DNA of 64,000 nt from Candidatus Auribacterota bacterium (GTDB lineage Bacteria; Auribacterota; JAFGBW01), in the NCBI GenBank assembly GCA_016932965.1, contig JAFGBW010000039.1, positions 5,979 to 69,978 on the forward strand. Direction: 5' to 3'. The position numbers were made by a program, and so were the translations under genes. This document shows positions 1 through 64,000 of this stretch, piece by piece. Under the pieces are notes generated by a model that searched no databases, was not told where the DNA came from, and was given only the letters and a program-made list of their open reading frames with translations. Numbering within the stretch: position 1 is the first letter of the stretch; each line of letters starts with the position of its first letter.

Positions 1-52
1 CGTGGAAGGATTTTTGAAACTGCCGTGACAAAGACTTAAAACTCACAGCATG

Positions 53-970
53 TTAAGAGGCATCAGCCAGAGCCATAGGGCGAGTGGACTCCATCATTTT
101 TGACAAAGCGACAGCAATGGATTCCAGAAGATTATCCGGAATACCGTCGAAATGATGGGATTTCATGCGGAAGTCAATCGGATCATTCACATAATCGACA
201 ACCACCAGTTTGTCATCCGTCTGAACGGCAATTTCAGATGAAAAAAAGTTCAATTTGGATATCCGTGCTATCTGCTTCATGATGGAATTGATTTTTTCAA
301 GAAGAGGCGGTTCGATGCCGTTTTCATGGAGTTGCGTGTAAAGACGATTCTGTGGATTCCAAAAACATAGAAATGTTTCTCCAAAGACATGGAATGTGCG
401 AAACCACAATGGATGTATGGCCGTGTTTTTAGGTACAATGGTTTGTTGAATCAGATAGTCATCATTCTGGAATTCCTTGCGATAATAATGAATTTGATTT
501 AATTCCGTGAGCCCCACATGAACCCCTTCTCCACCTCCGCCGTGAGACGGTTTCATGACAAAAGGGATCCCGATATCAGTCAGAGTAAAAAAAGGCAGTT
601 CCGTTTTTTTGCTGAAAGGCGGGAGAATGAGAGTCTGGGGAACAGAGATACCGTGTTTTAGAAATAATTTATGAAGATAGGCCTTATTCAATATTCGCTG
701 GACCCTTCTGGGCGAATTGATTGCTTTGAATTTGAATAGCTGGCACATTTGAATGAGTGGAAGAAAACGTGGGTCCGATTCTGATGCTCTGTCCAGATAC
801 CAGTTGAACCGTATCTCGCCTTTGCTGACCTTGTTTTCCACAAAGAGAACATTGTCTATATTGACAAAGAGAATGGCCAGATTTTTTTTACTGAATTGAT
901 CCTGAATAAGACGATTAAACGGTTCGTCAAAAGGCCATTCCCAGATTATTGCAAGGTCATACGTTTTCAC
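53..970 (-). CDS. ATP-grasp domain protein
   Basis: A 305-residue cytosolic protein that looks like an ATP-grasp ligase of the RimK/glutathione-synthetase type, joining a carboxylate to an amine or thiol using ATP; the substrate is unknown. Visible support is the Lys-Pro-Ser followed by four Gly residues near 140-147, which matches the ATP-grasp Lys/glycine loop, and a C-terminal DYVNDP stretch near 258-263, which matches the metal-binding Asp-x-Asn region. The N-terminal 100 residues look like the usual pre-ATP-grasp domain. It starts 4 bp after rpe and is the last gene of an aminotransferase-rpe-ATP-grasp run. The neighbours do not reveal the substrate. No signal peptide or membrane segment is seen. 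The family is fairly sure, the function open. Confidence 0.7.
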   Translation of the reverse strand: MKTYDLAIIWEWPFDEPFNRLIQDQFSKKNLAILFVNIDNVLFVENKVSKGEIRFNWYLDRASESDPRFLPLIQMCQLFKFKAINSPRRVQRILNKAYLHKLFLKHGISVPQTLILPPFSKKTELPFFTLTDIGIPFVMKPSHGGGGEGVHVGLTELNQIHYYRKEFQNDDYLIQQTIVPKNTAIHPLWFRTFHVFGETFLCFWNPQNRLYTQLHENGIEPPLLEKINSIMKQIARISKLNFFSSEIAVQTDDKLVVVDYVNDPIDFRMKSHHFDGIPDNLLESIAVALSKMMESTRPMALADAS

Positions 971-974
971 AATC

Positions 975-1631
975 TTATTGATTTTTCATTTGTTGAATCA
1001 ATTTATTCATGTTTTCTGCGCGGTACAGTGTTGTTCCAGCAACTACAATATCCACTCCGGCATCCCTGACAAGGGGGAAATTATCCATGGTGATACCGCC
1101 ATCAATTTCAATTTGATAATGATAGCCCTTTTCTTTTCTTATTAAAACCAGTTTTTTTATTTTTTCAAGCACATTAGGAATAAAAGTTTGACCCCCAAAA
1201 CCAGGAAAAACAGACATGACCAAAACGATGTCGCTTTCGGGAAGAACAGGAAGGATTTCTTCTATGTTTCTGTCTGGATTCAATGCCGGACCGGCCTTGA
1301 CTTTTTTCGAGCGAATCATCCTCAAAGTTGATGGCATGTCATGGTTCGCTTCCGCGTGAACGGTGAGATAGGATGCTCCGGAATTGATAAAAGCTTCCAG
1401 ATATTGATCCGGATGGGAAATCATCAGATGGACGTCCAGAGGAATGGAAACAGACTGTTTCAGCATGGAAACAACTTGCGGCCCAAAGGTGATATTCGGA
1501 ACAAAATGACCGTCCATGACATCGATATGCAGCAAATCCGCACCGGATTTTTCAGCTTTCACAGCCTCTTCCCTCAAACAGCCGAAATCAGCTGCTAGAA
1601 TCGATGGCGCAATTTGGATTTCAGACGTCAT
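975..1631 (-). CDS. rpe: Ribulose-phosphate 3-epimerase
   Basis: Interconverts D-ribulose 5-phosphate and D-xylulose 5-phosphate in the pentose phosphate pathway, in the cytosol. The 218 residues cover a full TIM barrel of normal family length. The expected metal and catalytic residues are present: His35 and Asp37 in the HIDVMDGHFVPN segment, His68 in DVHLM, and Asp177 in EIDGGI. The phosphate-binding end (VVAGTTLY) is near the C-terminus. It lies 6 bp downstream of the aminotransferase and 4 bp upstream of the ATP-grasp gene, so the three are probably co-transcribed. Nothing unusual is seen. Confidence 0.96.
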   Translation of the reverse strand: MTSEIQIAPSILAADFGCLREEAVKAEKSGADLLHIDVMDGHFVPNITFGPQVVSMLKQSVSIPLDVHLMISHPDQYLEAFINSGASYLTVHAEANHDMPSTLRMIRSKKVKAGPALNPDRNIEEILPVLPESDIVLVMSVFPGFGGQTFIPNVLEKIKKLVLIRKEKGYHYQIEIDGGITMDNFPLVRDAGVDIVVAGTTLYRAENMNKLIQQMKNQ

Positions 1632-1637
1632 GATGTA

Positions 1638-2732
1638 TTATTTACCTATTTCCCGAAGGCGTTCAATTCCTCTTTTTAATTCGGAATCAGAATTCGCAAA
1701 AGAAAGGCGAAAATGAGTGTTTTTTTGTGAGAAAACACTGCCCGGAACCAGAAGAACCTCTTTTTTCAGGGCATTCATAACCAAATCGTCTCCGTTCATG
1801 CTGTGATGCTTCATGAAGAAATAAAATGCCCCGTCTGGTTTTTGAATATCATAAAAGGGACTGAGTGCTTCCATGACAAGATTTCTTTTTTTACGGTACG
1901 CATCCCGTATATGATCAGTAGAGATGTCCCACGCTGTCAGGCAGGCATGTTGCGCGAAGGAAGGAGCACAGACAAACGTGTACTGCTGAAGATTGATCAT
2001 GGCATCGATAATCATTTTCGGTCCTGCGGCGTATCCCATTCTCCATCCCGGCATCCCCGCACTTTTGGAAAAACCGTTCAAAGTCAAGGTCTTTTCATGA
2101 TATTTTCCAAACGAAACCAGCTGGTTTTCATAATCGAATGCTTCGTATATTTCGTCTGAAATAACCCACACCGGTGTGCCACGGAGAATTTCGGCAATTT
2201 CTTTCATTCTTTTTTCGTTCAGAATCCTTCCTGTGGGGTTGGATGGATTGTTCAGGAAAAGTATTTTCGTTTTAGGGGTGATGACTTCCTTTAATTTTTC
2301 AGGATCCAGCCTGAAATCGGGATAGGTGTCGATTTTGATCACTTTCGCGCCTATGAGCGGAGGGAGCTGATCGTACATCACAAAATAGGGGTCTGGTACC
2401 AGGACTTCATCACCGGGATTTAAAAGCGCCATGAGGGAAAGCAACAGTCCACCGGAAACGCCGGAGGTGAGCATGACCGATTCCGTGATCAATCCGCGCT
2501 CGTTTAAACTGCTTTGTATTTTATCTCTCAACTGCTGGATTCCGGCTGAAGGGGTATAACGGTTGTTGCCGGCCTGAATTTCCCTTATGGCTGCTTCTTT
2601 AACAACAGAAGGGATATCAAAGTCCGGCTGTCCGATGGACAGATTGACCGGATTTTTCATGCTGGAAGCCAGATCAAATACTTTTCTGATTCCGGATACG
2701 TTTAATTGTTGGCAGCGAAGGGAGATAGTCAT
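1638..2732 (-). CDS. PLP-dependent class I/II aminotransferase
   Basis: A fold-type I pyridoxal-phosphate aminotransferase of the aspartate/aromatic (AspB-like) group; it moves an amino group between an amino acid and a 2-oxo acid in the cytosol. The 364 residues include the substrate-binding NNPSNPTGR segment near 161-169, the cofactor Asp in ISDEIYEAFDY (near 191-201) and the Schiff-base Lys223 in NGFSKSAGMPGWRMGY. The protein is a little shorter than typical AspB (about 390-400). It is the first gene of the minus-strand run with rpe and the ATP-grasp gene. Substrate specificity cannot be read from sequence; aspartate, alanine or an aromatic amino acid are all possible. Confidence 0.9.
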   Translation of the reverse strand: MTISLRCQQLNVSGIRKVFDLASSMKNPVNLSIGQPDFDIPSVVKEAAIREIQAGNNRYTPSAGIQQLRDKIQSSLNERGLITESVMLTSGVSGGLLLSLMALLNPGDEVLVPDPYFVMYDQLPPLIGAKVIKIDTYPDFRLDPEKLKEVITPKTKILFLNNPSNPTGRILNEKRMKEIAEILRGTPVWVISDEIYEAFDYENQLVSFGKYHEKTLTLNGFSKSAGMPGWRMGYAAGPKMIIDAMINLQQYTFVCAPSFAQHACLTAWDISTDHIRDAYRKKRNLVMEALSPFYDIQKPDGAFYFFMKHHSMNGDDLVMNALKKEVLLVPGSVFSQKNTHFRLSFANSDSELKRGIERLREIGK

Positions 2733-2992
2733 TTATGTTATATCGTAACGATTGGAATGGTCTGTTAGATGATGGGATATATTGAAGTTATTTCCATATA
2801 AAAATAATGAAAAACATAATAAAGGATTGACTGTTCGCAGGAAAAATAATCAATTTGTCTGCTCCTTATTTTGAACTAAATGAATCACAGGATAATGAAT
2901 TATTCTTACCATTGCCGGGGCCTTTCTTTAATATCCTTTTCTGGTATAACAAAATATCATGGAAGTTGGCTAGCAGAGAGTTTAATCGTCTG

Positions 2993-3709
2993 ATGAAGAA
3001 GAAAATCTTTGAAAACATCTATCATCTGTTATTGAAGACCTACGGTCCTCAGGGTTGGTGGCCTTTGATACAATGCCGTCAAAAAAACGCTGTTAAGAAC
3101 GGCCCCCTCCGGGGGTATCATGAAAATGATTATACCTATCCCAAAAACAGCCTTCAGCAGTTTGAAATAGCTATAGGAGCTGTAGCGACACAGAACACCA
3201 GCTGGATTCAGGCGGAGAAAGCCATGATGAATCTTCATGATTTGAATCTATTGACCCCGAATGAATTATCTCGAATAGATTTGGCTCGACTGGGCAGCGC
3301 ACTCAAGCCCGCAGGATATTTCAATCAAAAAGCCAAAAAAATGAAGATCCTCGCGGAGTTCTGGCTGAAGTTAGCCCGCAGAGTTCCTGAAAGAAATGAA
3401 TGGCTGAAACTGTGGGGAATCGGTCCTGAAACGGCTGATTCTATTTTATTGTATGCTTTTCGGAAACCCGTGTTTGTTGTGGACGCATACACGAAGAGAC
3501 TATTCAGCAGGCTGCGAATTTTTCGCGAAAGTCTTTCTTACGATGACGTGCAGAACATCTTTGAAAACAATCTGGAATCTTCCTATAAGATTTATCAGGA
3601 ATACCATGCTCTGATCGTGGAACATGCTAAAAGACACTGTAAAAAGAAACCGGTATGCCAGGGATGTGTCTTAAAGAGATATTGCCGTCCCATCTGTCAC
3701 GCAGAATAA
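2993..3709 (+). CDS. HhH-GPD DNA glycosylase (endonuclease III superfamily)
   Basis: A base-excision repair glycosylase. I chose the ATG at 2993 (238 aa) over a TTG at 2855, because the family normally begins just before the YGPQGWWP segment and the extra 46 residues look non-homologous. The helix-hairpin-helix GIGPETAD and the catalytic Asp in VVDAYTKR are present. The Lys that EndoIII uses for lyase chemistry (GVGRKT) is Glu here (GIGPET), and the PAGYFNQKAKK segment resembles MagIII-type 3-methyladenine glycosylases, so a monofunctional enzyme is likely. The C-terminal four-Cys pattern C-x5-C-x2-C-x5-C should hold a 4Fe-4S cluster. The DUF523 gene begins directly after its stop codon. Confidence 0.88.
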   Translation: MKKKIFENIYHLLLKTYGPQGWWPLIQCRQKNAVKNGPLRGYHENDYTYPKNSLQQFEIAIGAVATQNTSWIQAEKAMMNLHDLNLLTPNELSRIDLARLGSALKPAGYFNQKAKKMKILAEFWLKLARRVPERNEWLKLWGIGPETADSILLYAFRKPVFVVDAYTKRLFSRLRIFRESLSYDDVQNIFENNLESSYKIYQEYHALIVEHAKRHCKKKPVCQGCVLKRYCRPICHAE

Positions 3710-4177
3710 ATGAATGACATGAATAAACCCAAAGCCATCATTTCAGCCTGTTTGGCCGGAGAGAAATGCCGTTATGACGGCGGAACCAAGACCACCGTTT
3801 TATTGGATGAATTGAGAAAATCCTATGACCTTGTTTTGGTTTGTCCGGAACTGCTCGGCGGGCTTTCCGTACCTAGAGAAAAAGCCTGTATTTTGGGAAA
3901 AGACGGGAATCATGCCGGGGGGATGTCTGTTATTCAGGGAACTGCCAGAGTCTTAATGGAATCAGGAAAAGACGTGACATCTGATTTTATTAAAGGAGCT
4001 AAAAAAATCATGGAACTCGTGAAAAACAATCAAATTAAAACCGCATTTCTGAAAAGCAGATCTCCTTCCTGCGGGTATGGAACCCTTTCCACTCCCAATG
4101 GGCTCATCACCGGAAACGGGATTTTGACCGAGATGCTCCTTATGGAAGGAATGGATGTCAGGGAAGTTCATGAATGA
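3710..4177 (+). CDS. DUF523 family protein
   Basis: A 155-residue member of the DUF523 family, conserved in bacteria and of unknown biochemical role. Typical features are the opening SACLAGEKCRYDGG, the VCPELLGGLSVPR segment and the Cys-containing LKSRSPSCGYG motif, all in the usual order and at the usual family length. The conserved cysteines (two near the N-terminus, one in VCPE, one in SPSCG) suggest metal binding, but that is inference. The start codon abuts the stop of the glycosylase gene (TAAATG), so the two are probably translated together. An alternative ATG lies three codons further in. Confidence 0.88.
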   Translation: MNDMNKPKAIISACLAGEKCRYDGGTKTTVLLDELRKSYDLVLVCPELLGGLSVPREKACILGKDGNHAGGMSVIQGTARVLMESGKDVTSDFIKGAKKIMELVKNNQIKTAFLKSRSPSCGYGTLSTPNGLITGNGILTEMLLMEGMDVREVHE

Positions 4178-4420
4178 ATTAATCATTTGTGATTAGATTT
4201 TTCGTGTATTCAGAGTGTTTCGTTGTTAATAATAACATGATCCAAGATTCGAATATTATTCCTCATGAATCCTGATGGGTATTGAAGTTCTCTGCGCCGG
4301 GCTTTTGGGAATCTTCATTCGTAAGGATGCTTGGGGGTTTTTTGTTCGGCCCTTTCCCCGTTCCAAGCAAAAAAAGGGGGGGTGCGGCCATTGATTCAGG
4401 TTTACAGAAGGAAAAAACCG

Positions 4421-5698
4421 ATGGATGTTTTTAAAATACAAGGCGGAGTACCTCTGAAAGGAGAAGTCACTGTTTCAGGTTCTAAGAATGCCGTGCTGCC
4501 TCTCATGTGCGCCGCTCTCATGGGAGATTCTCCTTCCATCATAAGAAATGTCCCCAGACTCAGAGACGTGTTCAGCATGATTGAAATCCTGAATTCACTT
4601 GGTGCTGAAGCAGAATTTATTGAGGATTCTGTGTTGAGGATTGATCCATATTCTGTCAATAAATATGAAGCACCATATGAGCAGGTCAAAAAAATGCGGG
4701 CTTCCATTTGTGTTTTAGGTCCTTTGTTTGGAAAATTCGGGGAAGCTCGGGTTTCCATGCCCGGAGGGTGTGTGATAGGCCCCAGGCCAGTGGATATCCA
4801 TTTAAAGGGATTAAAAGCTTTGGGTGCGGAGATTACCATAGAACACGGGTATATCGTGGCCAAGGGAAAACCTGTAGGGGGAGAAATTTTTCTGGGAGGA
4901 AGATTCGGGTCTTCGGTTACAGCCACTGCCAATATTTTAATGGCCGCTGTATTGGCAAAAGGGAGAACGATCATCGAGTCTGCTGCCATGGAACCGGAAT
5001 TGGGGGATTTGGCTCAATTTTTAAATAGGATGGGGGCAAAAATAACCGGACTCCATTCGCACGTTCTTCAGATAGAGGGCGTCTCCCGTCTTCACGGGAT
5101 TGAATATTCGGTCATTGCTGACCGCATCGAAGCAGGAACTTTCATGCTCAGTGCTGCCATCACGCAAGGGGATGTTTTTGTCCGGAATGCGCAGGTTCGG
5201 CATTTGAGAGCTTTGATGGATAAACTGATTTTAAGCGGAATCCAGGTAAACGAGGAAAAAGACGGGATCCGTGTGGTATCGGAATTAAGACCCAAATCTG
5301 CCGAAATCATCACTTTTTCTTTTCCGGGTTTCCCGACTGATCTCCAGGCCCAGATGATGGCTCTCATGTCTGTGGCTGATGGAATATCCGTGATTACGGA
5401 AAAAATTTATCCGGAAAGGTTCATGCATATTTCCGAACTCAACCGCATGGGAGCGGAAATTTCTTTGGAAGGCTCAACGGCTGTCATCAAAGGAGTTTCA
5501 ACCCTCAGCGGGGCTCCTGTCATGGCGTCTGATTTGCGGGCTTCTGCCGGACTGGTTCTTGGGGCACTTGTCGCAAAAGGGGAAAGCCTGATCTATCGGG
5601 TTTATCATATCGACCGCGGATATGAGCAGATAGAAAAAAAATTGTCTGATTTGGGAGCGGTCATTATAAGAGAAAAAGAGGAAGAGCCATCAGTTTAG
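4421..5698 (+). CDS. murA: UDP-N-acetylglucosamine 1-carboxyvinyltransferase (MurA)
   Basis: First committed step of peptidoglycan synthesis: transfers enolpyruvate from PEP to UDP-GlcNAc in the cytosol. I use the ATG at 4421 (425 aa), preceded by AGAAGGA, rather than an upstream in-frame start at 4331 that would add 30 non-homologous residues. Lys22 in GSKNAVLP and the PEP-binding, fosfomycin-target Cys117 in MPGGCVIGPRP are present, as is the late FPGFPTDLQAQMMA segment, so the enzyme should be active and in principle fosfomycin-sensitive. Its last 9 bp overlap the end of treZ on the other strand. No other peptidoglycan gene is adjacent; the murI-like gene lies far off at 59 kb. Confidence 0.97.
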   Translation: MDVFKIQGGVPLKGEVTVSGSKNAVLPLMCAALMGDSPSIIRNVPRLRDVFSMIEILNSLGAEAEFIEDSVLRIDPYSVNKYEAPYEQVKKMRASICVLGPLFGKFGEARVSMPGGCVIGPRPVDIHLKGLKALGAEITIEHGYIVAKGKPVGGEIFLGGRFGSSVTATANILMAAVLAKGRTIIESAAMEPELGDLAQFLNRMGAKITGLHSHVLQIEGVSRLHGIEYSVIADRIEAGTFMLSAAITQGDVFVRNAQVRHLRALMDKLILSGIQVNEEKDGIRVVSELRPKSAEIITFSFPGFPTDLQAQMMALMSVADGISVITEKIYPERFMHISELNRMGAEISLEGSTAVIKGVSTLSGAPVMASDLRASAGLVLGALVAKGESLIYRVYHIDRGYEQIEKKLSDLGAVIIREKEEEPSV

Positions 5699-7510
5699 CT
5701 GGAATATAATCAATCCAAATCCTTTTAGTTCTATTTCGTATTGATTTGATTTTTTCTTGCGGAGAATAGACCCTTTTCCAAGCCATTTTTCTTCATATGA
5801 ATCGAGTCGTTTTATCCATTTACCGATAGGGAATTTCATGGTGCATTTATCCTGACGGTCGGAAAAATGAGCCACGATAAAAATTTGGCTTTTATTTTTA
5901 GAGCGGTGGATGGCCATGATGCTTTTATCTTCCATGAAATGCACGGATAAGGTTTTCTTGCTAAAATCAGACAAAACAGGAGTGACCCTGCGGAGCCGGA
6001 TCAATTCCCTGTACCAGTTCAGTAAAATGCTGTGCGGTTTTTTCGTTCTTTTCTCCCACTGGAGAATACATTGTTCGAAAGTCCAAGTATCATAGGGATC
6101 AGGCGGGTCTTTTTTCCAATGGAAGGCTTCGAATTCTTTTTTTCTGCCATTGCGAACAGCCTCAATGAGATTTGGATCCTGATGACTGATGAAATATAAA
6201 AAGGGAGCGTTTTCCCCATATTCCTCTCCCATAAAGATAAGGGGTATAAAAGGGGAAAGAAGGGTCATGCCTGCGGCCAGTTTTAATCCGTCAAAATCAA
6301 CTAGATTTGACAGCCGTTCACCGTTCATACGGTTCCCTGTCTGGTCATGGTTTTGCGAGAAAACGACAAAACGGCTGCCTGAAATTCCTGCAGCTGAGTT
6401 GCCGTGATTGCGTTTTCTAAATGGAGAATACTGCCCGGAATAGACGTAATTATCAGTCAGACATTTTTCAAGTTGTGTCAGCTTGCCGAAATCCCCGTAG
6501 TAACCTGTTTTTTCATTTGTGAGAAGAGTATGGATGCAGTGATGAAAATCATCGTTCCATTGGCCGTGTATTCCGTATCCGTTGTTTTTTTGGTCCGTTA
6601 CGAGGATTGCATTGTTCAGATCACTTTCTGCAATCAGATAAAACGGACGGCCCTGATCCTTGGAAAATTGGTCGGTTTTATCAGCCATTTCCCGGAGAAT
6701 ATGCTTTGCGCTGAAATCGTAGATGCCATGTACGGCATCCAGTCTCAATGCGTCGATATGAAAATATTTAAACCAGTACAGGACGTTGAAAATAAAATAA
6801 TCCCTTACTTCCCGGCTGTATTCCCCGTCAAAGTTAATGGCCCAACCCCAGGGCGTTTTATACCGGTCGGTGAAATAGGGAGCGAAATCCCAGATGGTAT
6901 TTCCTTCAGGCCCCAGGTGGTTGTAAACGACATCCAGAACCACGGCCATTTTTTTTTGATGACAGAAATTGACCAGTTTTTTTAATCCTTGGGGTCCTCC
7001 GTAAGAATTTTGAACGGCAAAAGGATAAACTCCGTCATAACCCCAGTTTCTGCTGCCCGGAAATGATGAAACCGGCATGAGTTCAATGGCATTGACTCCG
7101 AGCTCCTTCAAATCGTCAATACGTTTGATGATGCCTTCGAAGGTTCCTTCTTTTGTGAACGTCCCGGTGTGAAGTTCGTACAGGACCATTTTTTCCAATG
7201 GAATCCCATGCCATCGGTCATCGGTCCAGTTGAAAGCGGAGTGATCGATGACTTCGGATGGGCCGTGAACGCCTTCCGGTTGAGAAAACGATAAGGGATC
7301 AGGGCGGTCTCTGTCCTTGTCGATGTTGTAGAAATATCTCAGTCCGCTGCAAGGGAAATCGAGCTTAGTGTGCCAGTAGCCGTTCTGATCTATTTCCATT
7401 GGGATGATTTTTTCCTCAGGAAAAACGAGATGCAGATCGATCGATTTTTTTAAGGGAGCAAATACGCGAAAATGGATACAGTCATTTTTTTTGAATGCAC
7501 CTGGTTCCAT
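5690..7510 (-). CDS. treZ: Malto-oligosyltrehalose trehalohydrolase
   Basis: A GH13 enzyme that releases trehalose from maltooligosyl-trehalose, the second step of the TreY/TreZ route from glycogen-type glucans. The order is an N-terminal CBM48-like domain (about 1-95), the GH13 barrel and a C-terminal beta domain; 606 residues is normal. Catalytic residues are visible: nucleophile Asp in DALRLDAVHG, acid/base Glu in YLIAESDLNN and the third Asp in VFSQNHDQTGNR, with DVVYNHLGPEGN as the conserved region I. TreY is not in the window. It lies 4 bp after the MscS gene on the same strand. It bears on the glucan kinase/phosphatase pair at 34-39 kb because both imply an alpha-glucan store. Confidence 0.95.
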   Translation of the reverse strand: MEPGAFKKNDCIHFRVFAPLKKSIDLHLVFPEEKIIPMEIDQNGYWHTKLDFPCSGLRYFYNIDKDRDRPDPLSFSQPEGVHGPSEVIDHSAFNWTDDRWHGIPLEKMVLYELHTGTFTKEGTFEGIIKRIDDLKELGVNAIELMPVSSFPGSRNWGYDGVYPFAVQNSYGGPQGLKKLVNFCHQKKMAVVLDVVYNHLGPEGNTIWDFAPYFTDRYKTPWGWAINFDGEYSREVRDYFIFNVLYWFKYFHIDALRLDAVHGIYDFSAKHILREMADKTDQFSKDQGRPFYLIAESDLNNAILVTDQKNNGYGIHGQWNDDFHHCIHTLLTNEKTGYYGDFGKLTQLEKCLTDNYVYSGQYSPFRKRNHGNSAAGISGSRFVVFSQNHDQTGNRMNGERLSNLVDFDGLKLAAGMTLLSPFIPLIFMGEEYGENAPFLYFISHQDPNLIEAVRNGRKKEFEAFHWKKDPPDPYDTWTFEQCILQWEKRTKKPHSILLNWYRELIRLRRVTPVLSDFSKKTLSVHFMEDKSIMAIHRSKNKSQIFIVAHFSDRQDKCTMKFPIGKWIKRLDSYEEKWLGKGSILRKKKSNQYEIELKGFGLIIFQLN

Positions 7511-7514
7511 GGGA

Positions 7515-8564
7515 TCAATTTCTTTTTAAATAGAGAGTTTGGGTTGGGAAAGCAAATTCGATTGTATTTTTTTCAAATTCTTCTTTGATCGCAAAGTTGA
7601 TGGTTTGCTGGATGTCCATGTACTTATTGTAATCAGAACTCAAGATATAATATACGATCTCATAAACAAGGCTGAAGTCTCCGTACGAAGAGAAATGAGC
7701 CCTGTCAAAACGGGTATCGGGGATATTGAGGATGATGTTTTTGATCATGTCCGGAATGGCTTTGACTTTATCGCTGGGGGTGTCATAAACGACTCCGATT
7801 TGGAACACGACACGCCTTTCTTTCATGAGTTGGTAGTTTCTCAGCCTGGATTCAGTGAGGTCGGTGTTCGAAAAAACAAGCAGTTCTCCGCTCAAGCTCC
7901 TGATTCTTGTTGTTTTGATCCCGATATGTTCAATGGAGCCGAGGAATTCGCCTACAATGATGAAATCGCCTACAGCAAACGGCTGGTCCAGGAGGATCGA
8001 AATATAGCTGAATAAGTCTTTTAAAATGATCTGGGAGGCAAATGCAATCGCAATACCTCCGATGCCCAGTCCGGCGACAAGAGTGGAGATATGGAATCCA
8101 AGGTTTTCCAAAAAGAATATAGTAGCTATGATCCAGAGTGAGATTTTGATGATTTTTGAAAATCCAGGCATTGCGGTCTTGATGGCGGGTTTCAGGTCCT
8201 TTTTCTTTAAATTCTGTTTCAGCAGCCAATCAATGATGCTGGTTGAAAGCAGCATGATGGTGCTGATAAAAAGGATTTGGCCGAAAATGTGATAGGCTTT
8301 CTCCAGATAGGATGTCAGATTGAGAAATCCGAAATTGAGATAGAAAGCGACCCCATACAGTAAAGGTATTCCATATCCGTCAATGAATCCCAATACCGGT
8401 TCGCTAACAGGCAGGTTTTTATTTTTAAAGAATTGTTTGAGATATTTCAGGCCGTTCTTTTTGAATTTCTTAATGAGATAGAAAAAGACCAGCAATCCTG
8501 AGAAGAATAAGACCCATATGGTAAGCGGATTCCCTATGAATGAATAATTCATGATATTTTTCAT
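7515..8564 (-). CDS. MscS-family mechanosensitive channel
   Basis: A 349-residue inner-membrane small-conductance mechanosensitive channel that would release solutes on hypo-osmotic shock. Four or five hydrophobic spans run from about residue 10 to 185. The last, glycine/alanine-rich span (VAGLGIGGIAIAFASQIILKD) is the pore-lining TM3 of MscS, followed by the beta domain (QPFAVGDFIIVGEFLGSIEHIGIKTTRIRS) and a cytoplasmic alpha/beta domain. A good AAGGAG ribosome site lies 9-10 bp before the ATG. Co-location with treZ, which makes the compatible solute trehalose, gives a plausible osmotic-stress link (inference). Confidence 0.93.
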   Translation of the reverse strand: MKNIMNYSFIGNPLTIWVLFFSGLLVFFYLIKKFKKNGLKYLKQFFKNKNLPVSEPVLGFIDGYGIPLLYGVAFYLNFGFLNLTSYLEKAYHIFGQILFISTIMLLSTSIIDWLLKQNLKKKDLKPAIKTAMPGFSKIIKISLWIIATIFFLENLGFHISTLVAGLGIGGIAIAFASQIILKDLFSYISILLDQPFAVGDFIIVGEFLGSIEHIGIKTTRIRSLSGELLVFSNTDLTESRLRNYQLMKERRVVFQIGVVYDTPSDKVKAIPDMIKNIILNIPDTRFDRAHFSSYGDFSLVYEIVYYILSSDYNKYMDIQQTINFAIKEEFEKNTIEFAFPTQTLYLKRN

Positions 8565-8671
8565 AATCGATTACTCCTTAATATAAAACCAGTCCCTGAT
8601 CTTTTGCACTGTTTCACCTTCATTTCAATAAAAAAATGCAGATCCATCCGGCCCAATCCTGTCAGTAAACG

Positions 8672-8695
8672 AAAAGAAGAGGCGTGAGGCTCTTC
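8672..8695 (-). terminator. Candidate terminator of recD
   Basis: Read on the minus strand just after the recD stop, GAAGAG and CTCTTC form a 6-bp stem with an 8-nt loop, followed by TTTTCGTTT. The stem is short, so this is a moderate intrinsic-terminator candidate. Confidence 0.45.
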
Positions 8696-8702
8696 ATGAG
8701 TT

Positions 8703-10673
8703 TCATTTTGATCTGGCGTGATTCATGTAAGATAAGGGTCGGCCAAGATATTCCCGGATGCCGGAATTTCTTTCAATGGGCGTACGGATCGTATTCATAA
8801 GAAGGCTTTTTTTACCGACGATCCACAGGCGTTTTTTCGCGCGGGTGATTCCCGTGTACAAAATTTCGCGGGTCAGAACCGGAGAAGGTCTGTCAGGAAA
8901 AACAAGAAGAATATGATCCGCTTCTGAACCCTGACTTTTATGAATGGTCATGGCGTAAGCGGTTTCGTAATCCTGAAGCCGGGAGGGGGGGATTTTTCTG
9001 AAAATCATTCCGTCCTGGAAGACAACGCGAAGCCCATCCCCATCCACGTCCAGAACCATTCCCCAATCCCCGTTATACAGAGAATTTTTATAATCGTTTT
9101 TTACGATTAAAACAGGCTGGCCGGGATAAATCCTGTCTGCATCTGCATATGACTGCATGCATTTTTGATTGATAAAGACCGTTCCCCAGGGGCCGTTTTT
9201 TATCGCGCATAAAATTTTAAAATTTTGATAGATAGAAAATATCCGCCTTATTTTTTCCCGGCCTTCTTCTTGTTCAAAATCCATCCGTTTAAATTGAAAG
9301 GATTCCTTTTTATCAGATTCCGGATATGGGACGCGGATTAAACGAGTCAGCATCTGGTCTGATGGGGCCGTCTTGTCCGTATCAAAGAATAAAACCGGGG
9401 CTGAAGAAAGGGGGTTGCCCATCTCTTCCTGCTGCATGAGTGAGAATGCTGCATCCGCATCTCCCCTGTTTACAGCCTGGGCTAAATCACTGATTTCTTT
9501 TGCGCAGCGTTTCATCTCGCTTAATTCCGTAATATGCCCCGTTAGAGCATGTGGGCTGATATCGCGATGCCTCGGCAGCATGTCGGCCAGGATAGTCCCG
9601 CTCTCAACAGAGGGAAGCTGGTTCTTGTCACCCATTAGAATCAGTTTCCCATTTTCAGGAATCGACTCCATTAGCAGGGCCATTTGTCCAGCATCTATCA
9701 TGGATGCTTCGTCAACAACGACTGCATCAGCAATCAGTTTTTTCGGGTGCGATTCATTGATGGAAGAAAGCCCTTCCTGTAAAAGACGATGCAGGGTGAA
9801 TGCCTTTTCAGGAAGAGCTGCATCGATTTTCTTCTGCAAGGCGTTCCTTCCCTGGAAAGCGGCAGAAGCACGGATTTTTTCCATCAATGTGTCTGCAGCC
9901 CTGCCTGTCGGAGCCGCGAGTAAAATGACATAAGGTCTGGTTCCGATTTTTTCCTCCATCAGATGAGCATAAAGCAATGCCCTAAGGAAATTGATCACAA
10001 GAAACGTTTTTCCTGTTCCAGGGCCTCCGGTCACGATGGAGAATTTTTTTTCGAGGACCGTCTTGAGGGCTTTTTTCTGTTCCTCATTTAGACTAAATGA
10101 AGTGCTGTGCTCCTCATGTTTGAGAGCCATTTCCATGGCCTGTTCCTGGACCGATTTTGAGAAAAAATCCTGTCTGGATGAAAGAAAATTCCCCAGACTT
10201 CGAAGGATCCTTTTTTCGTAATGATAGTATTTGTGCAGATAGAAATAAGGGCCGGACATGATCACGGGTTTTTCTTCCTCGTCTTTTCCAAAAATGTCCG
10301 GATTGGTTGATAGCATTACGGGCAAAGCATGGACCATTTCTTTAATTTGTTCATGAAAGCGTATCCGGACATCCTTTGAATGATCTTCAAGCCAGTAGTT
10401 GAATTCCTGCTGTATTTTTTCTGAAAAAGACTCGTCCGCCGGATCCATGAAAATTCGTAAATGGCCTTCCCGGGTTTTTAATGCAAGATATAAAAGAAAG
10501 AATTTCAGACTGAATGACCCGTCCCCCCGTTTGCCCCCCATGTAATCAGCAAAATAATAAATCACAGGCGACAACGACAGGTTCTCCATCTCCCGAAGAA
10601 AACCATTATCTGTTGTTTTCGAAAGCATAGGTCGTTGGGGGGCTGAATCTGAAGGCAAACCTTTCTTTTCCAA
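8703..10673 (-). CDS. recD: RecD-like SF1 helicase (exodeoxyribonuclease V alpha subunit)
   Basis: A 5'-3' SF1B DNA helicase. The N-terminal region (about 1-190) is RecD-like. Walker A is GGPGTGKT at 216-223, Walker B is VVDEASMID, and the C-terminal UvrD_C_2-type domain carries TIHKSQGSEADH and ends with TGITRAKKRLWI. At about 656 residues it is closer to RecD than to the longer RecD2. No recB or recC is present in the window, so it may act in a complex encoded elsewhere. The start is uncertain: the TTG at 10673 sits inside a perfect hairpin, and an ATG at 10628 (641 aa) is a plausible alternative. It follows nifJ by 27 bp. Confidence 0.9.
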   Translation of the reverse strand: MEKKGLPSDSAPQRPMLSKTTDNGFLREMENLSLSPVIYYFADYMGGKRGDGSFSLKFFLLYLALKTREGHLRIFMDPADESFSEKIQQEFNYWLEDHSKDVRIRFHEQIKEMVHALPVMLSTNPDIFGKDEEEKPVIMSGPYFYLHKYYHYEKRILRSLGNFLSSRQDFFSKSVQEQAMEMALKHEEHSTSFSLNEEQKKALKTVLEKKFSIVTGGPGTGKTFLVINFLRALLYAHLMEEKIGTRPYVILLAAPTGRAADTLMEKIRASAAFQGRNALQKKIDAALPEKAFTLHRLLQEGLSSINESHPKKLIADAVVVDEASMIDAGQMALLMESIPENGKLILMGDKNQLPSVESGTILADMLPRHRDISPHALTGHITELSEMKRCAKEISDLAQAVNRGDADAAFSLMQQEEMGNPLSSAPVLFFDTDKTAPSDQMLTRLIRVPYPESDKKESFQFKRMDFEQEEGREKIRRIFSIYQNFKILCAIKNGPWGTVFINQKCMQSYADADRIYPGQPVLIVKNDYKNSLYNGDWGMVLDVDGDGLRVVFQDGMIFRKIPPSRLQDYETAYAMTIHKSQGSEADHILLVFPDRPSPVLTREILYTGITRAKKRLWIVGKKSLLMNTIRTPIERNSGIREYLGRPLSYMNHARSK

Positions 10674-10690
10674 AAGAAAGGTTTGCCTTC
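10651..10690 (-). terminator. Perfect 19-bp hairpin between nifJ and recD
   Basis: The arms at 10651-10669 and 10672-10690 are perfect inverted complements (GAAGGCAAACCTTTCTTTT and its complement) with a 2-nt centre. It lies about 10 bp after the nifJ stop and overlaps the TTG start of recD. No T-run follows on the minus strand, so it may be an mRNA-stabilising or attenuating hairpin, or a factor-dependent terminator, rather than a classic intrinsic terminator. Confidence 0.6.
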
Positions 10691-10700
10691 TAATCAGATC

Positions 10701-13700
10701 TTATTTCCCTTCTTCTTTTGCTGGGAATTTGATGGTAGAGAGGTATTTGTACAAGGCCCAGCGGAGGTTGACATCCTCCTGGGCTTCGGCGAAGAGGTGT
10801 TTCATTTCTTCGGGTTTGGTTTTACCGAGCATTTTGAACCGGGTTTCCATGTTGAGGTATTTTTCAACCGGAATTTCCGGGTCTTTGGAATCGAGCTGGA
10901 AGGGATTTTCTCCGGTCTTGATCCGGTCCGGATTGAAGCGGTAAAGCGGCCATTGTCCGGAGGCCACGGCGGCTTTTTCATTCTGGAGCCCTTTGGCCAT
11001 GTCGATGCCGTGGGCGATGCAGTGGGAATACGCAATGATGAGGGAAGGGCCTTCATAGGCTTCTGCTTCCAGGATGGCTTTCAGGGCGTGGTCATCGCGG
11101 GCGCCGATGGAGATTCTGGCGACATAAACGGTTCCATAGGTCATGGCCATGAGTCCCAGGTCTTTTTTAGGAGCAGGTTTCCCGGCTGCGGCGAATTTGG
11201 CAACGGCTGCACGTGGAGTGGATTTGGACATTTGTCCGCCGGTGTTGGAATAGACTTCCGTATCCAGAACCAGCATATTCACATTTCGTCCGCTGGAGAG
11301 CACGTGGTCCAGTCCGCCGTAACCGATGTCATAGGCCCATCCGTCACCGCCCAGGATCCAGACACTCTTTTTAACCAGCATATCGGAGATGGCGAGAAGA
11401 TGTTTTGCCTCCGGCGAATTCATTTTTTCCAGTATTTTTTTTAATTCTGCCACCCGTTCACGCTGTTCATAGATTTCAGCTTCGGTTTTCTGCTGAGATT
11501 TTAAGATGAAATCTGCCAGCTCCTGTCCGACCTGACTGGATAATTTCATCAATAATTCGGAGGAAAACTCGATCATTTTATCAATGGTCAGGCGGAACCC
11601 AAAACCGAATTCGGCGTTGTCTTCAAAAAGAGAATTAGACCAGGCAGGTCCACGGCCTTGAGCGTTCACGGCCCAGGGAGTTGTCGGCAGGTTCCCTCCG
11701 TAAATGGAGGAGCAGCCGGTCGCATTGGATGCGATCATGCGGTCTCCGAACAGCTGGCTGATGAGTTTCAAGTAGGGTGTTTCCCCGCATCCGCCGCAGG
11801 CTCCTGAAAATTCAAACAAAGGCCGCATCAACTGCTGTTCACGGATTACATTGGTTTTAAGGAGTCTGGGATCGGCATCCGGAAGAGAAAGAAAATATTT
11901 CCAGTTTTCTTTTTCCGCAGCACGCAAGGGGGGCTGCGGGGCCATGTTGATGGCTTTTTTGGACGGATCAGTTTTATTTTTGGCAGGGCAGGCATCCGTG
12001 CATACAGAACAGCCGGTGCAGTCTTCCGGGGAAACCTGGATGGAGCATTTCATGCCCTTGGAAGCGCCGGCTTTGACATCAGCGGATTTAAATGATGGTG
12101 GTGCTTTTTCCAGGAGTTTCGGATCGTATGTTTTCATGCGGATGACCCCGTGGGGGCAGACAATGGAGCATTTACCGCATTGGATGCAGGTGGCAGGGTC
12201 CCACACCGGTATTTCCAGCGCGATATTTCTTTTTTCATACTGGGACGTGGCTGTTGGAAACGTTCCATCCGCAGGGAACTTGCTGACAGGAATCAAATCC
12301 CCACGGCCGGCGATGATTTCACCCAGAACTTCTTTCACGAAAACGGGCGAGTCTTCTGCAACAGCAGGCGGCATGGTGAATGTGCTGGTGACTTTGTTAG
12401 GGACTTTGACCTCGGACAAATGAGCCAGGGTCTGATCGACGGCATCCATATTTTTTTTCACCACGTCGTCGCCTTTTTTGCCGTATGTTTTCTTAATGGC
12501 TTTCTTGATTTCTTCAATAGCCTCGTTTTTTGGAAGGACCCCGGAAATGGCAAAAAAGCAGACTTGCATGATGGTATTGATCCGCTGTCCCATGCCGGTC
12601 TCTTTGGCCACCTTATAGGCGTCGATCACATAGAATTTCATTTTTTTAGCGATGATTGTTTCCTGCACTTCTTTCGGCAGATGGTTCCAGACTTCATTCG
12701 GCCCGTAAGGCGAGTTCAACAGGAAGGTTCCCTTATCTGCGGCATTAGACAGCATATCGTATTTTTCAAGGAATAGATTCTGATGACAGGCCACGAAATT
12801 AGCCTGGCTGATCAGATAAGTGGAATGGATTGGGTTGGAACCGAATCTCAAGTGGGAAACCGTGACAGCACCGGCTTTTTTAGAATCATAAACAAAATAC
12901 CCTTGGGCGTAATTATCCGTGTTTTCTCCAATGATTTTGATGGAATTTTTATTGGCGCCGACGGTTCCATCTGAACCCAGGCCGTAAAAAATAGCCCGTG
13001 TTACTTTGTTCGATTCAGTTGAAAATTGAGGATCATACGGAAGGCTCAGATGGGTGACATCGTCCTTGATTCCGATTGTGAAATGGTTTTTCAGATGGCC
13101 GCTGTCTAAATGGTCAAATACTCCCTTGATCATAGCGGGTGTGAATTCCTTGGAGGAAAGACCATATCGGCCGCCAATGATTTTGGGCGTGTTTTTCATG
13201 CTTCCCCATCCGAGCAGCTGAGCTTCATGAAAAGCATTGACACAATCCAGATACAGGGGTTCTCCCGGGGAACCGGGTTCTTTTGTCCGGTCAAGCACCG
13301 CGATTTTTTGTACGGTAGCGGGCAAACTGTCAACAAAGCGTTTCATATCAAACGGGCGGTATAAACGTACTTTTAAAACACCGACCTTTTCACCCTGGGA
13401 AAGGAGGTGGTCCACTGTTTCATGGACGGGCTCGCAGCCCGATGCCATGAGTATGATCACTCGTTCCGCATCTTTTGCTCCGTGATAGTCAAATAAATGG
13501 TATTCTCTGCCGGTTTGCGAGGCAAATTCATTCATTTTTTGCTGAACGATGTCCGCACAGGCATTGTAATAAGGATTGCAGGTTTCCCTAGCCTGAAAAA
13601 ACACATCAGGATTCTGGGCTGTTCCACGGATAACAGGATGATCAGGACTCAATGCCCGCTTGCGGTGTTCCAGGATTTTATCGGTATCAAGCATTCGTCT

Positions 13701-14276
13701 CATCACGTCATCAGGAACCACTTCTATTTTTGAGACTTCATGGGATGTCCGGAATCCGTCGAAAAAATGAAGGAAGGGGATCCTGGAGTCCAGGGAAGCA
13801 GCCTGGGCGATGAGGGCGAAATCCATGGCTTCCTGAACGGACGCGGAAGCCATGAGGCCGAATCCGGTGGAGCGCACTGCCATGACGTCACTGTGATCTC
13901 CGAAAATAGACAGGGCATGTGTGGCCACGGTTCTGGCCGAGACATGGATGACAACAGGCGTTAATTCTCCGGCGATTTTAAACATATTCGGGATCATCAG
14001 TAACAGTCCCTGGGAGGCAGTGAAAGTGGTGCCTAATGCGCCTGATTGGATGGCTCCATGGAGCGCACCGGAGGCTCCGCCTTCGCTTTGCATTTCCACT
14101 ACACGCGGAATGGTTCCCCAGATATTGGTTTTGCCTTCTGCGGCCCATGCGTCAGCCCATTCTGCCATGTTGGAGGAAGGGGTGATCGGATAAATGGAGA
14201 TCACTTCATTGATGCGGTATGCTACATAAGCAACGGCTTCATTGCCGTCGATGGTTGTAAAGTTTTTTTCTTTCAT
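10701..14276 (-). CDS. nifJ: Pyruvate:ferredoxin (flavodoxin) oxidoreductase
   Basis: Oxidatively decarboxylates pyruvate to acetyl-CoA and CO2, reducing ferredoxin or flavodoxin; the central pyruvate enzyme of anaerobes. The 1191 residues form the full single-chain enzyme. The N-terminal pyruvate-binding domain has the VISIYPITPSSNMAE start. The gamma-type domain follows near 420-620. Two 4Fe-4S ferredoxin motifs are present (CIQCGKCSIVCP and CTGCSVCTDACP), then the proximal-cluster cysteines (GACGGCGET) and the TPP site (GDGWAYDIGYGG...NTGGQMSKSTPR). An excellent AGGAG site lies 5 bp before the ATG. It is divergent from cysS across 170 bp. This gene is the main evidence that the organism is an anaerobe or facultative. 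Confidence 0.98.
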   Translation of the reverse strand: MKEKNFTTIDGNEAVAYVAYRINEVISIYPITPSSNMAEWADAWAAEGKTNIWGTIPRVVEMQSEGGASGALHGAIQSGALGTTFTASQGLLLMIPNMFKIAGELTPVVIHVSARTVATHALSIFGDHSDVMAVRSTGFGLMASASVQEAMDFALIAQAASLDSRIPFLHFFDGFRTSHEVSKIEVVPDDVMRRMLDTDKILEHRKRALSPDHPVIRGTAQNPDVFFQARETCNPYYNACADIVQQKMNEFASQTGREYHLFDYHGAKDAERVIILMASGCEPVHETVDHLLSQGEKVGVLKVRLYRPFDMKRFVDSLPATVQKIAVLDRTKEPGSPGEPLYLDCVNAFHEAQLLGWGSMKNTPKIIGGRYGLSSKEFTPAMIKGVFDHLDSGHLKNHFTIGIKDDVTHLSLPYDPQFSTESNKVTRAIFYGLGSDGTVGANKNSIKIIGENTDNYAQGYFVYDSKKAGAVTVSHLRFGSNPIHSTYLISQANFVACHQNLFLEKYDMLSNAADKGTFLLNSPYGPNEVWNHLPKEVQETIIAKKMKFYVIDAYKVAKETGMGQRINTIMQVCFFAISGVLPKNEAIEEIKKAIKKTYGKKGDDVVKKNMDAVDQTLAHLSEVKVPNKVTSTFTMPPAVAEDSPVFVKEVLGEIIAGRGDLIPVSKFPADGTFPTATSQYEKRNIALEIPVWDPATCIQCGKCSIVCPHGVIRMKTYDPKLLEKAPPSFKSADVKAGASKGMKCSIQVSPEDCTGCSVCTDACPAKNKTDPSKKAINMAPQPPLRAAEKENWKYFLSLPDADPRLLKTNVIREQQLMRPLFEFSGACGGCGETPYLKLISQLFGDRMIASNATGCSSIYGGNLPTTPWAVNAQGRGPAWSNSLFEDNAEFGFGFRLTIDKMIEFSSELLMKLSSQVGQELADFILKSQQKTEAEIYEQRERVAELKKILEKMNSPEAKHLLAISDMLVKKSVWILGGDGWAYDIGYGGLDHVLSSGRNVNMLVLDTEVYSNTGGQMSKSTPRAAVAKFAAAGKPAPKKDLGLMAMTYGTVYVARISIGARDDHALKAILEAEAYEGPSLIIAYSHCIAHGIDMAKGLQNEKAAVASGQWPLYRFNPDRIKTGENPFQLDSKDPEIPVEKYLNMETRFKMLGKTKPEEMKHLFAEAQEDVNLRWALYKYLSTIKFPAKEEGK

Positions 14277-14446
14277 ATGTACTCCTGATTGCTGTGATAG
14301 GTTAAAAGAATAATAAAGTCTTCGTTGCTAACTTGGAACAGCGGGGACTATTTTTAATAGATCTTGTATTATAGCCCTTTGTTAGCTTAATATGAATAAA
14401 ATTTTGTCTTTTCATTGAAAAATTTTTTAAAAATAAAGAGGAAAAC

Positions 14447-15934
14447 ATGACCCAGTTATTTATCTATAACACCTTATCCAGGCAGAAAGAAATTTTTAAC
14501 CCGGTCAAGCCCGGGGAAGTATCCATGTATGTCTGCGGACCTACGGTTTATGATTACTGCCATTTGGGGCATGCCAGGGCTGCTGTTTCTTTTGATACGG
14601 TATTCCGGTTTTTAAAATACTTGGGATACCAAGTGACGTATGTCCGGAATCTCACGGATGTGGATGATAAAATCATCAAACGTTCAAGAGAAGAGATGCC
14701 TGATTATGAACATGATCCCAAAGAGGCGTGCAGGCTCCTGTCAGAAAAATACACGCATGCTTTTCATGAAGACATGTTGGCCTTGAATCTTCTTGCTCCT
14801 ACGATGGAACCGAGAGCCACGGAACATATTCAGGAGATGATCCGCATGATAGAAGTGCTGCTTAAAAACGGTCAGGCATACAATGTGGGTGGGAACGTGT
14901 ATTTTGATGTTTCCTGTTTTCATGAATACGGGAGTCTTTCTGGGCGGAACATGGAAGAGATGGAAACTCATTCGAGATTGGAAGAGGATCCGGATAAAAA
15001 AAATCCACTGGATTTCGCCTTATGGAAGAAAAGCATTCCGGGTGAGCCGTTTTGGGAAGCCTCTTTCGGGAACGGCCGGCCGGGGTGGCATATCGAATGT
15101 TCCGCCATGAGCACCAAATATCTTGGCGATACATTCGACCTTCACGGTGGCGGACAGGACCTCATTTTCCCTCATCATGAAAATGAAATATGCCAATCCA
15201 GATCTTTTTCCGGGAAAAGATTCGCCGTTTACTGGATGCACAATGGCATGATCACCATCCACAGGGAAAAAATGTCCAAATCTCTCAAGAATTTCAAGCT
15301 GCTTCGGGAATTGTTTATCGAGTTCAGGCCGAGGATCATTAAGTTTTATCTGCTTTCCACCCATTATCGTTCACCGCTGGATTTTGATCCCGGATTGATA
15401 GCCAAAGCCGGTGAAGGATTGGAACGAATTGATAACACACTTTCCAGGGCCAAGGCTTTCCTTTTACAAAAACACGGGACATCTATAGTCGGGGAAGGGG
15501 AACCTGATCCGGAATGGGTGGAGGCGTTGTGTGATGATTTCAATACCCCAAAAGGATTGGGGGCGGTTTTTTCCTCCTGTACCCGGTTGAATACCTTGCT
15601 TGCTCAGGGCGTTGCCCCATTGGAAGAAATCAAGAATTATTTCGCCAGCATATTGAAGATGATGTCTTTGTTGGGGTTGGAGGCGGAAACGGATCAGATT
15701 CATACGGTCTTGCGATCGGATTTTCCTTCCGGTTTTGATGCCGTGATGGAACTGCTGGCGGCAAAGAAGCACGATCTCGCTGATCATGAAATTCATCTGC
15801 TTGTTGCCGGAAGAGGTCTGGCAAAACTAAGGAAGGATTTCAAGCTGGCGGATGAGATAAGGAACCATCTGACTTTATCTGGAATCGAACTTCGGGATGC
15901 TGCTCAAGCCTTTTATTGGAAGAGAAATCATTAA
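14447..15934 (+). CDS. cysS: Cysteinyl-tRNA synthetase
   Basis: Charges tRNA-Cys with cysteine. This class I enzyme has the first zinc ligand Cys30, the HIGH motif as HLGH at 39-42, the WHIECSAMS zinc segment, GGGQDLIFPHHENE, and KMSKS near residue 268. The C-terminal DALR-type helical domain follows, and 495 residues is normal. AGAGGA precedes the ATG by 4 bp. It is monocistronic or co-transcribed with the Sel1 gene 90 bp downstream. Confidence 0.98.
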   Translation: MTQLFIYNTLSRQKEIFNPVKPGEVSMYVCGPTVYDYCHLGHARAAVSFDTVFRFLKYLGYQVTYVRNLTDVDDKIIKRSREEMPDYEHDPKEACRLLSEKYTHAFHEDMLALNLLAPTMEPRATEHIQEMIRMIEVLLKNGQAYNVGGNVYFDVSCFHEYGSLSGRNMEEMETHSRLEEDPDKKNPLDFALWKKSIPGEPFWEASFGNGRPGWHIECSAMSTKYLGDTFDLHGGGQDLIFPHHENEICQSRSFSGKRFAVYWMHNGMITIHREKMSKSLKNFKLLRELFIEFRPRIIKFYLLSTHYRSPLDFDPGLIAKAGEGLERIDNTLSRAKAFLLQKHGTSIVGEGEPDPEWVEALCDDFNTPKGLGAVFSSCTRLNTLLAQGVAPLEEIKNYFASILKMMSLLGLEAETDQIHTVLRSDFPSGFDAVMELLAAKKHDLADHEIHLLVAGRGLAKLRKDFKLADEIRNHLTLSGIELRDAAQAFYWKRNH

Positions 15935-16021
15935 TCTTGATTCCCTTTTTAAAAATTTATGGTAATATAGCGTCATATCTTGAAAATCATGATGAAGGAT
16001 GGTTTTTTTCAGGGTGAAATG

Positions 16022-16612
16022 ATGAATAGAATCAGGAAAAGTTTTTTATATGGCTTTTTTTTATTGTTGCATCTTCCCGTAGTTGTATCCGCTGACTATG
16101 ATTCCGGTTTGAAGGCATACAGCAACGGGGATTTTCAAAAAGCATTGAAGGAATGGAAACCGCTTGCCGAACAGGGTGATGCCCAGGCTCAGCACAATCT
16201 GGGGGTCATGTATGGGAAAGGCAAAGGGGTGCAGAAAAGTGATGCGGAAGCTTTCAAGTGGTTTTTAAAAGCTGCGGAACAGGGTTATGCCAAGGCCCAA
16301 TCCAACCTGGGGGTTCTCTATGCCACCGGAGCAGGGGTTGAAAAGAATCTGGGGGAAGCGTTGAAATGGTACACCAAAGCCGCGGAACAGGGCGTGACTC
16401 AGGCCCAGTATAATTTGAGCGTGATGTATTTCAAGGGAGAGGGCATTAAACCTGATTTTGTGAATGCTCTGTTTTGGGTCATGTTGGCTGAAAGTGATTA
16501 TGGGCCTGCCGTTGATTTGCGGAAGGAGATTCTGAAAAATGCTACCACAAATCAGATTGAGACAGCCAAGCAGAGGGTGAAGGAATGGAACTCAAAAAAG
16601 AGTCTCGAGTAG
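16022..16612 (+). CDS. Exported Sel1-repeat protein
   Basis: A secreted or periplasmic protein of about 196 residues made of Sel1-like (SLR/TPR) repeats, which usually mediate protein-protein contacts. I start it at the ATG at 16022, which has AGGGTGA in front and gives a clean signal peptide (MNRIRKSF, then a Leu-rich core ending at VVVSA); an ATG at 16019 or a TTG at 15980 are possible. Three consecutive Sel1 repeats follow (AQAQHNLGVMYGKGKGV, AKAQSNLGVLYATGAGV, TQAQYNLSVMYFKGEGI). The partner is unknown. It converges with glmS across a 64-bp gap. Confidence 0.88.
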   Translation: MNRIRKSFLYGFFLLLHLPVVVSADYDSGLKAYSNGDFQKALKEWKPLAEQGDAQAQHNLGVMYGKGKGVQKSDAEAFKWFLKAAEQGYAKAQSNLGVLYATGAGVEKNLGEALKWYTKAAEQGVTQAQYNLSVMYFKGEGIKPDFVNALFWVMLAESDYGPAVDLRKEILKNATTNQIETAKQRVKEWNSKKSLE

Positions 16613-16676
16613 TCCGATGAATTTTTTCCGGGAGTTTCATGCGGGAAACGGGTTTGATCGATGGGGAGAACTGTGA

Positions 16677-18524
16677 TCATTCGACAGTGACAGACTTGGC
16701 CAGGTTTCTCGGTTTGTCGATCTGGTTTCCTTTATGTTTCGCAAAATAATAGGCCAGCATTTGAAGGACGATGACATTCAGTATCGGGGACAATTCTTCG
16801 GCGGTCTCGGGAATATAGATCACTTCATGCGAAAAGGACTTGACTTGTTCATCACCTTCTGTGGCCAATGAAATGATGATGCCTTCTCTGGCCTCGACTT
16901 CTTTGATGTTTGAAATCATTTTTTCATAAGTTTTAGATGCGGTACAGATGCATATCACCGGCAAGGCCTTGTTGATGAGAGCAATGGGACCGTGCTTCAT
17001 TTCCCCCGCGGCGTATCCTTCGGCATGCATGTATGAGATCTCTTTATTTTTGAGTGCTCCTTCCATGGCCACGGGAAAATTCAGATGCCTTCCCAGATAC
17101 AATGCGCTTGTTGCGAGATGATATTTTAAGGCGCATGAACGGATATGCTTTTCCGCCTGCAGTACTTTTACCACTTTAGATGGGAGATGGAAAATTTCTT
17201 TTAAAAGAGGATTCTTTTGTTTCCTTTTAAATTCTTTTCTGATTTGCGCGATATGGATTGAGAGAAGCAACAGGGTGATCACCTGGCTTGTAAGCGCCTT
17301 AGTTGAAGCAACCCCGATTTCAGGACCGGCATGAGTGTAAACAACACCGTGACTTTCTCTGTCTATTGAGCTGTTCAGCACATTCACAACGGAAAGGACT
17401 GTTGATCCGTGTTTTTTTGCTTCTAGGATGCTGGCGAGTGTATCAGCCGTTTCACCGGATTGAGAGATTGCAATAACTAGATTGTTTTTATTGAGTTTCG
17501 GTTTTGCGTATCTGAATTCAGAAGAAAGCATGACCTCCACAGGGAGATCCATGAATTCCTCAAAATAATATTTTCCAATATAGCCCGCATGATAGGCCGT
17601 GCCGCAGCCGGTAATATATATCCGGTCAATGGAGCGGAAAAAATCATCCGGGATCTTTAGATCATTGAAACACATTTGAAAAGCATTTCTGTTGTTTCCC
17701 AGCCGTAGCCGGATAATCCGTTTCAATATTTCCGGCTGTTCATGGATTTCTTTATGGGTATAGGATTCATGACCGCCCAAGCCTATGGACAAATTCTTAA
17801 TATTAAGGCGGGTCGTCCTGATTTTTTTGTTTCGGCCGGATGAGACATTGAATAATCGGGAAGATGTGCCGTTGAAAATAAGGACGTCGCCTTCATCAAG
17901 GTAGAGGACTTCACGGGTACGGGTTATGAAAGGGGACGCATCTGAAGCCAGAAAAACTTCGTTATCCTTGAACCCTGCAATAAGGGGAGACCCTTTTCGT
18001 GCGGCGTAGATGGTTCCTGGAGTGTCTTTAGCGATCATGGCAATAGCGAATGCTCCTTCCAGTCTGGAGAGTGTTTTCATGAAAGCGTTTTTCATAGACA
18101 TACCCTGAGAGAGGTATCGCGCGATCAAATGAGGGATCACTTCAGTATCGGTTTCTGAGATAAAATGAATGCCTGCGTTTTTCAGCTCATGGCGCAGAAC
18201 ATCATGATTTTCAATGATGCCGTTATGAACAATACAGATCTTTTTGTCTTGTGACAGATGGGGATGGGCGTTATTTTGTGTCGGTTTCCCATGGGTTGCC
18301 CAGCGCGTATGGGCTATACCGGTTTTGCCTTGAAGAGGCCCATTTGAAAGGGATTTTTCCAGCATGTGAAGCATCCCGCATTCCTTGCGGATCTCGATAT
18401 CGCCGATCGGGTTGACGACGGCAATCCCTGCGGAATCATAGCCACGGTATTCAAGGAGCCTCAACCCGTTCATCAAAAAATCAACACAATCCTTTTTTCC
18501 TGAATAAGCCACAATCCCGCACAT
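16677..18524 (-). CDS. glmS: Glutamine--fructose-6-phosphate aminotransferase (isomerizing)
   Basis: Makes glucosamine 6-phosphate from fructose 6-phosphate and glutamine, feeding UDP-GlcNAc for peptidoglycan and outer-membrane glycans. The N-terminal glutaminase domain starts MCGIVAY, so Cys2 is the nucleophile. Two SIS sugar-isomerase domains follow (TGCGTAYHAGYIGKYYFEE and ISQSGETADTLA in the first; EGALKNKEISYMHAEGYAAGEMKHGP region in the second), and the C-terminus ends PRNLAKSVTVE as usual. The length of 615 aa is normal. It starts 3 bp after pyrE. I saw no glmS ribozyme; the upstream space is occupied by pyrE. Confidence 0.98.
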   Translation of the reverse strand: MCGIVAYSGKKDCVDFLMNGLRLLEYRGYDSAGIAVVNPIGDIEIRKECGMLHMLEKSLSNGPLQGKTGIAHTRWATHGKPTQNNAHPHLSQDKKICIVHNGIIENHDVLRHELKNAGIHFISETDTEVIPHLIARYLSQGMSMKNAFMKTLSRLEGAFAIAMIAKDTPGTIYAARKGSPLIAGFKDNEVFLASDASPFITRTREVLYLDEGDVLIFNGTSSRLFNVSSGRNKKIRTTRLNIKNLSIGLGGHESYTHKEIHEQPEILKRIIRLRLGNNRNAFQMCFNDLKIPDDFFRSIDRIYITGCGTAYHAGYIGKYYFEEFMDLPVEVMLSSEFRYAKPKLNKNNLVIAISQSGETADTLASILEAKKHGSTVLSVVNVLNSSIDRESHGVVYTHAGPEIGVASTKALTSQVITLLLLSIHIAQIRKEFKRKQKNPLLKEIFHLPSKVVKVLQAEKHIRSCALKYHLATSALYLGRHLNFPVAMEGALKNKEISYMHAEGYAAGEMKHGPIALINKALPVICICTASKTYEKMISNIKEVEAREGIIISLATEGDEQVKSFSHEVIYIPETAEELSPILNVIVLQMLAYYFAKHKGNQIDKPRNLAKSVTVE

Positions 18525-18527
18525 GGG

Positions 18528-19082
18528 TTAATTTCCTTTTTTGTCTGGGGGCAGAAAATCTTGGATTTTGAAAAGAGACCGCATGGGAATGCCCAGTTTT
18601 TCAAAGGCTTCTTTTCCTCCCTGGCTGCGATCCACGATGCAGAGAACGACAGCCACTTTAAGCCCTGATGCCAGGGCTATTTCCGTCGCTTTTAAAGCGG
18701 AACCGCCTGTGGTGATCACATCATCCACGATCGTTACCAAGCTGCCTTCCGGAGGAGGATTTTCCATCTGACTGGTTGTTCCATGATCTTTTTTTTCTTT
18801 GCGGACCAGAAATCCCTGGATAGGTCTTTTTTTTAAGTGGGAGACTAAAGTGATGCTGCTGACAATCGGGTCCGCTCCCAACGTCAAGCCGCCCACCGCG
18901 ATGCAATCTTCAGGAATAAGCTCAAGTAAATTTTCCCCCACCAGATAGGAACCTTTTGCGCTTAATGTTACCGGCTTGCAATTGATGTAGTAAGAACTTT
19001 TTTGCCCGCTGGCTAAAGTAAAATCGCCGAATTTTAAGGCATGATTCAATAATTCCTGTTTTAATTCAGACAAAGAATCCAT
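18528..19082 (-). CDS. pyrE: Orotate phosphoribosyltransferase
   Basis: Adds the ribose 5-phosphate of PRPP to orotate in pyrimidine synthesis. The PRPP-binding loop VTIVDDVITTGGSALKA lies at 116-132 and the flexible catalytic segment with KEKKDHGTT near 96-103; 184 residues is in the compact PyrE class. The N-terminal FTLASGQKSSYYINCKPVT is typical. It is the first gene of a pyrE-glmS pair. The other pyrimidine gene seen, pyrC, is at 40 kb, so pyrimidine genes are scattered here. Confidence 0.96.
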   Translation of the reverse strand: MDSLSELKQELLNHALKFGDFTLASGQKSSYYINCKPVTLSAKGSYLVGENLLELIPEDCIAVGGLTLGADPIVSSITLVSHLKKRPIQGFLVRKEKKDHGTTSQMENPPPEGSLVTIVDDVITTGGSALKATEIALASGLKVAVVLCIVDRSQGGKEAFEKLGIPMRSLFKIQDFLPPDKKGN

Positions 19083-19410
19083 ACGCTGCTGTCCGGTATT
19101 TATTATCCTTGTTTATTTCATTATTCTTCGTTTTTAGAATCCAGAATTCAGGAGTCAATTTCGTTTTTGCCTCTGATTTCCATCCCTAGTAGAAGGGTGA
19201 AGCCCGTCATCTGTTACGGCCGTTTCATATCAACGGATTATATTTTTCATCTTCTAACACCGGTTATATGCATAAAAACATTTTTTAATCATATTCGCAG
19301 TATTGATGCTGAACGTCCATCTTTTTTTAAATTGCCAGTTTTTTCAATCATTAGTAATCTTGCCTCACCATTTTCTGGATTTAACAGATATCATATTTGA
19401 GAGTCATTTC
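19083..19410. other. Divergent intergenic region, pyrE / HTH-EIIA gene
   Basis: About 330 bp between two divergent genes. It should hold promoters for both. On the minus strand a TATAAT lies at 19237-19242, but with no convincing -35 at 17-18 bp. No hairpin, RNA gene or repeat was recognised. Confidence 0.4.
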
Positions 19411-20121
19411 ATGCCCCAGAGTAAACTTGGTTTAAAAGAGGCCGCTGAATATCTTGATCTTTCCGTCAAGGATCTTCAGTTTTTGGTGGAAAAGGGAAAG
19501 GTGCCTCATGAGATGGAACGAAACAAGTTCGTTTTCCGTAAAGGGGTATTGCGAGACTGGGCCAATCAATTCCTTTTTTCTGACACAACGAACCTGTCTG
19601 GGAAGAAGCATCACGGTTCTTTCAAATTATGGTCTAAGGCGAATCTCATTGAAAAAAAACTCGGAGACTGGCTGTTGAATGAATCGATGGAGCCTTTTTT
19701 ACCGGCCAGGACCAAACCTAGCGTTTTAAGAGAATTAGTGAATGTGGCGGCAAAAACGGGCATGCTTTCAGATCCGACCAAATTGTTGGGGTTGTTGAGA
19801 AACCGCGAAGAATTAGGACCGACAGGATTGAAAAACGGCATAGCCATTCCTCATCCCAGGATTCATACACCGGACTTGTGTTATGAATCTTTCATGGTTA
19901 TTGCAAAAGTTCCCGGCGGGATCCCTTTCGGATCCCTGGACGGAGAAAACAGCGATCTTTTTTTTATGCCCTGTGCTCAAACTGAGGAAGATCATATCTT
20001 CATGCTGGGACGTCTGACTTCCATGATAAAAAAGACGGATCTCTGTCAGTCTTTGAGAGACGCAAAAGACGCGGAAGAAATGATATCGTATTTTCAAGCT
20101 TGCGAAGAGAAACTCATTTGA
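19411..20121 (+). CDS. HTH (MerR/excisionase-like) fused to PTS EIIA-type domain
   Basis: A 236-residue two-domain regulator. I start it at the ATG at 19411, because the MPQSKLGLKEAAEYLDL opening is the start of an excisionase/MerR-type winged helix (about 6-55), and the 36 residues before it read as translated intergenic DNA. From about 95 to 236 it is a mannitol/fructose-type EIIA domain with the phosphorylatable His148 in GIAIPHPR. Such fusions probably sense the phosphorylation state of a PTS-Ntr-like chain and act on DNA or a partner protein (inference). No EI, HPr, EIIB or EIIC gene is in the window. A second, stand-alone EIIA is at 26.9-27.4 kb. Confidence 0.85.
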   Translation: MPQSKLGLKEAAEYLDLSVKDLQFLVEKGKVPHEMERNKFVFRKGVLRDWANQFLFSDTTNLSGKKHHGSFKLWSKANLIEKKLGDWLLNESMEPFLPARTKPSVLRELVNVAAKTGMLSDPTKLLGLLRNREELGPTGLKNGIAIPHPRIHTPDLCYESFMVIAKVPGGIPFGSLDGENSDLFFMPCAQTEEDHIFMLGRLTSMIKKTDLCQSLRDAKDAEEMISYFQACEEKLI

Positions 20122-20196
20122 GTCTCGTCCAGATAAAACGAAATAGCCCCTTAAATTTTATTTTGCTTTCAATGAGATTCGTTTTAATATGGGGCC

Positions 20197-22308
20197 ATGA
20201 CTACTCCTTCCGCAACAGAGCTGAAAGCTTTGAAACAAGGAATTGTGCGCAGGATTTCTCTGGGATTGAATTTGCTGACGCTTTATCCTCCGATCCATCC
20301 GGAAGTAAAAGCTGGAATTCATAATCTGATGCTGCATTTGGAGCCGTTTTTTTCCATTGAAAAGGAACTTTGGATTGGGATCGAGCCGAAAGGATGGGTG
20401 ATCCAGGGAGTGGATCTTTCCAAGGAAAATATACAATTCGGTGCCACTGCCCGCGAGCTTCACCGACGCGGCGTGTCAGCCTTTGTTGTTTATCCTGGTG
20501 TGACGGAAGTCACGCTTTTAAATTTTTTTCGGATTGCTGCATTGCCGGTGGCTGAAGTCGAATCCAGAGGTGGGCTTATCAAGATTGCCTCGGAGTTTTC
20601 GCTCCCTTTCATCAATTTATTCGCTTTGGATTATGAAAAATTATTTTCTGAAGAATCTTCAACGGAAGATGATCAGCTATTTGAGGAAAATAAGTGGAAG
20701 AATCTGATAGATCGTTTTATTACTGCCGGGGGAAATATTCTTTCAAGCGAATCCACGGGCCCTCGCTTCCAAACGGCGGAGGAACTGGCGCTCTTACTCA
20801 ATCGGATTTATAAAAAAGGGGGGCTTGAAGAAACGGAGAAGATGATCTCTTTTTTAAAATTCCTAGGTACAGCCTGTCTCACCGAAGGGAATCAAAAAAA
20901 ACCCAAGATTGAAAAATTCTGTCAGTTGATCTCCCAGCTCAATCCCGATATCGTGAATAAAACCGTTTCTTCTATCAACCGATCAGAAAAGCAGTTTGAT
21001 CAGTTTGATGACAGGCTGCTTCAGACCTTTAATTTATTTTTAGATTCTTCTTCCAGGAAGGATGAACAGCAGATTTTTGAAGATAACAAAGAGACTGAGT
21101 CCTCATTTCAAGAGGCTCATCTTCTTCATGATATTTTTCAGAAAAGGTCAAAGGGGATTGCTTTTTCTGAAGCTTATAAAGGCTCCATCACCCAGATGAT
21201 TGAAAGGATGGAACCTCTTATAACCAGGGACGCTGACGCCCGTTCGGACCAGAAAAAGTATGAATCAGAATTACAGCCCGTGATTCTGTCTCATCATGTT
21301 TTTCGGGTTATTCTGGACCTCCTTGAACTCGAAAATAATCCCGTTGATTATATGAAGTTGATTTCCCGGCTGCCTCCTTATTTTGAAAGAGTATTTCAGT
21401 CAAGGAACCTGGATCTCATCTATGAAGCCTTTTCTTTTCTGGACAGGCACAGTGCGCTCAAGGAGGATGATTTGATCCGTTCCAGTGCTGATCAAACCTT
21501 GAATCTGGTCTTTTCCGGTGCCGTTGTATTGGAATTAACGGAAAAGTATCTTAAAGAAAACAATAAGGAGTCTTTAATTCTTGAAAAACTTCTTTTGCGC
21601 CTCAATCGGTCCATGGTCATCACACAGATACGTCTTTTTGGGTCTACGTTGACGGATGAAGAGACAAAGGGCCGCCTTTTTTCGCTTCTTTCCAAGCTCA
21701 TGTATTCAAATATTCCATTACTAGAGGCAGACATCAAAAATCCGGATTCGAATGTGGTCAAGGATGCGATTCGGATCATGCGTTGCATGCCGAATGAATC
21801 CTGTGCGGATATGCTTGCGTCTTTATTAAATCATGCAGAAGCGGAAATCAGACATCAGGCATTGGACGCCTTGATGAATCATGGGACCCAGAGGAGCCTG
21901 GAATATCTTCTGCCTTTGCTGAAATTATCCAATAAGGATTTGTTTTCGAAAGCCGTTAAATCGATAGCCTGTTATGCCAAGATGCCTATCCTGCAGAAAG
22001 TGAAATCATTTTTGATTTCCCAGGATATGTTCGAACGTAATTATGACAAAAAAATGGACATCATCGCTGCGTTGGGGGATCAGAGAAATATCCATGCAGT
22101 GGCGTTGTTGACGGACGTGTTTAATCATACCCCTTTTTTCCGGGAGAAAAAGAATACAGCCTTTTGCGCAGCGATATTAAATGCTCTTGCCAAAATCGGA
22201 ACCAATGACGCCTTGATAGCTCTGTCTTCCCTCAGCAAGAGTGGCAGCACAGTTCTTCAATTAACGGGCAACATCCTTTTGGAGAACAGAAAGACCCCCT
22301 CCCCATGA
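20197..22308 (+). CDS. HEAT-repeat protein with HD-GYP-associated N-terminal module
   Basis: A 703-residue, probably cytosolic, scaffold-like protein. The N-terminal ~130 residues (LYPPIHPEVKAGIHNLMLHLEPFF and WIGIEPKGWVIQGVDL) resemble the start of the next gene product, a module common in HD-GYP operons. The middle is helical and acidic. From about 515 to 700 there are HEAT-like repeats (DAIRIMRCMPNESCADMLASLL, AEIRHQALDALMNHGTQRSLEYLLPLL, KAVKSIACYAKMPILQKVKSF). Its last codons overlap the HD-GYP start (ATGA), implying translational coupling and a shared pathway, perhaps cyclic-di-GMP signalling. The precise function is unknown. Confidence 0.8.
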   Translation: MTTPSATELKALKQGIVRRISLGLNLLTLYPPIHPEVKAGIHNLMLHLEPFFSIEKELWIGIEPKGWVIQGVDLSKENIQFGATARELHRRGVSAFVVYPGVTEVTLLNFFRIAALPVAEVESRGGLIKIASEFSLPFINLFALDYEKLFSEESSTEDDQLFEENKWKNLIDRFITAGGNILSSESTGPRFQTAEELALLLNRIYKKGGLEETEKMISFLKFLGTACLTEGNQKKPKIEKFCQLISQLNPDIVNKTVSSINRSEKQFDQFDDRLLQTFNLFLDSSSRKDEQQIFEDNKETESSFQEAHLLHDIFQKRSKGIAFSEAYKGSITQMIERMEPLITRDADARSDQKKYESELQPVILSHHVFRVILDLLELENNPVDYMKLISRLPPYFERVFQSRNLDLIYEAFSFLDRHSALKEDDLIRSSADQTLNLVFSGAVVLELTEKYLKENNKESLILEKLLLRLNRSMVITQIRLFGSTLTDEETKGRLFSLLSKLMYSNIPLLEADIKNPDSNVVKDAIRIMRCMPNESCADMLASLLNHAEAEIRHQALDALMNHGTQRSLEYLLPLLKLSNKDLFSKAVKSIACYAKMPILQKVKSFLISQDMFERNYDKKMDIIAALGDQRNIHAVALLTDVFNHTPFFREKKNTAFCAAILNALAKIGTNDALIALSSLSKSGSTVLQLTGNILLENRKTPSP

Positions 22309-23678
22309 ATATAGAAACCAGTTTCACTCTATTTGAAAGATGCCTTCGCTGCATGAGCGGTTTGCTCCAGGATATGAAATTTTATCCGGACAATCACCCT
22401 ACGATCAGGAAAAATACCGGTTTACTCATGGAACAGCTGTTTCAATATTTTAAGCTTAAAGATGAACTGCAATTCACCGTGATTGAGAATGAGATCATTT
22501 ATGAAAATAAACCGCGGGTTGAACTCAGCGAATCCCTTTCCCTTTTCATCTCATGCATTTCCGGTAAAAAGATATCCCGGATTACTTTTCTCAAGACCTT
22601 GCCTGAAAGGGAATTGGCAGAATTCTGTAAGATATTATTGGGCACGGATCGGTTCCCCAAGCATGGTATTTCCTGGAATCATTATTTAAAGAGTGAAGGA
22701 ATACATCATATATCATGCGATTTTTTATCGGTGGGAGTCCAGGAGGCGACAGAGCTAGAACAAACAACTGGTCCGATACCTGAGGATATTTTTCAGCAGG
22801 GTCTGGAGAAATTAAATGAATTAAATGAGGCCATGCTGAGCGGCAAGAAGATGGATTATGATTATCTGTTCCACATAGTCAATTATCTGACACCTCAGGT
22901 GTTGAATCATTATGAGGAACTGATCTATCTCGGAACTGTCAAGGCGCACAACGAATACACCATGGAACACATGATGAACGTGGCGATTTTAACGGCTTTG
23001 CTTGGAGCCGCTTTGGGGCTTTCACGGGCCGTCCTGGATGAATTGTGCGTGGCTGCCCTCCTTCATGATATCGGAAAAACAGCTATTCCAACTGTCATCA
23101 TCGATAAGCCGGAAAAATTGACAGAAGAGGAATGGAAGGTCATGCAAACGCATTCCTTTGAGGGGGCAAAAAAGATTTTTCTTGAGGGACGTTTTCCGGA
23201 GATGGCCACAATTGTGGCGCTGGAACATCATTTGAATTATGATGGAAGCGGATACCCTAGTTTGTATCGGGAACGTCCATTGAGCCTTGCTTCCAGAATT
23301 GTTACCATTACGGACTTCTACGATGCCTTGCGCGGAACAAGGGTTTATTGCGGTGAAATGCCTCCTGAAGAAGTGTACCGTATGATGCAGGATTTGAAAG
23401 GAAAAAAGTTCGATCCCCAGCTGCTGGATATTTTTTTTCAGACAATAGGCGTGTATCCGCCGGGCATTGAAGTGGAATTGAATACAAAAGAGATAGCCAT
23501 CGTTGTGAAGGCGGACCGAAATGATATTTTTCGTCCCATTGTGAAAATCATAACGGATAAAGCAGGCAGCCAAGTGCCCGCTCCTTTTTCAGTTGCCTTG
23601 ACGGAGCGGGATGAAAAAGATTTCATCCGTTCCATTGTCAGATCCATACCTCCAATCCAAACCGCTGATAAGAAATGA
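22305..23678 (+). CDS. HD-GYP domain phosphodiesterase
   Basis: A predicted cyclic-di-nucleotide phosphodiesterase of 457 residues. The HD motif is in ALLHDIGK, followed by VALEHHLNYDGSGYP, which supplies the HH and GYP signatures, and the SLASRIVTITDFYDALRG helix. All metal ligands expected for an active HD-GYP appear present. The N-terminal 120 residues (FYPDNHPTIRKNTGLLMEQLFQYF, FTVIENEIIYENKPR) are a divergent copy of the N-terminal module of the preceding HEAT protein. No receiver, PAS or membrane segment is visible, so its input is probably the coupled HEAT protein. The start overlaps the previous stop by ATGA. Confidence 0.9.
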   Translation: MNIETSFTLFERCLRCMSGLLQDMKFYPDNHPTIRKNTGLLMEQLFQYFKLKDELQFTVIENEIIYENKPRVELSESLSLFISCISGKKISRITFLKTLPERELAEFCKILLGTDRFPKHGISWNHYLKSEGIHHISCDFLSVGVQEATELEQTTGPIPEDIFQQGLEKLNELNEAMLSGKKMDYDYLFHIVNYLTPQVLNHYEELIYLGTVKAHNEYTMEHMMNVAILTALLGAALGLSRAVLDELCVAALLHDIGKTAIPTVIIDKPEKLTEEEWKVMQTHSFEGAKKIFLEGRFPEMATIVALEHHLNYDGSGYPSLYRERPLSLASRIVTITDFYDALRGTRVYCGEMPPEEVYRMMQDLKGKKFDPQLLDIFFQTIGVYPPGIEVELNTKEIAIVVKADRNDIFRPIVKIITDKAGSQVPAPFSVALTERDEKDFIRSIVRSIPPIQTADKK

Positions 23679-23792
23679 ATCCCGGTGCTCCATTCCCCCT
23701 TTGCTTACTGCGGGAAAATGACCCAAGAATAATGGCGAAGCATCCTGACAGACGAAAATCCTAAAAAGTCAGATTTTTGGAAACTTCCGATA

Positions 23793-25874
23793 TTATTTTC
23801 TCAAGCGGGAGATGATCAGCATTTCCAAAATGAACATGACAACGACCATCCATAACAAAGCCTGCCAGAGATTAAAAAATCCGCTGTGCTGTTTCAAAAA
23901 CAGATCCATGTCTTCGTTTGTACTGCCGATAAAAAGTGGAGGAGACGCCACCGGGAGCCATGTCTGTTTGGGAAGGTAGGTTAGCTGCGATTCGGAAGGG
24001 ATCGTATTGACGACAAATTGCCTGACGGTTTTCTGCTCCTTGATGATTTTATACATTCCGGGTTTTTCAGCGTAAAAAAACAGATGATCCGCATCCTTTT
24101 TATGCAGGACGGTTTTTCGCATGTCCGGATCAAGACATGTCAGGATATCCGTACCTTCTTTTGAATCAAAAAAAATACGGTCTCCAATCCGTGAATAAAT
24201 TTTTCTTCTTTTACCTTGAGTTAGAAAATCAGCCATGCGGTGGATCAACGGTACAAAAACGGGTTCCAGCACAAGAGACGTCCCTTGAGGTGAGGGATCG
24301 GTCAAAAACCACGCTGCGAACCCTGATCCTATTTTTCTGATCATGAGGAAAGGTTCATTTTCTTCATTTTGGATCCATATCTGATTCGATCCGGAAATTT
24401 CTTTCGTGTCGATTTCCAGCATTCTTGAATAATAGGCGGACCGCCAGTAGAGGGGATCGGACAAGGCATCTAGAAAGCGTTCTCCGTCTTTTGTCACAAT
24501 CAGGCGAGGCTTTTCTTCAGATGCTTTCACCCGGAGGAGCTTGACTGCGAAAGCCCCGTCTTTTTTATGCCAGAGTGCATTGATGGATTCCAAAGGAGTG
24601 GACAATCCGAAACCGGCCAAAAGGCCGCCGCCTGATCTGACAAATTCCTCCAAAAGATGGGTTTGTCCTTGCGACAAGGTGCCGGCGTCCGGAAGGATGA
24701 TCAGATCGTGATTGGAGAGATGGGAAATCTCTTCCAGGGAGGAGGCTGTTTTGACGATGAAAGAAGTTTTTCCTTTTCCGTCTTCAGATGCAAAAGGATC
24801 CAGAGCCCTTTCAAGATAAAAAGCTTTATTTTCGTCTGCGGACTGAAGAATCAGAATTCGTATCAGCGGAGGCCCCTTAAATAATCCGTAACAGGAATTG
24901 TCTTCTTTGAACTGATCGCCTGACAGGACAGCGTTTATTAAAGTATCTTCGTTTTGATTCCGCGGGATCAACAAGGTTTGAGTGATAACGCTGCCTTCTT
25001 TTACTTTTAAAGGCATTTCCTTCAGAGGCAATCCGTTCAAACTGACCCTAAGCAGTGCGGGAGAATGGGGTCCGCCGCTGACAGCGATTTTGATTTCCAC
25101 GGGAACGGTTTCCTTTTCCAGATAGGAGACAAAAGGGATTTGGATATCTTCGAAGTAGAAATTATTCACTGAAACACCGCTTGTATTTTCGGGGAAAAAT
25201 AGAAGTGTGGGGATAGGATTTTTTATGTTGGATAGATGATCCAGTAAAGGTTGGGCGCTGCTTTCCTGGAAATCCGAAAAAACAGCAATGGCTTTTTCTC
25301 TCGAGGCGATTCTTTCCAATAAAGATTGGGCCCTTTGATAGGTTTGAAGCAAGTCGGACTTGCCGTATCCGCATTTCAAGGTCTGTTGAATCCGGGTGAT
25401 GTTTTCCGAATTCATCCTTTCGAAATGGTTGCCTAGTATGGATGAGGCTGCATCCGTGCTCAAGATGGTCACCCGATCCCTTTCCCCAACTTTTTCCAGA
25501 AAATGAATGGCCTTTGCAGACATTTCTTCGAATAAGGTAGTATTGTTTTTACCGGCTTTCATACTGAGTGAATGATCCAGGATGAGGATATAATCCGTCA
25601 CTCCTGACGAAAGAAATGCCCATTTGGATGGAATCCGAATCACAGGCTTGGTAGAAGCCAGAGCGAGAAAAAGCACGATCAGTATCCGGACCAGAAGGAG
25701 AAGCAATTGGCTGAATTTGATCTGCTGATGTCGTTTACGGATTGTTTCCTTGAAAAGGAAAATAGCGGGGAAATAAAACGATTTGGTTTTTGCCCTGATT
25801 AGAAAATGAATCAAAACAGGAAGTGCGACTGCAAACAGGGCCGGAAACATTTGAGGGGCCTGAAATTCGATCAT
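23793..25874 (-). CDS. BatA-type membrane protein with von Willebrand A-like domain
   Basis: A 693-residue inner-membrane protein. The N-terminal double-membrane-span BatA domain (two hydrophobic stretches at about 9-27 and 53-75 with FPAIFLFKETIRKRHQ between) is followed by a VWA-like domain whose MIDAS motif is DHSLSMK near 98-104. A large extracytoplasmic beta-rich region with a glutamine-amidotransferase-like segment (LIILPDAGTLSQGQTHLLEEFVRSGGGLL) follows, then one C-terminal span. It overlaps the DUF58 gene by 4 bp. These proteins usually work with a MoxR AAA+ ATPase, probably in folding or metal loading of envelope proteins; the MoxR gene is not adjacent here. Confidence 0.85.
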   Translation of the reverse strand: MIEFQAPQMFPALFAVALPVLIHFLIRAKTKSFYFPAIFLFKETIRKRHQQIKFSQLLLLLVRILIVLFLALASTKPVIRIPSKWAFLSSGVTDYILILDHSLSMKAGKNNTTLFEEMSAKAIHFLEKVGERDRVTILSTDAASSILGNHFERMNSENITRIQQTLKCGYGKSDLLQTYQRAQSLLERIASREKAIAVFSDFQESSAQPLLDHLSNIKNPIPTLLFFPENTSGVSVNNFYFEDIQIPFVSYLEKETVPVEIKIAVSGGPHSPALLRVSLNGLPLKEMPLKVKEGSVITQTLLIPRNQNEDTLINAVLSGDQFKEDNSCYGLFKGPPLIRILILQSADENKAFYLERALDPFASEDGKGKTSFIVKTASSLEEISHLSNHDLIILPDAGTLSQGQTHLLEEFVRSGGGLLAGFGLSTPLESINALWHKKDGAFAVKLLRVKASEEKPRLIVTKDGERFLDALSDPLYWRSAYYSRMLEIDTKEISGSNQIWIQNEENEPFLMIRKIGSGFAAWFLTDPSPQGTSLVLEPVFVPLIHRMADFLTQGKRRKIYSRIGDRIFFDSKEGTDILTCLDPDMRKTVLHKKDADHLFFYAEKPGMYKIIKEQKTVRQFVVNTIPSESQLTYLPKQTWLPVASPPLFIGSTNEDMDLFLKQHSGFFNLWQALLWMVVVMFILEMLIISRLRK

Positions 25875-26782
25875 CGGATTTTCTTTCGTTTGGCTAGATA
25901 GGAGGATAGAACGTATTCAAAAGGAACAAGGGTGTTCACAGGGATGTAATCTGTGTTCATTTTAGAAAAACCTGCCTGATAGTGTATTTTGAACTTTTCA
26001 ATCGCCCGTAGATAGTCCATGCGCAGGGCAATGGGATCCACCGTTATTTTTTGGTGGGTTTCCATATCCACAAACGTGCTCATCTGTTTATATGGGAAAA
26101 TCCATTCGGCATTATCCAGAACATGAAATACCATTATCTCGTGTTTTCGGAAGCGGAATTGTCCCACGGATCGCAACACCGTTTCAGGGTCGTCCAAAAG
26201 ATCGGAGATGAGGATCAGGAGGGATCTTTTCTGAATCCGTTCAGCCAGATCTTGCAGCACGGCCGAGGTGTGGGTTTTGCCTTCAGCCTGGATGGAAGAG
26301 AGGTTGTTGATCATTCTGGCCATGTGGTCAGGATGATGTCTGGGAGGAAGTATTCGGGTGATCTTGTTATTATAGGTCACCAGGCCCACCTGATCCTGCT
26401 GTTTGTTGATGAGATAGGCAAGGGCGGCGCAAAGATAGGTCCCATAGGTCAGTTTGGTCAGGCCAAATCCTCCTGAAAAATTCATGGATTCGCTGGTATC
26501 CAAAAGCAGGTAAACCCGCATATTGGTTTCGGCTTCATATAGTTTGACAAAATATTTTTCTGTCCTCCCGTATACTTTCCAGTCCAGGTGTTTGATTTCA
26601 TCCCCATGTGTGTATTTGCGATGTTCGGCAAATTCCAGACTGAATCCCTTATATGGCGATTTATGATGCCCCGCCACCAGTCCCTCAACAATGCCCCTTG
26701 CCACAAGGGAAAGGTCCTTGATTTTAATGATTTCTTCGGGTTTTAAAAACCCTTGTCGTCTCTGTGTTTTTGTTTGCGGCAT
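25871..26782 (-). CDS. DUF58 / VWA-like protein
   Basis: A 303-residue cytosolic DUF58 protein, partner of BatA and MoxR systems. The DUF58 signature is clear: GLVAGHHKSPYKGFSLEFAEHR, then YTHGDEIKHLDWKVYGRTEKYFVKLYE, and a VWA MIDAS Asp-x-Ser-x-Ser in LLLDTSESM. Function is not proven for the family; chaperone-like or signalling roles with MoxR are proposed. The last 4 bp overlap the BatA-like gene, so the two are translationally coupled. No moxR lies upstream; the next gene on the strand is a PTS EIIA-like gene 123 bp away. Confidence 0.92.
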   Translation of the reverse strand: MPQTKTQRRQGFLKPEEIIKIKDLSLVARGIVEGLVAGHHKSPYKGFSLEFAEHRKYTHGDEIKHLDWKVYGRTEKYFVKLYEAETNMRVYLLLDTSESMNFSGGFGLTKLTYGTYLCAALAYLINKQQDQVGLVTYNNKITRILPPRHHPDHMARMINNLSSIQAEGKTHTSAVLQDLAERIQKRSLLILISDLLDDPETVLRSVGQFRFRKHEIMVFHVLDNAEWIFPYKQMSTFVDMETHQKITVDPIALRMDYLRAIEKFKIHYQAGFSKMNTDYIPVNTLVPFEYVLSSYLAKRKKIR

Positions 26783-26881
26783 CGTTTTTATTCAAAAGAA
26801 TTGAGGATCGAGTAAAGAGAATGGAGTATGATGAATGAAGACTTTGTGATTCCTGAAAAAAATATTTTTTTCTTTATTTTG

Positions 26882-26920
26882 TTCTCAATTTTCAATTTTC
26901 AATTCTCAATTCTTAATTCT
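26882..26920. repeat. AT-rich TTCTCAATT repeat run
   Basis: Imperfect tandem run of TTCTCAATT/TTTTCAATT/TTCTTAATT units. It overlaps the last codons and stop of the EIIA gene, so the extreme C-terminus (RIKN) of that protein is encoded by the repeat. Similar runs occur at 40148, 48687, 54721 and 61961. Confidence 0.6.
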
Positions 26921-27397
26921 GGTATTATTCCTTGGTTTTTTTCGCCCTTTGACTGCATCCATCATCTGGATGACCTGTTCAGGGAAAGAGGCTGAAAGTA
27001 AGGCGGTTCGTAATGTTTTCCGGCTTAGTATCTTGGAAATGGTGGAAAGAATATCCAGATATTCATTGGCGGAACAAACAGGGCCGATCACCAGGAAAAC
27101 AAAATAGACCAGACCTCCGTCTGATGATTCCCATTCAATTCCCTCTTTGAACCGGGCAAAGAGAATGCCTGTTTTGTTTACGGCATCTGTCCTTCCATGC
27201 GGGACAGCGAGGCCGTCACCCAATCCTGTAGAGGTTTTCATTTCTCTGGTTAGAACAGTATTGATAACCAGATCACCGATGTTCTCGGGAAGAGAACGGC
27301 AATAATGCCGTGTGAGGCATTCGAGCACTTCCCATTTCGTGCCTTTTCGTGACTCCAGAAGGATTCCCTGATCAATGAGATATTCACTTAACTTCAT
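26906..27397 (-). CDS. PTS-Ntr-type EIIA domain protein
   Basis: A single-domain EIIA of the fructose/nitrogen class, 163 residues when started at the ATG at 27397 (MKLSEYLIDQG); the 14 residues from a further upstream start do not look native. The phosphorylated His67 lies in GDGLAVPHGR, and FARFKEGIEWESSDGG and the helical end match the family. It most likely serves as a regulator rather than a sugar transporter component, since no EIIB/EIIC is near. Its C-terminus runs into an AT-rich repeat. It lies between rpsI and DUF58 on the same strand but is separated from rpsI by 380 bp. Confidence 0.88.
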   Translation of the reverse strand: MKLSEYLIDQGILLESRKGTKWEVLECLTRHYCRSLPENIGDLVINTVLTREMKTSTGLGDGLAVPHGRTDAVNKTGILFARFKEGIEWESSDGGLVYFVFLVIGPVCSANEYLDILSTISKILSRKTLRTALLSASFPEQVIQMMDAVKGRKKPRNNTRIKN

Positions 27398-27777
27398 TTT
27401 TTTTCCATAAGTCGTTATGTGAAGGACAATCCCCCTCATCTAATAAAGAATATAAGGATGTCTATCAGAGATTAAATGATTTTAGAGAAGATGGTCAATC
27501 TAGAAGTAGCTTAAACCATCTCCTTTTCATCACAAAGGAGTTGACGCGTGGAAGCAGCAACTATCTATCATTTACTAAAATAGGTAGATCACCGTTAAAG
27601 TTTTTTGAGTTGTGCAATTTGACAGATACATGAGTATCAAAAATTAGTATTTCACCACGGAGAACACGGAGGGAATTAGAATAAAATTGAATTGAAAGTT
27701 TTGAGTGATGAATTGGAATGTGGAATGTCATCCTTTGAAAGATCTGTGCTTCCTGCTGTTTGTTGAAAAAATGGGAA
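27398..27777. other. Intergenic region with dispersed repeat, EIIA / rpsI
   Basis: About 380 bp without a convincing gene. It contains the CACCACGGAGAACACGG repeat at 27653-27673, preceded by TTTGACAGATAC at 27618-27629; the same two blocks with the same 35-bp offset recur at 32928-32983. A minus-strand promoter for the EIIA gene is expected here, but I could not point to one. Confidence 0.5.
27618..27673 (+). repeat. CACCACG dispersed repeat, copy A
   Basis: Two conserved blocks, TTTGACAGATAC at 27618 and CACCACGGAGAACACGGAGGG at 27653, with a diverged AT-rich middle. Copy B at 32928-32983 has the same blocks at identical spacing, so the two derive from one element. Confidence 0.7.
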
Positions 27778-28182
27778 TTAACGTTTGGAGAACTGGAAGC
27801 GTTTTCTGGCTCCGGCCTGACCGTATTTTTTTCTTTCCTTCATTCGCTGATCCCGGCTCAGCAAAGAAGCTGATTTCAAGGGAGTCCTCATTTTTTCATC
27901 GAATTTACATATGGCTCTTGAAATCCCAAGTCTCAAGGCTTCAGCTTGACCGGATTTTCCGCCACCGGAAAGAGTGACATTAAAATCAAAACGTTTTTCA
28001 GATTTGGAGATGGTCAAGGGAAAAGAAATGACTTTTTTGAGTGATAAGCTCGGAAAATAGGTCTCCAGGGAAACACCATTGATGTTGAATTTTCCTGAAC
28101 CAAGCGTCATCCTGACTCTTGCGCTAGCCTTTTTTCTTCGGCCGATGGTCACTACTTCGTTATTGGATTTAGACTCTCCCAC
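27778..28182 (-). CDS. rpsI: 30S ribosomal protein S9
   Basis: Small-subunit protein whose basic C-terminal tail contacts P-site tRNA. The 134 residues include ATIGRRKKASARVRM-like TIGRRKKASARVRMTLG at the start, GGGKSGQAEALRLGISRAI in the middle and the universal tail KKYGQAGARKRFQFSKR. It follows rplM by 25 bp, the normal bacterial order. Confidence 0.98.
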   Translation of the reverse strand: MGESKSNNEVVTIGRRKKASARVRMTLGSGKFNINGVSLETYFPSLSLKKVISFPLTISKSEKRFDFNVTLSGGGKSGQAEALRLGISRAICKFDEKMRTPLKSASLLSRDQRMKERKKYGQAGARKRFQFSKR

Positions 28183-28207
28183 GTTTTGCCTCCGCTATTG
28201 GTTTACT

Positions 28208-28636
28208 TTAATGTGTTGCCTTTTTTGGCTGCTGCGCCTGATGAGGATGCGCTTCCCCTTCATATGCCCGCAAACGGCTGAACATTCTTTTGCCGATTTT
28301 AGTCTTGGGCAACATCCTTTGTACCGCATGTTCCAGAATTCGTCCCGGGTGCTTTTCCAGCATTTGTTCGTATGTAACTTTTTTTAGACCCCCAATATAA
28401 CCAGAATGATGGTGGTACGTTTTCGTTTCCTTTTTATGACCGGTTATCCTGACCTTTTTGCAATTCAAGACAATCACGTGATCCCCTCCGTCAACATGCG
28501 GAGTATACTGAACCTTATTTTTTCCGATCAGAAGTCTTGCCACTTTGCAGGCAAGCCTCCCCATGACCTGGTCTGTCGCATCAAGGAAATGCCATTTCCG
28601 TATGATTTCTTCTTTTTTCAATTCATATGTTTTCAT
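28208..28636 (-). CDS. rplM: 50S ribosomal protein L13
   Basis: Early-assembly large-subunit protein. Typical segments are RKWHFLDATDQVMGRLACKVA, the GDHVIVLNCKKVRITGHK core and YHHSGYIGGLKK with RILEHAVQRMLPK; 142 residues is normal. It pairs with rpsI in the usual rplM-rpsI operon. The tyrA-like gene upstream is 181 bp away, leaving room for a separate promoter. Confidence 0.98.
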   Translation of the reverse strand: MKTYELKKEEIIRKWHFLDATDQVMGRLACKVARLLIGKNKVQYTPHVDGGDHVIVLNCKKVRITGHKKETKTYHHHSGYIGGLKKVTYEQMLEKHPGRILEHAVQRMLPKTKIGKRMFSRLRAYEGEAHPHQAQQPKKATH

Positions 28637-28817
28637 TGCATGATCTCCAAAAACAAAAAGAGGAAACCTTTTATCTTATCCTCGGTATCTAGTCAACAGG
28701 AAAATTCTGTATCTATTATCGTCGGAAAAAGGCTTCAGATTTCCGAATGATTTATCCATGGCGGATGAACAAGAGACGCTGGATTTCGCGCCCCGTTTTC
28801 AGGCCTTATCCAAGTTC

Positions 28818-29687
28818 TCAGGAGCTGGAAGAGTGTTTGAAATTTCTTCGTTCTTCTGAAACACGCGATAAAAAGCGCTGGATCGCCGCAGGATTTTTCC
28901 CGGAAAGCAATTGCCGGAAGACTCGGAACTGTTTTTCAAAAACAGCCGTGGTTTTGAGGATTTCCCGGCGGTTTTCCTGGAAAATGCCTGTCCATAGTTC
29001 GGCGGAGCTGGCCGCGATTCGCGTCATGTCTTTGAAAGAGCCTGCGGCGATATTCAGGAGATCCGGCAGCCGGTTTTTTTGTTTTAAAAGGGAGTCCATG
29101 AGAACAAAAGACACGACGTGCGGGAGATGTGAGATCCATGCGACGGAAGTGTCGTGTCCTTCAGGAGTCATGATGAAGACCTTGGCCCCGAGTTGTTTCC
29201 AGAATTTTTCAGCCCTTGGCAATGCCCAATCCGGGGTGTTTTTTTCCGGGGTCAGGATACACGGGGCCCCCCGATAAAGACCTGGTACAAAATTATTAAA
29301 ACCAAATTTTTCCGTTCCTGTCATAGGATGGCAACCCAGGAAACCCGCCTGCTTTCCCACAATGCGGCTGCATGCCGAAACCACGGGTTTTTTGACACTC
29401 CCCACGTCCATGACCAGTGACCGGGACGAGAGGAAAGGCAGGATTTTTTTTAACAGTTGAGGGATGAGACTGACCGGAGTGCACAGGATCACGATTTCCG
29501 CGTCTTTTACAGCCTTCTCAATGCAACGGGTGGCAACATGCGCCAGTTTCAACCGGATCAAATCGGGTATGACTTCCTCCCGTCTCACCAGGCCGCAGAC
29601 TTCTTTTGCCAGTTTATAACGGATGAGGGTGTGCCCCAGGGAGGCCCCCATGACGCCCATGCCGCATATCGTAACTTTATTGAACAT
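28818..29687 (-). CDS. tyrA: Prephenate dehydrogenase
   Basis: Oxidatively decarboxylates prephenate to 4-hydroxyphenylpyruvate in tyrosine synthesis, with NAD(P)+. I start it at the ATG at 29687 (MFNKVTICGMG), 289 aa; an upstream TTG-type extension of 11 residues is less likely. The Rossmann motif GMGVMGASLG is at the N-terminus, the LGCHPMTGTEKFGFNN segment carries the catalytic His region, and WISHLPHVVSFVL and AAGSFKDMTRIAASSAELW are family hallmarks of the helical C-terminal domain. No ACT or chorismate mutase domain is fused. Arogenate dehydrogenase is a possible alternative specificity. Confidence 0.92.
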   Translation of the reverse strand: MFNKVTICGMGVMGASLGHTLIRYKLAKEVCGLVRREEVIPDLIRLKLAHVATRCIEKAVKDAEIVILCTPVSLIPQLLKKILPFLSSRSLVMDVGSVKKPVVSACSRIVGKQAGFLGCHPMTGTEKFGFNNFVPGLYRGAPCILTPEKNTPDWALPRAEKFWKQLGAKVFIMTPEGHDTSVAWISHLPHVVSFVLMDSLLKQKNRLPDLLNIAAGSFKDMTRIAASSAELWTGIFQENRREILKTTAVFEKQFRVFRQLLSGKNPAAIQRFLSRVSEERRNFKHSSSS

Positions 29688-29813
29688 TTTGATTTTTTCT
29701 TTTAGATTTGATTTTTGCATGAAAAATGGTCAATTGGCGATAGAAATTTTTAACTTTTATTTTTTAGCATAATGTCTTAAATATGTCCGGAACAAAATAG
29801 ATAGGGAAGACGC

Positions 29814-30845
29814 ATGATCATAGGTTTGACAGGCCGTAACGGTTCAGGAAAAAGTACGGTGGCTGAATTTTTGATTCATCGGGGTTTTCAATATTATTCA
29901 TTATCGGATATCATCAGGGAAATCCTTTCAAAAGAAGGAAAGGAATTTTCCCGGGAGAATCTGATTGAAACCGGTAACAGTCTTCGTTCCACCATGGGGG
30001 CGGCCGTTCTTGCGGAGAAGACGGTTGAAAAACTGATGCCGGATCGAAATTATGTCATTGATTCCATCCGGAATCCGTCAGAAGTGGAGCGGCTGAGAAA
30101 GGTAAAAGGTTTTAAACTCATCAGGGTGGAAGCTCCCACCCGGGTACGGTTTGAACGCTGTAAATCACGCAACCGAGAGAAGGCGGATCAAGATCTGGAC
30201 TCTTTCAAAAAGCTCGAGAAGAAGGAGCTGAAAAGTCCTGATCCTGTTTCCCAGCAGCTGGAGAAGACCGGAAAAATGGCGGATTATATCCTGAGAAACA
30301 GCGGTTCGCTGGAGACTCTTCATGAGCAGGTAATCGAAATCTTGAAAGAGGTGACAAAAAAAATTTTCAGGCCGGGCTGGGACGAGTATTTCATGAATAT
30401 CGCGAGAGTGGTGGCCCAGCGTTCCAATTGTGTGAAAAGGCATGTGGCTGCGGTCATCGTTCGTGATAACCGGATCATATCTACGGGCTACAACGGCACT
30501 CCCAGAGGGATCAAAAACTGCAATGAGGGAGGATGTCCCCGGTGCAACAGTTTCGGGGTATCGGGGGAAAATCTGGGAGAATGCCTCTGTTCCCATGCGG
30601 AGGAAAATGCCATCACACAGGCAGCTTATCATGGGGTGTCCATCAGGGATGCAACATTATATACTACCTTTTCACCCTGTCTCATATGCACTAAAATGAT
30701 CATCAATTCCGGTATTCGGGAAGTGGTCTATGACTCCCGTTATTCCTTGAATGCCCTGGAGCTTCAGCTTTTGAAAGAAGCGGGGATATCCGTCAGAGCG
30801 CTCAGAGAGCATCGGGATTTCCCCGATCCGTCTGCCGGCAGATGA
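29814..30845 (+). CDS. P-loop kinase-like domain fused to dCMP deaminase
   Basis: A 343-residue fusion. Residues 1-180 form a P-loop nucleotide kinase-like domain resembling dephospho-CoA or nucleoside monophosphate kinases, with Walker A GRNGSGKST at 7-15 and DSIRNPSEVERLR near 83-95. Residues 185-343 are a deoxycytidylate deaminase with zinc ligands His261 (HAE) and Cys289/Cys292 (PCLIC) and extra cysteines at 236-259, as in the T4-like enzymes. The deaminase should convert dCMP to dUMP for thymidylate synthesis. The same architecture, in longer form, occurs in anti-phage dCTP/dCMP deaminases (AvcD/DcdV type), so a defence role cannot be excluded. The phosphohexomutase gene starts 3 bp downstream. 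Confidence 0.9.
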   Translation: MIIGLTGRNGSGKSTVAEFLIHRGFQYYSLSDIIREILSKEGKEFSRENLIETGNSLRSTMGAAVLAEKTVEKLMPDRNYVIDSIRNPSEVERLRKVKGFKLIRVEAPTRVRFERCKSRNREKADQDLDSFKKLEKKELKSPDPVSQQLEKTGKMADYILRNSGSLETLHEQVIEILKEVTKKIFRPGWDEYFMNIARVVAQRSNCVKRHVAAVIVRDNRIISTGYNGTPRGIKNCNEGGCPRCNSFGVSGENLGECLCSHAEENAITQAAYHGVSIRDATLYTTFSPCLICTKMIINSGIREVVYDSRYSLNALELQLLKEAGISVRALREHRDFPDPSAGR

Positions 30846-30848
30846 ACG

Positions 30849-32894
30849 ATGATGAATCCTGATTCTTTTGTTTCATTGATTGAAAAAGGGGAAATCTTCA
30901 TACAGGATGGTTTCCTGCAGGAATTTCTTTCGTTGACCAGGGAACATCAGGTCTTATTTTTAAGGGAATTGATTCGTATTTCGGAACGAGACATCATCCC
31001 GGGCAGTTTCAGGACCTACGATTTGAGGATTGAAGCAGCCCGTCTTCCCAATCATGTCGTTTTTTATCTGGGGTTAAAAGCAGGGCCGATATTTAGAGAG
31101 ATGACTCTGGGTCCGGACGGAAGATCGCTCATGATCGGAGTAGGCAGAGCGTTTGAAAAGGCCAGGCCTGGAAGTCATCGGATTCAACGCTGCTATATGA
31201 ACGCATTGGCCCTGACCGGAGCCCGGGTCGTGGACCTGGGGGTCACAACCACCCCGGATATTTATTTCGGACTCGCGTACCTGCTTCATCAGGGGCTCCA
31301 CGTGGCGGTCAACGTGTCGGCCAGCCATAATCCGAAAAAAGACACCGGACTGAAACATTGTATCCGGGACAGGGAAGGGTTCATTTACTCCATTTCCTCT
31401 GATCAGATGTCCCGGCTCAAAAATCATGTTCTGCCCGGGAAAAAAGAAAAAATACAGAGTGATGCCTTTCTTTTAGACACGGATTTTCATTCGCTGGAAG
31501 TTTTTTCCGTTGATCATCAGATGCTTCCTGATGAAAATACCCTGAGCCGGTTTCATCATGCTTTCATTGTCGCCTTCGGACTCCTGGGGAAAAAAGCCAT
31601 GAATGAAATGACCGTCCGTTATCAGGGTGATTTTTACCGGGTTCTTTCTTCACTGATTCCCCCGGAAAAACCGGATCAGTTGATCCCCGGATTGTTGAAA
31701 TGGTTTGAAAAGCCGTCCGGGGAAATTCGGAAATGGCTGGAGTTGTCTCCGGATGTTTCTTTTCCCGGTGCCTGCGGGGAGAAGCCGTTGAAGGACATGG
31801 TTGTGGTTTTAGATCACGGCAGGGGGACGGCTTTCAGAACCATGGAAATTTATTCTGTGCTGGGCGCCCATGTCATCTGCGTGGATGAGGAAAGGGGGTA
31901 TAATCCGTTGGAGTCGGGAAACCAGATGCACTGGAGAAAAGCGGTTCTGAAAGCTGCCGGAGATTTTCCCGGCAGGGAAGTCATCGGCCTGGCCCATGAT
32001 GAAGATGGAGACCGTCTCGCGGTCATGCGTTCTGACGGGATCAACGTGGAAGGAGACCGGCTGCTCGTCATTTCCTGCAGGCAGATGGAACCCTCGGAAA
32101 AAAAACCGATTGTGATCACAGAAGTCAAATCGAGACCCGAGACAAGGAAGGCCCTGGAGGATTCCGGCGTCGTTCCTGTGATTGCACCGACAGGGTTCGC
32201 CTTCATCAAAGAGACGGCCATTATACTGGAGAAGAAATTCAGGGAATTCCATGCCTGTTCGGAAAGCCCGGCGATCCTGAGACTTCACGGAAAGGAAATC
32301 AACCTGACAACAAACCTGCCTGTGCAGATGTGGGCGGAACTCAGCGGGCATTTCGGATTGAGCCAGGGATTGTCCTGGTTTTTTGATGATGCAACCCTCA
32401 TGGCTGTGGATCTGCTTTTGGGTCTTGAAAAAAAAATTCAATCCGGAACCAGGCCCGGACGGGCGCTCATTTCTCTGGATGAAAGTTTTCCAAGGCATCC
32501 GAGTTCAGGTGAATTGAATATATTTCTCCGGACAACAGATCCGGAGTATGTTCCGACTTCCGAAGAAAAAGAGGCGTTTGTAGCCTTGTTTGCAGAACTT
32601 TTTTCCGCTGATCCGGCAGTGGATCATCTTGATCGTACGGATGGGGTTCAGATTTTTTTTAAAGACAGTCAGGGGGAATACGGCGGATGGATTCTGATTA
32701 GAAAATCCAACAATGAGGACAAGCTGGTTGTGGTGTCGTCAGCCCCCACAAAAGAACAACTGCATCATGTGGAACAATGCTTTCTGGAAAAAGCGCGTGC
32801 TCTTTCTCTTTCTCCTATTTCCGGGCTTGTGCTGACCCAAGAAGAAGAACAGGGAACAACCCGGAAAGCGGAACCGTATTTTTTGAATCGCTAA
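30849..32894 (+). CDS. Phosphohexomutase superfamily protein (PMM/PGM-like, enlarged)
   Basis: A 681-residue member of the phosphomannomutase/phosphoglucomutase superfamily, longer than the usual 450-550. The phosphoserine loop is SASHNP (Ser159), the metal loop DEDGDR at 384-389, the sugar-binding loop AELSGHFG near 497-503, and the phosphate-binding loop near the C-terminus reads RKSNNEDK instead of RPSNTEP. About 70 residues precede the first domain, and a helical insert of roughly 120 residues (about 190-310) separates domains I and II. It probably interconverts hexose 1- and 6-phosphates, but the altered loops leave the substrate open. It follows the deaminase gene by 3 bp. Confidence 0.82.
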   Translation: MMNPDSFVSLIEKGEIFIQDGFLQEFLSLTREHQVLFLRELIRISERDIIPGSFRTYDLRIEAARLPNHVVFYLGLKAGPIFREMTLGPDGRSLMIGVGRAFEKARPGSHRIQRCYMNALALTGARVVDLGVTTTPDIYFGLAYLLHQGLHVAVNVSASHNPKKDTGLKHCIRDREGFIYSISSDQMSRLKNHVLPGKKEKIQSDAFLLDTDFHSLEVFSVDHQMLPDENTLSRFHHAFIVAFGLLGKKAMNEMTVRYQGDFYRVLSSLIPPEKPDQLIPGLLKWFEKPSGEIRKWLELSPDVSFPGACGEKPLKDMVVVLDHGRGTAFRTMEIYSVLGAHVICVDEERGYNPLESGNQMHWRKAVLKAAGDFPGREVIGLAHDEDGDRLAVMRSDGINVEGDRLLVISCRQMEPSEKKPIVITEVKSRPETRKALEDSGVVPVIAPTGFAFIKETAIILEKKFREFHACSESPAILRLHGKEINLTTNLPVQMWAELSGHFGLSQGLSWFFDDATLMAVDLLLGLEKKIQSGTRPGRALISLDESFPRHPSSGELNIFLRTTDPEYVPTSEEKEAFVALFAELFSADPAVDHLDRTDGVQIFFKDSQGEYGGWILIRKSNNEDKLVVVSSAPTKEQLHHVEQCFLEKARALSLSPISGLVLTQEEEQGTTRKAEPYFLNR

Positions 32895-32927
32895 TCTTCG
32901 GTCACCACAGGTTTTGGACTCTTAAAG

Positions 32928-32983
32928 TTTGACAGATACGGAAGCATCTTAAAAATAATTATCACCACGAAGAACACGAGGGG
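32928..32983 (+). repeat. CACCACG dispersed repeat, copy B
   Basis: TTTGACAGATAC at 32928 and CACCACGAAGAACACGA at 32963, the same two blocks and 35-bp offset as copy A at 27618. The core at 32963-32979 is a perfect inverted repeat of 33078-33094. Confidence 0.75.
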
Positions 32984-33077
32984 TAAAAAGAGTTATGAGT
33001 GTTGAGTTTTTTTAAGTTTTGAGTTTAAATAAAATTATATTAGTAAACTCATTACTAAAAATTTTTTCAAATGTACT

Positions 33078-33094
33078 TCGTGTTCTTCGTGGTG
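33078..33094 (-). repeat. Inverted partner of repeat copy B
   Basis: TCGTGTTCTTCGTGGTG is the exact reverse complement of 32963-32979. The pair brackets about 98 bp of AT-rich DNA and could form a long stem or mark a small non-coding mobile unit. Confidence 0.75.
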
Positions 33095-33213
33095 AAATAA
33101 AAATATTTAAATATAAAATAAATATGAATGTTATACCATATTCAGTGGCTCATATAAAGAGGCTATGAGCTGATAATAATTATAAGCTACATAAAAATAA
33201 TTAAAGAAATTGT

Positions 33214-33242
33214 TTGACAGAGGAACTATCATATAATATAAT
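33214..33242 (+). promoter_or_regulatory. Perfect consensus sigma70 promoter
   Basis: TTGACA at 33214-33219, a 17-bp spacer and TATAAT at 33237-33242. This matches consensus at all 12 positions, with transcription expected from about 33249 into the HTH gene at 33297. Confidence 0.85.
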
Positions 33243-33296
33243 CTATTTCTAACATAATGAAATGAGTTTTTTGCAATAAGAGATTTGGAGGAAACA

Positions 33297-34046
33297 ATGA
33301 CAAGGATCATGACAATTGGCAGTCGGGCAATCCGTGAAAGGGGACAATATTTTCATAATGATGAAAATGAATTATCCAGGCCGGTCGCGCAATCAGCAGG
33401 CTCTCAACAAGACTCAGTGACAGGCGGCGGTGAGTCCATTGCTGAAAAAAAATCGTTTAGTCATCAGGAATTGATGGCCAAACAGGCTGAAGTAAGAAAA
33501 GAACTCATTAAGACCATGTTCAGGAAATATCAGGAATACCGGACCCTGCAGAAAGTGGCTTCTGATTATGGGTACACCCGTGAGCGTATCCGTCAGTATT
33601 TTGCCATAGGAAATAAACTGGGGATCATTGATTACAAGCCTTTCAACCGGCAGAACTTTCAGAGAATAAAAAATGAACTGACCAAGGATCGCCTGATCAA
33701 ATATTTGAATGAAATGGGGACAATCCGCCGTATTTCCGAGGAATTGAATGTGGCAGTCAGTCATGTGAATCGCCTGATCAAATTATATAAATTGAATCTG
33801 TCCCAATTCAGGAGGAATTACCTCAAAACCGAAATATGCAAACAGTATTACACCATGGTGGAACAGCTGGGAGGCAAGCACCCATCCACTTACGATCTCT
33901 TGCTCATTAAAAACGGCCGGAATCTCTGGGCAAAAATTTCAAGGAATTGGGGAACCGTAAAAAAATTCCGGGAAGAGCAGCATATCCAGCTGGCAAGAAA
34001 ATCAAGAAGAAGAAGAAAGAACAAGAATCTTCCTCCGGCTCAATGA
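33297..34046 (+). CDS. Basic multi-HTH DNA-binding protein
   Basis: A 249-residue protein I cannot assign to a named family. I start it at the ATG at 33297, which has GGAGG 5 bp upstream. The first 55 residues look disordered. Three helix-turn-helix-like stretches follow: about 78-105 (TLQKVASDYGYTRERIRQYF, similar to sigma70 region 4), about 132-162 (GTIRRISEELNVAVSHVNRL) and a weaker one near 195-225. The tail at 234-245 is strongly basic (SRRRRKNK). It is most likely a DNA- or RNA-binding regulator. It has its own perfect promoter and a strong terminator, and stands directly before the glucan kinase/phosphatase genes, which it might control (inference). Confidence 0.75.
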   Translation: MTRIMTIGSRAIRERGQYFHNDENELSRPVAQSAGSQQDSVTGGGESIAEKKSFSHQELMAKQAEVRKELIKTMFRKYQEYRTLQKVASDYGYTRERIRQYFAIGNKLGIIDYKPFNRQNFQRIKNELTKDRLIKYLNEMGTIRRISEELNVAVSHVNRLIKLYKLNLSQFRRNYLKTEICKQYYTMVEQLGGKHPSTYDLLLIKNGRNLWAKISRNWGTVKKFREEQHIQLARKSRRRRKNKNLPPAQ

Positions 34047-34115
34047 GGTTATATTTTTCTCGAGATTTTTAAGTCTTGAGAGATAAATGATAATGAATTG
34101 AGAAATATTAAATTT

Positions 34116-34153
34116 GCCCTCTTTATCCCCTAGGTGATAAAGAGGGCTTTTTT
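34116..34153 (+). terminator. Strong intrinsic terminator after the HTH gene
   Basis: A perfect 12-bp stem (GCCCTCTTTATC at 34116-34127 with its complement at 34136-34147), an 8-nt loop and a T-run directly after. It ends the HTH gene transcript 70 bp past the stop and insulates the glucan kinase gene. Confidence 0.92.
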
Positions 34154-34252
34154 ATGCCTGTCTGATTTTGATAATTCTTTTATTTTCATGAATAGACTGA
34201 AGCGGAATCGGTCTGTTTGGAAAAAGAGTGAATCTCCGAAATGATTGACCCC

Positions 34253-34281
34253 TTGACAAAGTAGATATTTACAAGTATTAT
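34253..34281 (+). promoter_or_regulatory. Near-consensus sigma70 promoter of the glucan kinase operon
   Basis: TTGACA at 34253-34258, a 17-bp spacer and TATTAT at 34276-34281 (one mismatch to TATAAT), 42 bp before the ATG at 34323. Confidence 0.75.
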
Positions 34282-34322
34282 TAATATGCTTATGTTTTGA
34301 ATCTATTGTCAGAGAAAATTAT

Positions 34323-37300
34323 ATGATAGGTCACAAGAATTTTTTTATTTGCATGATTGCCTGGTTTTTATCGACCGGATTTTTATGCCAACCGGTTCAA
34401 TGTTTTTCGCAATCTGTGGATTCTTCTTTTCTGGCTCCTTCGCATTCAGCCCAAGACCTGACCCCCATCATGGTATTAGCCGGAAAAATGCAGGGAAATC
34501 AGCCTGTTATCTGGGATGTTTCTGCAACAGGAGTGAATAAAAAAGTAATCATTGTTGTTAAGAGCAGAGAGAGAGTGCATGTTCACTGGGGTAAAAGCCG
34601 CTACGGGAATTGGGAAATTCCCCCGGAAGCCATTTGGCCGGATCACACAACAAAGATGGATGATAAGGCGGTGCAAACAGCCTTACAGCCTGTTTCGGAT
34701 AATATCCGGGTTTTTTCAGTCACTATTCCCAACTCCATGGAATTCAATGAACTGGAATTTGTGCTTTTCTATCCTGACCGTCCCCCTCACAATCAGTGGG
34801 TTAAAGACGGAAACAGGAATTATAAAATTACCGTTAAGGACGATCCTGGACTGGAAGAAATGGCTGGTGAAACCAAGAGTTGGATTCACACCATGATAGA
34901 AGGTGAAAGAGGGGAGCATGGCCGGAGTCTGATGCATAGAAATAAATTTGTTTGCGAATTGCTTGGCAGATTTCCTCATTGCAAAGAATTTTTCAGCACC
35001 CTGGCAGTGTACATGAGATACAACCGGCTTGGAGTCCTGCCGTGGCAGAGAGGTTATAATACGACGCCAAGAGAAATGACTGCGAGCGTTGACAGATTGA
35101 ATGAGACTATTTCAAGATTGATGATCACGGATTCTAAACATTATTCGATGGTCAGATTATTGATGAGTTTTTTAACCCTTGGCGGAGAAAATGGACAGCA
35201 AATCCGCGATAATATTTTGCATATTTTACAGAATAACGGGGTCCGGGGGACTACTTTTCTGGAACAATGGCACCAGAAATTACACAACAATGCCACCCCT
35301 GATGATATTGGAATCTGTGATGCTTATCTGGCTTTTTTAAGAAGTAATGGAGATAAAGGTACATTTTATCGGGTCTTATGGGAGGGGTATGGAATTTCCA
35401 GGGAAAAACTGGCAAGTTATGAGAGACCCATTACGGTTGAGCCTGAGTTTTACGGATATGCCAAAGATGGTTTGATCCGTGATTTTGAAGCTTATCTGGA
35501 GCTCAACAGGAAAGTCCATTCCAGGGGTGATTTATTCCGGGCAAAAGCAAATGCTGAAAAATATGATGCGCCAGGATTGAATAAGCCGCTGTGGGATTTT
35601 TTTACTTTGAAATATCAGGTGGAGACCTCACAGGTGGAGCAAGGCTGGGTTAAATTATTGGACAAGCTGGTTGAAGTGCGGAGAGAGCTGCGGAGACTCA
35701 TTTTTGCGGGAGGCGACTGGTGGTATCTGAGGGATTTAGTATTTTTGGATTTAAGTCTGGAAGAATATTCCAGGACCATTTCTGACAAAATCTCAGAACA
35801 AGTTAACGACCAGGAAATCATGTGGGAAGCAGCTAGGAATTTAAGCCTTCAACTTGAAAATATTGTACTCAGTTCTGATGCAGACGATTGGGATATGCTG
35901 GAAATCAATATCATAAAAAGAGAATGGGACAAGATTCAACAAGAGCCGATTAAAGACGAACAATGGCATTTGCATTCCAAAGCTATTCTGGACCGTTTGC
36001 AGAGAGTCATTGGAGACCGTATTCAAAAGGAGACTGAACTGCTTCAGCCCAAGGCTGAACTATTAGGAAACCAGGTCCTTGCAGAAAAAGACAAATGGGC
36101 CATTCCTCTTTTTAGCGAAGAACTGGTCCGGGGTTCCCCTCTATTTTCTATAGCCAATATTTTGAAACCCCTGCGCAAGGCAGCCAGACAAAAAGCTCTC
36201 TTGCCTCCCTGGGATGTCATTGTGCCTGGCAGAGTTTCTGCAGAAGTGAGGAAAGCAAAATCATTGAAAGAAATTTTGGCAGGAATACAACCGGGAGACA
36301 GGATCATTGCTGTTGTCAAAGACCTGGATGGAAGCGAAGACATTCCTCCCCAGATAGCAGGGATTATCAGCCAAAGGGAAGTGGATATCACATCGCATCT
36401 GGCTGTCAGGGCAAGGAATTTAAAAGTTCCCTTTGTTTTCATTGATTCGGAAGAAGAATTTCAGACCGTTTATCAAAATGACCGTCCTGTCAAACTTCAT
36501 GTTTTTGAAGGCATGACAAAACCCTGGCAGGTTTATACAGGGGATTTAAGCATGGTCAGTATCCCTGCCGAAATTCCTGAAATCACCATCCCTTCTGTTG
36601 ATCTGACAGCAGAACCTGCCTGTCTAAAAATACAGGAATTCACAATGGATAAGGTCGGGCCAAAAGGTTCCCAGATAAAGCAATTGATGGAAGACGTGAG
36701 TGAGAAGAAAGACGTGACAATTCCTAATTCAGTTGATGTGCCGTATGGAGTTTATCAGGCAGTGCTTAAAGATAAAAACAATTTAGAAATAGCACAACAA
36801 ATACAAGAGTTAATTGCAAGAGCGGACGCTGAAACTGCAAGAGATGCCGCCAAGCAGTATATTGCGGAGATAGAGAGATTGACTAAAACATTAGTGATAC
36901 CTGATGAGATTTTAAAGCCTATTTTAGATGCGATAAAACAAGAGATAGGAGAGGATAAAATTCTGATGGTGCGTTCTTCAGCTAACGGGGAGGATCTGGA
37001 AAAATACGCCGGCGCAGGTTTATATGAATCTTATTTTAATGTTTCATTGGATAAGGTGGAGCAACATATCAAATGGGTGTGGGCTTCCAAATGGACGGAA
37101 CGCGCGTACTGGAGCAGGCGCGATATGAAAATTGACCATGACCAGATCCATGTTTCAGCGCTTATTCAGGAATGTTTTCATTTTGATTATTCCTTTGTGA
37201 TTCATACGGTCAATCCGGTTAACAATGATCCGGATGAAGTCATGATTGAGGTTGCCCAGGGGCTGGGGGAAGCCATCGTTGCCAATTATCCGGGGAGCGC

Positions 37301-37673
37301 CTATCGTTTCATTTATAATAAAAAAACACATGAAGTCAGGCGCATCGCCTTTGCCAGTAAAAGTCTGAAATGCATTATCAAAGACGGCCAACTGCAATTG
37401 GTTTCAGTTGACTACAGCGATGATTTCCTGGCAGGACCAAAAGAGCAATGGGAGGAAGTGATAAGGTCTATCGGTGAAGCAGGATGTTTGATTGAAGAAA
37501 AAAGGGGAGGGAATGCCCAGGATATCGAAGGAGGGTATTTTTCCAGGTATGCAGACAAGCCGGATATCCTGGGTTTGGTCCAGACGAGGGACCAGATGAT
37601 TGTAGAGATTGTAACGGAGAAGCCTGTTGGACCAGCGGCGGAACCACCGGACGCAGTTTTGACTGCGGCATGA
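34323..37673 (+). CDS. Glucan, water dikinase-like protein with CBM45-like module
   Basis: A 1116-residue protein closely resembling plant GWD, which transfers the beta-phosphate of ATP to glucosyl units of starch through a phosphohistidine. Order: hydrophobic signal-like segment (7-27); CBM45-like module (about 60-175: VHVHWGKSRYGNWEIPPE, then FVLFYPDRPPHNQWVKDG); GWD core with EQWHQKLHNNATPDDIGICDA-type segment near 314-334; phosphohistidine loop SHLAVRARN with His692; C-terminal ATP-binding domain with VRSSANGEDLEKYAGAGLY near 883 and HTVNPVNNDPDEVMIEVAQGLGE near 961. All catalytic hallmarks are kept, so activity on an alpha-glucan is likely. A signal-like N-terminus on an ATP-using enzyme is odd. 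The HAD-phosphatase gene follows 12 bp later. Confidence 0.88.
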   Translation: MIGHKNFFICMIAWFLSTGFLCQPVQCFSQSVDSSFLAPSHSAQDLTPIMVLAGKMQGNQPVIWDVSATGVNKKVIIVVKSRERVHVHWGKSRYGNWEIPPEAIWPDHTTKMDDKAVQTALQPVSDNIRVFSVTIPNSMEFNELEFVLFYPDRPPHNQWVKDGNRNYKITVKDDPGLEEMAGETKSWIHTMIEGERGEHGRSLMHRNKFVCELLGRFPHCKEFFSTLAVYMRYNRLGVLPWQRGYNTTPREMTASVDRLNETISRLMITDSKHYSMVRLLMSFLTLGGENGQQIRDNILHILQNNGVRGTTFLEQWHQKLHNNATPDDIGICDAYLAFLRSNGDKGTFYRVLWEGYGISREKLASYERPITVEPEFYGYAKDGLIRDFEAYLELNRKVHSRGDLFRAKANAEKYDAPGLNKPLWDFFTLKYQVETSQVEQGWVKLLDKLVEVRRELRRLIFAGGDWWYLRDLVFLDLSLEEYSRTISDKISEQVNDQEIMWEAARNLSLQLENIVLSSDADDWDMLEINIIKREWDKIQQEPIKDEQWHLHSKAILDRLQRVIGDRIQKETELLQPKAELLGNQVLAEKDKWAIPLFSEELVRGSPLFSIANILKPLRKAARQKALLPPWDVIVPGRVSAEVRKAKSLKEILAGIQPGDRIIAVVKDLDGSEDIPPQIAGIISQREVDITSHLAVRARNLKVPFVFIDSEEEFQTVYQNDRPVKLHVFEGMTKPWQVYTGDLSMVSIPAEIPEITIPSVDLTAEPACLKIQEFTMDKVGPKGSQIKQLMEDVSEKKDVTIPNSVDVPYGVYQAVLKDKNNLEIAQQIQELIARADAETARDAAKQYIAEIERLTKTLVIPDEILKPILDAIKQEIGEDKILMVRSSANGEDLEKYAGAGLYESYFNVSLDKVEQHIKWVWASKWTERAYWSRRDMKIDHDQIHVSALIQECFHFDYSFVIHTVNPVNNDPDEVMIEVAQGLGEAIVANYPGSAYRFIYNKKTHEVRRIAFASKSLKCIIKDGQLQLVSVDYSDDFLAGPKEQWEEVIRSIGEAGCLIEEKRGGNAQDIEGGYFSRYADKPDILGLVQTRDQMIVEIVTEKPVGPAAEPPDAVLTAA

Positions 37674-37685
37674 TGAGAATGTGTC

Positions 37686-39365
37686 ATGGATAATAGCAAA
37701 CCAATTCAGAAACGATTGAATCTCCCGGTTTTTCTTTTAGGAAAAGCTGGAAGAATCAGGGGTCAATCAATTTTTTTAATCCTATCCGGTTTCATCAGCA
37801 GTCTTCTTATTTTTTTCCATACACCGGCGTTTGCTGACCTCTGTTTATTCTGTCTTGCCCCACAAGAGCAGACTTCAAGAGAAATGGCGGTTTTTACTTC
37901 CATTTCGAAAGAGCTGAACAGGGAAGGGCAAGTGGCTTTCAGAAGCATTCAAAGACCAGGCGAGGTCGATCTGATTGCTGCGGTGAAGTCAAGTGAGCCC
38001 GTCTATCTCCACTGGGGAGTTTCCCGTTTCGGGAAATGGGAGATGCCGCCTGAAGACATCCGGCCTTTGGATTCAATACCTAATCAAAAAGGGACATCTC
38101 TTCAAACCCGGATGCAGTCTTTATCGGGTGATATCCGGTTTGTAAAAATAACTGTGCCTGAACATGTTGATTGCAGCGAAATCGCTTTTGTTTTTTATTA
38201 TCCGGAACGGGCGAAGGAGCAACAGTGGGTTAAAGACGGAGACAAGGACTATTATCTGGCAGATATTCACACATTCCCGGAATTAATTAGCTGCAATGAA
38301 CAGACAAGGACCCTGGAATTCAACAAACATGAACTGAAAAAATGGATCATTGGATTGATTGAAAGAGGACTTCTTCCCATGCTGTTTTTTGATTTTGATG
38401 ATACGTTGAATCTGGGGTATGGCGGATATATGCCTGACGAATCCATTGGGGCTTTGGATCAGCTTGTCAATGCCGGCGGGATCATTGCCATTCATTCAGG
38501 GATAGATTTATTATGGGGAAGCCAGAAAATTCTCCGTTTGACGCAATCCAGATTTCCGTTTCATTTTCTGGTCTTGAGCACGGGTAAAGATATTTTTGCC
38601 TGGAGTCATCAGCATAAGGCCTATTTAAAACTTCCATTCTCAGGAGACAATAAGAGCGATGCTTTAATGAAACTGGCCTCTTTTTTAGGAATTCTGCCTC
38701 ATCAAATGGGGTATTGCTGTGATTTTCCCGGAAGCGGTGATAAACAGGACGGGATTGATGATCCGACATTATCTTCAAACATCGGTTTCATAGCCAATGT
38801 AAGTCCGTTTGGAAGAATGATGAAACTTCCCGCTGAATCTTCAACCAGACTGATTCAGCCTGATGATAACCCTTTGACAAGGCAGGCTAAAGGCGCCTGT
38901 AATTACATGGCTGCGGCAAGCGATGTGTTGCGACAATATGGTCAAACACCGAATCAAGCCATCAGTGATATCAACACCAAGTTACTGGCCGCTGGTTTTA
39001 AACTGCCGGTCCTGGAACCCCGTGTGGATCAATATACTGTCTGGACCAAGGACAATCAGGTGTCAGCTATCCCTGAAGGACATGTTCTGCGTGTTGAGAC
39101 TGACAAACCCGGAATGGTCTATGCCGGAAAAGAAGGAATCAGCGGCTGGGAACGAACGTACGCTATTCCCCTAAGATTAGAAAGCGGTAAATGGATAGCT
39201 GATATTTTAGACCCTGAAGTCAATACCTTTACTTTTATCGAGAACGATCCTCTTGATGAAAAAAAGGTCGGGTGGCTAGGAAAAAAAGGCGCAAATTATT
39301 ATTTTTCCAGATACGCTGTTCCATCCGGGACGTCTCATGGGTCCCAAGCTTCGTTTTCAGCCTGA
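37686..39365 (+). CDS. CBM45-like module fused to HAD phosphatase domain
   Basis: A 559-residue protein, seen as the phosphatase partner of the preceding kinase. Order: basic N-terminus and hydrophobic segment 29-50 ending AFA; CBM45-like module (about 85-192: VYLHWGVSRFGKWEMPPED, FVFYYPERAKEQQWVKDG), clearly related to that of the kinase; HAD domain about 230-385 with motif I DFDDT (Asp236, Asp238), motif II Ser271, motif III Lys323 in DNKSDALMKL, and motif IV around Asp346-Asp359. This resembles Cof or sucrose/trehalose-phosphate phosphatases. A C-terminal beta-rich region (about 450-541, GWERTYAIPLRLESGKW) could be another sugar-binding module. Predicted to remove phosphate from a glucan or sugar phosphate; substrate untested. 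Confidence 0.78.
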   Translation: MDNSKPIQKRLNLPVFLLGKAGRIRGQSIFLILSGFISSLLIFFHTPAFADLCLFCLAPQEQTSREMAVFTSISKELNREGQVAFRSIQRPGEVDLIAAVKSSEPVYLHWGVSRFGKWEMPPEDIRPLDSIPNQKGTSLQTRMQSLSGDIRFVKITVPEHVDCSEIAFVFYYPERAKEQQWVKDGDKDYYLADIHTFPELISCNEQTRTLEFNKHELKKWIIGLIERGLLPMLFFDFDDTLNLGYGGYMPDESIGALDQLVNAGGIIAIHSGIDLLWGSQKILRLTQSRFPFHFLVLSTGKDIFAWSHQHKAYLKLPFSGDNKSDALMKLASFLGILPHQMGYCCDFPGSGDKQDGIDDPTLSSNIGFIANVSPFGRMMKLPAESSTRLIQPDDNPLTRQAKGACNYMAAASDVLRQYGQTPNQAISDINTKLLAAGFKLPVLEPRVDQYTVWTKDNQVSAIPEGHVLRVETDKPGMVYAGKEGISGWERTYAIPLRLESGKWIADILDPEVNTFTFIENDPLDEKKVGWLGKKGANYYFSRYAVPSGTSHGSQASFSA

Positions 39366-39388
39366 AAATATCCCAAGTTTTTCTAACA

Positions 39389-39418
39389 TACGATGTTTTG
39401 TTTTGACAAAACATCGTA
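39389..39418. terminator. Perfect 12-bp inverted repeat after the phosphatase gene
   Basis: TACGATGTTTTG at 39389-39400 and its exact complement at 39407-39418 with a 6-nt centre, 24 bp after the stop. No T-run follows, so it may be a transcript-end hairpin or a protein-binding palindrome. Confidence 0.55.
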
Positions 39419-39617
39419 CACCTTTGTTAAGAAATTCAACACCAGTACAAATGCGAACAGCATTTTTCGTTTGAATTCGATAATTTTCTGGTCATTAAGA
39501 ATATATAACTTATTGCTAGTGAACAGGATATAAAAATGTCTATCTCAGATATTGCTCTTGGCACAAATATTGTTTCTTTCTGGTCTGCATTGGAAATAAC
39601 AACTAAGGAAACCAGCC

Positions 39618-40103
39618 ATGATCATGACCATTTTAAAACAGACCATACGGTTTCATCTGGATGAGAAAGAACATGAAATAGCCAGTGTTTATGCAGAATT
39701 ATACAGCAAGATGGTCGTGCAATATGTCAATAAACGTGAACAAGCCCTGGCTGCATTGAAAGATCTAGCCTATGAATTTCATATATATGGCCATCATCGC
39801 AGTGCGTTAAAATATTACCTGGAAGTCAAAAAACAGTATGGGGATTCAGCCTTAAATGACCAGGATATCCTTTATCTGGCCGAAAGCTGCGAAAAATTGG
39901 GACAGGCCAACGAGGCGCTTTTGGAATATCAGAGGCTGATTCGATATTATCCTTATTCTCCGCACGTAAAAATGGCCTATGAAAACATCAGCCGGATTTA
40001 TCAGTCGTGTTCCAATCAGAATAAAGCGGAAATGTTTAAGAAAATGGCCCTGCTTGAACCCAATTGGGATGCAACCCCTGTTCCTGCAAAGAAAGTGTCC
40101 TGA
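39618..40103 (+). CDS. Tetratricopeptide repeat protein
   Basis: A 161-residue cytosolic protein made mostly of TPR helices (about 38-150). Repeat-like segments are ALAALKDLAYEFHIYGHHRSALKYYLEVKK, DILYLAESCEKLGQANEALLEYQRLIRYYP and VKMAYENISRIYQSCSNQNKAEMFKKM. No catalytic domain or signal peptide is seen; it is probably an adaptor. AAGGAA lies upstream of the ATG; a second ATG two codons in is possible. It follows the glucan phosphatase by 250 bp and precedes pyrC by 140 bp, so its pathway is unclear. Confidence 0.82.
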   Translation: MIMTILKQTIRFHLDEKEHEIASVYAELYSKMVVQYVNKREQALAALKDLAYEFHIYGHHRSALKYYLEVKKQYGDSALNDQDILYLAESCEKLGQANEALLEYQRLIRYYPYSPHVKMAYENISRIYQSCSNQNKAEMFKKMALLEPNWDATPVPAKKVS

Positions 40104-40147
40104 GCAGGCAGGCTTAGAGTGATTTGGCTTTGATTTATTTTGTTCTT

Positions 40148-40170
40148 TTCTCAATTCTCAATTCTTAATT
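40148..40170. repeat. AT-rich TTCTCAATT repeat
   Basis: TTCTCAATTCTCAATTCTTAATT between the TPR gene and pyrC, matching the run at 26882. It is preceded by TTTTGTTC in both places. Confidence 0.55.
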
Positions 40171-40175
40171 TTTTT

Positions 40176-40204
40176 CTTACAATGAGCTTTAAACGAACTA
40201 TAAT
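40176..40204 (+). promoter_or_regulatory. Candidate sigma70 promoter of pyrC
   Basis: CTTACA (4/6 to the -35 consensus), a 17-bp spacer and TATAAT at 40199-40204, 39 bp before the pyrC start. Confidence 0.55.
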
Positions 40205-40242
40205 CCGTTATACTCCCGGATATTTTTTAAAAGAAATATAAA

Positions 40243-41568
40243 ATGCTTTTGATTAAAAATGCCGAAGTCGTTTCCTCCAATAGAACCGACACTGCCGATG
40301 TCTGGATTGAAGGAACAACTATTGTTCAGGTAGGGGGGAGTTTAAAAACCATTCCTGTTGAAACCATTGATGCAAAAGGATTGATGCTCATTCCAGGCGT
40401 CATAGATACACACGTCCATTTCCGTCAGCCTGGAATGGAATGGAAAGAGGATATTAAAAGCGGCTCTTCTGCAGCCGCCGCCGGGGGAGTCACTACGGTC
40501 TTTGACATGCCTAATACGATACCTCCCACAGTAGATGAGAGTTCATTGACCGCCAAGAGAAAGGCTTTTTCTGAACAATCCCTGGTTAATTACGGAATTT
40601 TTATCGGCGCCGCTTCCTCCAATATGGATTTTTTAAACACGGCCGAAAATGTTCCGGGAATCAAGGTGTTCATGGGTTCTTCAACAGGTTCGCTTCTTCT
40701 GTCAGACGAAAAAGAGCTTGAAAAAGTGTTTGCCTGCGGGAGCCGTTTGATAGCCGCGCATGCGGAAGATGAAGCGCTTCTCCTTTTGAACAAGGAAAAA
40801 TACCGCTCTGCAAACCAGGCTTCCTTCCATCCCCTCATACGAAGTCCGGAAACCGCTTTAACGGCCACAGTGAAAGCGGTTCAATTCTCCCAGAAGTACC
40901 AGCGGCGTCTTCATCTGCTTCATTTGAGCACTCAGGAGGAGGTGGAATATTTATCAGGGATCTATCATAAAAAACATATCACTGCGGAAGTCACTCCGCA
41001 TCATCTGGTTCTGTCTTCGCCGGAATGTTATGAACAATTAAATACATTTGCTCAGACGAATCCGCCTGTCAGGGAAAAACGGCATTCACAGGCCCTCTGG
41101 ACTGCTTTGAAGAAAGGAGTCATTCATACGATTGCCTCTGATCATGCACCCCATTTAGTTTCAGAAAAAGAGAAAGGTTATGGCCTGGCCCCTTCCGGTG
41201 TACCAGGTGTGGAGACGTCTCTTCCCCTGATGCTGAACCAGGTCAATAAAGGACAATGCTCCGTGCATGAAATTGTCAAATGGATGTGTGAAAATCCAGC
41301 CCTGATGTTCCGCCTTAAAAATAAAGGATTCATTAAAAAAGGATTTGATGCCGACCTGGTACTAGTTGACATGAAGAAAAGAAAAAAAGTCCAAAACGGG
41401 CGATTGTTCACCAAACCCAACTGGAGTCCTTATGACGGCTGGACGGTTCAGGGATGGCCGGTCATCACTTTTGTGAATGGACAAATTGCTTTTCGTGAGG
41501 GGGAAATCATGACCAGCACACTGGGAAAAGAAGTGGTTTTTAATAAATATGAATTCAGGAGTCAGTAG
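40243..41568 (+). CDS. pyrC: Dihydroorotase
   Basis: Closes N-carbamoyl-aspartate to dihydroorotate in pyrimidine synthesis. It is a class I amidohydrolase of 441 residues, normal length. Metal ligands His57 and His59 lie in DTHVHFRQPG; the AHAEDE, HLLHLST, EVTPHHL and catalytic Asp in ASDHAPH segments all occur in order, with FDMPNTIPPT as a dihydroorotase hallmark. Allantoinase and hydantoinase are related, but the FRQPG and FDMPNT signatures favour dihydroorotase. It stands alone on its strand between a TPR gene and an outer-membrane protein gene. Confidence 0.95.
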   Translation: MLLIKNAEVVSSNRTDTADVWIEGTTIVQVGGSLKTIPVETIDAKGLMLIPGVIDTHVHFRQPGMEWKEDIKSGSSAAAAGGVTTVFDMPNTIPPTVDESSLTAKRKAFSEQSLVNYGIFIGAASSNMDFLNTAENVPGIKVFMGSSTGSLLLSDEKELEKVFACGSRLIAAHAEDEALLLLNKEKYRSANQASFHPLIRSPETALTATVKAVQFSQKYQRRLHLLHLSTQEEVEYLSGIYHKKHITAEVTPHHLVLSSPECYEQLNTFAQTNPPVREKRHSQALWTALKKGVIHTIASDHAPHLVSEKEKGYGLAPSGVPGVETSLPLMLNQVNKGQCSVHEIVKWMCENPALMFRLKNKGFIKKGFDADLVLVDMKKRKKVQNGRLFTKPNWSPYDGWTVQGWPVITFVNGQIAFREGEIMTSTLGKEVVFNKYEFRSQ

Positions 41569-41700
41569 ATTAAAACCGGCTGCCTGAATTCTTCGTTCTA
41601 CCTCTCCTTTCTAACCGCTTATTTTATTGTTTTATTCTTTCATCTCATTCACATTTCAACATTCCTTATCGCATAGCCTTACAAAATGGTTCCCTATTAG

Positions 41701-41748
41701 GAATTCGCCGGCTGCAAATCCCTCTGCTTGCTGCAGGGAACTTCAATT
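41701..41748 (+). repeat. 48-bp GAATTCGC repeat, copy 1
   Basis: Matches 62655-62702 at 42 of 48 positions by eye. Both begin GAATTCGC and end CTTCAATT, with a shared GCTTGCTGCAGGGA core that can pair with the upstream TCCCT. Confidence 0.7.
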
Positions 41749-41831
41749 CTGGCTCCTGAATTTTATTCCCTGGTATATTTATTGCTTTTATCTGGCTTGT
41801 CGGTTTTTACTGCAATTAAGGAAATTTCAAC

Positions 41832-42689
41832 ATGAAATGGATGCTCAGGCCCTTTATTGTGGCATTGTTCACAGCGTTTTTACTGCCGGTATGGTCGGAA
41901 TTTGACGGGTTCGAATTTGATGTCAGTTACTGGAGAATTCTGAACGGCGAGACCAACTTTTCGAAGCAGACAAGGGAAGAAGAGCAATCTGAACCATCGG
42001 GGATATTTGATACGGCTGAAATTTCGACCACTTTGACCCGGTTTAATGTCAAAACAGACGCCAGTAAATATCTTTTTGAAGGACGTTACCGTTTTGTGGA
42101 CACCCTGCATCGTTTAACTTTAGGATTTCAATATGCCACAACGGGAAATGCCAAAGTGAGTAATATCTCCATTGCAGGTCAGCCTGCCGATATCATCAAG
42201 GTTTTTACGGATTTTTCAGCCAGGAGCATGAAATATTTTCACGGTTATGCGGCTTACAGACTGCTCCCTTTGAATGAGGACAAAAATCTGGATAGAAACG
42301 GGATTGACGTGTGGCTGAGCTGGATTCAGCAGGAACAGGATTTCAGGGTTCCTGGCCGAGCTTATACCCTGACCAGTGAATCCTGGGGAGTGGGTCTTGG
42401 CGGGGAGCACCGCATCGTGAATGATGATTTTTCTCTGAAAGGTCGTATCATCTATCTGCCGTTTTTAAACATGGACGGAAGCGGATGGGACATTGAACTC
42501 AGGCTGATCTACCATTTCTCGGATTATCTTTTCATCTATCTCGCCGGCAAGGGATTCCATCTGAACAGCCTGGAAATGAATAACACCATCCAGTTCACCA
42601 ATCTTCCTAAATTTACCGACCTGACTCCCTTCAACGTTCTTGACACCAAACTTGAAGGCTATGTCCTTGGTGTCACTTTTAGGTTTTAA
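41832..42689 (+). CDS. Predicted outer-membrane beta-barrel protein
   Basis: A 285-residue exported protein. A signal peptide (MKWMLRPFIVALFTAFLLPVWS) is followed by alternating hydrophobic/polar strands such as YLFEGRYRFVDTLHRLTLGFQYA, WGVGLGGEHRIV and WDIELRLIYHFSDYLFIYLAGKGF. The protein ends VLGVTFRF, with the terminal Phe that the BAM machinery recognises. I do not recognise a specific family or cargo. AAGGAAATTTCAAC precedes the ATG. It is the best single sign in the window of an outer membrane. A compound hairpin follows the stop. Confidence 0.75.
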   Translation: MKWMLRPFIVALFTAFLLPVWSEFDGFEFDVSYWRILNGETNFSKQTREEEQSEPSGIFDTAEISTTLTRFNVKTDASKYLFEGRYRFVDTLHRLTLGFQYATTGNAKVSNISIAGQPADIIKVFTDFSARSMKYFHGYAAYRLLPLNEDKNLDRNGIDVWLSWIQQEQDFRVPGRAYTLTSESWGVGLGGEHRIVNDDFSLKGRIIYLPFLNMDGSGWDIELRLIYHFSDYLFIYLAGKGFHLNSLEMNNTIQFTNLPKFTDLTPFNVLDTKLEGYVLGVTFRF

Positions 42690-42695
42690 GCAAGT

Positions 42696-42740
42696 CATGA
42701 AGGAAAATCTATCTTTTTGAAAAGAAAGGTTTCCTTCATG
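42696..42740. terminator. Compound hairpin between outer-membrane and M48 genes
   Basis: Outer arms CATGAAGGAAA (42696-42706) and TTTCCTTCATG (42730-42740) are exact complements, with an inner CTTTTTGAAAAG stem. It lies 7 bp after the stop and could end plus-strand transcription. Confidence 0.6.
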
Positions 42741-42859
42741 ATGGTTTTCTTAAGAAAATAGATCTATTTTTTTTGTGCATATGGTGGAGGGATGATCAAG
42801 GGAAGATTCAATTTGACATTACCATCATGCGGGTTTCCCGGACCTTTCAAAAAAATTCT

Positions 42860-44122
42860 TTAGATTTTATCCAACGAATTCAGGCGTTCGGCGAGGGTTG
42901 GGTGGGAGTAATAGAAGAAGCTATACAGGGGATGGGGGGTGAGGTTGGAGAGATTTTCCTCGTTGAGTTTCAGAAGGGCTTCTTTCAGGTCATTTGGTGA
43001 ATGGGTCACTTTGGCGGCAAAAGCATCCGCCTCGAATTCATGTTTTCTGGACAGAAAATTCATGAAAGGCGCCAGCAGAAAAGAAAAAGGGCCGAGCAGC
43101 ATGGGAAAAAGAATGAGGGACGGGAAAAGATGCTCTCCCTTTAATCCAAACGCTTGATAGAATTCGGGAGTGTAGAGTAAAAGATTCCAGATATAAAAGC
43201 CCGTTCCTGTTAACAACAAGGACAGGATGAGAAATTTCCGGATATGCTTGAGTTTATTATGCGCCATTTCATGGGTGAGCACTCCCACCAGCTCGTTTGT
43301 CGAAAGGGATTTGATCAAGGTGTCGAATAAAACGATTCGCCGGTTTTTGCCGAATCCGGTGAAGTAAGCATTTGAATGCGTGGAGCGTTTGGACCCGTCC
43401 ATGACAAAGATTTCAGATATGTTAAACCGAATCTCCCTGGCAATATTCATGATGCGCGAACGCAGTTCTCCGTTTTCCAGTGGAACAAAACGGTTAAAAA
43501 GCGGAGATATCCATACCGGATATATCCACATGATGAATAACTGAAAACCGGTCACCGCACCAAAGCCATAAATCCACCATTTATCCCCGGTAGCCCGGAT
43601 CACCCATAATAAAAATACGATCAAGGGAGCGCCCAGCAAAAAGGAAAGGAGGATTTTTTTTATAAAATCCTTGATATAAAGGCTTGCAGTCATTTTGTTG
43701 AACCCGTATTTTTTTTCAAGAATGAAGGTGAAATACAGGTCAAAGGGCATGTCGATGATTTCTTTTCCAACGATGATGGTGAAACAGAAGATGATGCCCT
43801 GCAGCCATTCGGAAGAGGAAAAATGAACGGAAATATTTTCAAAGAGGGTGAAACCGCCGGAAAAAAGGAACGCAAGAAGGACTAACAGATCGTAGGTTTC
43901 AGAATAAAAACCAAAACGGGATTTGGCGAGTGTATATTGTCTGCTCTGGCTGTATTTTTCCTGCGGCATCCGGCTGGAAAAACGTTCCGGCACAAATGAA
44001 TTTTTTTTAACTTCATTGGCGTTCAGATAGTGAAGCCAGAGAAAGAAAAAATATTCCGTCAGTTTGGCCAAGAGAAATAATAAAAGAAAAAAGGAAGGAG
44101 ACATCATAGGCATAAGATTCAT
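42860..44122 (-). CDS. M48 family membrane metallopeptidase (Ste24-like)
   Basis: A 420-residue integral-membrane zinc protease of the CAAX-protease-1/Ste24 group, likely acting in inner-membrane protein quality control. The zinc motif HEMAH lies at 284-288, with the third ligand in the downstream EFEADAFAA segment. About seven hydrophobic spans surround it, including 8-32, 77-94, 107-126, 157-176 and 185-205. The N-terminal M48 extension with EKKYGFNKMT is typical of Ste24. Substrates are unknown. It is followed upstream by the NHL gene on the same strand with a 164-bp gap. Confidence 0.93.
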   Translation of the reverse strand: MNLMPMMSPSFFLLLFLLAKLTEYFFFLWLHYLNANEVKKNSFVPERFSSRMPQEKYSQSRQYTLAKSRFGFYSETYDLLVLLAFLFSGGFTLFENISVHFSSSEWLQGIIFCFTIIVGKEIIDMPFDLYFTFILEKKYGFNKMTASLYIKDFIKKILLSFLLGAPLIVFLLWVIRATGDKWWIYGFGAVTGFQLFIMWIYPVWISPLFNRFVPLENGELRSRIMNIAREIRFNISEIFVMDGSKRSTHSNAYFTGFGKNRRIVLFDTLIKSLSTNELVGVLTHEMAHNKLKHIRKFLILSLLLTGTGFYIWNLLLYTPEFYQAFGLKGEHLFPSLILFPMLLGPFSFLLAPFMNFLSRKHEFEADAFAAKVTHSPNDLKEALLKLNEENLSNLTPHPLYSFFYYSHPTLAERLNSLDKI

Positions 44123-44286
44123 GATTCCATATGTCGGTGTGCGTATTCCATGTTAATACTTTCTTTGGCAGTAATCGGGATCAGGAGTCAGAATTTATTT
44201 CCATTAGCTTAGTTGCCTATAGATGTAAAGAGAATAAACTGTCTCCGTACGGGAGCTTAGATCGTTCATTTTATCAATAAGTCTGT

Positions 44287-46596
44287 TTACCGATATAAAT
44301 ACAGGGCTTTTGTTGATTGGTCGAATATCAGAAGTTCTCCGTCTCCGAAGGCGGCTAAAGCCCCTGATCTGCTGCCTATCTCTTTTTTGATAGAAATTTC
44401 TCTTTTCAGGTTACCAGAAGGGTCATATTTGAATACCACTCTGCTGGAGGGGTCTAAAATATAAATGTTTCCGAACAGATCCACGCTCAGGTGTTTTGCC
44501 TTTGAAAAAGAACCCTGGATGATCTTCATTTCCTTGGAGGAGGGAGAATAGATGAAAACCGCTTTTCTGGATTTGTCCAGGAGATAGACCAGCCCCTTTA
44601 CATCCACATAAAAGGATTCGCAATTAAGCCATTCATTGTTTTTTATCGGCGGGATTTTAGGGGAAAGATCTTCCGTCTTGATCTCTGAACCCAGCTTGGA
44701 AAAGATGGTCAGGGTAGCGGGTGTTTTCAAAAGATAGGTTTGCTTCCAGCCGTCTACACCGATGCCAATGATTTTTTCCTTGGAATTGAGGGGAAAGGCA
44801 ATATCCCTGATCGGACGTCCCTGAAAGTCATATACCCTGATCTTGTTGGTTCCCTTATTGACCAGATACACGTTTTCTTCTTCGTTCTCAGCCTGGGTAT
44901 CCACTGCCATGGCAAGGAGATTTCCGTCGTTCTTGAAGCTTTGATCCACCCATCCGAAACAATTCAGCCTTTTGATCATCGAATTTTTGCTTTGGAAATA
45001 GATGTTACCGAGACGGCCGGCGGCAATGACAGTGGAATAATAAGGATCTTCCTGCAGAAATTGGGCTTTGAGCCTTCCTTTTGAATCAATCAATAGAACA
45101 GGGCCGGGTTTTTCCGTGGTCACGATCAATTCTCCATCCGGGTCTAAAGAGATGGTTCGAAGGGGATTTTCTTCCGTTCCCTGAACCGGAGCTATTTTTA
45201 CTGCGGCTTTATCCCGTATATCCAGCACCGTCAGATATCCTACTGCTTCGGACCTTGAAAGGGTTTTTAGATTGCCTGAAAGGATGATTTTTCGCGAAAT
45301 GTCATCCAAGGTCAGGTCCCGGTATGTAAAACGTTCGCTCAGAGAAAAACTGTCTTTCAGCTGAAATCGTGAATCATAGGCTTTGATTTTCAAGTCTCCT
45401 TCGTCTAGGACATACAGGGTGCCGTCTTGAGAGAGTTCCATGGCAATGGGGTGAATCCATTGGTTTTCTGTTTGCCCTTTATGCCCGATGCTGCCGGTTA
45501 AATAGCCGTTAGCATTGAAAAGAAATATCCTGCAGAATACATCATCCAGAATATATATGGTTCCATTGCTTCCTATTTCCAGATCACTTGGATTAACGAT
45601 TTCGACCCCGTCTTCTGATTGGGATAATTTTTGAGTTTGGCAGAGGAGTTTTCCATCCAAGGTGAATTTGAATACGGTTTTCTGTTCCTTGTCCAATACG
45701 AAAACATAACCTGAATCCTTATCGAACTTGACTTTCAGCCCGTTTTCAAAATAGCCTTTCAAAAGTTTTTTCAGCACTCCGCGGGAAGAAAATATTTTTA
45801 CATTATTTTTTTCAAGAACCAGGATCGTCCCTTCAGGATCCACGAGGCAGTCCTGGGCAGAAGACCGCAGATGGTTTTTAAAATAAGTGTTTTTAAACTC
45901 ATACAAATCCTTTGAGCTTTTATTTTGAACCGTCACGATTGCATCATGGGAAGCTCGTCCGCCGAAGGCATCCACGGCAGTCAGAGTCAGTTTGACGGTT
46001 CCGTTTTCTTCAGGAGCGATATAATAGTTGAAACCGCTTCGTGTCTTGGATTTCATCCAGTGTCCTTTGTCTGATTTCCATTCGATGGTAAAGGAGTCAT
46101 TTTCCGCATCCGTAGCGGTCACTTGCGCCCATATTTTTGTTCCCTTGGGCACGGAAGTGTTGGACAATTTAAGCGACAGGAATTTAGGGGGCCGGTTGGA
46201 AACCCATTGTATTTTGCATCCCCTTTTGATGGCCAAGGGTGTGATTTCTGAAGCGATCTCGAATGAGGATGAACCGGAAAAAGGGACTACCCGGATCTCT
46301 CCTACTTTAAGCCATTCGTTCACGATGGCCACTTCCGTTCCGGGAAGCGTGACGACCCGGTTGGGGGAATAAACGCAGGCGGCCAGTTCTTTTTCAGCGT
46401 TTTTGATCTGATCCAGACGGCATACGACCTTGTTTTCCTTTCGTTCCACGATTTCGCCGTCGAATTGAAAGGATTCTCCGGCAAGTAAAGTGGGCAGACT
46501 CGATAGGAGGATAAAACAGTTCCCGATAAAACGAGTGAGGGCCCTTTTATTTGTCCGTTTCATGACAAATATCGCGTTGTTCATGTTTGGATTCAT
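44287..46596 (-). CDS. Exported NHL/beta-propeller protein with Ig-like domain
   Basis: A 769-residue secreted or periplasmic protein. A signal peptide spans about 12-40; the ATG at 46563 (MKRTNKRALTRF) would give a more standard one than the ATG at 46596. After a short N-terminal region there is a cadherin/PKD-like domain (about 135-230: VPKGTKIWAQVTATDAENDSFTIEW, TVKLTLTAVDAFGGRASHDA). From about 245 to 769 it is NHL/YVTN-like propeller repeats (GTILVLEKNNVKIFSSRG, GTIYILDDVFCRIFLFNANG, GTLYVLDEGDLKIKAYDS, GNIYILDPSSRVVFKYDPSG). It follows the Ser/Thr kinase by 24 bp, so the two are probably linked in an envelope-signalling role. Confidence 0.82.
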   Translation of the reverse strand: MNPNMNNAIFVMKRTNKRALTRFIGNCFILLSSLPTLLAGESFQFDGEIVERKENKVVCRLDQIKNAEKELAACVYSPNRVVTLPGTEVAIVNEWLKVGEIRVVPFSGSSSFEIASEITPLAIKRGCKIQWVSNRPPKFLSLKLSNTSVPKGTKIWAQVTATDAENDSFTIEWKSDKGHWMKSKTRSGFNYYIAPEENGTVKLTLTAVDAFGGRASHDAIVTVQNKSSKDLYEFKNTYFKNHLRSSAQDCLVDPEGTILVLEKNNVKIFSSRGVLKKLLKGYFENGLKVKFDKDSGYVFVLDKEQKTVFKFTLDGKLLCQTQKLSQSEDGVEIVNPSDLEIGSNGTIYILDDVFCRIFLFNANGYLTGSIGHKGQTENQWIHPIAMELSQDGTLYVLDEGDLKIKAYDSRFQLKDSFSLSERFTYRDLTLDDISRKIILSGNLKTLSRSEAVGYLTVLDIRDKAAVKIAPVQGTEENPLRTISLDPDGELIVTTEKPGPVLLIDSKGRLKAQFLQEDPYYSTVIAAGRLGNIYFQSKNSMIKRLNCFGWVDQSFKNDGNLLAMAVDTQAENEEENVYLVNKGTNKIRVYDFQGRPIRDIAFPLNSKEKIIGIGVDGWKQTYLLKTPATLTIFSKLGSEIKTEDLSPKIPPIKNNEWLNCESFYVDVKGLVYLLDKSRKAVFIYSPSSKEMKIIQGSFSKAKHLSVDLFGNIYILDPSSRVVFKYDPSGNLKREISIKKEIGSRSGALAAFGDGELLIFDQSTKALYLYR

Positions 46597-46620
46597 GGCG
46601 CCTTGATGTTAAGGGTGAGT

Positions 46621-48555
46621 TCATCGGGAGGAATTTTTCCATAGGAAACCTTTAATTTTCCATTGCTGATCTTTTTTTCCAAATTCCACTGTCACGGAAC
46701 GGTTGAAGAGAGTATAAAAGGAAGTGTTATTTAAGAACATGGCTTCCAGTTTCCATGATAGCAAGACCTCTGCGCGGGACTCATCCACATGGATTCTCAA
46801 TAATTCAAAAGAATTGCTGATTTCTGACGACAAATCAAATAAATTTTCCAGTGAATTTTTTTCTCTTTGATAAAAGGATTTATTCTCTGAATCCAATAAA
46901 AGCAGGCAATTTTGGAGCTTTTTTGCTGTGAGCGCTTTACCGAATTTGGAAAATACGTCCTTTATTTTCTGTTCATCCATTTTTCCATCCTCGATTGTTC
47001 TTTGTTCACGGATTTTGAATTGGATTTTTTCTTCCAGTTGATTGAGAGATTCGCTAGGTCCGTTGATTGCCTTGAAATCCTGAATCTGGCGTAAGGCCTC
47101 GCTATATTCTTCTTCTTTGCATAAGCGAACCGCCTGTTTCTGGATGCGTTCTATATTTTCCTGCCTTTGTTTTTCCTGTAAATGTCTTTTTGCATCCTGG
47201 AGTATTTCCATGCCTTTTGGATCCAGAGGATAGAGCTCAAGAAATCGTTCCGTTTCAAGAATGAGTTTTTTTTCATTGGCCCCCTCTTTGAGACGGATGA
47301 TACGGGTCAATGCTTTTTTTCTATTTCTTTGCTGCAGATGTTTCCGGATGAGTGAGAGTTGAGATTTAAGGAGAAGGGATTCTTTGGGGACTAAAATGGT
47401 ATCCAATGGATGAATGCTGGAGGGAGGTAGATCCTGTTCATTTTTGTTTGCAACAGGATGGACGGGATCCATTCCAGGAGAAGGGGCGACAATTGGGGTG
47501 GAAATGATAGATTGATTTCCTGGTTTGTCTGCATCTTGGTGCCGGGTTCTTGGGATATGTTTGTTGGATTCGAATTCAGAGATGTCCCTCTGCTTGATGA
47601 AAATTTGCTGCATGATCAGGACGGAAAGGAGGATGGAAATGAAAGTCATTCCAGGAGTGAACATTTTATTCTGGAGAACGATCCAGATGTCGGTTTGCAG
47701 TTTTTCCAGTAAAGAGGGACGGAATGTGAGATAATCCGGCCATTTTCCTTCCAAAGCCATGGCCATGTCCTGACAGGAGTGAAAACGGAGGGCTTTATTT
47801 TTAGCCATGGCTGCCATCACACAACGGGAAAGCGGTAATGGAATCGAATCATCCAGGTGTTTCGGCGGCAGCGGTTCTTCCGTAATGTGTTTCATGGCCA
47901 CACTGATCGGATCGTTTGCAATAAAGGGAAGCTGTTCTGTGAGACATTCATATAAAACCACTCCCAGACTATAGATGTCCGCGAGGCCGTCTAAGGGTTC
48001 CCCCTTGATTTGTTCCGGAGACATGTAACTTGGCGTTCCGATTGCTGAGGCTGTGGTATTGGTGCTTTGCATGATTTTAGATATGCCAAAATCCATCAGC
48101 TTGGCTTTTTTCTCTTTGGTGATGAAGATATTGGCGGCTTTCACGTCACGATGAATGATTTCGTGACGGTGAGTGCATTCCAGGGCTGAACAGATCTGGC
48201 TGATGAAACCGACCAGTTCTTCCCGTGTTACCGTGAGAGCCTTGTTTCGGATGATTTTATCTAACGGGATCCCCTCCAGGTATTCCATGATGATGAAAAA
48301 AAGAGAATCTTTTTCCTCGATGTCATAAATCTGGACGATGTTTTCGTGATTGAGTTTTGCGATGAGCTTGGCCTCTTGAATAAAACGGCTGACGGATTGC
48401 TTGTCTGAGACCAGGTGCGGCGAAAGCACCTTGATGGCCACTTCTCTATCCAGGGATTTATGATACCCTTTATAGACAATTCCCATTCCTCCCCGGCCGA
48501 TTTCAGAGTGGATTTCGTATTTGCCTATGGTTTTTCCCAAGAGATCATCTATCAT
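46621..48555 (-). CDS. Transmembrane Ser/Thr protein kinase (PknB-like)
   Basis: A 644-residue Hanks-type kinase. The kinase domain (about 12-270) has GRGGMG at 20-25, Lys42 in VAIKVL, HRDVKAANIF and DFG in MDFGISK, and an APE-like SPEQ, so it should be active. A single membrane span lies near 292-312 (FISILLSVLIMQQIFI). The C-terminal ~330 residues are outside the membrane: coiled-coil/TPR-like helices (QQRNRKKALTRIIRLKEG, RLCKEEEYSEALRQIQDF) and a terminal SnoaL-like or NTF2-like region (WKLEAMFLNNTSFYTLFNRSV). The NHL propeller gene follows, suggesting an extracytoplasmic partner. Confidence 0.92.
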   Translation of the reverse strand: MIDDLLGKTIGKYEIHSEIGRGGMGIVYKGYHKSLDREVAIKVLSPHLVSDKQSVSRFIQEAKLIAKLNHENIVQIYDIEEKDSLFFIIMEYLEGIPLDKIIRNKALTVTREELVGFISQICSALECTHRHEIIHRDVKAANIFITKEKKAKLMDFGISKIMQSTNTTASAIGTPSYMSPEQIKGEPLDGLADIYSLGVVLYECLTEQLPFIANDPISVAMKHITEEPLPPKHLDDSIPLPLSRCVMAAMAKNKALRFHSCQDMAMALEGKWPDYLTFRPSLLEKLQTDIWIVLQNKMFTPGMTFISILLSVLIMQQIFIKQRDISEFESNKHIPRTRHQDADKPGNQSIISTPIVAPSPGMDPVHPVANKNEQDLPPSSIHPLDTILVPKESLLLKSQLSLIRKHLQQRNRKKALTRIIRLKEGANEKKLILETERFLELYPLDPKGMEILQDAKRHLQEKQRQENIERIQKQAVRLCKEEEYSEALRQIQDFKAINGPSESLNQLEEKIQFKIREQRTIEDGKMDEQKIKDVFSKFGKALTAKKLQNCLLLLDSENKSFYQREKNSLENLFDLSSEISNSFELLRIHVDESRAEVLLSWKLEAMFLNNTSFYTLFNRSVTVEFGKKDQQWKIKGFLWKNSSR

Positions 48556-48686
48556 AACTTGTCTCTACCAAAATCTAACGGTCTATTAATTAAGAATTTA
48601 AAAATTAAGATTAAAAATGAAAAATATTCATTAATAGTGTATGGAATGCAAATGGGAAAGGAATGAATGGTTACATTGTTCAATGT

Positions 48687-48702
48687 CTTAATTCTCAATT
48701 TT
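48687..48702. repeat. AT-rich CTTAATTCTCAATTTT repeat
   Basis: A single short unit of the TTCTCAATT family in the 230-bp gap between the arnD-like and kinase genes. Confidence 0.4.
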
Positions 48703-48787
48703 AAAATTTTATTTTTGTTCTTTTTCAATAAGCTATAACAAAACTATGTCGAAATAGAATCACGGATTTCTTCAGATCCAAGACATG

Positions 48788-49690
48788 TTATCCCTCCTGG
48801 ACTGCGGCAAAGCCTTCCCGGCCAGGTATCCTTGCTTGCTTGATGGGCAGTGAGGGTATGGATGAGGGGCTGTTAAGGAGTGTTCCCAGCGGAATAAATT
48901 GTCCGCCCTCAGCATGGATTTTTTCAATGAAATCTTCAAAGAGACGGAAACAGGCAATCCCTTCTGCTTCGGCATGGATGGTGAGGACATTCAAATCCTG
49001 GCGTTTCACTAAGGATATCAGATGCTGATTGTAGTTCCCATTCGTGATTCCATTCCGGCCTATCACTTCGTCATAGGTGGGAAGTGTGGTCGGAATCTGC
49101 GGCTGTTTTCCGGATTCCCCGTTGATGAAAGGATAGAACATGTTCTGTCCACGGCAGTCGCTGTTGTAGGAAAAATCATAACTTTCTTTGACCCGGAGTA
49201 TTTTATCCGTGCATTTCCACGCCGGAGCCGCAGAGCATTTGGGAAGCTGACCCGTGATTTTTTCTAGCATTTCCATTCCCATTTGAATCTGGTTTCGGAT
49301 GAACGGTTCCCCTGCATGTTGCATTTTGGCCTGCCACGCATAATGATCCCATGCATGAAGGCCGATTTCATGACCTTCTTCATAGGCCTGCCGGATGATG
49401 TGACCTAATTTGGTTCCGATGAGCGGTCCTCCCCAGAAGGTTCCTTTGAAAATGATATCCCAGCCGTACAGGCTGGTGGCCTTGGTTTTAAGCATTTTGA
49501 ATAAGAATTGAGGACGAAAAAGCCGCCATAGATTCCGTCCCATGTTGTCCGGCCCTACGGAAAAGAAAAAAGTCGCCTGTATTCCTTTCTTTTTCAGAAG
49601 GTTACATAACGCAGGAACACCATCTTTGGTTCCGCGGAACGTATCCACATCAATTTTTAAAGCAATCTGCATACGAGCCATGTCTATCAT
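48788..49690 (-). CDS. arnD: ArnD-like polysaccharide deacetylase family deformylase
   Basis: A homologue of ArnD, which removes the formyl group from undecaprenyl-phosphate-Ara4FN in the lipid A modification pathway. The resemblance runs the full length: LKIDVDTFRGTKDGVP, FFSVGPDNMGRNLWRLFRPQFL, TSLYGWDIIFKGTFW, EIGLHAWDHYAWQAKM, YNSDCRG, TLPTYDEVIGRNG, LTIHAEAEG and the end IPGREGF. The Asp pair and HxxxH metal site of the NodB fold are present. No other arn gene is in the window. A loose use on another prenyl-linked N-formyl sugar is possible. The start is uncertain by 3-6 codons. Confidence 0.9.
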   Translation of the reverse strand: MIDMARMQIALKIDVDTFRGTKDGVPALCNLLKKKGIQATFFFSVGPDNMGRNLWRLFRPQFLFKMLKTKATSLYGWDIIFKGTFWGGPLIGTKLGHIIRQAYEEGHEIGLHAWDHYAWQAKMQHAGEPFIRNQIQMGMEMLEKITGQLPKCSAAPAWKCTDKILRVKESYDFSYNSDCRGQNMFYPFINGESGKQPQIPTTLPTYDEVIGRNGITNGNYNQHLISLVKRQDLNVLTIHAEAEGIACFRLFEDFIEKIHAEGGQFIPLGTLLNSPSSIPSLPIKQARIPGREGFAAVQEG

Positions 49691-49708
49691 AATATTGAGT
49701 TGCCCCTA

Positions 49709-49738
49709 TTGACATATTCTATGTATGTCAAATATGAA
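49709..49738 (+). promoter_or_regulatory. Palindromic operator-like site with promoter elements
   Basis: TTGACATA (49709-49716) and TATGTCAA (49724-49731) are exact inverted 8-bp arms around 7 bp. The left arm supplies a consensus -35, with TATGAA at 49733-49738 as a weak -10. It lies between two divergent genes, so it could be a repressor site for either. Confidence 0.5.
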
Positions 49739-49827
49739 ATATTAGAATATTTTTCTATTGAATAACAAATAAAAAGCATGCCGGTATGATGAATAAGCAT
49801 CCATGGATAGGGTGAATCAGTGTCTAC

Positions 49828-50670
49828 ATGATATTTATTTCTGTCTGTTGCTCAGATCGTTTTAGTCACGGACACTCAGAATCCGTGTCAGACGTGAATG
49901 TTCTTGCTCCTGTTTCGAGCCTTGAGAAATATTCTTTTGATCTTGAGTACGGGGCCGGCTTCAGTGAAGTTGTACAAGAACTGTCTGCTGATATGGAATT
50001 AACTGCAGGCAGGAAGGAAGAATTTAGGATTTTTTATATATCATACAGTCAATTTCAAAGGATGTGGATTCTCCGTACATGGACTATTCCTGAAGAATAT
50101 TTGAGGAAATGTTTCTCTGCAGAAAGGATCGCAGACCTTTTTTACCTCTATGAGGTCTATCAATTCAATGTGATTGATCTGCTGCAGAAGAACCATACCC
50201 AAGGGATCCTGACTTCGGATGAGGGAGTGCAAACAAGATATGTTTTTAATAAAACAGGTCATTTCAGCCTCATTTTGACTCAGAATAGGGAGGACACACA
50301 AATAGAATTAGGAAAAGCTGTCCGCGGCTCTTATGGATTGAATCCGGAATATTATGAAATGACCAAAGGAAAGAATCTGGGAAATTTTTTAATCAAAGCC
50401 CATTTATTTCTCGTTTGGTTTACAGGAGAAAATGCCGAAGATGTTCAAATAGCCGCAAACGGGATGCAGGAATTAAGAAAATATTATCGATCTATCGGAG
50501 CAGAGATCTGTGCTCCACACAGGGCATTATTCCGTCTTTTTGGCGGATTGGATGCAGCTATTCTCACTCCGGAACAGGCCCGTTTTTTAAAAAAACAGAA
50601 ATGTACCCTGGAAACAATGGAGCCAGCGGAAGTTGGACAGATATTATCAAAGGGCAAGACGAGGTGCTAG
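49828..50670 (+). CDS. Hypothetical protein with LAP motif near N-terminus
   Basis: A 280-residue protein I do not recognise. It looks globular and soluble, with mixed helices and strands (RIFYISYSQFQRMWILRTW, RIADLFYLYEVYQFNVIDLL, GHFSLILTQNREDTQIELGK, NLGNFLIKAHLFLVWFTGENAEDV). Residues 24-30 read NVLAPVS, similar to the LAP motif near the N-termini of the glucan kinase and phosphatase at 34-38 kb. The first few residues are short and hydrophobic but too short for a signal peptide, and there is no good ribosome site, so the start is uncertain. It is divergent from arnD and about 300 bp upstream of the flavin reductase gene. Confidence 0.6.
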   Translation: MIFISVCCSDRFSHGHSESVSDVNVLAPVSSLEKYSFDLEYGAGFSEVVQELSADMELTAGRKEEFRIFYISYSQFQRMWILRTWTIPEEYLRKCFSAERIADLFYLYEVYQFNVIDLLQKNHTQGILTSDEGVQTRYVFNKTGHFSLILTQNREDTQIELGKAVRGSYGLNPEYYEMTKGKNLGNFLIKAHLFLVWFTGENAEDVQIAANGMQELRKYYRSIGAEICAPHRALFRLFGGLDAAILTPEQARFLKKQKCTLETMEPAEVGQILSKGKTRC

Positions 50671-50968
50671 TATCCCTTTACAGGGAGAGAATCCGGCGCA
50701 TTCAGCCTGAACAAAGAAGCAAAAATTATTTTCCTGATTTTTGTATTTGCCGAGAGAAATCGTTGGTCTTTTCCCGTCATTCAGATTGTTGTCGGGATAT
50801 CTCTGATTGAGTGTCATGATAGGAGAGATCAGCATCAATCGCAGATTGTAATTAATTTGTTTTTGAGTTAATATAATAAATTAAATTCATGTGAATCCAA
50901 TAGAGTATGAATAAGGAATCATCTGATAATAAGATATCTCATTTTTTGATATTAGGGAGAATCGTATC
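50671..50968. other. Intergenic region before the flavin reductase gene
   Basis: About 300 bp. The first half reads as out-of-frame remnant coding-like sequence and the second half is AT-rich. No convincing gene, hairpin or promoter was identified. Confidence 0.35.
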
Positions 50969-51526
50969 ATGGAAAAATGGATGGAAATACCGGTTAACAC
51001 TGCATACCGTTTGATCAATCATGGGCCTTTATTATGGGTGTCCACTTGTTCTTCAGAAGGCCGATACGATATCGCTCCCATAGCGTGGAGTTGTCCTTGT
51101 GAAATGAAGCCCACAAGAGTTCTGCTGGTCATGGATATGGAACATCAGACCTATCATAATATCATGGAAACAAAAGCCTTTATCACCTGTGTCCCTCACT
51201 CATCCCAGGCGGATCTGGTCAGAAAAACCGGCGCTGTCTCAGGGAAAAAATGCGACAAATTCGTTGTTTATTCAATGGAATGTTTTGAGGGGGAAAAAAT
51301 AAAGGCCAAGATCCCTTTAGGCTGCATCGGATATTTGGAATGTCAGTTTTTGGAAACGATCGAACGGGTGGGGACGGGGTTGGTCATCGGGGAATGCGTC
51401 CGTGCCTGTGTGCTGAGGGATGCGTTCAATGAACGATTCTTAACAGAGAAGAAACAGGGAAAAACATTGCATCATCTCGGCAAAAGTATTTTTGCCATGC
51501 CTTCTGACACTATTTTGGATCAGTAA
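50969..51526 (+). CDS. Flavin reductase-like FMN-binding protein
   Basis: A 185-residue split-barrel protein of the flavin reductase-like (FlaRed) family, which binds FMN and often handles electron transfer in anaerobes. The segments LLWVSTCSSEGRYDIAPIAW, CPCEMKPTRVLLVMDMEHQTYHNIMETKAFITCVP and DLVRKTGAVSGKKCDKF match the family layout (loop after strand 1, FMN-phosphate region, substrate lid). The electron donor is not evident. Its stop overlaps the next start (TAATG), opening a tightly packed run that continues to dxr. Confidence 0.88.
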   Translation: MEKWMEIPVNTAYRLINHGPLLWVSTCSSEGRYDIAPIAWSCPCEMKPTRVLLVMDMEHQTYHNIMETKAFITCVPHSSQADLVRKTGAVSGKKCDKFVVYSMECFEGEKIKAKIPLGCIGYLECQFLETIERVGTGLVIGECVRACVLRDAFNERFLTEKKQGKTLHHLGKSIFAMPSDTILDQ

Positions 51527-53451
51527 TGGAAAAAAGAAAAACGGTTTTTTTTATCCAGGTGAGTCGGGCTGTTCCCAATCAAAGAGGGATGCCATGCCTC
51601 ATGATGGAATGGGTCGGCGGAGAGCCTGTTCTGGTTAAAATGTTAAAAAGACTCGTTTCATCTGAAAAAACGGACGAGTGTTGTGTGGTTTGTTCTGATG
51701 CGTCGTGTGATGATATCATTGAACAAAAGTTGAAGGAGTCCTTTCCTGCCCATGAGTGTGTTTCCTGCATCCGTATAAAAGCCGGAACGGACGGAGCATT
51801 TACCGATGATCATTTGCGAAGGAACCCTTTTTATCCAGTCACTTTTTTGCCTCTCACAGGGCTTTATCATCTGGGCTGCTTTTTTCAGGTGTATGAAATG
51901 CGCCCTTTTGAAACAGCGATAATATGCTGGGCGGACATGATTCCTCTTATGAGCGGAGAAACAGTGGATGAGTTGCTGGATCAGGCAAAAAACCGTCTTT
52001 GTTTTTATTCCTGGGGTGTTCATCTGCCTCCACTGGCTGTCATGCCCTATCAGGAAGTGAGAGAAAAATCCGAGGAGCTCCGTTCTGAAATCACTCAAAG
52101 CAGGCTGTTTCATCAAAAAAAAGACAGTGAGCGTTTTTTTTCGACTCTCTGGTCCGTCCTCGGTCTGATTCCCAAGGCGAGTTATATTTCTTCTTTTCAG
52201 CATTTATGGAGGGATTCTCCTGTTCTGAATCCGTTTTATTGTCTTCATACTCAGGAAGAATGGCAGGAATTCAAACTGCTTTTCCCCTTATTGGAAGATG
52301 CGGCATCCCGTTTTTCCTCTTTGAAATCTTTTCTGGATAGTTTTTCCTCAGAATCTTGGGAAAAATCATGCTTGTTATTTGATGATGCTGTCAGAAAAAG
52401 TGAGGATGAAATGGGGATCAGGGCAACTCATTGGATTCAGGATATTGCCGAGGAGACGGGGGAGGAACATTATTTCATGTCAGTTACCGATTTTAAAAGA
52501 TGTCTCGATTCCTTCTGCAGAGCTCCCGATCTTTTGACGTTGGGGAATTTTTATGAGCCTGTACGTCACCCTGATTTGCCGTTTTTTCTGGAAGAAGCAG
52601 GCAGGAAACATGTTCTTTCCGGCATCAAGACAAGCCATTTTTCTCTGTCAGAAAATGTGATGCTGGATCTCATTTCAAAAGGACTGGGTTTCATTATCCT
52701 GGATCTGGATTTTTCTGCCAAAGAGGAGGACATGCATTCCTGCATTGAAAAACTACTCCGGTTGAAGTCTTCTAAACCTGAATTTTTGATTTATCTTCAA
52801 ATCACTTTTTCTTTTGACCGGGAAGCATGGATCCGGAGTCTCTATGAGCTGTATGAATTCCGCGTGGATTCCATTGCGGTGCTTCCTTCAAAAAGCAGGA
52901 ACCATTCCCCGGATTTAAATCCTTTGGATAAAAAGAAGGGATGCGGTTGGTCCCTGAATACGGTTGTTTCCGGTGCCCGCGGGCAGATGTTTTTATGCGA
53001 AGAAAATTCCGGTGACAGTTGGGAGTTCACAAAAGAAAATCTCTCAGTCCTGTCAAAGTTGAGAGGATACCATAACGCCTGTATTTCCTGTTATAGAAAA
53101 TTTCGGCATAATGGGAGTGGAGAGAGGGGATCAGAGCATGTTATGACCCGTCCCCATCCCGACAAGGGGTTGCTTCTTTTAGCGTTAAAAAAGGACATGG
53201 AAAAACGGGCGGAAAAGGCGCTTGAAAATAACCATATTGACTCAGTTAGAATGTTTATCAGCTCCATGCTGGAGAAGCAGATCATTTGTTCTTCTTCTTT
53301 GTTGATCAAGTCTGCTGAATTGTTTTATCATGCCGGTCTGCCTGAAGAGGCTTTTTATTATTTGGAGTTAGTTTTAAAACAAGATCCTTCCAGCGTAAAG
53401 GTTCATGCTTTGCTGGATCAATGGGAAAAAGAACAGACATTTTCGGGATGA
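51526..53451 (+). CDS. Cytidylyltransferase-like domain joined to a cluster-less radical SAM/SPASM-like domain
   Basis: A 641-residue composite protein. Residues 1-230 resemble the nucleotidyltransferase/SpsF-like fold (IQVSRAVPNQRGMPCLMM, then CVVCSDASCDDIIEQ). Residues about 310-480 follow the pattern of a radical SAM barrel (LTLGNFYEPVRHPDLPFFLEEA, LISKGLGFIILDLDF), but the CxxxCxxC cluster motif is missing at the expected place (YFMSVTDFKRCLD). Near 525 a short SPASM-like CISCYRKF remains, then about 100 residues of TPR-like helices. It recalls the spiro-SPASM proteins of spirochetes. It is probably not a standard radical enzyme; function unknown. It overlaps the flavin reductase stop and abuts dxr. 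Confidence 0.65.
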   Translation: MEKRKTVFFIQVSRAVPNQRGMPCLMMEWVGGEPVLVKMLKRLVSSEKTDECCVVCSDASCDDIIEQKLKESFPAHECVSCIRIKAGTDGAFTDDHLRRNPFYPVTFLPLTGLYHLGCFFQVYEMRPFETAIICWADMIPLMSGETVDELLDQAKNRLCFYSWGVHLPPLAVMPYQEVREKSEELRSEITQSRLFHQKKDSERFFSTLWSVLGLIPKASYISSFQHLWRDSPVLNPFYCLHTQEEWQEFKLLFPLLEDAASRFSSLKSFLDSFSSESWEKSCLLFDDAVRKSEDEMGIRATHWIQDIAEETGEEHYFMSVTDFKRCLDSFCRAPDLLTLGNFYEPVRHPDLPFFLEEAGRKHVLSGIKTSHFSLSENVMLDLISKGLGFIILDLDFSAKEEDMHSCIEKLLRLKSSKPEFLIYLQITFSFDREAWIRSLYELYEFRVDSIAVLPSKSRNHSPDLNPLDKKKGCGWSLNTVVSGARGQMFLCEENSGDSWEFTKENLSVLSKLRGYHNACISCYRKFRHNGSGERGSEHVMTRPHPDKGLLLLALKKDMEKRAEKALENNHIDSVRMFISSMLEKQIICSSSLLIKSAELFYHAGLPEEAFYYLELVLKQDPSSVKVHALLDQWEKEQTFSG

Positions 53452-53453
53452 TC

Positions 53454-54617
53454 ATGAAAAAACGGATTGCAGTTTTAGGCAGCACGGGTTCCATCGGCAG
53501 GAGTACATTAGATGTAGTCCGGCATCAAAAGGATCTGTTTGAAGTGTTTGCTTTGACTGCGCACACCAATAGCGATATGTTGCTCAACCAGATAAACGAA
53601 TTTCATCCCAAAGTGGCGGTTCTGACTTCCGATATGGCTGCTGAAGAAGTCAGAAAAAAAGCACCTCCTAACGTCAAAGTTTTATACGGGGAAGCGTGTC
53701 TGGAGGAGGTGGCTTCAGCGAAATCCGTTGATTTCGTGATGGCAGCGATGGTGGGATCTTCAGGTCTTCTCCCTTTTCTTGCCGCTTTAGAAAGTAAAAA
53801 ACAGATCGGACTGGCTAACAAAGAAGTACTGGTTATGGCCGGAGAATATCTGCATTCGAAATACCCCGGATTTTTAAAGCAGATCATGCCGGTAGATTCG
53901 GAACATTGTGCTATTTTTCAATGCCTTTTAAGCGGCAGGAAGGACGAGGTGGAAAGTTTGATTCTGACTGCTTCAGGCGGTCCGTTCAGAAAGCGGAAGA
54001 ATCTGAAATCTCTTACCGTGAAAGAGGCGTTGAAACACCCCAACTGGCAAATGGGGCGCAAGATCACGATTGATTCTTCCACTCTCATGAACAAGGGATT
54101 TGAAGTCATGGAAGCGAGATGGCTTTTTTCAGTTGCACTGAATCAGATAAAGGTCCTCATCCATCCCCAGAGCATCATTCATTCCATGGTTTGTTTCCAG
54201 GATGGTTCGGTTGTGGCTCAGATGGGGGTAACGGATATGAGGCTGCCTATTCAGTATGCCTTGAGTTATCCCAGGCGTTTGGCCAATTCATTTCCAAGAC
54301 TGGAGTTGTCCAAAATAAAGAGCCTGACGTTCGAGAATCTGGATAGGAACAGATTTCCCTGTTTGCAATTCGCTTTCACGGCGCTGGAGAAAGGCGGCAC
54401 ATATCCCGCAGCGCTTAACGCTGCAAATGAAATAGCAGTAAGCAATTTTCTTGAAGGAAATATTTCTTATTGGGATATTGTGGAATGCAACCGTTATATT
54501 TTGGGACATCATCAGATGGAAGGTCCATTTGGTTTGGATTCGATCATGCGGGCTGACAAAAAAGCAAGACACAAAGCCCAAGAGTGGATTGCAAAGAGGT
54601 TCACCAGAAAGAAATGA
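53454..54617 (+). CDS. dxr: 1-deoxy-D-xylulose-5-phosphate reductoisomerase
   Basis: Converts DXP to MEP, the first dedicated step of the non-mevalonate isoprenoid pathway; target of fosmidomycin. I start at the ATG at 53454 (MKKRIAVLGSTGSIG); an ATG at 53448 that overlaps the previous stop is almost as good, and a far upstream start at 53421 is unlikely. The NADPH site GSTGSIGRSTLDV, the GLANKEVLVMAGE segment, metal/substrate residues in VDSEHCAIFQCL, SGGPFR and PNWQMGRKITIDSSTLMNKGFEVMEA are all present. Length (about 387 aa) is normal. rseP and proS follow, a common bacterial order. Confidence 0.97.
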   Translation: MKKRIAVLGSTGSIGRSTLDVVRHQKDLFEVFALTAHTNSDMLLNQINEFHPKVAVLTSDMAAEEVRKKAPPNVKVLYGEACLEEVASAKSVDFVMAAMVGSSGLLPFLAALESKKQIGLANKEVLVMAGEYLHSKYPGFLKQIMPVDSEHCAIFQCLLSGRKDEVESLILTASGGPFRKRKNLKSLTVKEALKHPNWQMGRKITIDSSTLMNKGFEVMEARWLFSVALNQIKVLIHPQSIIHSMVCFQDGSVVAQMGVTDMRLPIQYALSYPRRLANSFPRLELSKIKSLTFENLDRNRFPCLQFAFTALEKGGTYPAALNAANEIAVSNFLEGNISYWDIVECNRYILGHHQMEGPFGLDSIMRADKKARHKAQEWIAKRFTRKK

Positions 54618-54720
54618 TAGCTTCGATTGGCAAAGGATAAGGATCGTTTGATGTAATTGAACAAGTTAGAATCATGAATTGAGGATGATAATTATAACTC
54701 ATTAGAGAAAGGATTTTTTT

Positions 54721-54740
54721 TAATTCTCAATTCTAAATTA
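54721..54740. repeat. AT-rich TTCTCAATT repeat before rseP
   Basis: TAATTCTCAATTCTAAATTA in the 137-bp dxr-rseP gap, a unit of the same AT-rich family. Confidence 0.4.
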
Positions 54741-54754
54741 TATTATGGATAGTT

Positions 54755-56158
54755 ATGACAGTAGACTCATTTATTTTGTTTATCAATAAAATCCTTTTTT
54801 ATCTTACCCACGCTGGTATTTTTCTGGCAACCTTAAGCATTTTAGTCCTTTTTCACGAATGGGGGCATTTTATTGTGGCCAGGTTTTTCGGAGTGAGGGT
54901 CCTTGAATTTGCCTTTGGCATGGGAAAATTGCTGTTTTCAAAAAAATACGGTGATACGTCTTATCAGTTCAGGATGGTTCCCATGGGGGGATACGTGAAA
55001 CTAGCAGGGACAGAAGAAGATCTGGACAAGCCTGACTACCGTCCTCAAAAGGATGAATTTTACGGAATTTCTCCGTCCCGAAGGATTGCTGTCGTGTTTG
55101 CAGGCCCAGCCATGAATTTAATTCTGGCCATGGTGGCGTTCTGGATCGGGATTTTTTTTACAGGACAGGTTCTGACGAAACCCGTTATTGGATACCTGCC
55201 ACCCAATTCCTCAGCATCCAAGGCGGGAATCCTCAGCGGAGATTTAATATTGAACGTGAATGGAATCCCTATCGAGAGTTTGGAGCAAGCGGCTGAAATC
55301 ATCGCGAAAAGTCCTGATCAAAAAGTGCGGCTGGAAGTGAGTGGTGCAAGCGGAAATAAAAATTTTGAATTGATTCCGCAAGCCAAGGAAGAACAAGACC
55401 TATTAGGGGATCTCATCCGTTTCGGTGATATAGGACTTCATGGTTATCACCCTGCAGTGATAGGGGCGGTATCACAGGATTCTCCTGCTGAAAAAGCAGG
55501 ACTCCTGCCGCAAGACAGGATCGTTGAAGTTAACGGCGAGACTATTTCTTTCTGGGAGGAGCTGGTTGATCAGATATATAACAATCCAGGTAAAAGGCTT
55601 TCTATTTCGTGGGAAAGGGATGGTAAAAGGCATTCAGGGTTTGTGGTCCCGGAAGAGAAGGAGGTGAATCAATCGCCCGAGAAGAAAAAGAAGATAGGGC
55701 TGATCGGTATTTCCTTCCAAAAAGACGAGACGATGGTGTTTCATAAAAAAGTCTCTCCTATTTCAGCCCTCGCACTCACATTAAGTCAATTACTGGATTA
55801 CACTGTATTGACTTATCGCGCGTTGAGAAAAATGATTTTGGGTGCGGTCTCTAGGGACAGCGTCATGGGGCCGGTTCGTCTGGCAGGGATTGTCAGCAAA
55901 GTTGCAAGTACAGGTTTTTTCCCATGGCTCATGCTTTTGGGATTCATCAGCCTTCAACTGGCCATTTTCAATTTTCTTCCTTTTCCGGCTCTGGATGGCG
56001 GACAGGCTTTTTTCTTTATGCTTGAATTTATTTCCAGAAAACAGTTGGATGTCCGCTTTATCAAAATGGTTGAAAGGATCAATCAGGTTGGATTTACTTT
56101 ATTGATCGGACTGTTTGTTCTTATTATGATCAATGACGTCTCTTTATTAGGAAAATAA
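54755..56158 (+). CDS. rseP: RseP-type site-2 protease
   Basis: An intramembrane zinc protease that cuts membrane substrates such as anti-sigma factors and signal-peptide remnants. Zinc motif HEWGH at 34-38 is in the first span; two PDZ domains follow (about 135-205, IGYLPPNSSASKAGILSGDLI, and about 225-300, AVSQDSPAEKAGLLPQDRI); the LDG third ligand is in FNFLPFPALDGGQAFFFMLE. The length of 467 residues is normal. It sits between dxr and proS, 5 bp before the latter. No anti-sigma gene is nearby. Confidence 0.95.
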   Translation: MTVDSFILFINKILFYLTHAGIFLATLSILVLFHEWGHFIVARFFGVRVLEFAFGMGKLLFSKKYGDTSYQFRMVPMGGYVKLAGTEEDLDKPDYRPQKDEFYGISPSRRIAVVFAGPAMNLILAMVAFWIGIFFTGQVLTKPVIGYLPPNSSASKAGILSGDLILNVNGIPIESLEQAAEIIAKSPDQKVRLEVSGASGNKNFELIPQAKEEQDLLGDLIRFGDIGLHGYHPAVIGAVSQDSPAEKAGLLPQDRIVEVNGETISFWEELVDQIYNNPGKRLSISWERDGKRHSGFVVPEEKEVNQSPEKKKKIGLIGISFQKDETMVFHKKVSPISALALTLSQLLDYTVLTYRALRKMILGAVSRDSVMGPVRLAGIVSKVASTGFFPWLMLLGFISLQLAIFNFLPFPALDGGQAFFFMLEFISRKQLDVRFIKMVERINQVGFTLLIGLFVLIMINDVSLLGK

Positions 56159-56163
56159 AATCC

Positions 56164-57900
56164 ATGAGATGGAGTCAGACATTCATCCCAACTTTGAAGG
56201 AAGCCCCTAAAGATGCCGAAGCGGTTTCCCATCAGCTCATGCTCAGAGGCGGATTCATTCAACCTCTTTCTTCAGGATTATACATTTATCTCCCATTGGG
56301 GAACAAAGTATTAGATAAAGTATCACGGGTGATTAGAGAGGTTCTGGGAGAATACGGAGCGATCGAGCTTTCCATGCCGGCTTTGCAGCCCAAATCCATT
56401 TGGGAAAGAAGCGGCCGGTGGGAGACCATGCAGGATATCATGATGAAAATCAGGGACAGGGAGGAAAAGGAATTTATTTTAGGCCCTACTCATGAGGAAA
56501 TCATCACCGATCTGGTTGCCAGACGGGTTTTTTCTTACCGTCAATTGCCCTTGAATTTTTATCAGATACAAACCAAATTCAGAGATGAACTCCGGCCTCG
56601 TTTCGGGCTGGTCAGGGCCAAGGAATTCATCATGAAGGACGGGTACAGTTTTGATTTGTCCCCAGCAGGTGCTGAAATTTCATATCAGAAGATGTATGAG
56701 GCTTATTTCAAGATATTTCATCGCTGCGGAATGCCTGTGGAGGCGGTTCAGGCAGACACAGGCGCCATGGGGGATGGCGGCAAATCTCATGAATTTATTG
56801 TGCTGACACCAATCGGAGAAGATATGGTGGTCAAATGTTTTTCCTGCGGATATTCAGCTAATCTAGAATTGGCGGAAAGAAAACCGAAGGGGGTTCCTGA
56901 AAAGCAGGAAGGAGACAAATCTCATGAACTGGTTCATACTCCAAATGCCAGAACGATAGAGGAGGTTTCCGCTTTTTTTAATGCCCAGGTCTGGAAATTC
57001 ATTAAAACGCTGATTTACATAGCGGATGAAAATGAAAAGCTGGCTGTACTGATCCGGGGGGATTACGAAGTCAATGAAATCAAGTTGAAACGGTATTTGA
57101 AATGTCAGCAGTTGAGGATGGCAACGCCTGGAGAAATCGAGAAAGCAACCGGGGCTTCAGTCGGATTTGCCGGGCCTGTTCAATTGAATCGAGCCTGCCG
57201 TTTGATAGCGGATCTCTCTCTTTCAACTCTCAGCCAGGCCATTACCGGAGCCAATAAGACGGACCATCATTATCAGCATGTGAATCCCGGGAGGGATTTC
57301 GAGATGAATGAGATGGCGGATATCGGTACGGCCATGGAAGGGGATGCTTGCGTTCGTTGCGGGTCTGCTTTGAATTTAAAGAGAGGAATCGAGGTGGGGC
57401 ATGTATTTTTTCTGGGTGAAAAATATACCAGAAAGCTGGACGCCAAAGTGGTCATGCAGGACGGAAACGAAAGCCATCTGGTAATGGGTTGTTACGGAAT
57501 CGGGGTTTCCAGAATGCTTTCAGCCATCGTCGAATCCAATCACGATGGACAGGGCATCATCTGGCCAGTAAGTGTGTCTCCGTTTGAAGTGATCATCACG
57601 CCTGTTGATTTTTCAGATGAACGGACACGAGTGGAATCGTTGAGGATTTATGAAGCATTGAAGATTCAGAATGTGGACATCCTCCTTGATGACAGGGATG
57701 AACGGCCCGGCTTCAAGTTTAAGGACGCTGACTTGATAGGAATTCCGATAAAAGTAATCATCGGTAAAAAAGGATTGGATAAAAACATCGTGGAAATCCT
57801 GTTGAGAAAGGACGGGACAAAAACGGAAGTTCCCCTGGATAAAGCCGTGCAAACCATTCTGGAAACAAAACGGCTTTGCTTGGAGAAGCTTAATGGCTGA
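56164..57900 (+). CDS. proS: Prolyl-tRNA synthetase (bacterial type)
   Basis: Charges tRNA-Pro. Class II motifs are visible: the LPLGNKVLDKVSRVIREVL region, GPTHEEIITDLV with FYQIQTKFRDELRPRFGLVRAKEFIMKDGYSF (motif 2), and GCYGIGVSRMLSAIVE (motif 3). The YbaK-like editing insertion lies about 225-385, and the anticodon-binding domain (DILLDDRDERPGFKFKDADLIG) is at the end. A length of 578 aa fits the bacterial editing form. Its last 8 bp overlap the next gene. Confidence 0.97.
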   Translation: MRWSQTFIPTLKEAPKDAEAVSHQLMLRGGFIQPLSSGLYIYLPLGNKVLDKVSRVIREVLGEYGAIELSMPALQPKSIWERSGRWETMQDIMMKIRDREEKEFILGPTHEEIITDLVARRVFSYRQLPLNFYQIQTKFRDELRPRFGLVRAKEFIMKDGYSFDLSPAGAEISYQKMYEAYFKIFHRCGMPVEAVQADTGAMGDGGKSHEFIVLTPIGEDMVVKCFSCGYSANLELAERKPKGVPEKQEGDKSHELVHTPNARTIEEVSAFFNAQVWKFIKTLIYIADENEKLAVLIRGDYEVNEIKLKRYLKCQQLRMATPGEIEKATGASVGFAGPVQLNRACRLIADLSLSTLSQAITGANKTDHHYQHVNPGRDFEMNEMADIGTAMEGDACVRCGSALNLKRGIEVGHVFFLGEKYTRKLDAKVVMQDGNESHLVMGCYGIGVSRMLSAIVESNHDGQGIIWPVSVSPFEVIITPVDFSDERTRVESLRIYEALKIQNVDILLDDRDERPGFKFKDADLIGIPIKVIIGKKGLDKNIVEILLRKDGTKTEVPLDKAVQTILETKRLCLEKLNG

Positions 57901-59119
57901 AGAGATGATCAGTCAAAGAGCAAGGCTTTGCACTCTCATCAATGGATATGAAGGGTATACCAGCCCTTCCTTTCGGATTAAATCCTATGAAACATATCAT
58001 AAATTTCTTTTTGATAAAATCACGCTGATTCAGAATTATCTGGAGAAAAAATACGAGGAATTCGTTCAGGAATCCTCCTACGCCTTTTTGTTCCCTTTGT
58101 CTGAAGTAATCAAGCTTTTTTCCGAGTGTAAGAAGAATCTGGAATGGGACCGGAGGAATGTCATTTTATTTCTGGAGGAATTCCGTTTGGATTCAGGGAG
58201 GGAAAAGAATCTGTATGAAATTGATTTCCTCCTTTTAAAAACCATCGGCTTGATCGTGGATAAGATCAGCAATTTTCAGGCGGTAATGGAAAATAACCTC
58301 TCTTCATTAAATGAATTGGCTAATGCCTTACGGAGCCTTCTGATTAAAAGAAAAGAAATTTTTTTTCAGATCAATGAGGAAATCAAAAACATTCATGAAC
58401 AGCTTTCTGTTTCTATTCGTGATATCAGGGAAAAAAATACGACGGTAAAGACTTATGACAAAATCGAACAGGTGCTGGATCAATATCCTGAACGAATCAT
58501 GTCTTACCGGGATCTGATGTATTGTTTTCGCGACAGCGTGGCTCAGTTTTTGAATGTAAACGAGACTACTCCTTTACCCAGTCTCATCTCGGACGCAATC
58601 CTGTTTTTGGAAAAATATGAATCTTTTTATATTCGATTGATTCGATTCCTTGAATCTTTTGAATCCAGTTCTCCCGAGGAAGACTTCTGTGTCAATGACT
58701 TGCGGGAGAAAATCAAATATATTCCGGATTTTCAAAGGGAAAAAACGATTCTAGCTTCCATTTTGAAAAAAGTGGAGCATAAAAGCGACCGTCTGAAAAA
58801 GGCCGGAATTGTTCTGGGTAAAGCAGCGGAATTCTGTTCGTACGGGATTGACTTGGAGGACATGATGGATTTTGATGCGGCGATTGAATTTTATTACAGT
58901 GCTTTGAAACACGACTCCAAATCCATCGAAGCCATGGAAGGGATCCAGAGATGCCAGAGGAAAAAATCCCAACTGTCTGATTTTTTAAAGGCGAACCGTT
59001 TCTTTGCCCAGGGGGAATTAGATAAAGCGGCCTCACTTTATGGTAAAATTCTTCAAAAAGTTCCTGAATTTGAAAAAGCAAAAAAAATGATGGGATATCT
59101 GAACGCGATCAAAGGATAA
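57893..59119 (+). CDS. Helical protein with C-terminal TPR-like repeats
   Basis: A 408-residue cytosolic protein with no family I recognise. Most of it is predicted helical and coiled-coil (IQNYLEKKYEEFVQESS, LFSECKKNLEWDRRNVILFLEEF, INEEIKNIHEQLSVSIRDI). From about 310 the sequence forms TPR-like units (FDAAIEFYYSALKHDSKSIEAMEGIQRC, QGELDKAASLYGKILQKVPEFEKAKKMMGYL). The start overlaps the end of proS by 8 bp and the murI-like gene begins 2 bp after the stop, so it is embedded in a housekeeping run; perhaps a structural or cell-envelope adaptor (inference). Confidence 0.75.
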   Translation: MAEEMISQRARLCTLINGYEGYTSPSFRIKSYETYHKFLFDKITLIQNYLEKKYEEFVQESSYAFLFPLSEVIKLFSECKKNLEWDRRNVILFLEEFRLDSGREKNLYEIDFLLLKTIGLIVDKISNFQAVMENNLSSLNELANALRSLLIKRKEIFFQINEEIKNIHEQLSVSIRDIREKNTTVKTYDKIEQVLDQYPERIMSYRDLMYCFRDSVAQFLNVNETTPLPSLISDAILFLEKYESFYIRLIRFLESFESSSPEEDFCVNDLREKIKYIPDFQREKTILASILKKVEHKSDRLKKAGIVLGKAAEFCSYGIDLEDMMDFDAAIEFYYSALKHDSKSIEAMEGIQRCQRKKSQLSDFLKANRFFAQGELDKAASLYGKILQKVPEFEKAKKMMGYLNAIKG

Positions 59120-59121
59120 CG

Positions 59122-59928
59122 ATGAATCAGGCGCCTATTGGGATTTTTGATTCAGATATTGGGGGATTGAGTGTGGTTCATGAGTTTCAGAATCTCTGTC
59201 CTCGGGAAAAAATTCTGTATTTTGCCGACACGGCAAATTATCCTTATGGCACCAAAAACCCGGATGAAGTATTGAAATGCTTTAGACATGCCATGTCTTT
59301 TTTTGCCAACAATGGGATCAAAGCGGTGCTGGTCGCCTGTTCCACTGCTTCGGCTGTGGCATTCCCGTATTTCAAGGACTATCCTGGCATGGAGATTGTC
59401 GGGATGCTGAATGATCATCTGCTTTATGTAGTGTCTCATCTGGCGCGGAGCCATGATGTGGGTATCATTGCCACGGAATTGACGGTAAAGTCCCAGGCGT
59501 TTGACCGGTTTTTAAACGGTCATTCTTCCCGCTTTCGCATTCATAGCGAGTCCGGCACTGAATTGGTTTCTGCTATCACAAAAGGGGATATGTCCGATCA
59601 GGTGATTTTCCCTATTTTGCGTTCCCTTTTAAAGAATTTTAACCTTCAGAAACTGGGTTGTTTGATCATTGGCTGCACCCATTTCTATCATATTAGGGAT
59701 TCATTAAAGACCCTCTTAGGAGAAGTGCCTTTGATAGAACCTTCCCGAATCGCTTCTTTATATCTCCAGAGCCGTTTGGAAGAAAACGGAAATTTGTCCT
59801 CGAGCCCTCAGAAGGGGCAAGTCGTATGCAGGGTTTCACGAGATATGGAAGATTTTAAAAAAAGGGTTGAAAATCTGGAGGTCAGTCAGGGAAAGCATTA
59901 CATAGATGTTTATGATGTTTATGAATAA
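59122..59928 (+). CDS. murI: Glutamate racemase-like protein
   Basis: A 268-residue Asp/Glu racemase superfamily protein, most like MurI, which supplies D-glutamate for peptidoglycan. Both catalytic cysteines are present, Cys73 in VACSTASA and Cys185 in IIGCTHF, and the DTANYPYGTKN substrate loop is clear. Three usually constant positions differ: FDSDIGG for FDSGIGG, CSTAS for CNTAS, and CTHFYH for CTHYP. It may therefore be a divergent MurI or a racemase with another substrate. It is the last gene of the plus-strand run and shares a bidirectional terminator with the TPR gene opposite. Confidence 0.82.
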   Translation: MNQAPIGIFDSDIGGLSVVHEFQNLCPREKILYFADTANYPYGTKNPDEVLKCFRHAMSFFANNGIKAVLVACSTASAVAFPYFKDYPGMEIVGMLNDHLLYVVSHLARSHDVGIIATELTVKSQAFDRFLNGHSSRFRIHSESGTELVSAITKGDMSDQVIFPILRSLLKNFNLQKLGCLIIGCTHFYHIRDSLKTLLGEVPLIEPSRIASLYLQSRLEENGNLSSSPQKGQVVCRVSRDMEDFKKRVENLEVSQGKHYIDVYDVYE

Positions 59929-59949
59929 AAGGAAGGGGCTTCCTTTTTT
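59927..59949. terminator. Bidirectional terminator, murI / TPR gene
   Basis: AAAAGGAAG (59927-59935) and CTTCCTTTT (59939-59947) pair around GGG, with T-runs on both strands, between convergent genes. The loop is only 3 nt. Confidence 0.65.
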
Positions 59950-61147
59950 ATTCTTTTTCATCCGAATGGGCAGCGGGGGGGGCTTCTGTAGCCATCGTAT
60001 TTTCGGCTTCGGACTGCTCAAGAGGGATGTCCGGTAATTCAGTTTCTTTATCATTAAATTCCATGGCGTTGATTTCCTTCAGCAAGCTGAGACGCTGGAA
60101 CTCAAATTTCGCAAGATGATAATAGGGAAGGCCATAGAGCTCGTGTATGATGGCATTTTTGAAACAGGAGATGGCCTCGTCATTCTTATCTTTTAACAGA
60201 TAATAATAACCTAAGGCGGAATGAGCTTCACAGGCGAGGATTTTTTCAAGTTGTTCCGGCATTTTGGAGTCTTTTTTTTGGCTGGCTTTTTTTAGAAATT
60301 CTTCACCAGTGATTTTATTTTGAAAAAGTTCAGCTAAAGGTGTGGGGGGCAGTTTATCGAGAAAACGATTCAATTGATAGTTGGCTGAAGTCAGGTCCCG
60401 TAACTTGTATATCGTGAAAAAATATCGGAACACCGCATAATATATTTCAAATGATTGATCTTTGAAAGTGAGTTCACACGCAGAATTAAGGTATTTGATT
60501 GCAGTTTCATTATCGCCATTCATGTAATAGAGCCGTCCTGCATTGAAGGCAAACAAAGCGTTATCCGGTTCCTGGGATGAAAGATTGACATACAGTTTTT
60601 GAGCTTCATCGTATTTGGATTCGATTTCATAACATTTGGCTGCCTGTGAAAAAGAAGAAATCGCATAAGGAGATCTTTGTTGCACTGTGAGAAGATAGGG
60701 GATGGCTTTGTGGTAATATTCGGGATGCTGCTTGAGTTTAGCCTGCAGGACCAGGAGCAACCCTTTTCTGAAGTTAGCCTCGTCATGGGCGGGGGTGATT
60801 TTTATCGCATTATCGTATTCTTCGTCAGCGGTATCCAGATCCCCCAGCCTTTGTGCGATTCTGCCTTTCAGTACATGGACTTCAGGGGAGGGAGGGAATT
60901 TTTCAAGATAGAGACGGATGTCGTTTTCCGTTTCTTCAAGTTTGTTCATTTCAAAGTATGTCTGAGCTCTTTCGAAGAGGGCAGCTGAAAATTGAGGGTT
61001 CATCTTCAGTGTCATGGTGTAGAATTTGATTTTATCCTCGGGATTTTCCGCATCCTGGGCGCGTTTATAATACATTTTGGAAGGTTCCGCTAAAGCGGAA
61101 AAAAGAAACCCGACTGTTGAAATAATGAAGAATATTCGTTTTATCAT
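59948..61147 (-). CDS. Exported TPR protein
   Basis: A periplasmic or membrane-associated protein of about 399 residues. I use the ATG at 61147 (MIKRIFFIISTVGFLFSALA), which gives a clean signal peptide ending ALA; a TTG at 61165 overlapping the previous gene is possible. The rest is tetratricopeptide repeats (SAALFERAQTYFEMNKLEETENDIRLYLEKFP, VLKGRIAQRLGDLDTADEEYDNAIKI, ALFAFNAGRLYYMNGDNETAIKYL, HSALGYYYLLKDKNDEAISCFKNAI), then an acidic tail. Its partner is unknown. It is the last gene of the cutA-small protein-TPR run. Confidence 0.85.
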   Translation of the reverse strand: MIKRIFFIISTVGFLFSALAEPSKMYYKRAQDAENPEDKIKFYTMTLKMNPQFSAALFERAQTYFEMNKLEETENDIRLYLEKFPPSPEVHVLKGRIAQRLGDLDTADEEYDNAIKITPAHDEANFRKGLLLVLQAKLKQHPEYYHKAIPYLLTVQQRSPYAISSFSQAAKCYEIESKYDEAQKLYVNLSSQEPDNALFAFNAGRLYYMNGDNETAIKYLNSACELTFKDQSFEIYYAVFRYFFTIYKLRDLTSANYQLNRFLDKLPPTPLAELFQNKITGEEFLKKASQKKDSKMPEQLEKILACEAHSALGYYYLLKDKNDEAISCFKNAIIHELYGLPYYHLAKFEFQRLSLLKEINAMEFNDKETELPDIPLEQSEAENTMATEAPPAAHSDEKE

Positions 61148-61161
61148 AATGGGATATCGTA

Positions 61162-61476
61162 TCAAAATGTTTCAATCTCGGAAAGAAGAGAAAGAGAAAT
61201 GATTTTTTCTCTGTCTATTCTGCAGGATTTCCTGTTGTATTTGATTCCTGTTTGGGCACTTTTCCGTATGTAATTTTCTTTTGTTGATGAAGAGTCAAGA
61301 ACGTCATGAACGTCCACCATGGCCAGTTCAATCCAGGTTATTTCGATTTTTTTCAATATTCCGAGATAAAGAAAATTGCCTGATGCATCTATGACCACCT
61401 CTTTTTCCAGATAGTCCGTAAAAAGGCTGGATGATCTCTGGCGAGCCGTTACCGTTCTATTTTTTTTTGTTTTCAT
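61162..61476 (-). CDS. Small conserved protein, Sm-like beta fold suspected
   Basis: A 104-residue cytosolic protein. The run EVVIDASGNFLYLGILKKI with ITWIELAMVDVHDVLDSSST, then GIKYNRKSCRIDREKIISLSLL, looks like a small Sm/SH3-like beta barrel; I recall similar uncharacterised proteins in planctomycetes, but no name. It overlaps the end of cutA by 20 bp, and the TPR gene follows within 14 bp, so the three are likely one transcript. Function unknown; RNA binding would fit an Sm-like fold (inference). Confidence 0.7.
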   Translation of the reverse strand: MKTKKNRTVTARQRSSSLFTDYLEKEVVIDASGNFLYLGILKKIEITWIELAMVDVHDVLDSSSTKENYIRKSAQTGIKYNRKSCRIDREKIISLSLLSEIETF

Positions 61477-61828
61477 GCTGAACAGAATGATTGATCCATT
61501 TTAAGTAGGCTTGGCTTCCCCTGGTGATGGGTAATCCGACGATTTCAGGAACGGCATAAGGATGAAGGGATCTGACCGATTTTTCAATTTTATCAAAAAG
61601 AGATGAGCGGGTTTTCATGAGCAGAAGCACTTCGGAAGAACGGTCGATTTTGCCCTCCCACCAGTAGAGGGAAACAACGGAGGGAATGATATTGACGCAG
61701 GCGACGAGTTTTCTGCGAAGCAGAGCGTGAGCAATTTTTTCTGCGCATTCCTGATCAGGACACGTGCAGAAAATGACCCGATAATTCTTGCTTATATTAT
61801 TAAGAGAGTGGCTTAATTGTTTTTTCAT
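61457..61828 (-). CDS. cutA: CutA divalent-ion tolerance family protein
   Basis: A 123-residue CutA1 homologue, a very stable trimeric protein linked to copper tolerance and signalling but without a settled function. Typical segments are VIFCTCPDQECAEKIAHALLRRKLVACVNIIP, SLYWWEGKIDRSSEVLLLMKT and LHPYAVPEIVGLPI. Its 3' end overlaps the small-protein gene by 20 bp. No metal transporter is nearby. Confidence 0.94.
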   Translation of the reverse strand: MKKQLSHSLNNISKNYRVIFCTCPDQECAEKIAHALLRRKLVACVNIIPSVVSLYWWEGKIDRSSEVLLLMKTRSSLFDKIEKSVRSLHPYAVPEIVGLPITRGSQAYLKWINHSVQHENKKK

Positions 61829-61960
61829 TTTAGGGTGCTTCTATTGTAAACTCATCAGATAATTGAGAATCATGAATTTAAATAAACTATTTTGCTGAAA
61901 AAAAAGGATAAAAAGATCATGAGTGACTTAAAAAGCTTTATTTTTAGTTCTTCGAGTTTT

Positions 61961-61976
61961 TTCAATTCTTAATTTT
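61961..61976. repeat. AT-rich TTCAATTCTTAATTTT repeat
   Basis: A unit of the AT-rich family in the 187-bp gap between dut and cutA. Confidence 0.4.
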
Positions 61977-62015
61977 AGCTCAATTGTTTGTATTCGCGAT
62001 TCATAATCGCTATTT

Positions 62016-62390
62016 TTACTGGATATGCCGGCAGTCGGAATTTTCTTTTTCTGTATATCCTTTATCCTGACGGGTGATGTTGATTTGACATTTCTGCGAG
62101 TAAATCCGGTACACGTCATCTGCAGACAGACCCATCACTTGAAAGGCTGAAACAAGGAAATGAAGCAGATCAATCAACTCAATATTGATATTTTGGGGAT
62201 CAAATTTCTGATAACGCGCCCACCATTTCCAAGGGACGGAATCAGTCAACTCCGCCACTTCCTGAGAAAGGGCTCTGGCGTAATTCAAGATCCATGCCTG
62301 TTTTTCTTCCTCAGACAGGCCCTCCAGTTTGAGACCTATCTTTTTGTTTAAGGATGCCTGTAATTCAAATATGCTCTCGAGTTTATCCAT
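62016..62390 (-). CDS. dut: Dimeric dUTPase (all-alpha NTP pyrophosphatase family)
   Basis: A 124-residue all-helical dUTP diphosphatase of the dUTPase_2 (Campylobacter/trypanosome-type) class, related to MazG, which makes dUMP from dUTP. Metal-binding acids appear as Glu44-x-x-Glu47 in SQEVAELTDSVPWKWW and Glu71-x-x-Asp74 in IELIDLLHF, and the PWKWW segment is a class hallmark. With the dCMP deaminase at 29.8 kb it would supply dUMP for thymidylate. A MazG-like dNTP pyrophosphatase is the alternative. It is shorter than most dimeric dUTPases, so some specificity loops may be absent. Confidence 0.8.
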   Translation of the reverse strand: MDKLESIFELQASLNKKIGLKLEGLSEEEKQAWILNYARALSQEVAELTDSVPWKWWARYQKFDPQNINIELIDLLHFLVSAFQVMGLSADDVYRIYSQKCQINITRQDKGYTEKENSDCRHIQ

Positions 62391-62771
62391 GCTGGATATA
62401 ATAAAAAGCGAGATATTTTATGCAATAAAAATCTGCCCTCACCATAAGAGTTTGTGCATCTTACTAATGAACCGTTCGTTATAACTTCCTCCTGTGTCAT
62501 AACACAGAATTGAGAATTCAGTATGAAAAATATAGCGGATATAACCAAAATAATGGTTTGGCATAGGGCTCACTATTTTGAGTTGTTCGTTTATTTTTCT
62601 GAAAGAAGTGAGCAGCAATCTGTCCTTAAATTCGTTTTCTAGATTCTGACTCGTGAATTCGCGGGCCGTAAATCCCTTCGCTTGCTGCAGGGATCTTCAA
62701 TTTTAAAAACAACGGGGCCTCTTTTAAATAGGAATGAAGTCAATAATAATCAATGAAAATTCAAACGGACA
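62391..62771. other. Intergenic region with 48-bp repeat
   Basis: About 380 bp between dut and the membrane protein gene. It contains the second 48-bp repeat copy (62655-62702). No gene, RNA or strong promoter was recognised. Confidence 0.5.
62655..62702 (+). repeat. 48-bp GAATTCGC repeat, copy 2
   Basis: Aligns without gaps to 41701-41748 (42 of 48 identical by eye). The core TCCCTTCGCTTGCTGCAGGGA could fold as a small hairpin. Confidence 0.7.
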
Positions 62772-64000
62772 CTAGCGGGTTGGCATGCTTGATTTTATAT
62801 TATAAAAAGGGATGATCAAGATAAAGAGAAATACCCCTGACCACAGGAGAGCTTTGATGATTTCCGGATAAGTCGGGTTTTGAAGATCAGGAAGAAAAGT
62901 GTAAAGGGGCTGAAGAAAGCTGATCGCGAACAGGGGATGATATTTTCTGTACCACCAGGATGGGTGGTTGAAAAGAACGAGCGTTTCAATGATCCCGAAA
63001 ATGAGTAAGAGACTTAGAAAGAGGACTTGTTTTTTCGACCTGTTTTTTTTCAGCCAAAAAAGAAAGGCAGGCAGGGAAAGAATTTGAAAAAAGACTCCGT
63101 ATCGGCCAGCAGGGCATACCCCGCCCATCCAATCCGGAAAAGAAGAGATATTAATGAGCGATAGCCCCAGAGCGAATGAAAGAAATACGGCGAATTTTTT
63201 ATGTTGCATATAGAGTGCGTAAAGTACCGAAGGGAGAAACAACAGCATAGGGCTTAGCCAGATGATTCCCCTGTTTCTATCCAGGATAAAACCAGGTAAT
63301 CCTTTGAGAATATAAGAAAAGGAAGAAGAGACTCTGGGATTGTGATGAACAGGCCAGATAACGCCGAACCGGTTGTAATAATAATACGCCAGAATGACCG
63401 CTCCGCTGAGGATAAGCATGAAGAGAGCACTCCGTTCTGTATTGTTTCTCGCCTGGATGAGGCAAAAAAGGGCAAAAATCAGAGCCGCGGGAATGGCGCG
63501 GTCAGAAAACCAGGGTGTCAGCATCAGAAGAACGCAGGCAATCATATGGAAACAAAACCGTTCAGAACAGCAAAGCAGGTATGATAAGGTCAGAAGCATA
63601 GCGACAGGTATTTCCGGAAAGGCCTGATTGGCATAAAAAACAGCCGGGGGGGATATTATCACGGAAAAGGAAAGCAGGGCGGCCTTCCATGAGGGGATGT
63701 TGAATGAAAAAGCGAGAAGCAGGATGCCGAGCACGCATAGGGAAGTGAGCGTGGAAACGATCAGATAAGCCCACCATCTCATTTTTTCTATTGAAAAGGC
63801 TGCCGGGGAAAGAAGAACAGCCGTCCCGGGCCTGTGAACCAGGAGTTGGACGTTTTTCCATTTTTGTTTATCGGCATTTTTCATGGCAGGGGAAACCCGT
63901 ATAAAATAGTCCAAGTTCCCGTGAGAAGAATTACAGACGGCCCTGTCCTGGAATGCCTTCCAGGATTGATTCTCCAGATTATTTTGAAGATTCATGTCCC
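62772..64000 (-). CDS. Multi-span membrane protein, glycosyltransferase-like (5' end beyond window)
   Basis: At least 407 residues, open to the window edge; an ATG lies at 63995 but the frame continues. Around ten hydrophobic spans (for example IVSTLTSLCVLGILLLAFSF, LSFSVIISPPAVFYANQAF, LFMLILSGAVILAYYYY, IIWLSPMLLFLPSVLYALYM) are visible. VQLLVHRPGTAVLLSPAAF resembles the loop before TM3 of prenyl-sugar-dependent (PMT/ArnT-like, GT-C) glycosyltransferases, so the first span with the catalytic Asp/Glu loop is probably upstream of the window. Its sugar and acceptor are unknown. An ArnT-like role would interest because of the arnD homologue at 49 kb, but that is speculation. Confidence 0.7.
   Translation of the reverse strand, partial: DMNLQNNLENQSWKAFQDRAVCNSSHGNLDYFIRVSPAMKNADKQKWKNVQLLVHRPGTAVLLSPAAFSIEKMRWWAYLIVSTLTSLCVLGILLLAFSFNIPSWKAALLSFSVIISPPAVFYANQAFPEIPVAMLLTLSYLLCCSERFCFHMIACVLLMLTPWFSDRAIPAALIFALFCLIQARNNTERSALFMLILSGAVILAYYYYNRFGVIWPVHHNPRVSSSFSYILKGLPGFILDRNRGIIWLSPMLLFLPSVLYALYMQHKKFAVFLSFALGLSLINISSFPDWMGGVCPAGRYGVFFQILSLPAFLFWLKKNRSKKQVLFLSLLLIFGIIETLVLFNHPSWWYRKYHPLFAISFLQPLYTFLPDLQNPTYPEIIKALLWSGVFLFILIIPFYNIKSSMPTR

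What the first reader, a model, noticed from the sequence alone, without database searches (positions are those of the whole stretch)
34323..39365. Two-gene bacterial glucan phosphorylation/dephosphorylation module
Seen: a full-length glucan, water dikinase with phosphohistidine loop (His692) and ATP-binding domain, and 12 bp later a HAD phosphatase domain (DFDDT, Ser271, Lys323). Both carry related N-terminal CBM45-like modules (HWGxSRxGxWExPPE and QWVKDGxxxY). Established: in plants GWD phosphorylates starch and SEX4/LSF phosphatases (a different fold) remove the phosphate. Inference: this operon is an independently assembled write/erase pair for phosphate on a storage or exported alpha-glucan, with HAD replacing the dual-specificity phosphatase. 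I know of no described bacterial pair of this design.
Basis: partly seen in the sequence, partly recalled or inferred. Interest (0 to 1): 0.9.

Follow-up and report, generated by a model that had tools for sequence, protein, structure and literature searches.

The report
Bacterial starch-phosphate write/erase gene pair
An uncultured bacterium carries, side by side, a plant-like enzyme that puts phosphate on starch-type sugar chains and a probable phosphatase with the same sugar-binding module; a related bacterial enzyme elsewhere is paired with a different, laforin/SEX4-like phosphatase, so bacteria probably have a phosphate switch on glucans that was thought to exist only in eukaryotes.

Summary
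34323-37673 encodes a complete glucan, water dikinase (GWD): starch-binding module, helical core (matches solved plant GWD, E 1e-64), phosphohistidine His692, ATP domain. Twelve bases on, 37686-39365 encodes a protein with the same module plus ordered HAD phosphatase motifs. The HAD call rests on motifs and sub-threshold profile hits; single-sequence folding failed. No other genome searched has this second gene.

So GWD-phosphatase pairing recurs with two unrelated folds, although a 2009 survey judged bacterial glucan phosphatases unlikely. (2) Elsewhere in bacteria the same binding module sits on amylases or with glycogen-binding modules. (3) The genome has a second GWD. (4) Both GWDs, the HAD protein and an alpha-amylase carry signal peptides followed by an 'LAP' motif, strongly over-represented in this genome; its other glycogen genes with readable starts lack it. 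The module therefore probably acts outside the ordinary cytoplasm, which is puzzling for an ATP-using enzyme.

Best reading: a phosphoglucan write/erase pair, about 0.6.

The parts
34116..34147 (+). terminator-like hairpin with T run, separating the unit from the upstream gene
   Evidence: consensus scan, 12-pair stem; not evidence of function
34253..34281 (+). promoter-like site TTGACA-17-TATTAT, 11 of 12, upstream of the GWD
   Evidence: consensus scan; 14 such sites found, 11.5 expected, this is the best of them
34323..37673 (+). glucan, water dikinase (GWD), 1116 aa
34323..34439 (+). N-terminal signal peptide-like segment followed by LAP (residues 37-39)
   Evidence: sequence; LAP enrichment in this genome
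34527..34832 (+). CBM45-like module (PF23166, residues 69-170)
   Evidence: E 3.6e-16; five aromatic positions present
34866..36191 (+). GWD helical core (residues 182-623)
   Evidence: phmmer to 9ha9_A, E 1.4e-64
36210..36479 (+). phosphohistidine domain (residues 630-719), His692 at 36396-36398
   Evidence: PF22973 E 4.4e-15; His692
36651..37595 (+). ATP-binding domain (residues 777-1091), PEP-synthase segment order
   Evidence: PF01326 E 2.9e-38; motif order
37686..39365 (+). probable HAD-type phosphoglucan phosphatase, 559 aa
37686..37862 (+). signal peptide (AFA at residues 48-50) followed by LAP (residues 57-59)
   Evidence: sequence; LAP enrichment
37929..38258 (+). CBM45-like module (PF23166, residues 82-191)
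   Evidence: E 5.4e-12; 42% identical to the GWD's
38379..38855 (+). HAD-like core (about residues 232-390): D236, D238, S271, K323, acidic cluster 346-359
   Evidence: below curated cut-offs
39048..39320 (+). C-terminal beta-rich domain (about residues 455-545), possibly a second binding module
   Evidence: strands in a low-confidence model; similar stretch in another protein of the genome, E 0.003
39389..39418 (+). 13-pair hairpin after the second gene, terminator-like
   Evidence: consensus scan

Best explanation
A two-gene unit for reversible phosphorylation of an alpha-1,4/1,6-glucan. The GWD (near-certain by homology) docks on the glucan through its CBM45-like module, passes the beta-phosphate of ATP to His692 and then to a glucose hydroxyl of an ordered glucan chain; in plants this loosens granule surfaces so that amylases can work. 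The neighbouring protein docks through the same kind of module and, by its HAD core (nucleophile Asp236, acid/base Asp238, Ser271, Lys323, acidic motif IV, and too little sequence between motifs II and III for a usual cap, so that a polymer can reach the site), hydrolyses the phosphate ester so that exo-acting enzymes are not blocked. It would be the functional counterpart of SEX4/laforin with a different catalytic fold. Shown: the genes, the module and GWD homology, the motif order, and recurrent GWD-phosphatase pairing in the sister GWD clade. Inferred: phosphatase activity, substrate, use in degradation, and location (exported or compartmentalised).
For: GWD domains complete. Same module in both proteins. 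The module in other bacteria belongs to alpha-glucan enzymes. HAD motifs in order and HAD-IIB the only family hits of the core. Sister GWD clade (98/99) directly followed by a dual-specificity phosphatase gene in three genomes of two genera. 12 bp spacing and flanking hairpins fit one transcription unit. A further bacterial GWD lies beside glycogen-debranching genes.
Against: HAD hits are below curated cut-offs; fold prediction failed. The HAD protein was found in no other genome, phage or plasmid, so conserved adjacency cannot be tested. GWD needs ATP, yet both proteins carry signal peptides. The contig ends right after the second GWD, so its partner is unknown.
Confidence: 0.6

Rival explanations
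1. Same chemistry, other place: a starch-attack kit (two GWDs, HAD phosphatase, alpha-amylase) that is Sec-exported, sorted by the LAP motif and delivered into a prey or host cell, where ATP is available, to open up that cell's starch or glycogen. This overlaps with the best explanation and differs in location and target.
For: Signal peptide plus LAP on GWD1, GWD2, the HAD protein and one alpha-amylase; 22 LAP after hydrophobic N-termini against 1.8 expected; GlgA-, GlgB-, GlgX-, GlgE- and TreY/TreZ-like genes with readable starts lack it; LAP proteins include ATP-, SAM- and PLP-dependent types. DSP-paired GWDs of the other phylum show no signal peptide.
Against: No lifestyle data, no secretion system identified; the role of LAP is unknown; an internal compartment or membrane anchoring would explain the same facts.
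Confidence: 0.3
2. The second protein is a HAD phosphatase bound to the glucan but acting on small phosphate esters (for example glucose 6-phosphate or maltodextrin phosphates freed by amylases from phosphorylated starch), a salvage enzyme rather than an eraser of the polymer mark.
For: HAD-IIB relatives mostly act on small sugar phosphates (general knowledge); the nearest profiles are HAD-IIB and Cof; export with an amylase would fit salvage.
Against: The stretch between motifs II and III is short, so no usual cap for small substrates; the binding module points to polymer; the parallel DSP partner is of the polymer-acting type.
Confidence: 0.17
3. The second protein is not a catalytic HAD at all; it is a module-bearing accessory or scaffold protein of the GWD whose DFDDT resemblance is chance.
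For: No significant HAD hit; structure prediction gave no HAD fold; profile-profile score only about fifth of 251 segments.
Against: HAD-IIB-type models are the only family hits in both libraries, in register with motif I; the ordered pattern is met by none of 20,000 shuffles.
Confidence: 0.13

Closest known systems
Plant GWD1 (alpha-glucan, water dikinase, EC 2.7.9.4)
   Same: CBM45-like module, helical core, phosphohistidine domain, ATP domain
   Different: One module instead of two; PEP-synthase segment order in the ATP domain, while bacterial GWDs that cluster with the plant enzyme have a rearranged order; separate clade; bacterial; signal peptide of a bacterial type
SEX4 / laforin glucan phosphatases
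   Same: Proposed task: removal of phosphate from glucan; catalytic domain joined to a carbohydrate-binding module
   Different: HAD-like core instead of dual-specificity phosphatase; CBM45-like module instead of CBM48 or CBM20
GWD-DSP gene pairs found here in G307, G384, G385 (L021, L031, L032)
   Same: Sister GWD clade; GWD gene directly followed by a phosphatase gene with an N-terminal accessory domain
   Different: DSP instead of HAD; a different N-terminal domain on the phosphatase; no signal peptides seen
HAD-IIB / Cof-type phosphatases
   Same: Motif I to IV order; best profile hits
   Different: Almost no room for the usual C2 cap; extra modules on both sides; exported; scores below cut-off

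Membership tests
Glucan, water dikinase (first protein) | GWD helical core | tested here: met
   E 1.4e-64 to 9ha9_A over residues 182-623
Glucan, water dikinase (first protein) | phosphohistidine domain with its histidine | tested here: met
   PF22973 E 4.4e-15 over cut-off; His692 in DITSHLAVRARN
Glucan, water dikinase (first protein) | PPDK-type ATP domain | tested here: met
   PF01326 E 2.9e-38
Glucan, water dikinase (first protein) | transfer of the ATP beta-phosphate to alpha-glucan | not testable with these tools
   needs purified enzyme
CBM45-like module (both proteins) | PF23166 match and five aromatic residues | tested here: met
   F replaced by Y at one position in the GWD and two in the HAD protein
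HAD phosphatase (second protein) | DxDx[TV], Ser/Thr, Lys and acidic motif IV in order | tested here: met
   D236/D238, S271, K323, D346-D359
HAD phosphatase (second protein) | profile match above curated cut-off | tested here: not met
   Hydrolase_3 16.7 bits against 20.9; HAD-IIB 14.6 against 41.8
HAD phosphatase (second protein) | HAD Rossmannoid fold | tested here: inconclusive
   models of pLDDT 40 and 44
SEX4/laforin glucan phosphatase family (second protein) | dual-specificity phosphatase domain with CxAGxGR loop | tested here: not met
   no DSP match and no such loop; it can only work like one, it is not a member
SEX4/laforin-like architecture (DSP proteins of L021, L031, L032) | DSP domain with CxAGxGR loop | tested here: met
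   DSPc E 2.5e-16, 9e-13, 1.3e-12; CRAGIGRS invariant
SEX4/laforin-like architecture (DSP proteins of L021, L031, L032) | known carbohydrate-binding module | tested here: inconclusive
   N-terminal about 130 residues conserved but without Pfam or convincing PDB match
Glucan phosphatase by activity (either phosphatase) | release of phosphate from phosphoglucan | not testable with these tools
   needs purified enzyme

The most novel reading that the evidence does not exclude
A HAD-type phosphoglucan phosphatase, convergent with SEX4/laforin, works with a bacterial GWD as an exported starch-attack kit (two GWDs, phosphatase, amylase) that carries a lineage-specific signal-peptide-plus-LAP sorting signal and acts in a foreign, ATP-containing compartment such as a prey or host cell.
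Probability: 0.22. Interest if true: 0.9.

Novelty: new variant of a known kind. Interest (0 to 1): 0.73.

Why it matters
Reversible glucan phosphorylation is treated as eukaryotic; a 2009 survey of laforin and SEX4 concluded that a bacterial glucan phosphatase is unlikely (PMC2714694). Two kinds of bacterial GWD-phosphatase gene pair, with unrelated catalytic folds, say otherwise and can be tested with purified proteins. They also bear on the origin of plant GWD: one bacterial GWD group clusters with the plant enzyme, another with these pairs.

Tried and rejected
Scans of genome and viral collections with the HAD protein or the GWD alignment gave no relatives; for the GWD the tool chose N-terminal peptides only, so that absence is not evidence. 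Plasmid and phage tblastn with the HAD protein: none; plasmid hits to the GWD are only PEP-synthase-type ATP domains. Structure prediction of the HAD part (360 aa and 181 aa) gave pLDDT 40 and 44; the Foldseek list on it is meaningless. Profile-profile comparison with KdsC-type capless HADs gave nothing and with Cof-type HADs only a weak in-register match. A trehalose-phosphate phosphatase near another GWD (L033) belongs to a trehalose/beta-phosphoglucomutase neighbourhood and was rejected as a parallel. A misread PEP synthase was rejected by the GWD core match. In one search the overlap filter did not convert minus-strand coordinates, so its set of 404 frames is approximate and left the HAD protein itself out; the shuffle count there is not affected.

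Full report
WHAT IS THERE. The two reading frames are as described. The first, 34323-37673, is a complete glucan, water dikinase: a CBM45-like module (PF23166, E 3.6e-16), the helical core found in solved plant GWD (9ha9_A, E 1.4e-64, residues 182-623), the GWD phosphohistidine domain (E 4.4e-15) with His692, and the PPDK-type ATP domain (E 2.9e-38). The second, 37686-39365, starts 12 bp later. It has a signal peptide, the same module (PF23166, E 5.4e-12; 42% identical to the GWD's over 99 residues), a HAD-like core and a C-terminal beta-rich domain. A terminator-like hairpin and a near-consensus promoter precede the GWD, and a hairpin follows the second gene (consensus matches only), which fits a two-gene unit.

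THE HAD CALL. DFDDT (236-240), Ser271, Lys323 and a cluster of acidic residues (346-359) occur in the order of HAD motifs I-IV. When the core alone is scanned, Hydrolase_3 is the only Pfam hit (E 0.0065), and HAD-IIB and Cof are the only NCBIfam hits (E 0.026, 0.048), all in register with motif I. These are below curated cut-offs. A generic ordered-motif pattern is met by this protein and by none of 20,000 shuffles of its core, nor by 404 other frames of the genome (that frame set is approximate and did not include the protein itself; the pattern was written after seeing the protein). Profile-profile comparison with Cof-type HADs aligns motifs I-II in register, but the score ranks only about fifth among 251 segments. 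Structure prediction without homologues failed. I put the HAD fold at about 0.8. The stretch between motifs II and III (about 50 residues) is too short for a usual C2 cap, which would suit a polymeric substrate (inference).

THE GLUCAN LINK. The five aromatic positions reported as important in CBM45 (PMC7569903) are aromatic in both window proteins (W89/W97/F149/W159/Y167; W110/W118/Y171/W181/Y189). In 386 genomes around a second reference genome the module was found in 13. In the ten non-GWD proteins examined it stands with GH13, GH57, CBM48 or AMPK-type glycogen-binding modules, except one with no other domain called. It is therefore a good marker for alpha-glucan action. The organism itself has a glycogen synthase and about ten GH13 genes, including TreZ in this window.

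THE PARALLEL THAT CARRIES THE READING. GWD is rare in bacteria: in a 384-genome sample only this genome and one other passed the family cut-off, and none of 43 other genomes of the phylum has the module. In the other genome's phylum (nine genomes held) four have GWDs. In three of these, from two genera, a GWD gene is followed directly by a gene for a protein with a conserved N-terminal domain and a dual-specificity phosphatase: 8 bp apart in G307, 33 bp in G384, 92 bp in G385. DSPc scores are E 2.5e-16, 9e-13 and 1.3e-12, and the loop is CRAGIGRS, the CxAGxGR form of laforin and SEX4 (that signature from my own knowledge). The N-terminal domain has no Pfam or convincing PDB match, so calling it glucan-binding is inference. 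In a tree of the GWD core, the window's two GWDs group with the DSP-paired GWDs (98/99), apart from plant GWD and the remaining bacterial GWDs. An independent character agrees: the ATP domain has the PEP-synthase segment order in the first group and a rearranged order in the bacterial members of the second. So one GWD clade is coupled to a phosphatase gene in two phyla, once with a DSP and once, apparently, with a HAD. A further bacterial GWD lies beside glycogen-debranching genes.

WHERE IT ACTS. Both window proteins, the second GWD (L012) and one alpha-amylase (L117) carry an N-terminal signal peptide followed within a few residues by LAP (SSFLAPSH, CLAPQE, CCLAPSH, DYLAPQT). In 0.72 Mb of this genome, LAP occurs 22 times in 271 windows after a hydrophobic N-terminus, against 1.8 expected from its frequency elsewhere in the proteins. 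No LAP was found in 103 such windows from two genomes of the same order, nor in 40 from the GWD-DSP loci. LAP proteins include radical SAM, isochorismatase, amidohydrolase, amino-acid decarboxylase and AAA ATPase types. Glycogen synthase and the GlgB-, GlgX-, GlgE- and TreY/TreZ-like genes with readable starts lack it. The phosphorylation module thus seems separated from the cell's own cytosolic glycogen machinery. Since GWD needs ATP, either LAP proteins reach an ATP-containing place (an internal compartment, or a prey or host cell) or the N-terminus is not what it looks like. This is unresolved.

COMPARISON AND NOVELTY. GWD membership is met on every testable feature. The second protein is not a member of the SEX4/laforin family (no DSP); it may work like one. 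A 2009 survey stated that bacteria lack proteins combining both domains and that a bacterial glucan phosphatase is unlikely (PMC2714694). I found no paper on bacterial GWD-phosphatase pairs in the library held, which lacks most subscription journals. I rate it a new variant of a known kind.

LIMITS. The HAD protein is an orphan in everything searched, from one draft genome (92.6% complete). There is no biochemistry. The contig with the second GWD ends just after it, so its neighbour is unknown.

Noticed in passing
window 34323-34445, 37686-37862, 49816-50667; L012, L035, L043, L046, L100, L109, L112, L114, L117, L120, L126, L130, L134: A signal peptide followed within a few residues by LAP marks many proteins of this genome (22 against 1.8 expected), often of cytosolic enzyme types; absent in two genomes of the same order. 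It may be a lineage-specific sorting signal, comparable in position to PEXEL or RxLR motifs.
   Followed up: partly
[quoted passage not shown] a likely bacterial SEX4/laforin counterpart.
   Followed up: partly
L022:8463-11129, L029:6243-9458, L030:7974-10892, L033:1097-3814: Bacterial GWDs with a rearranged segment order in the ATP domain that cluster with plant GWD; they bear on the origin of plant GWD.
   Followed up: partly
L012:682-4023 (own genome, contig C219): A second GWD, 56% identical to the window's, also with signal peptide and LAP; the contig ends right after it.
   Followed up: partly
window 30849-32894: A 681-aa phosphoglucomutase-like protein, larger than usual and only weakly matching the PGM domains, two genes upstream of the pair.
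   Followed up: no
window 29814-30845: Kinase plus deoxycytidylate deaminase fusion resembling the anti-phage dCTP deaminase family (E 1.5e-48, below its cut-off).
   Followed up: no
L137:1-1842 (own genome, contig C245): A large unassigned protein whose C-terminal part resembles the C-terminal domain of the HAD protein (E 0.003).
   Followed up: no
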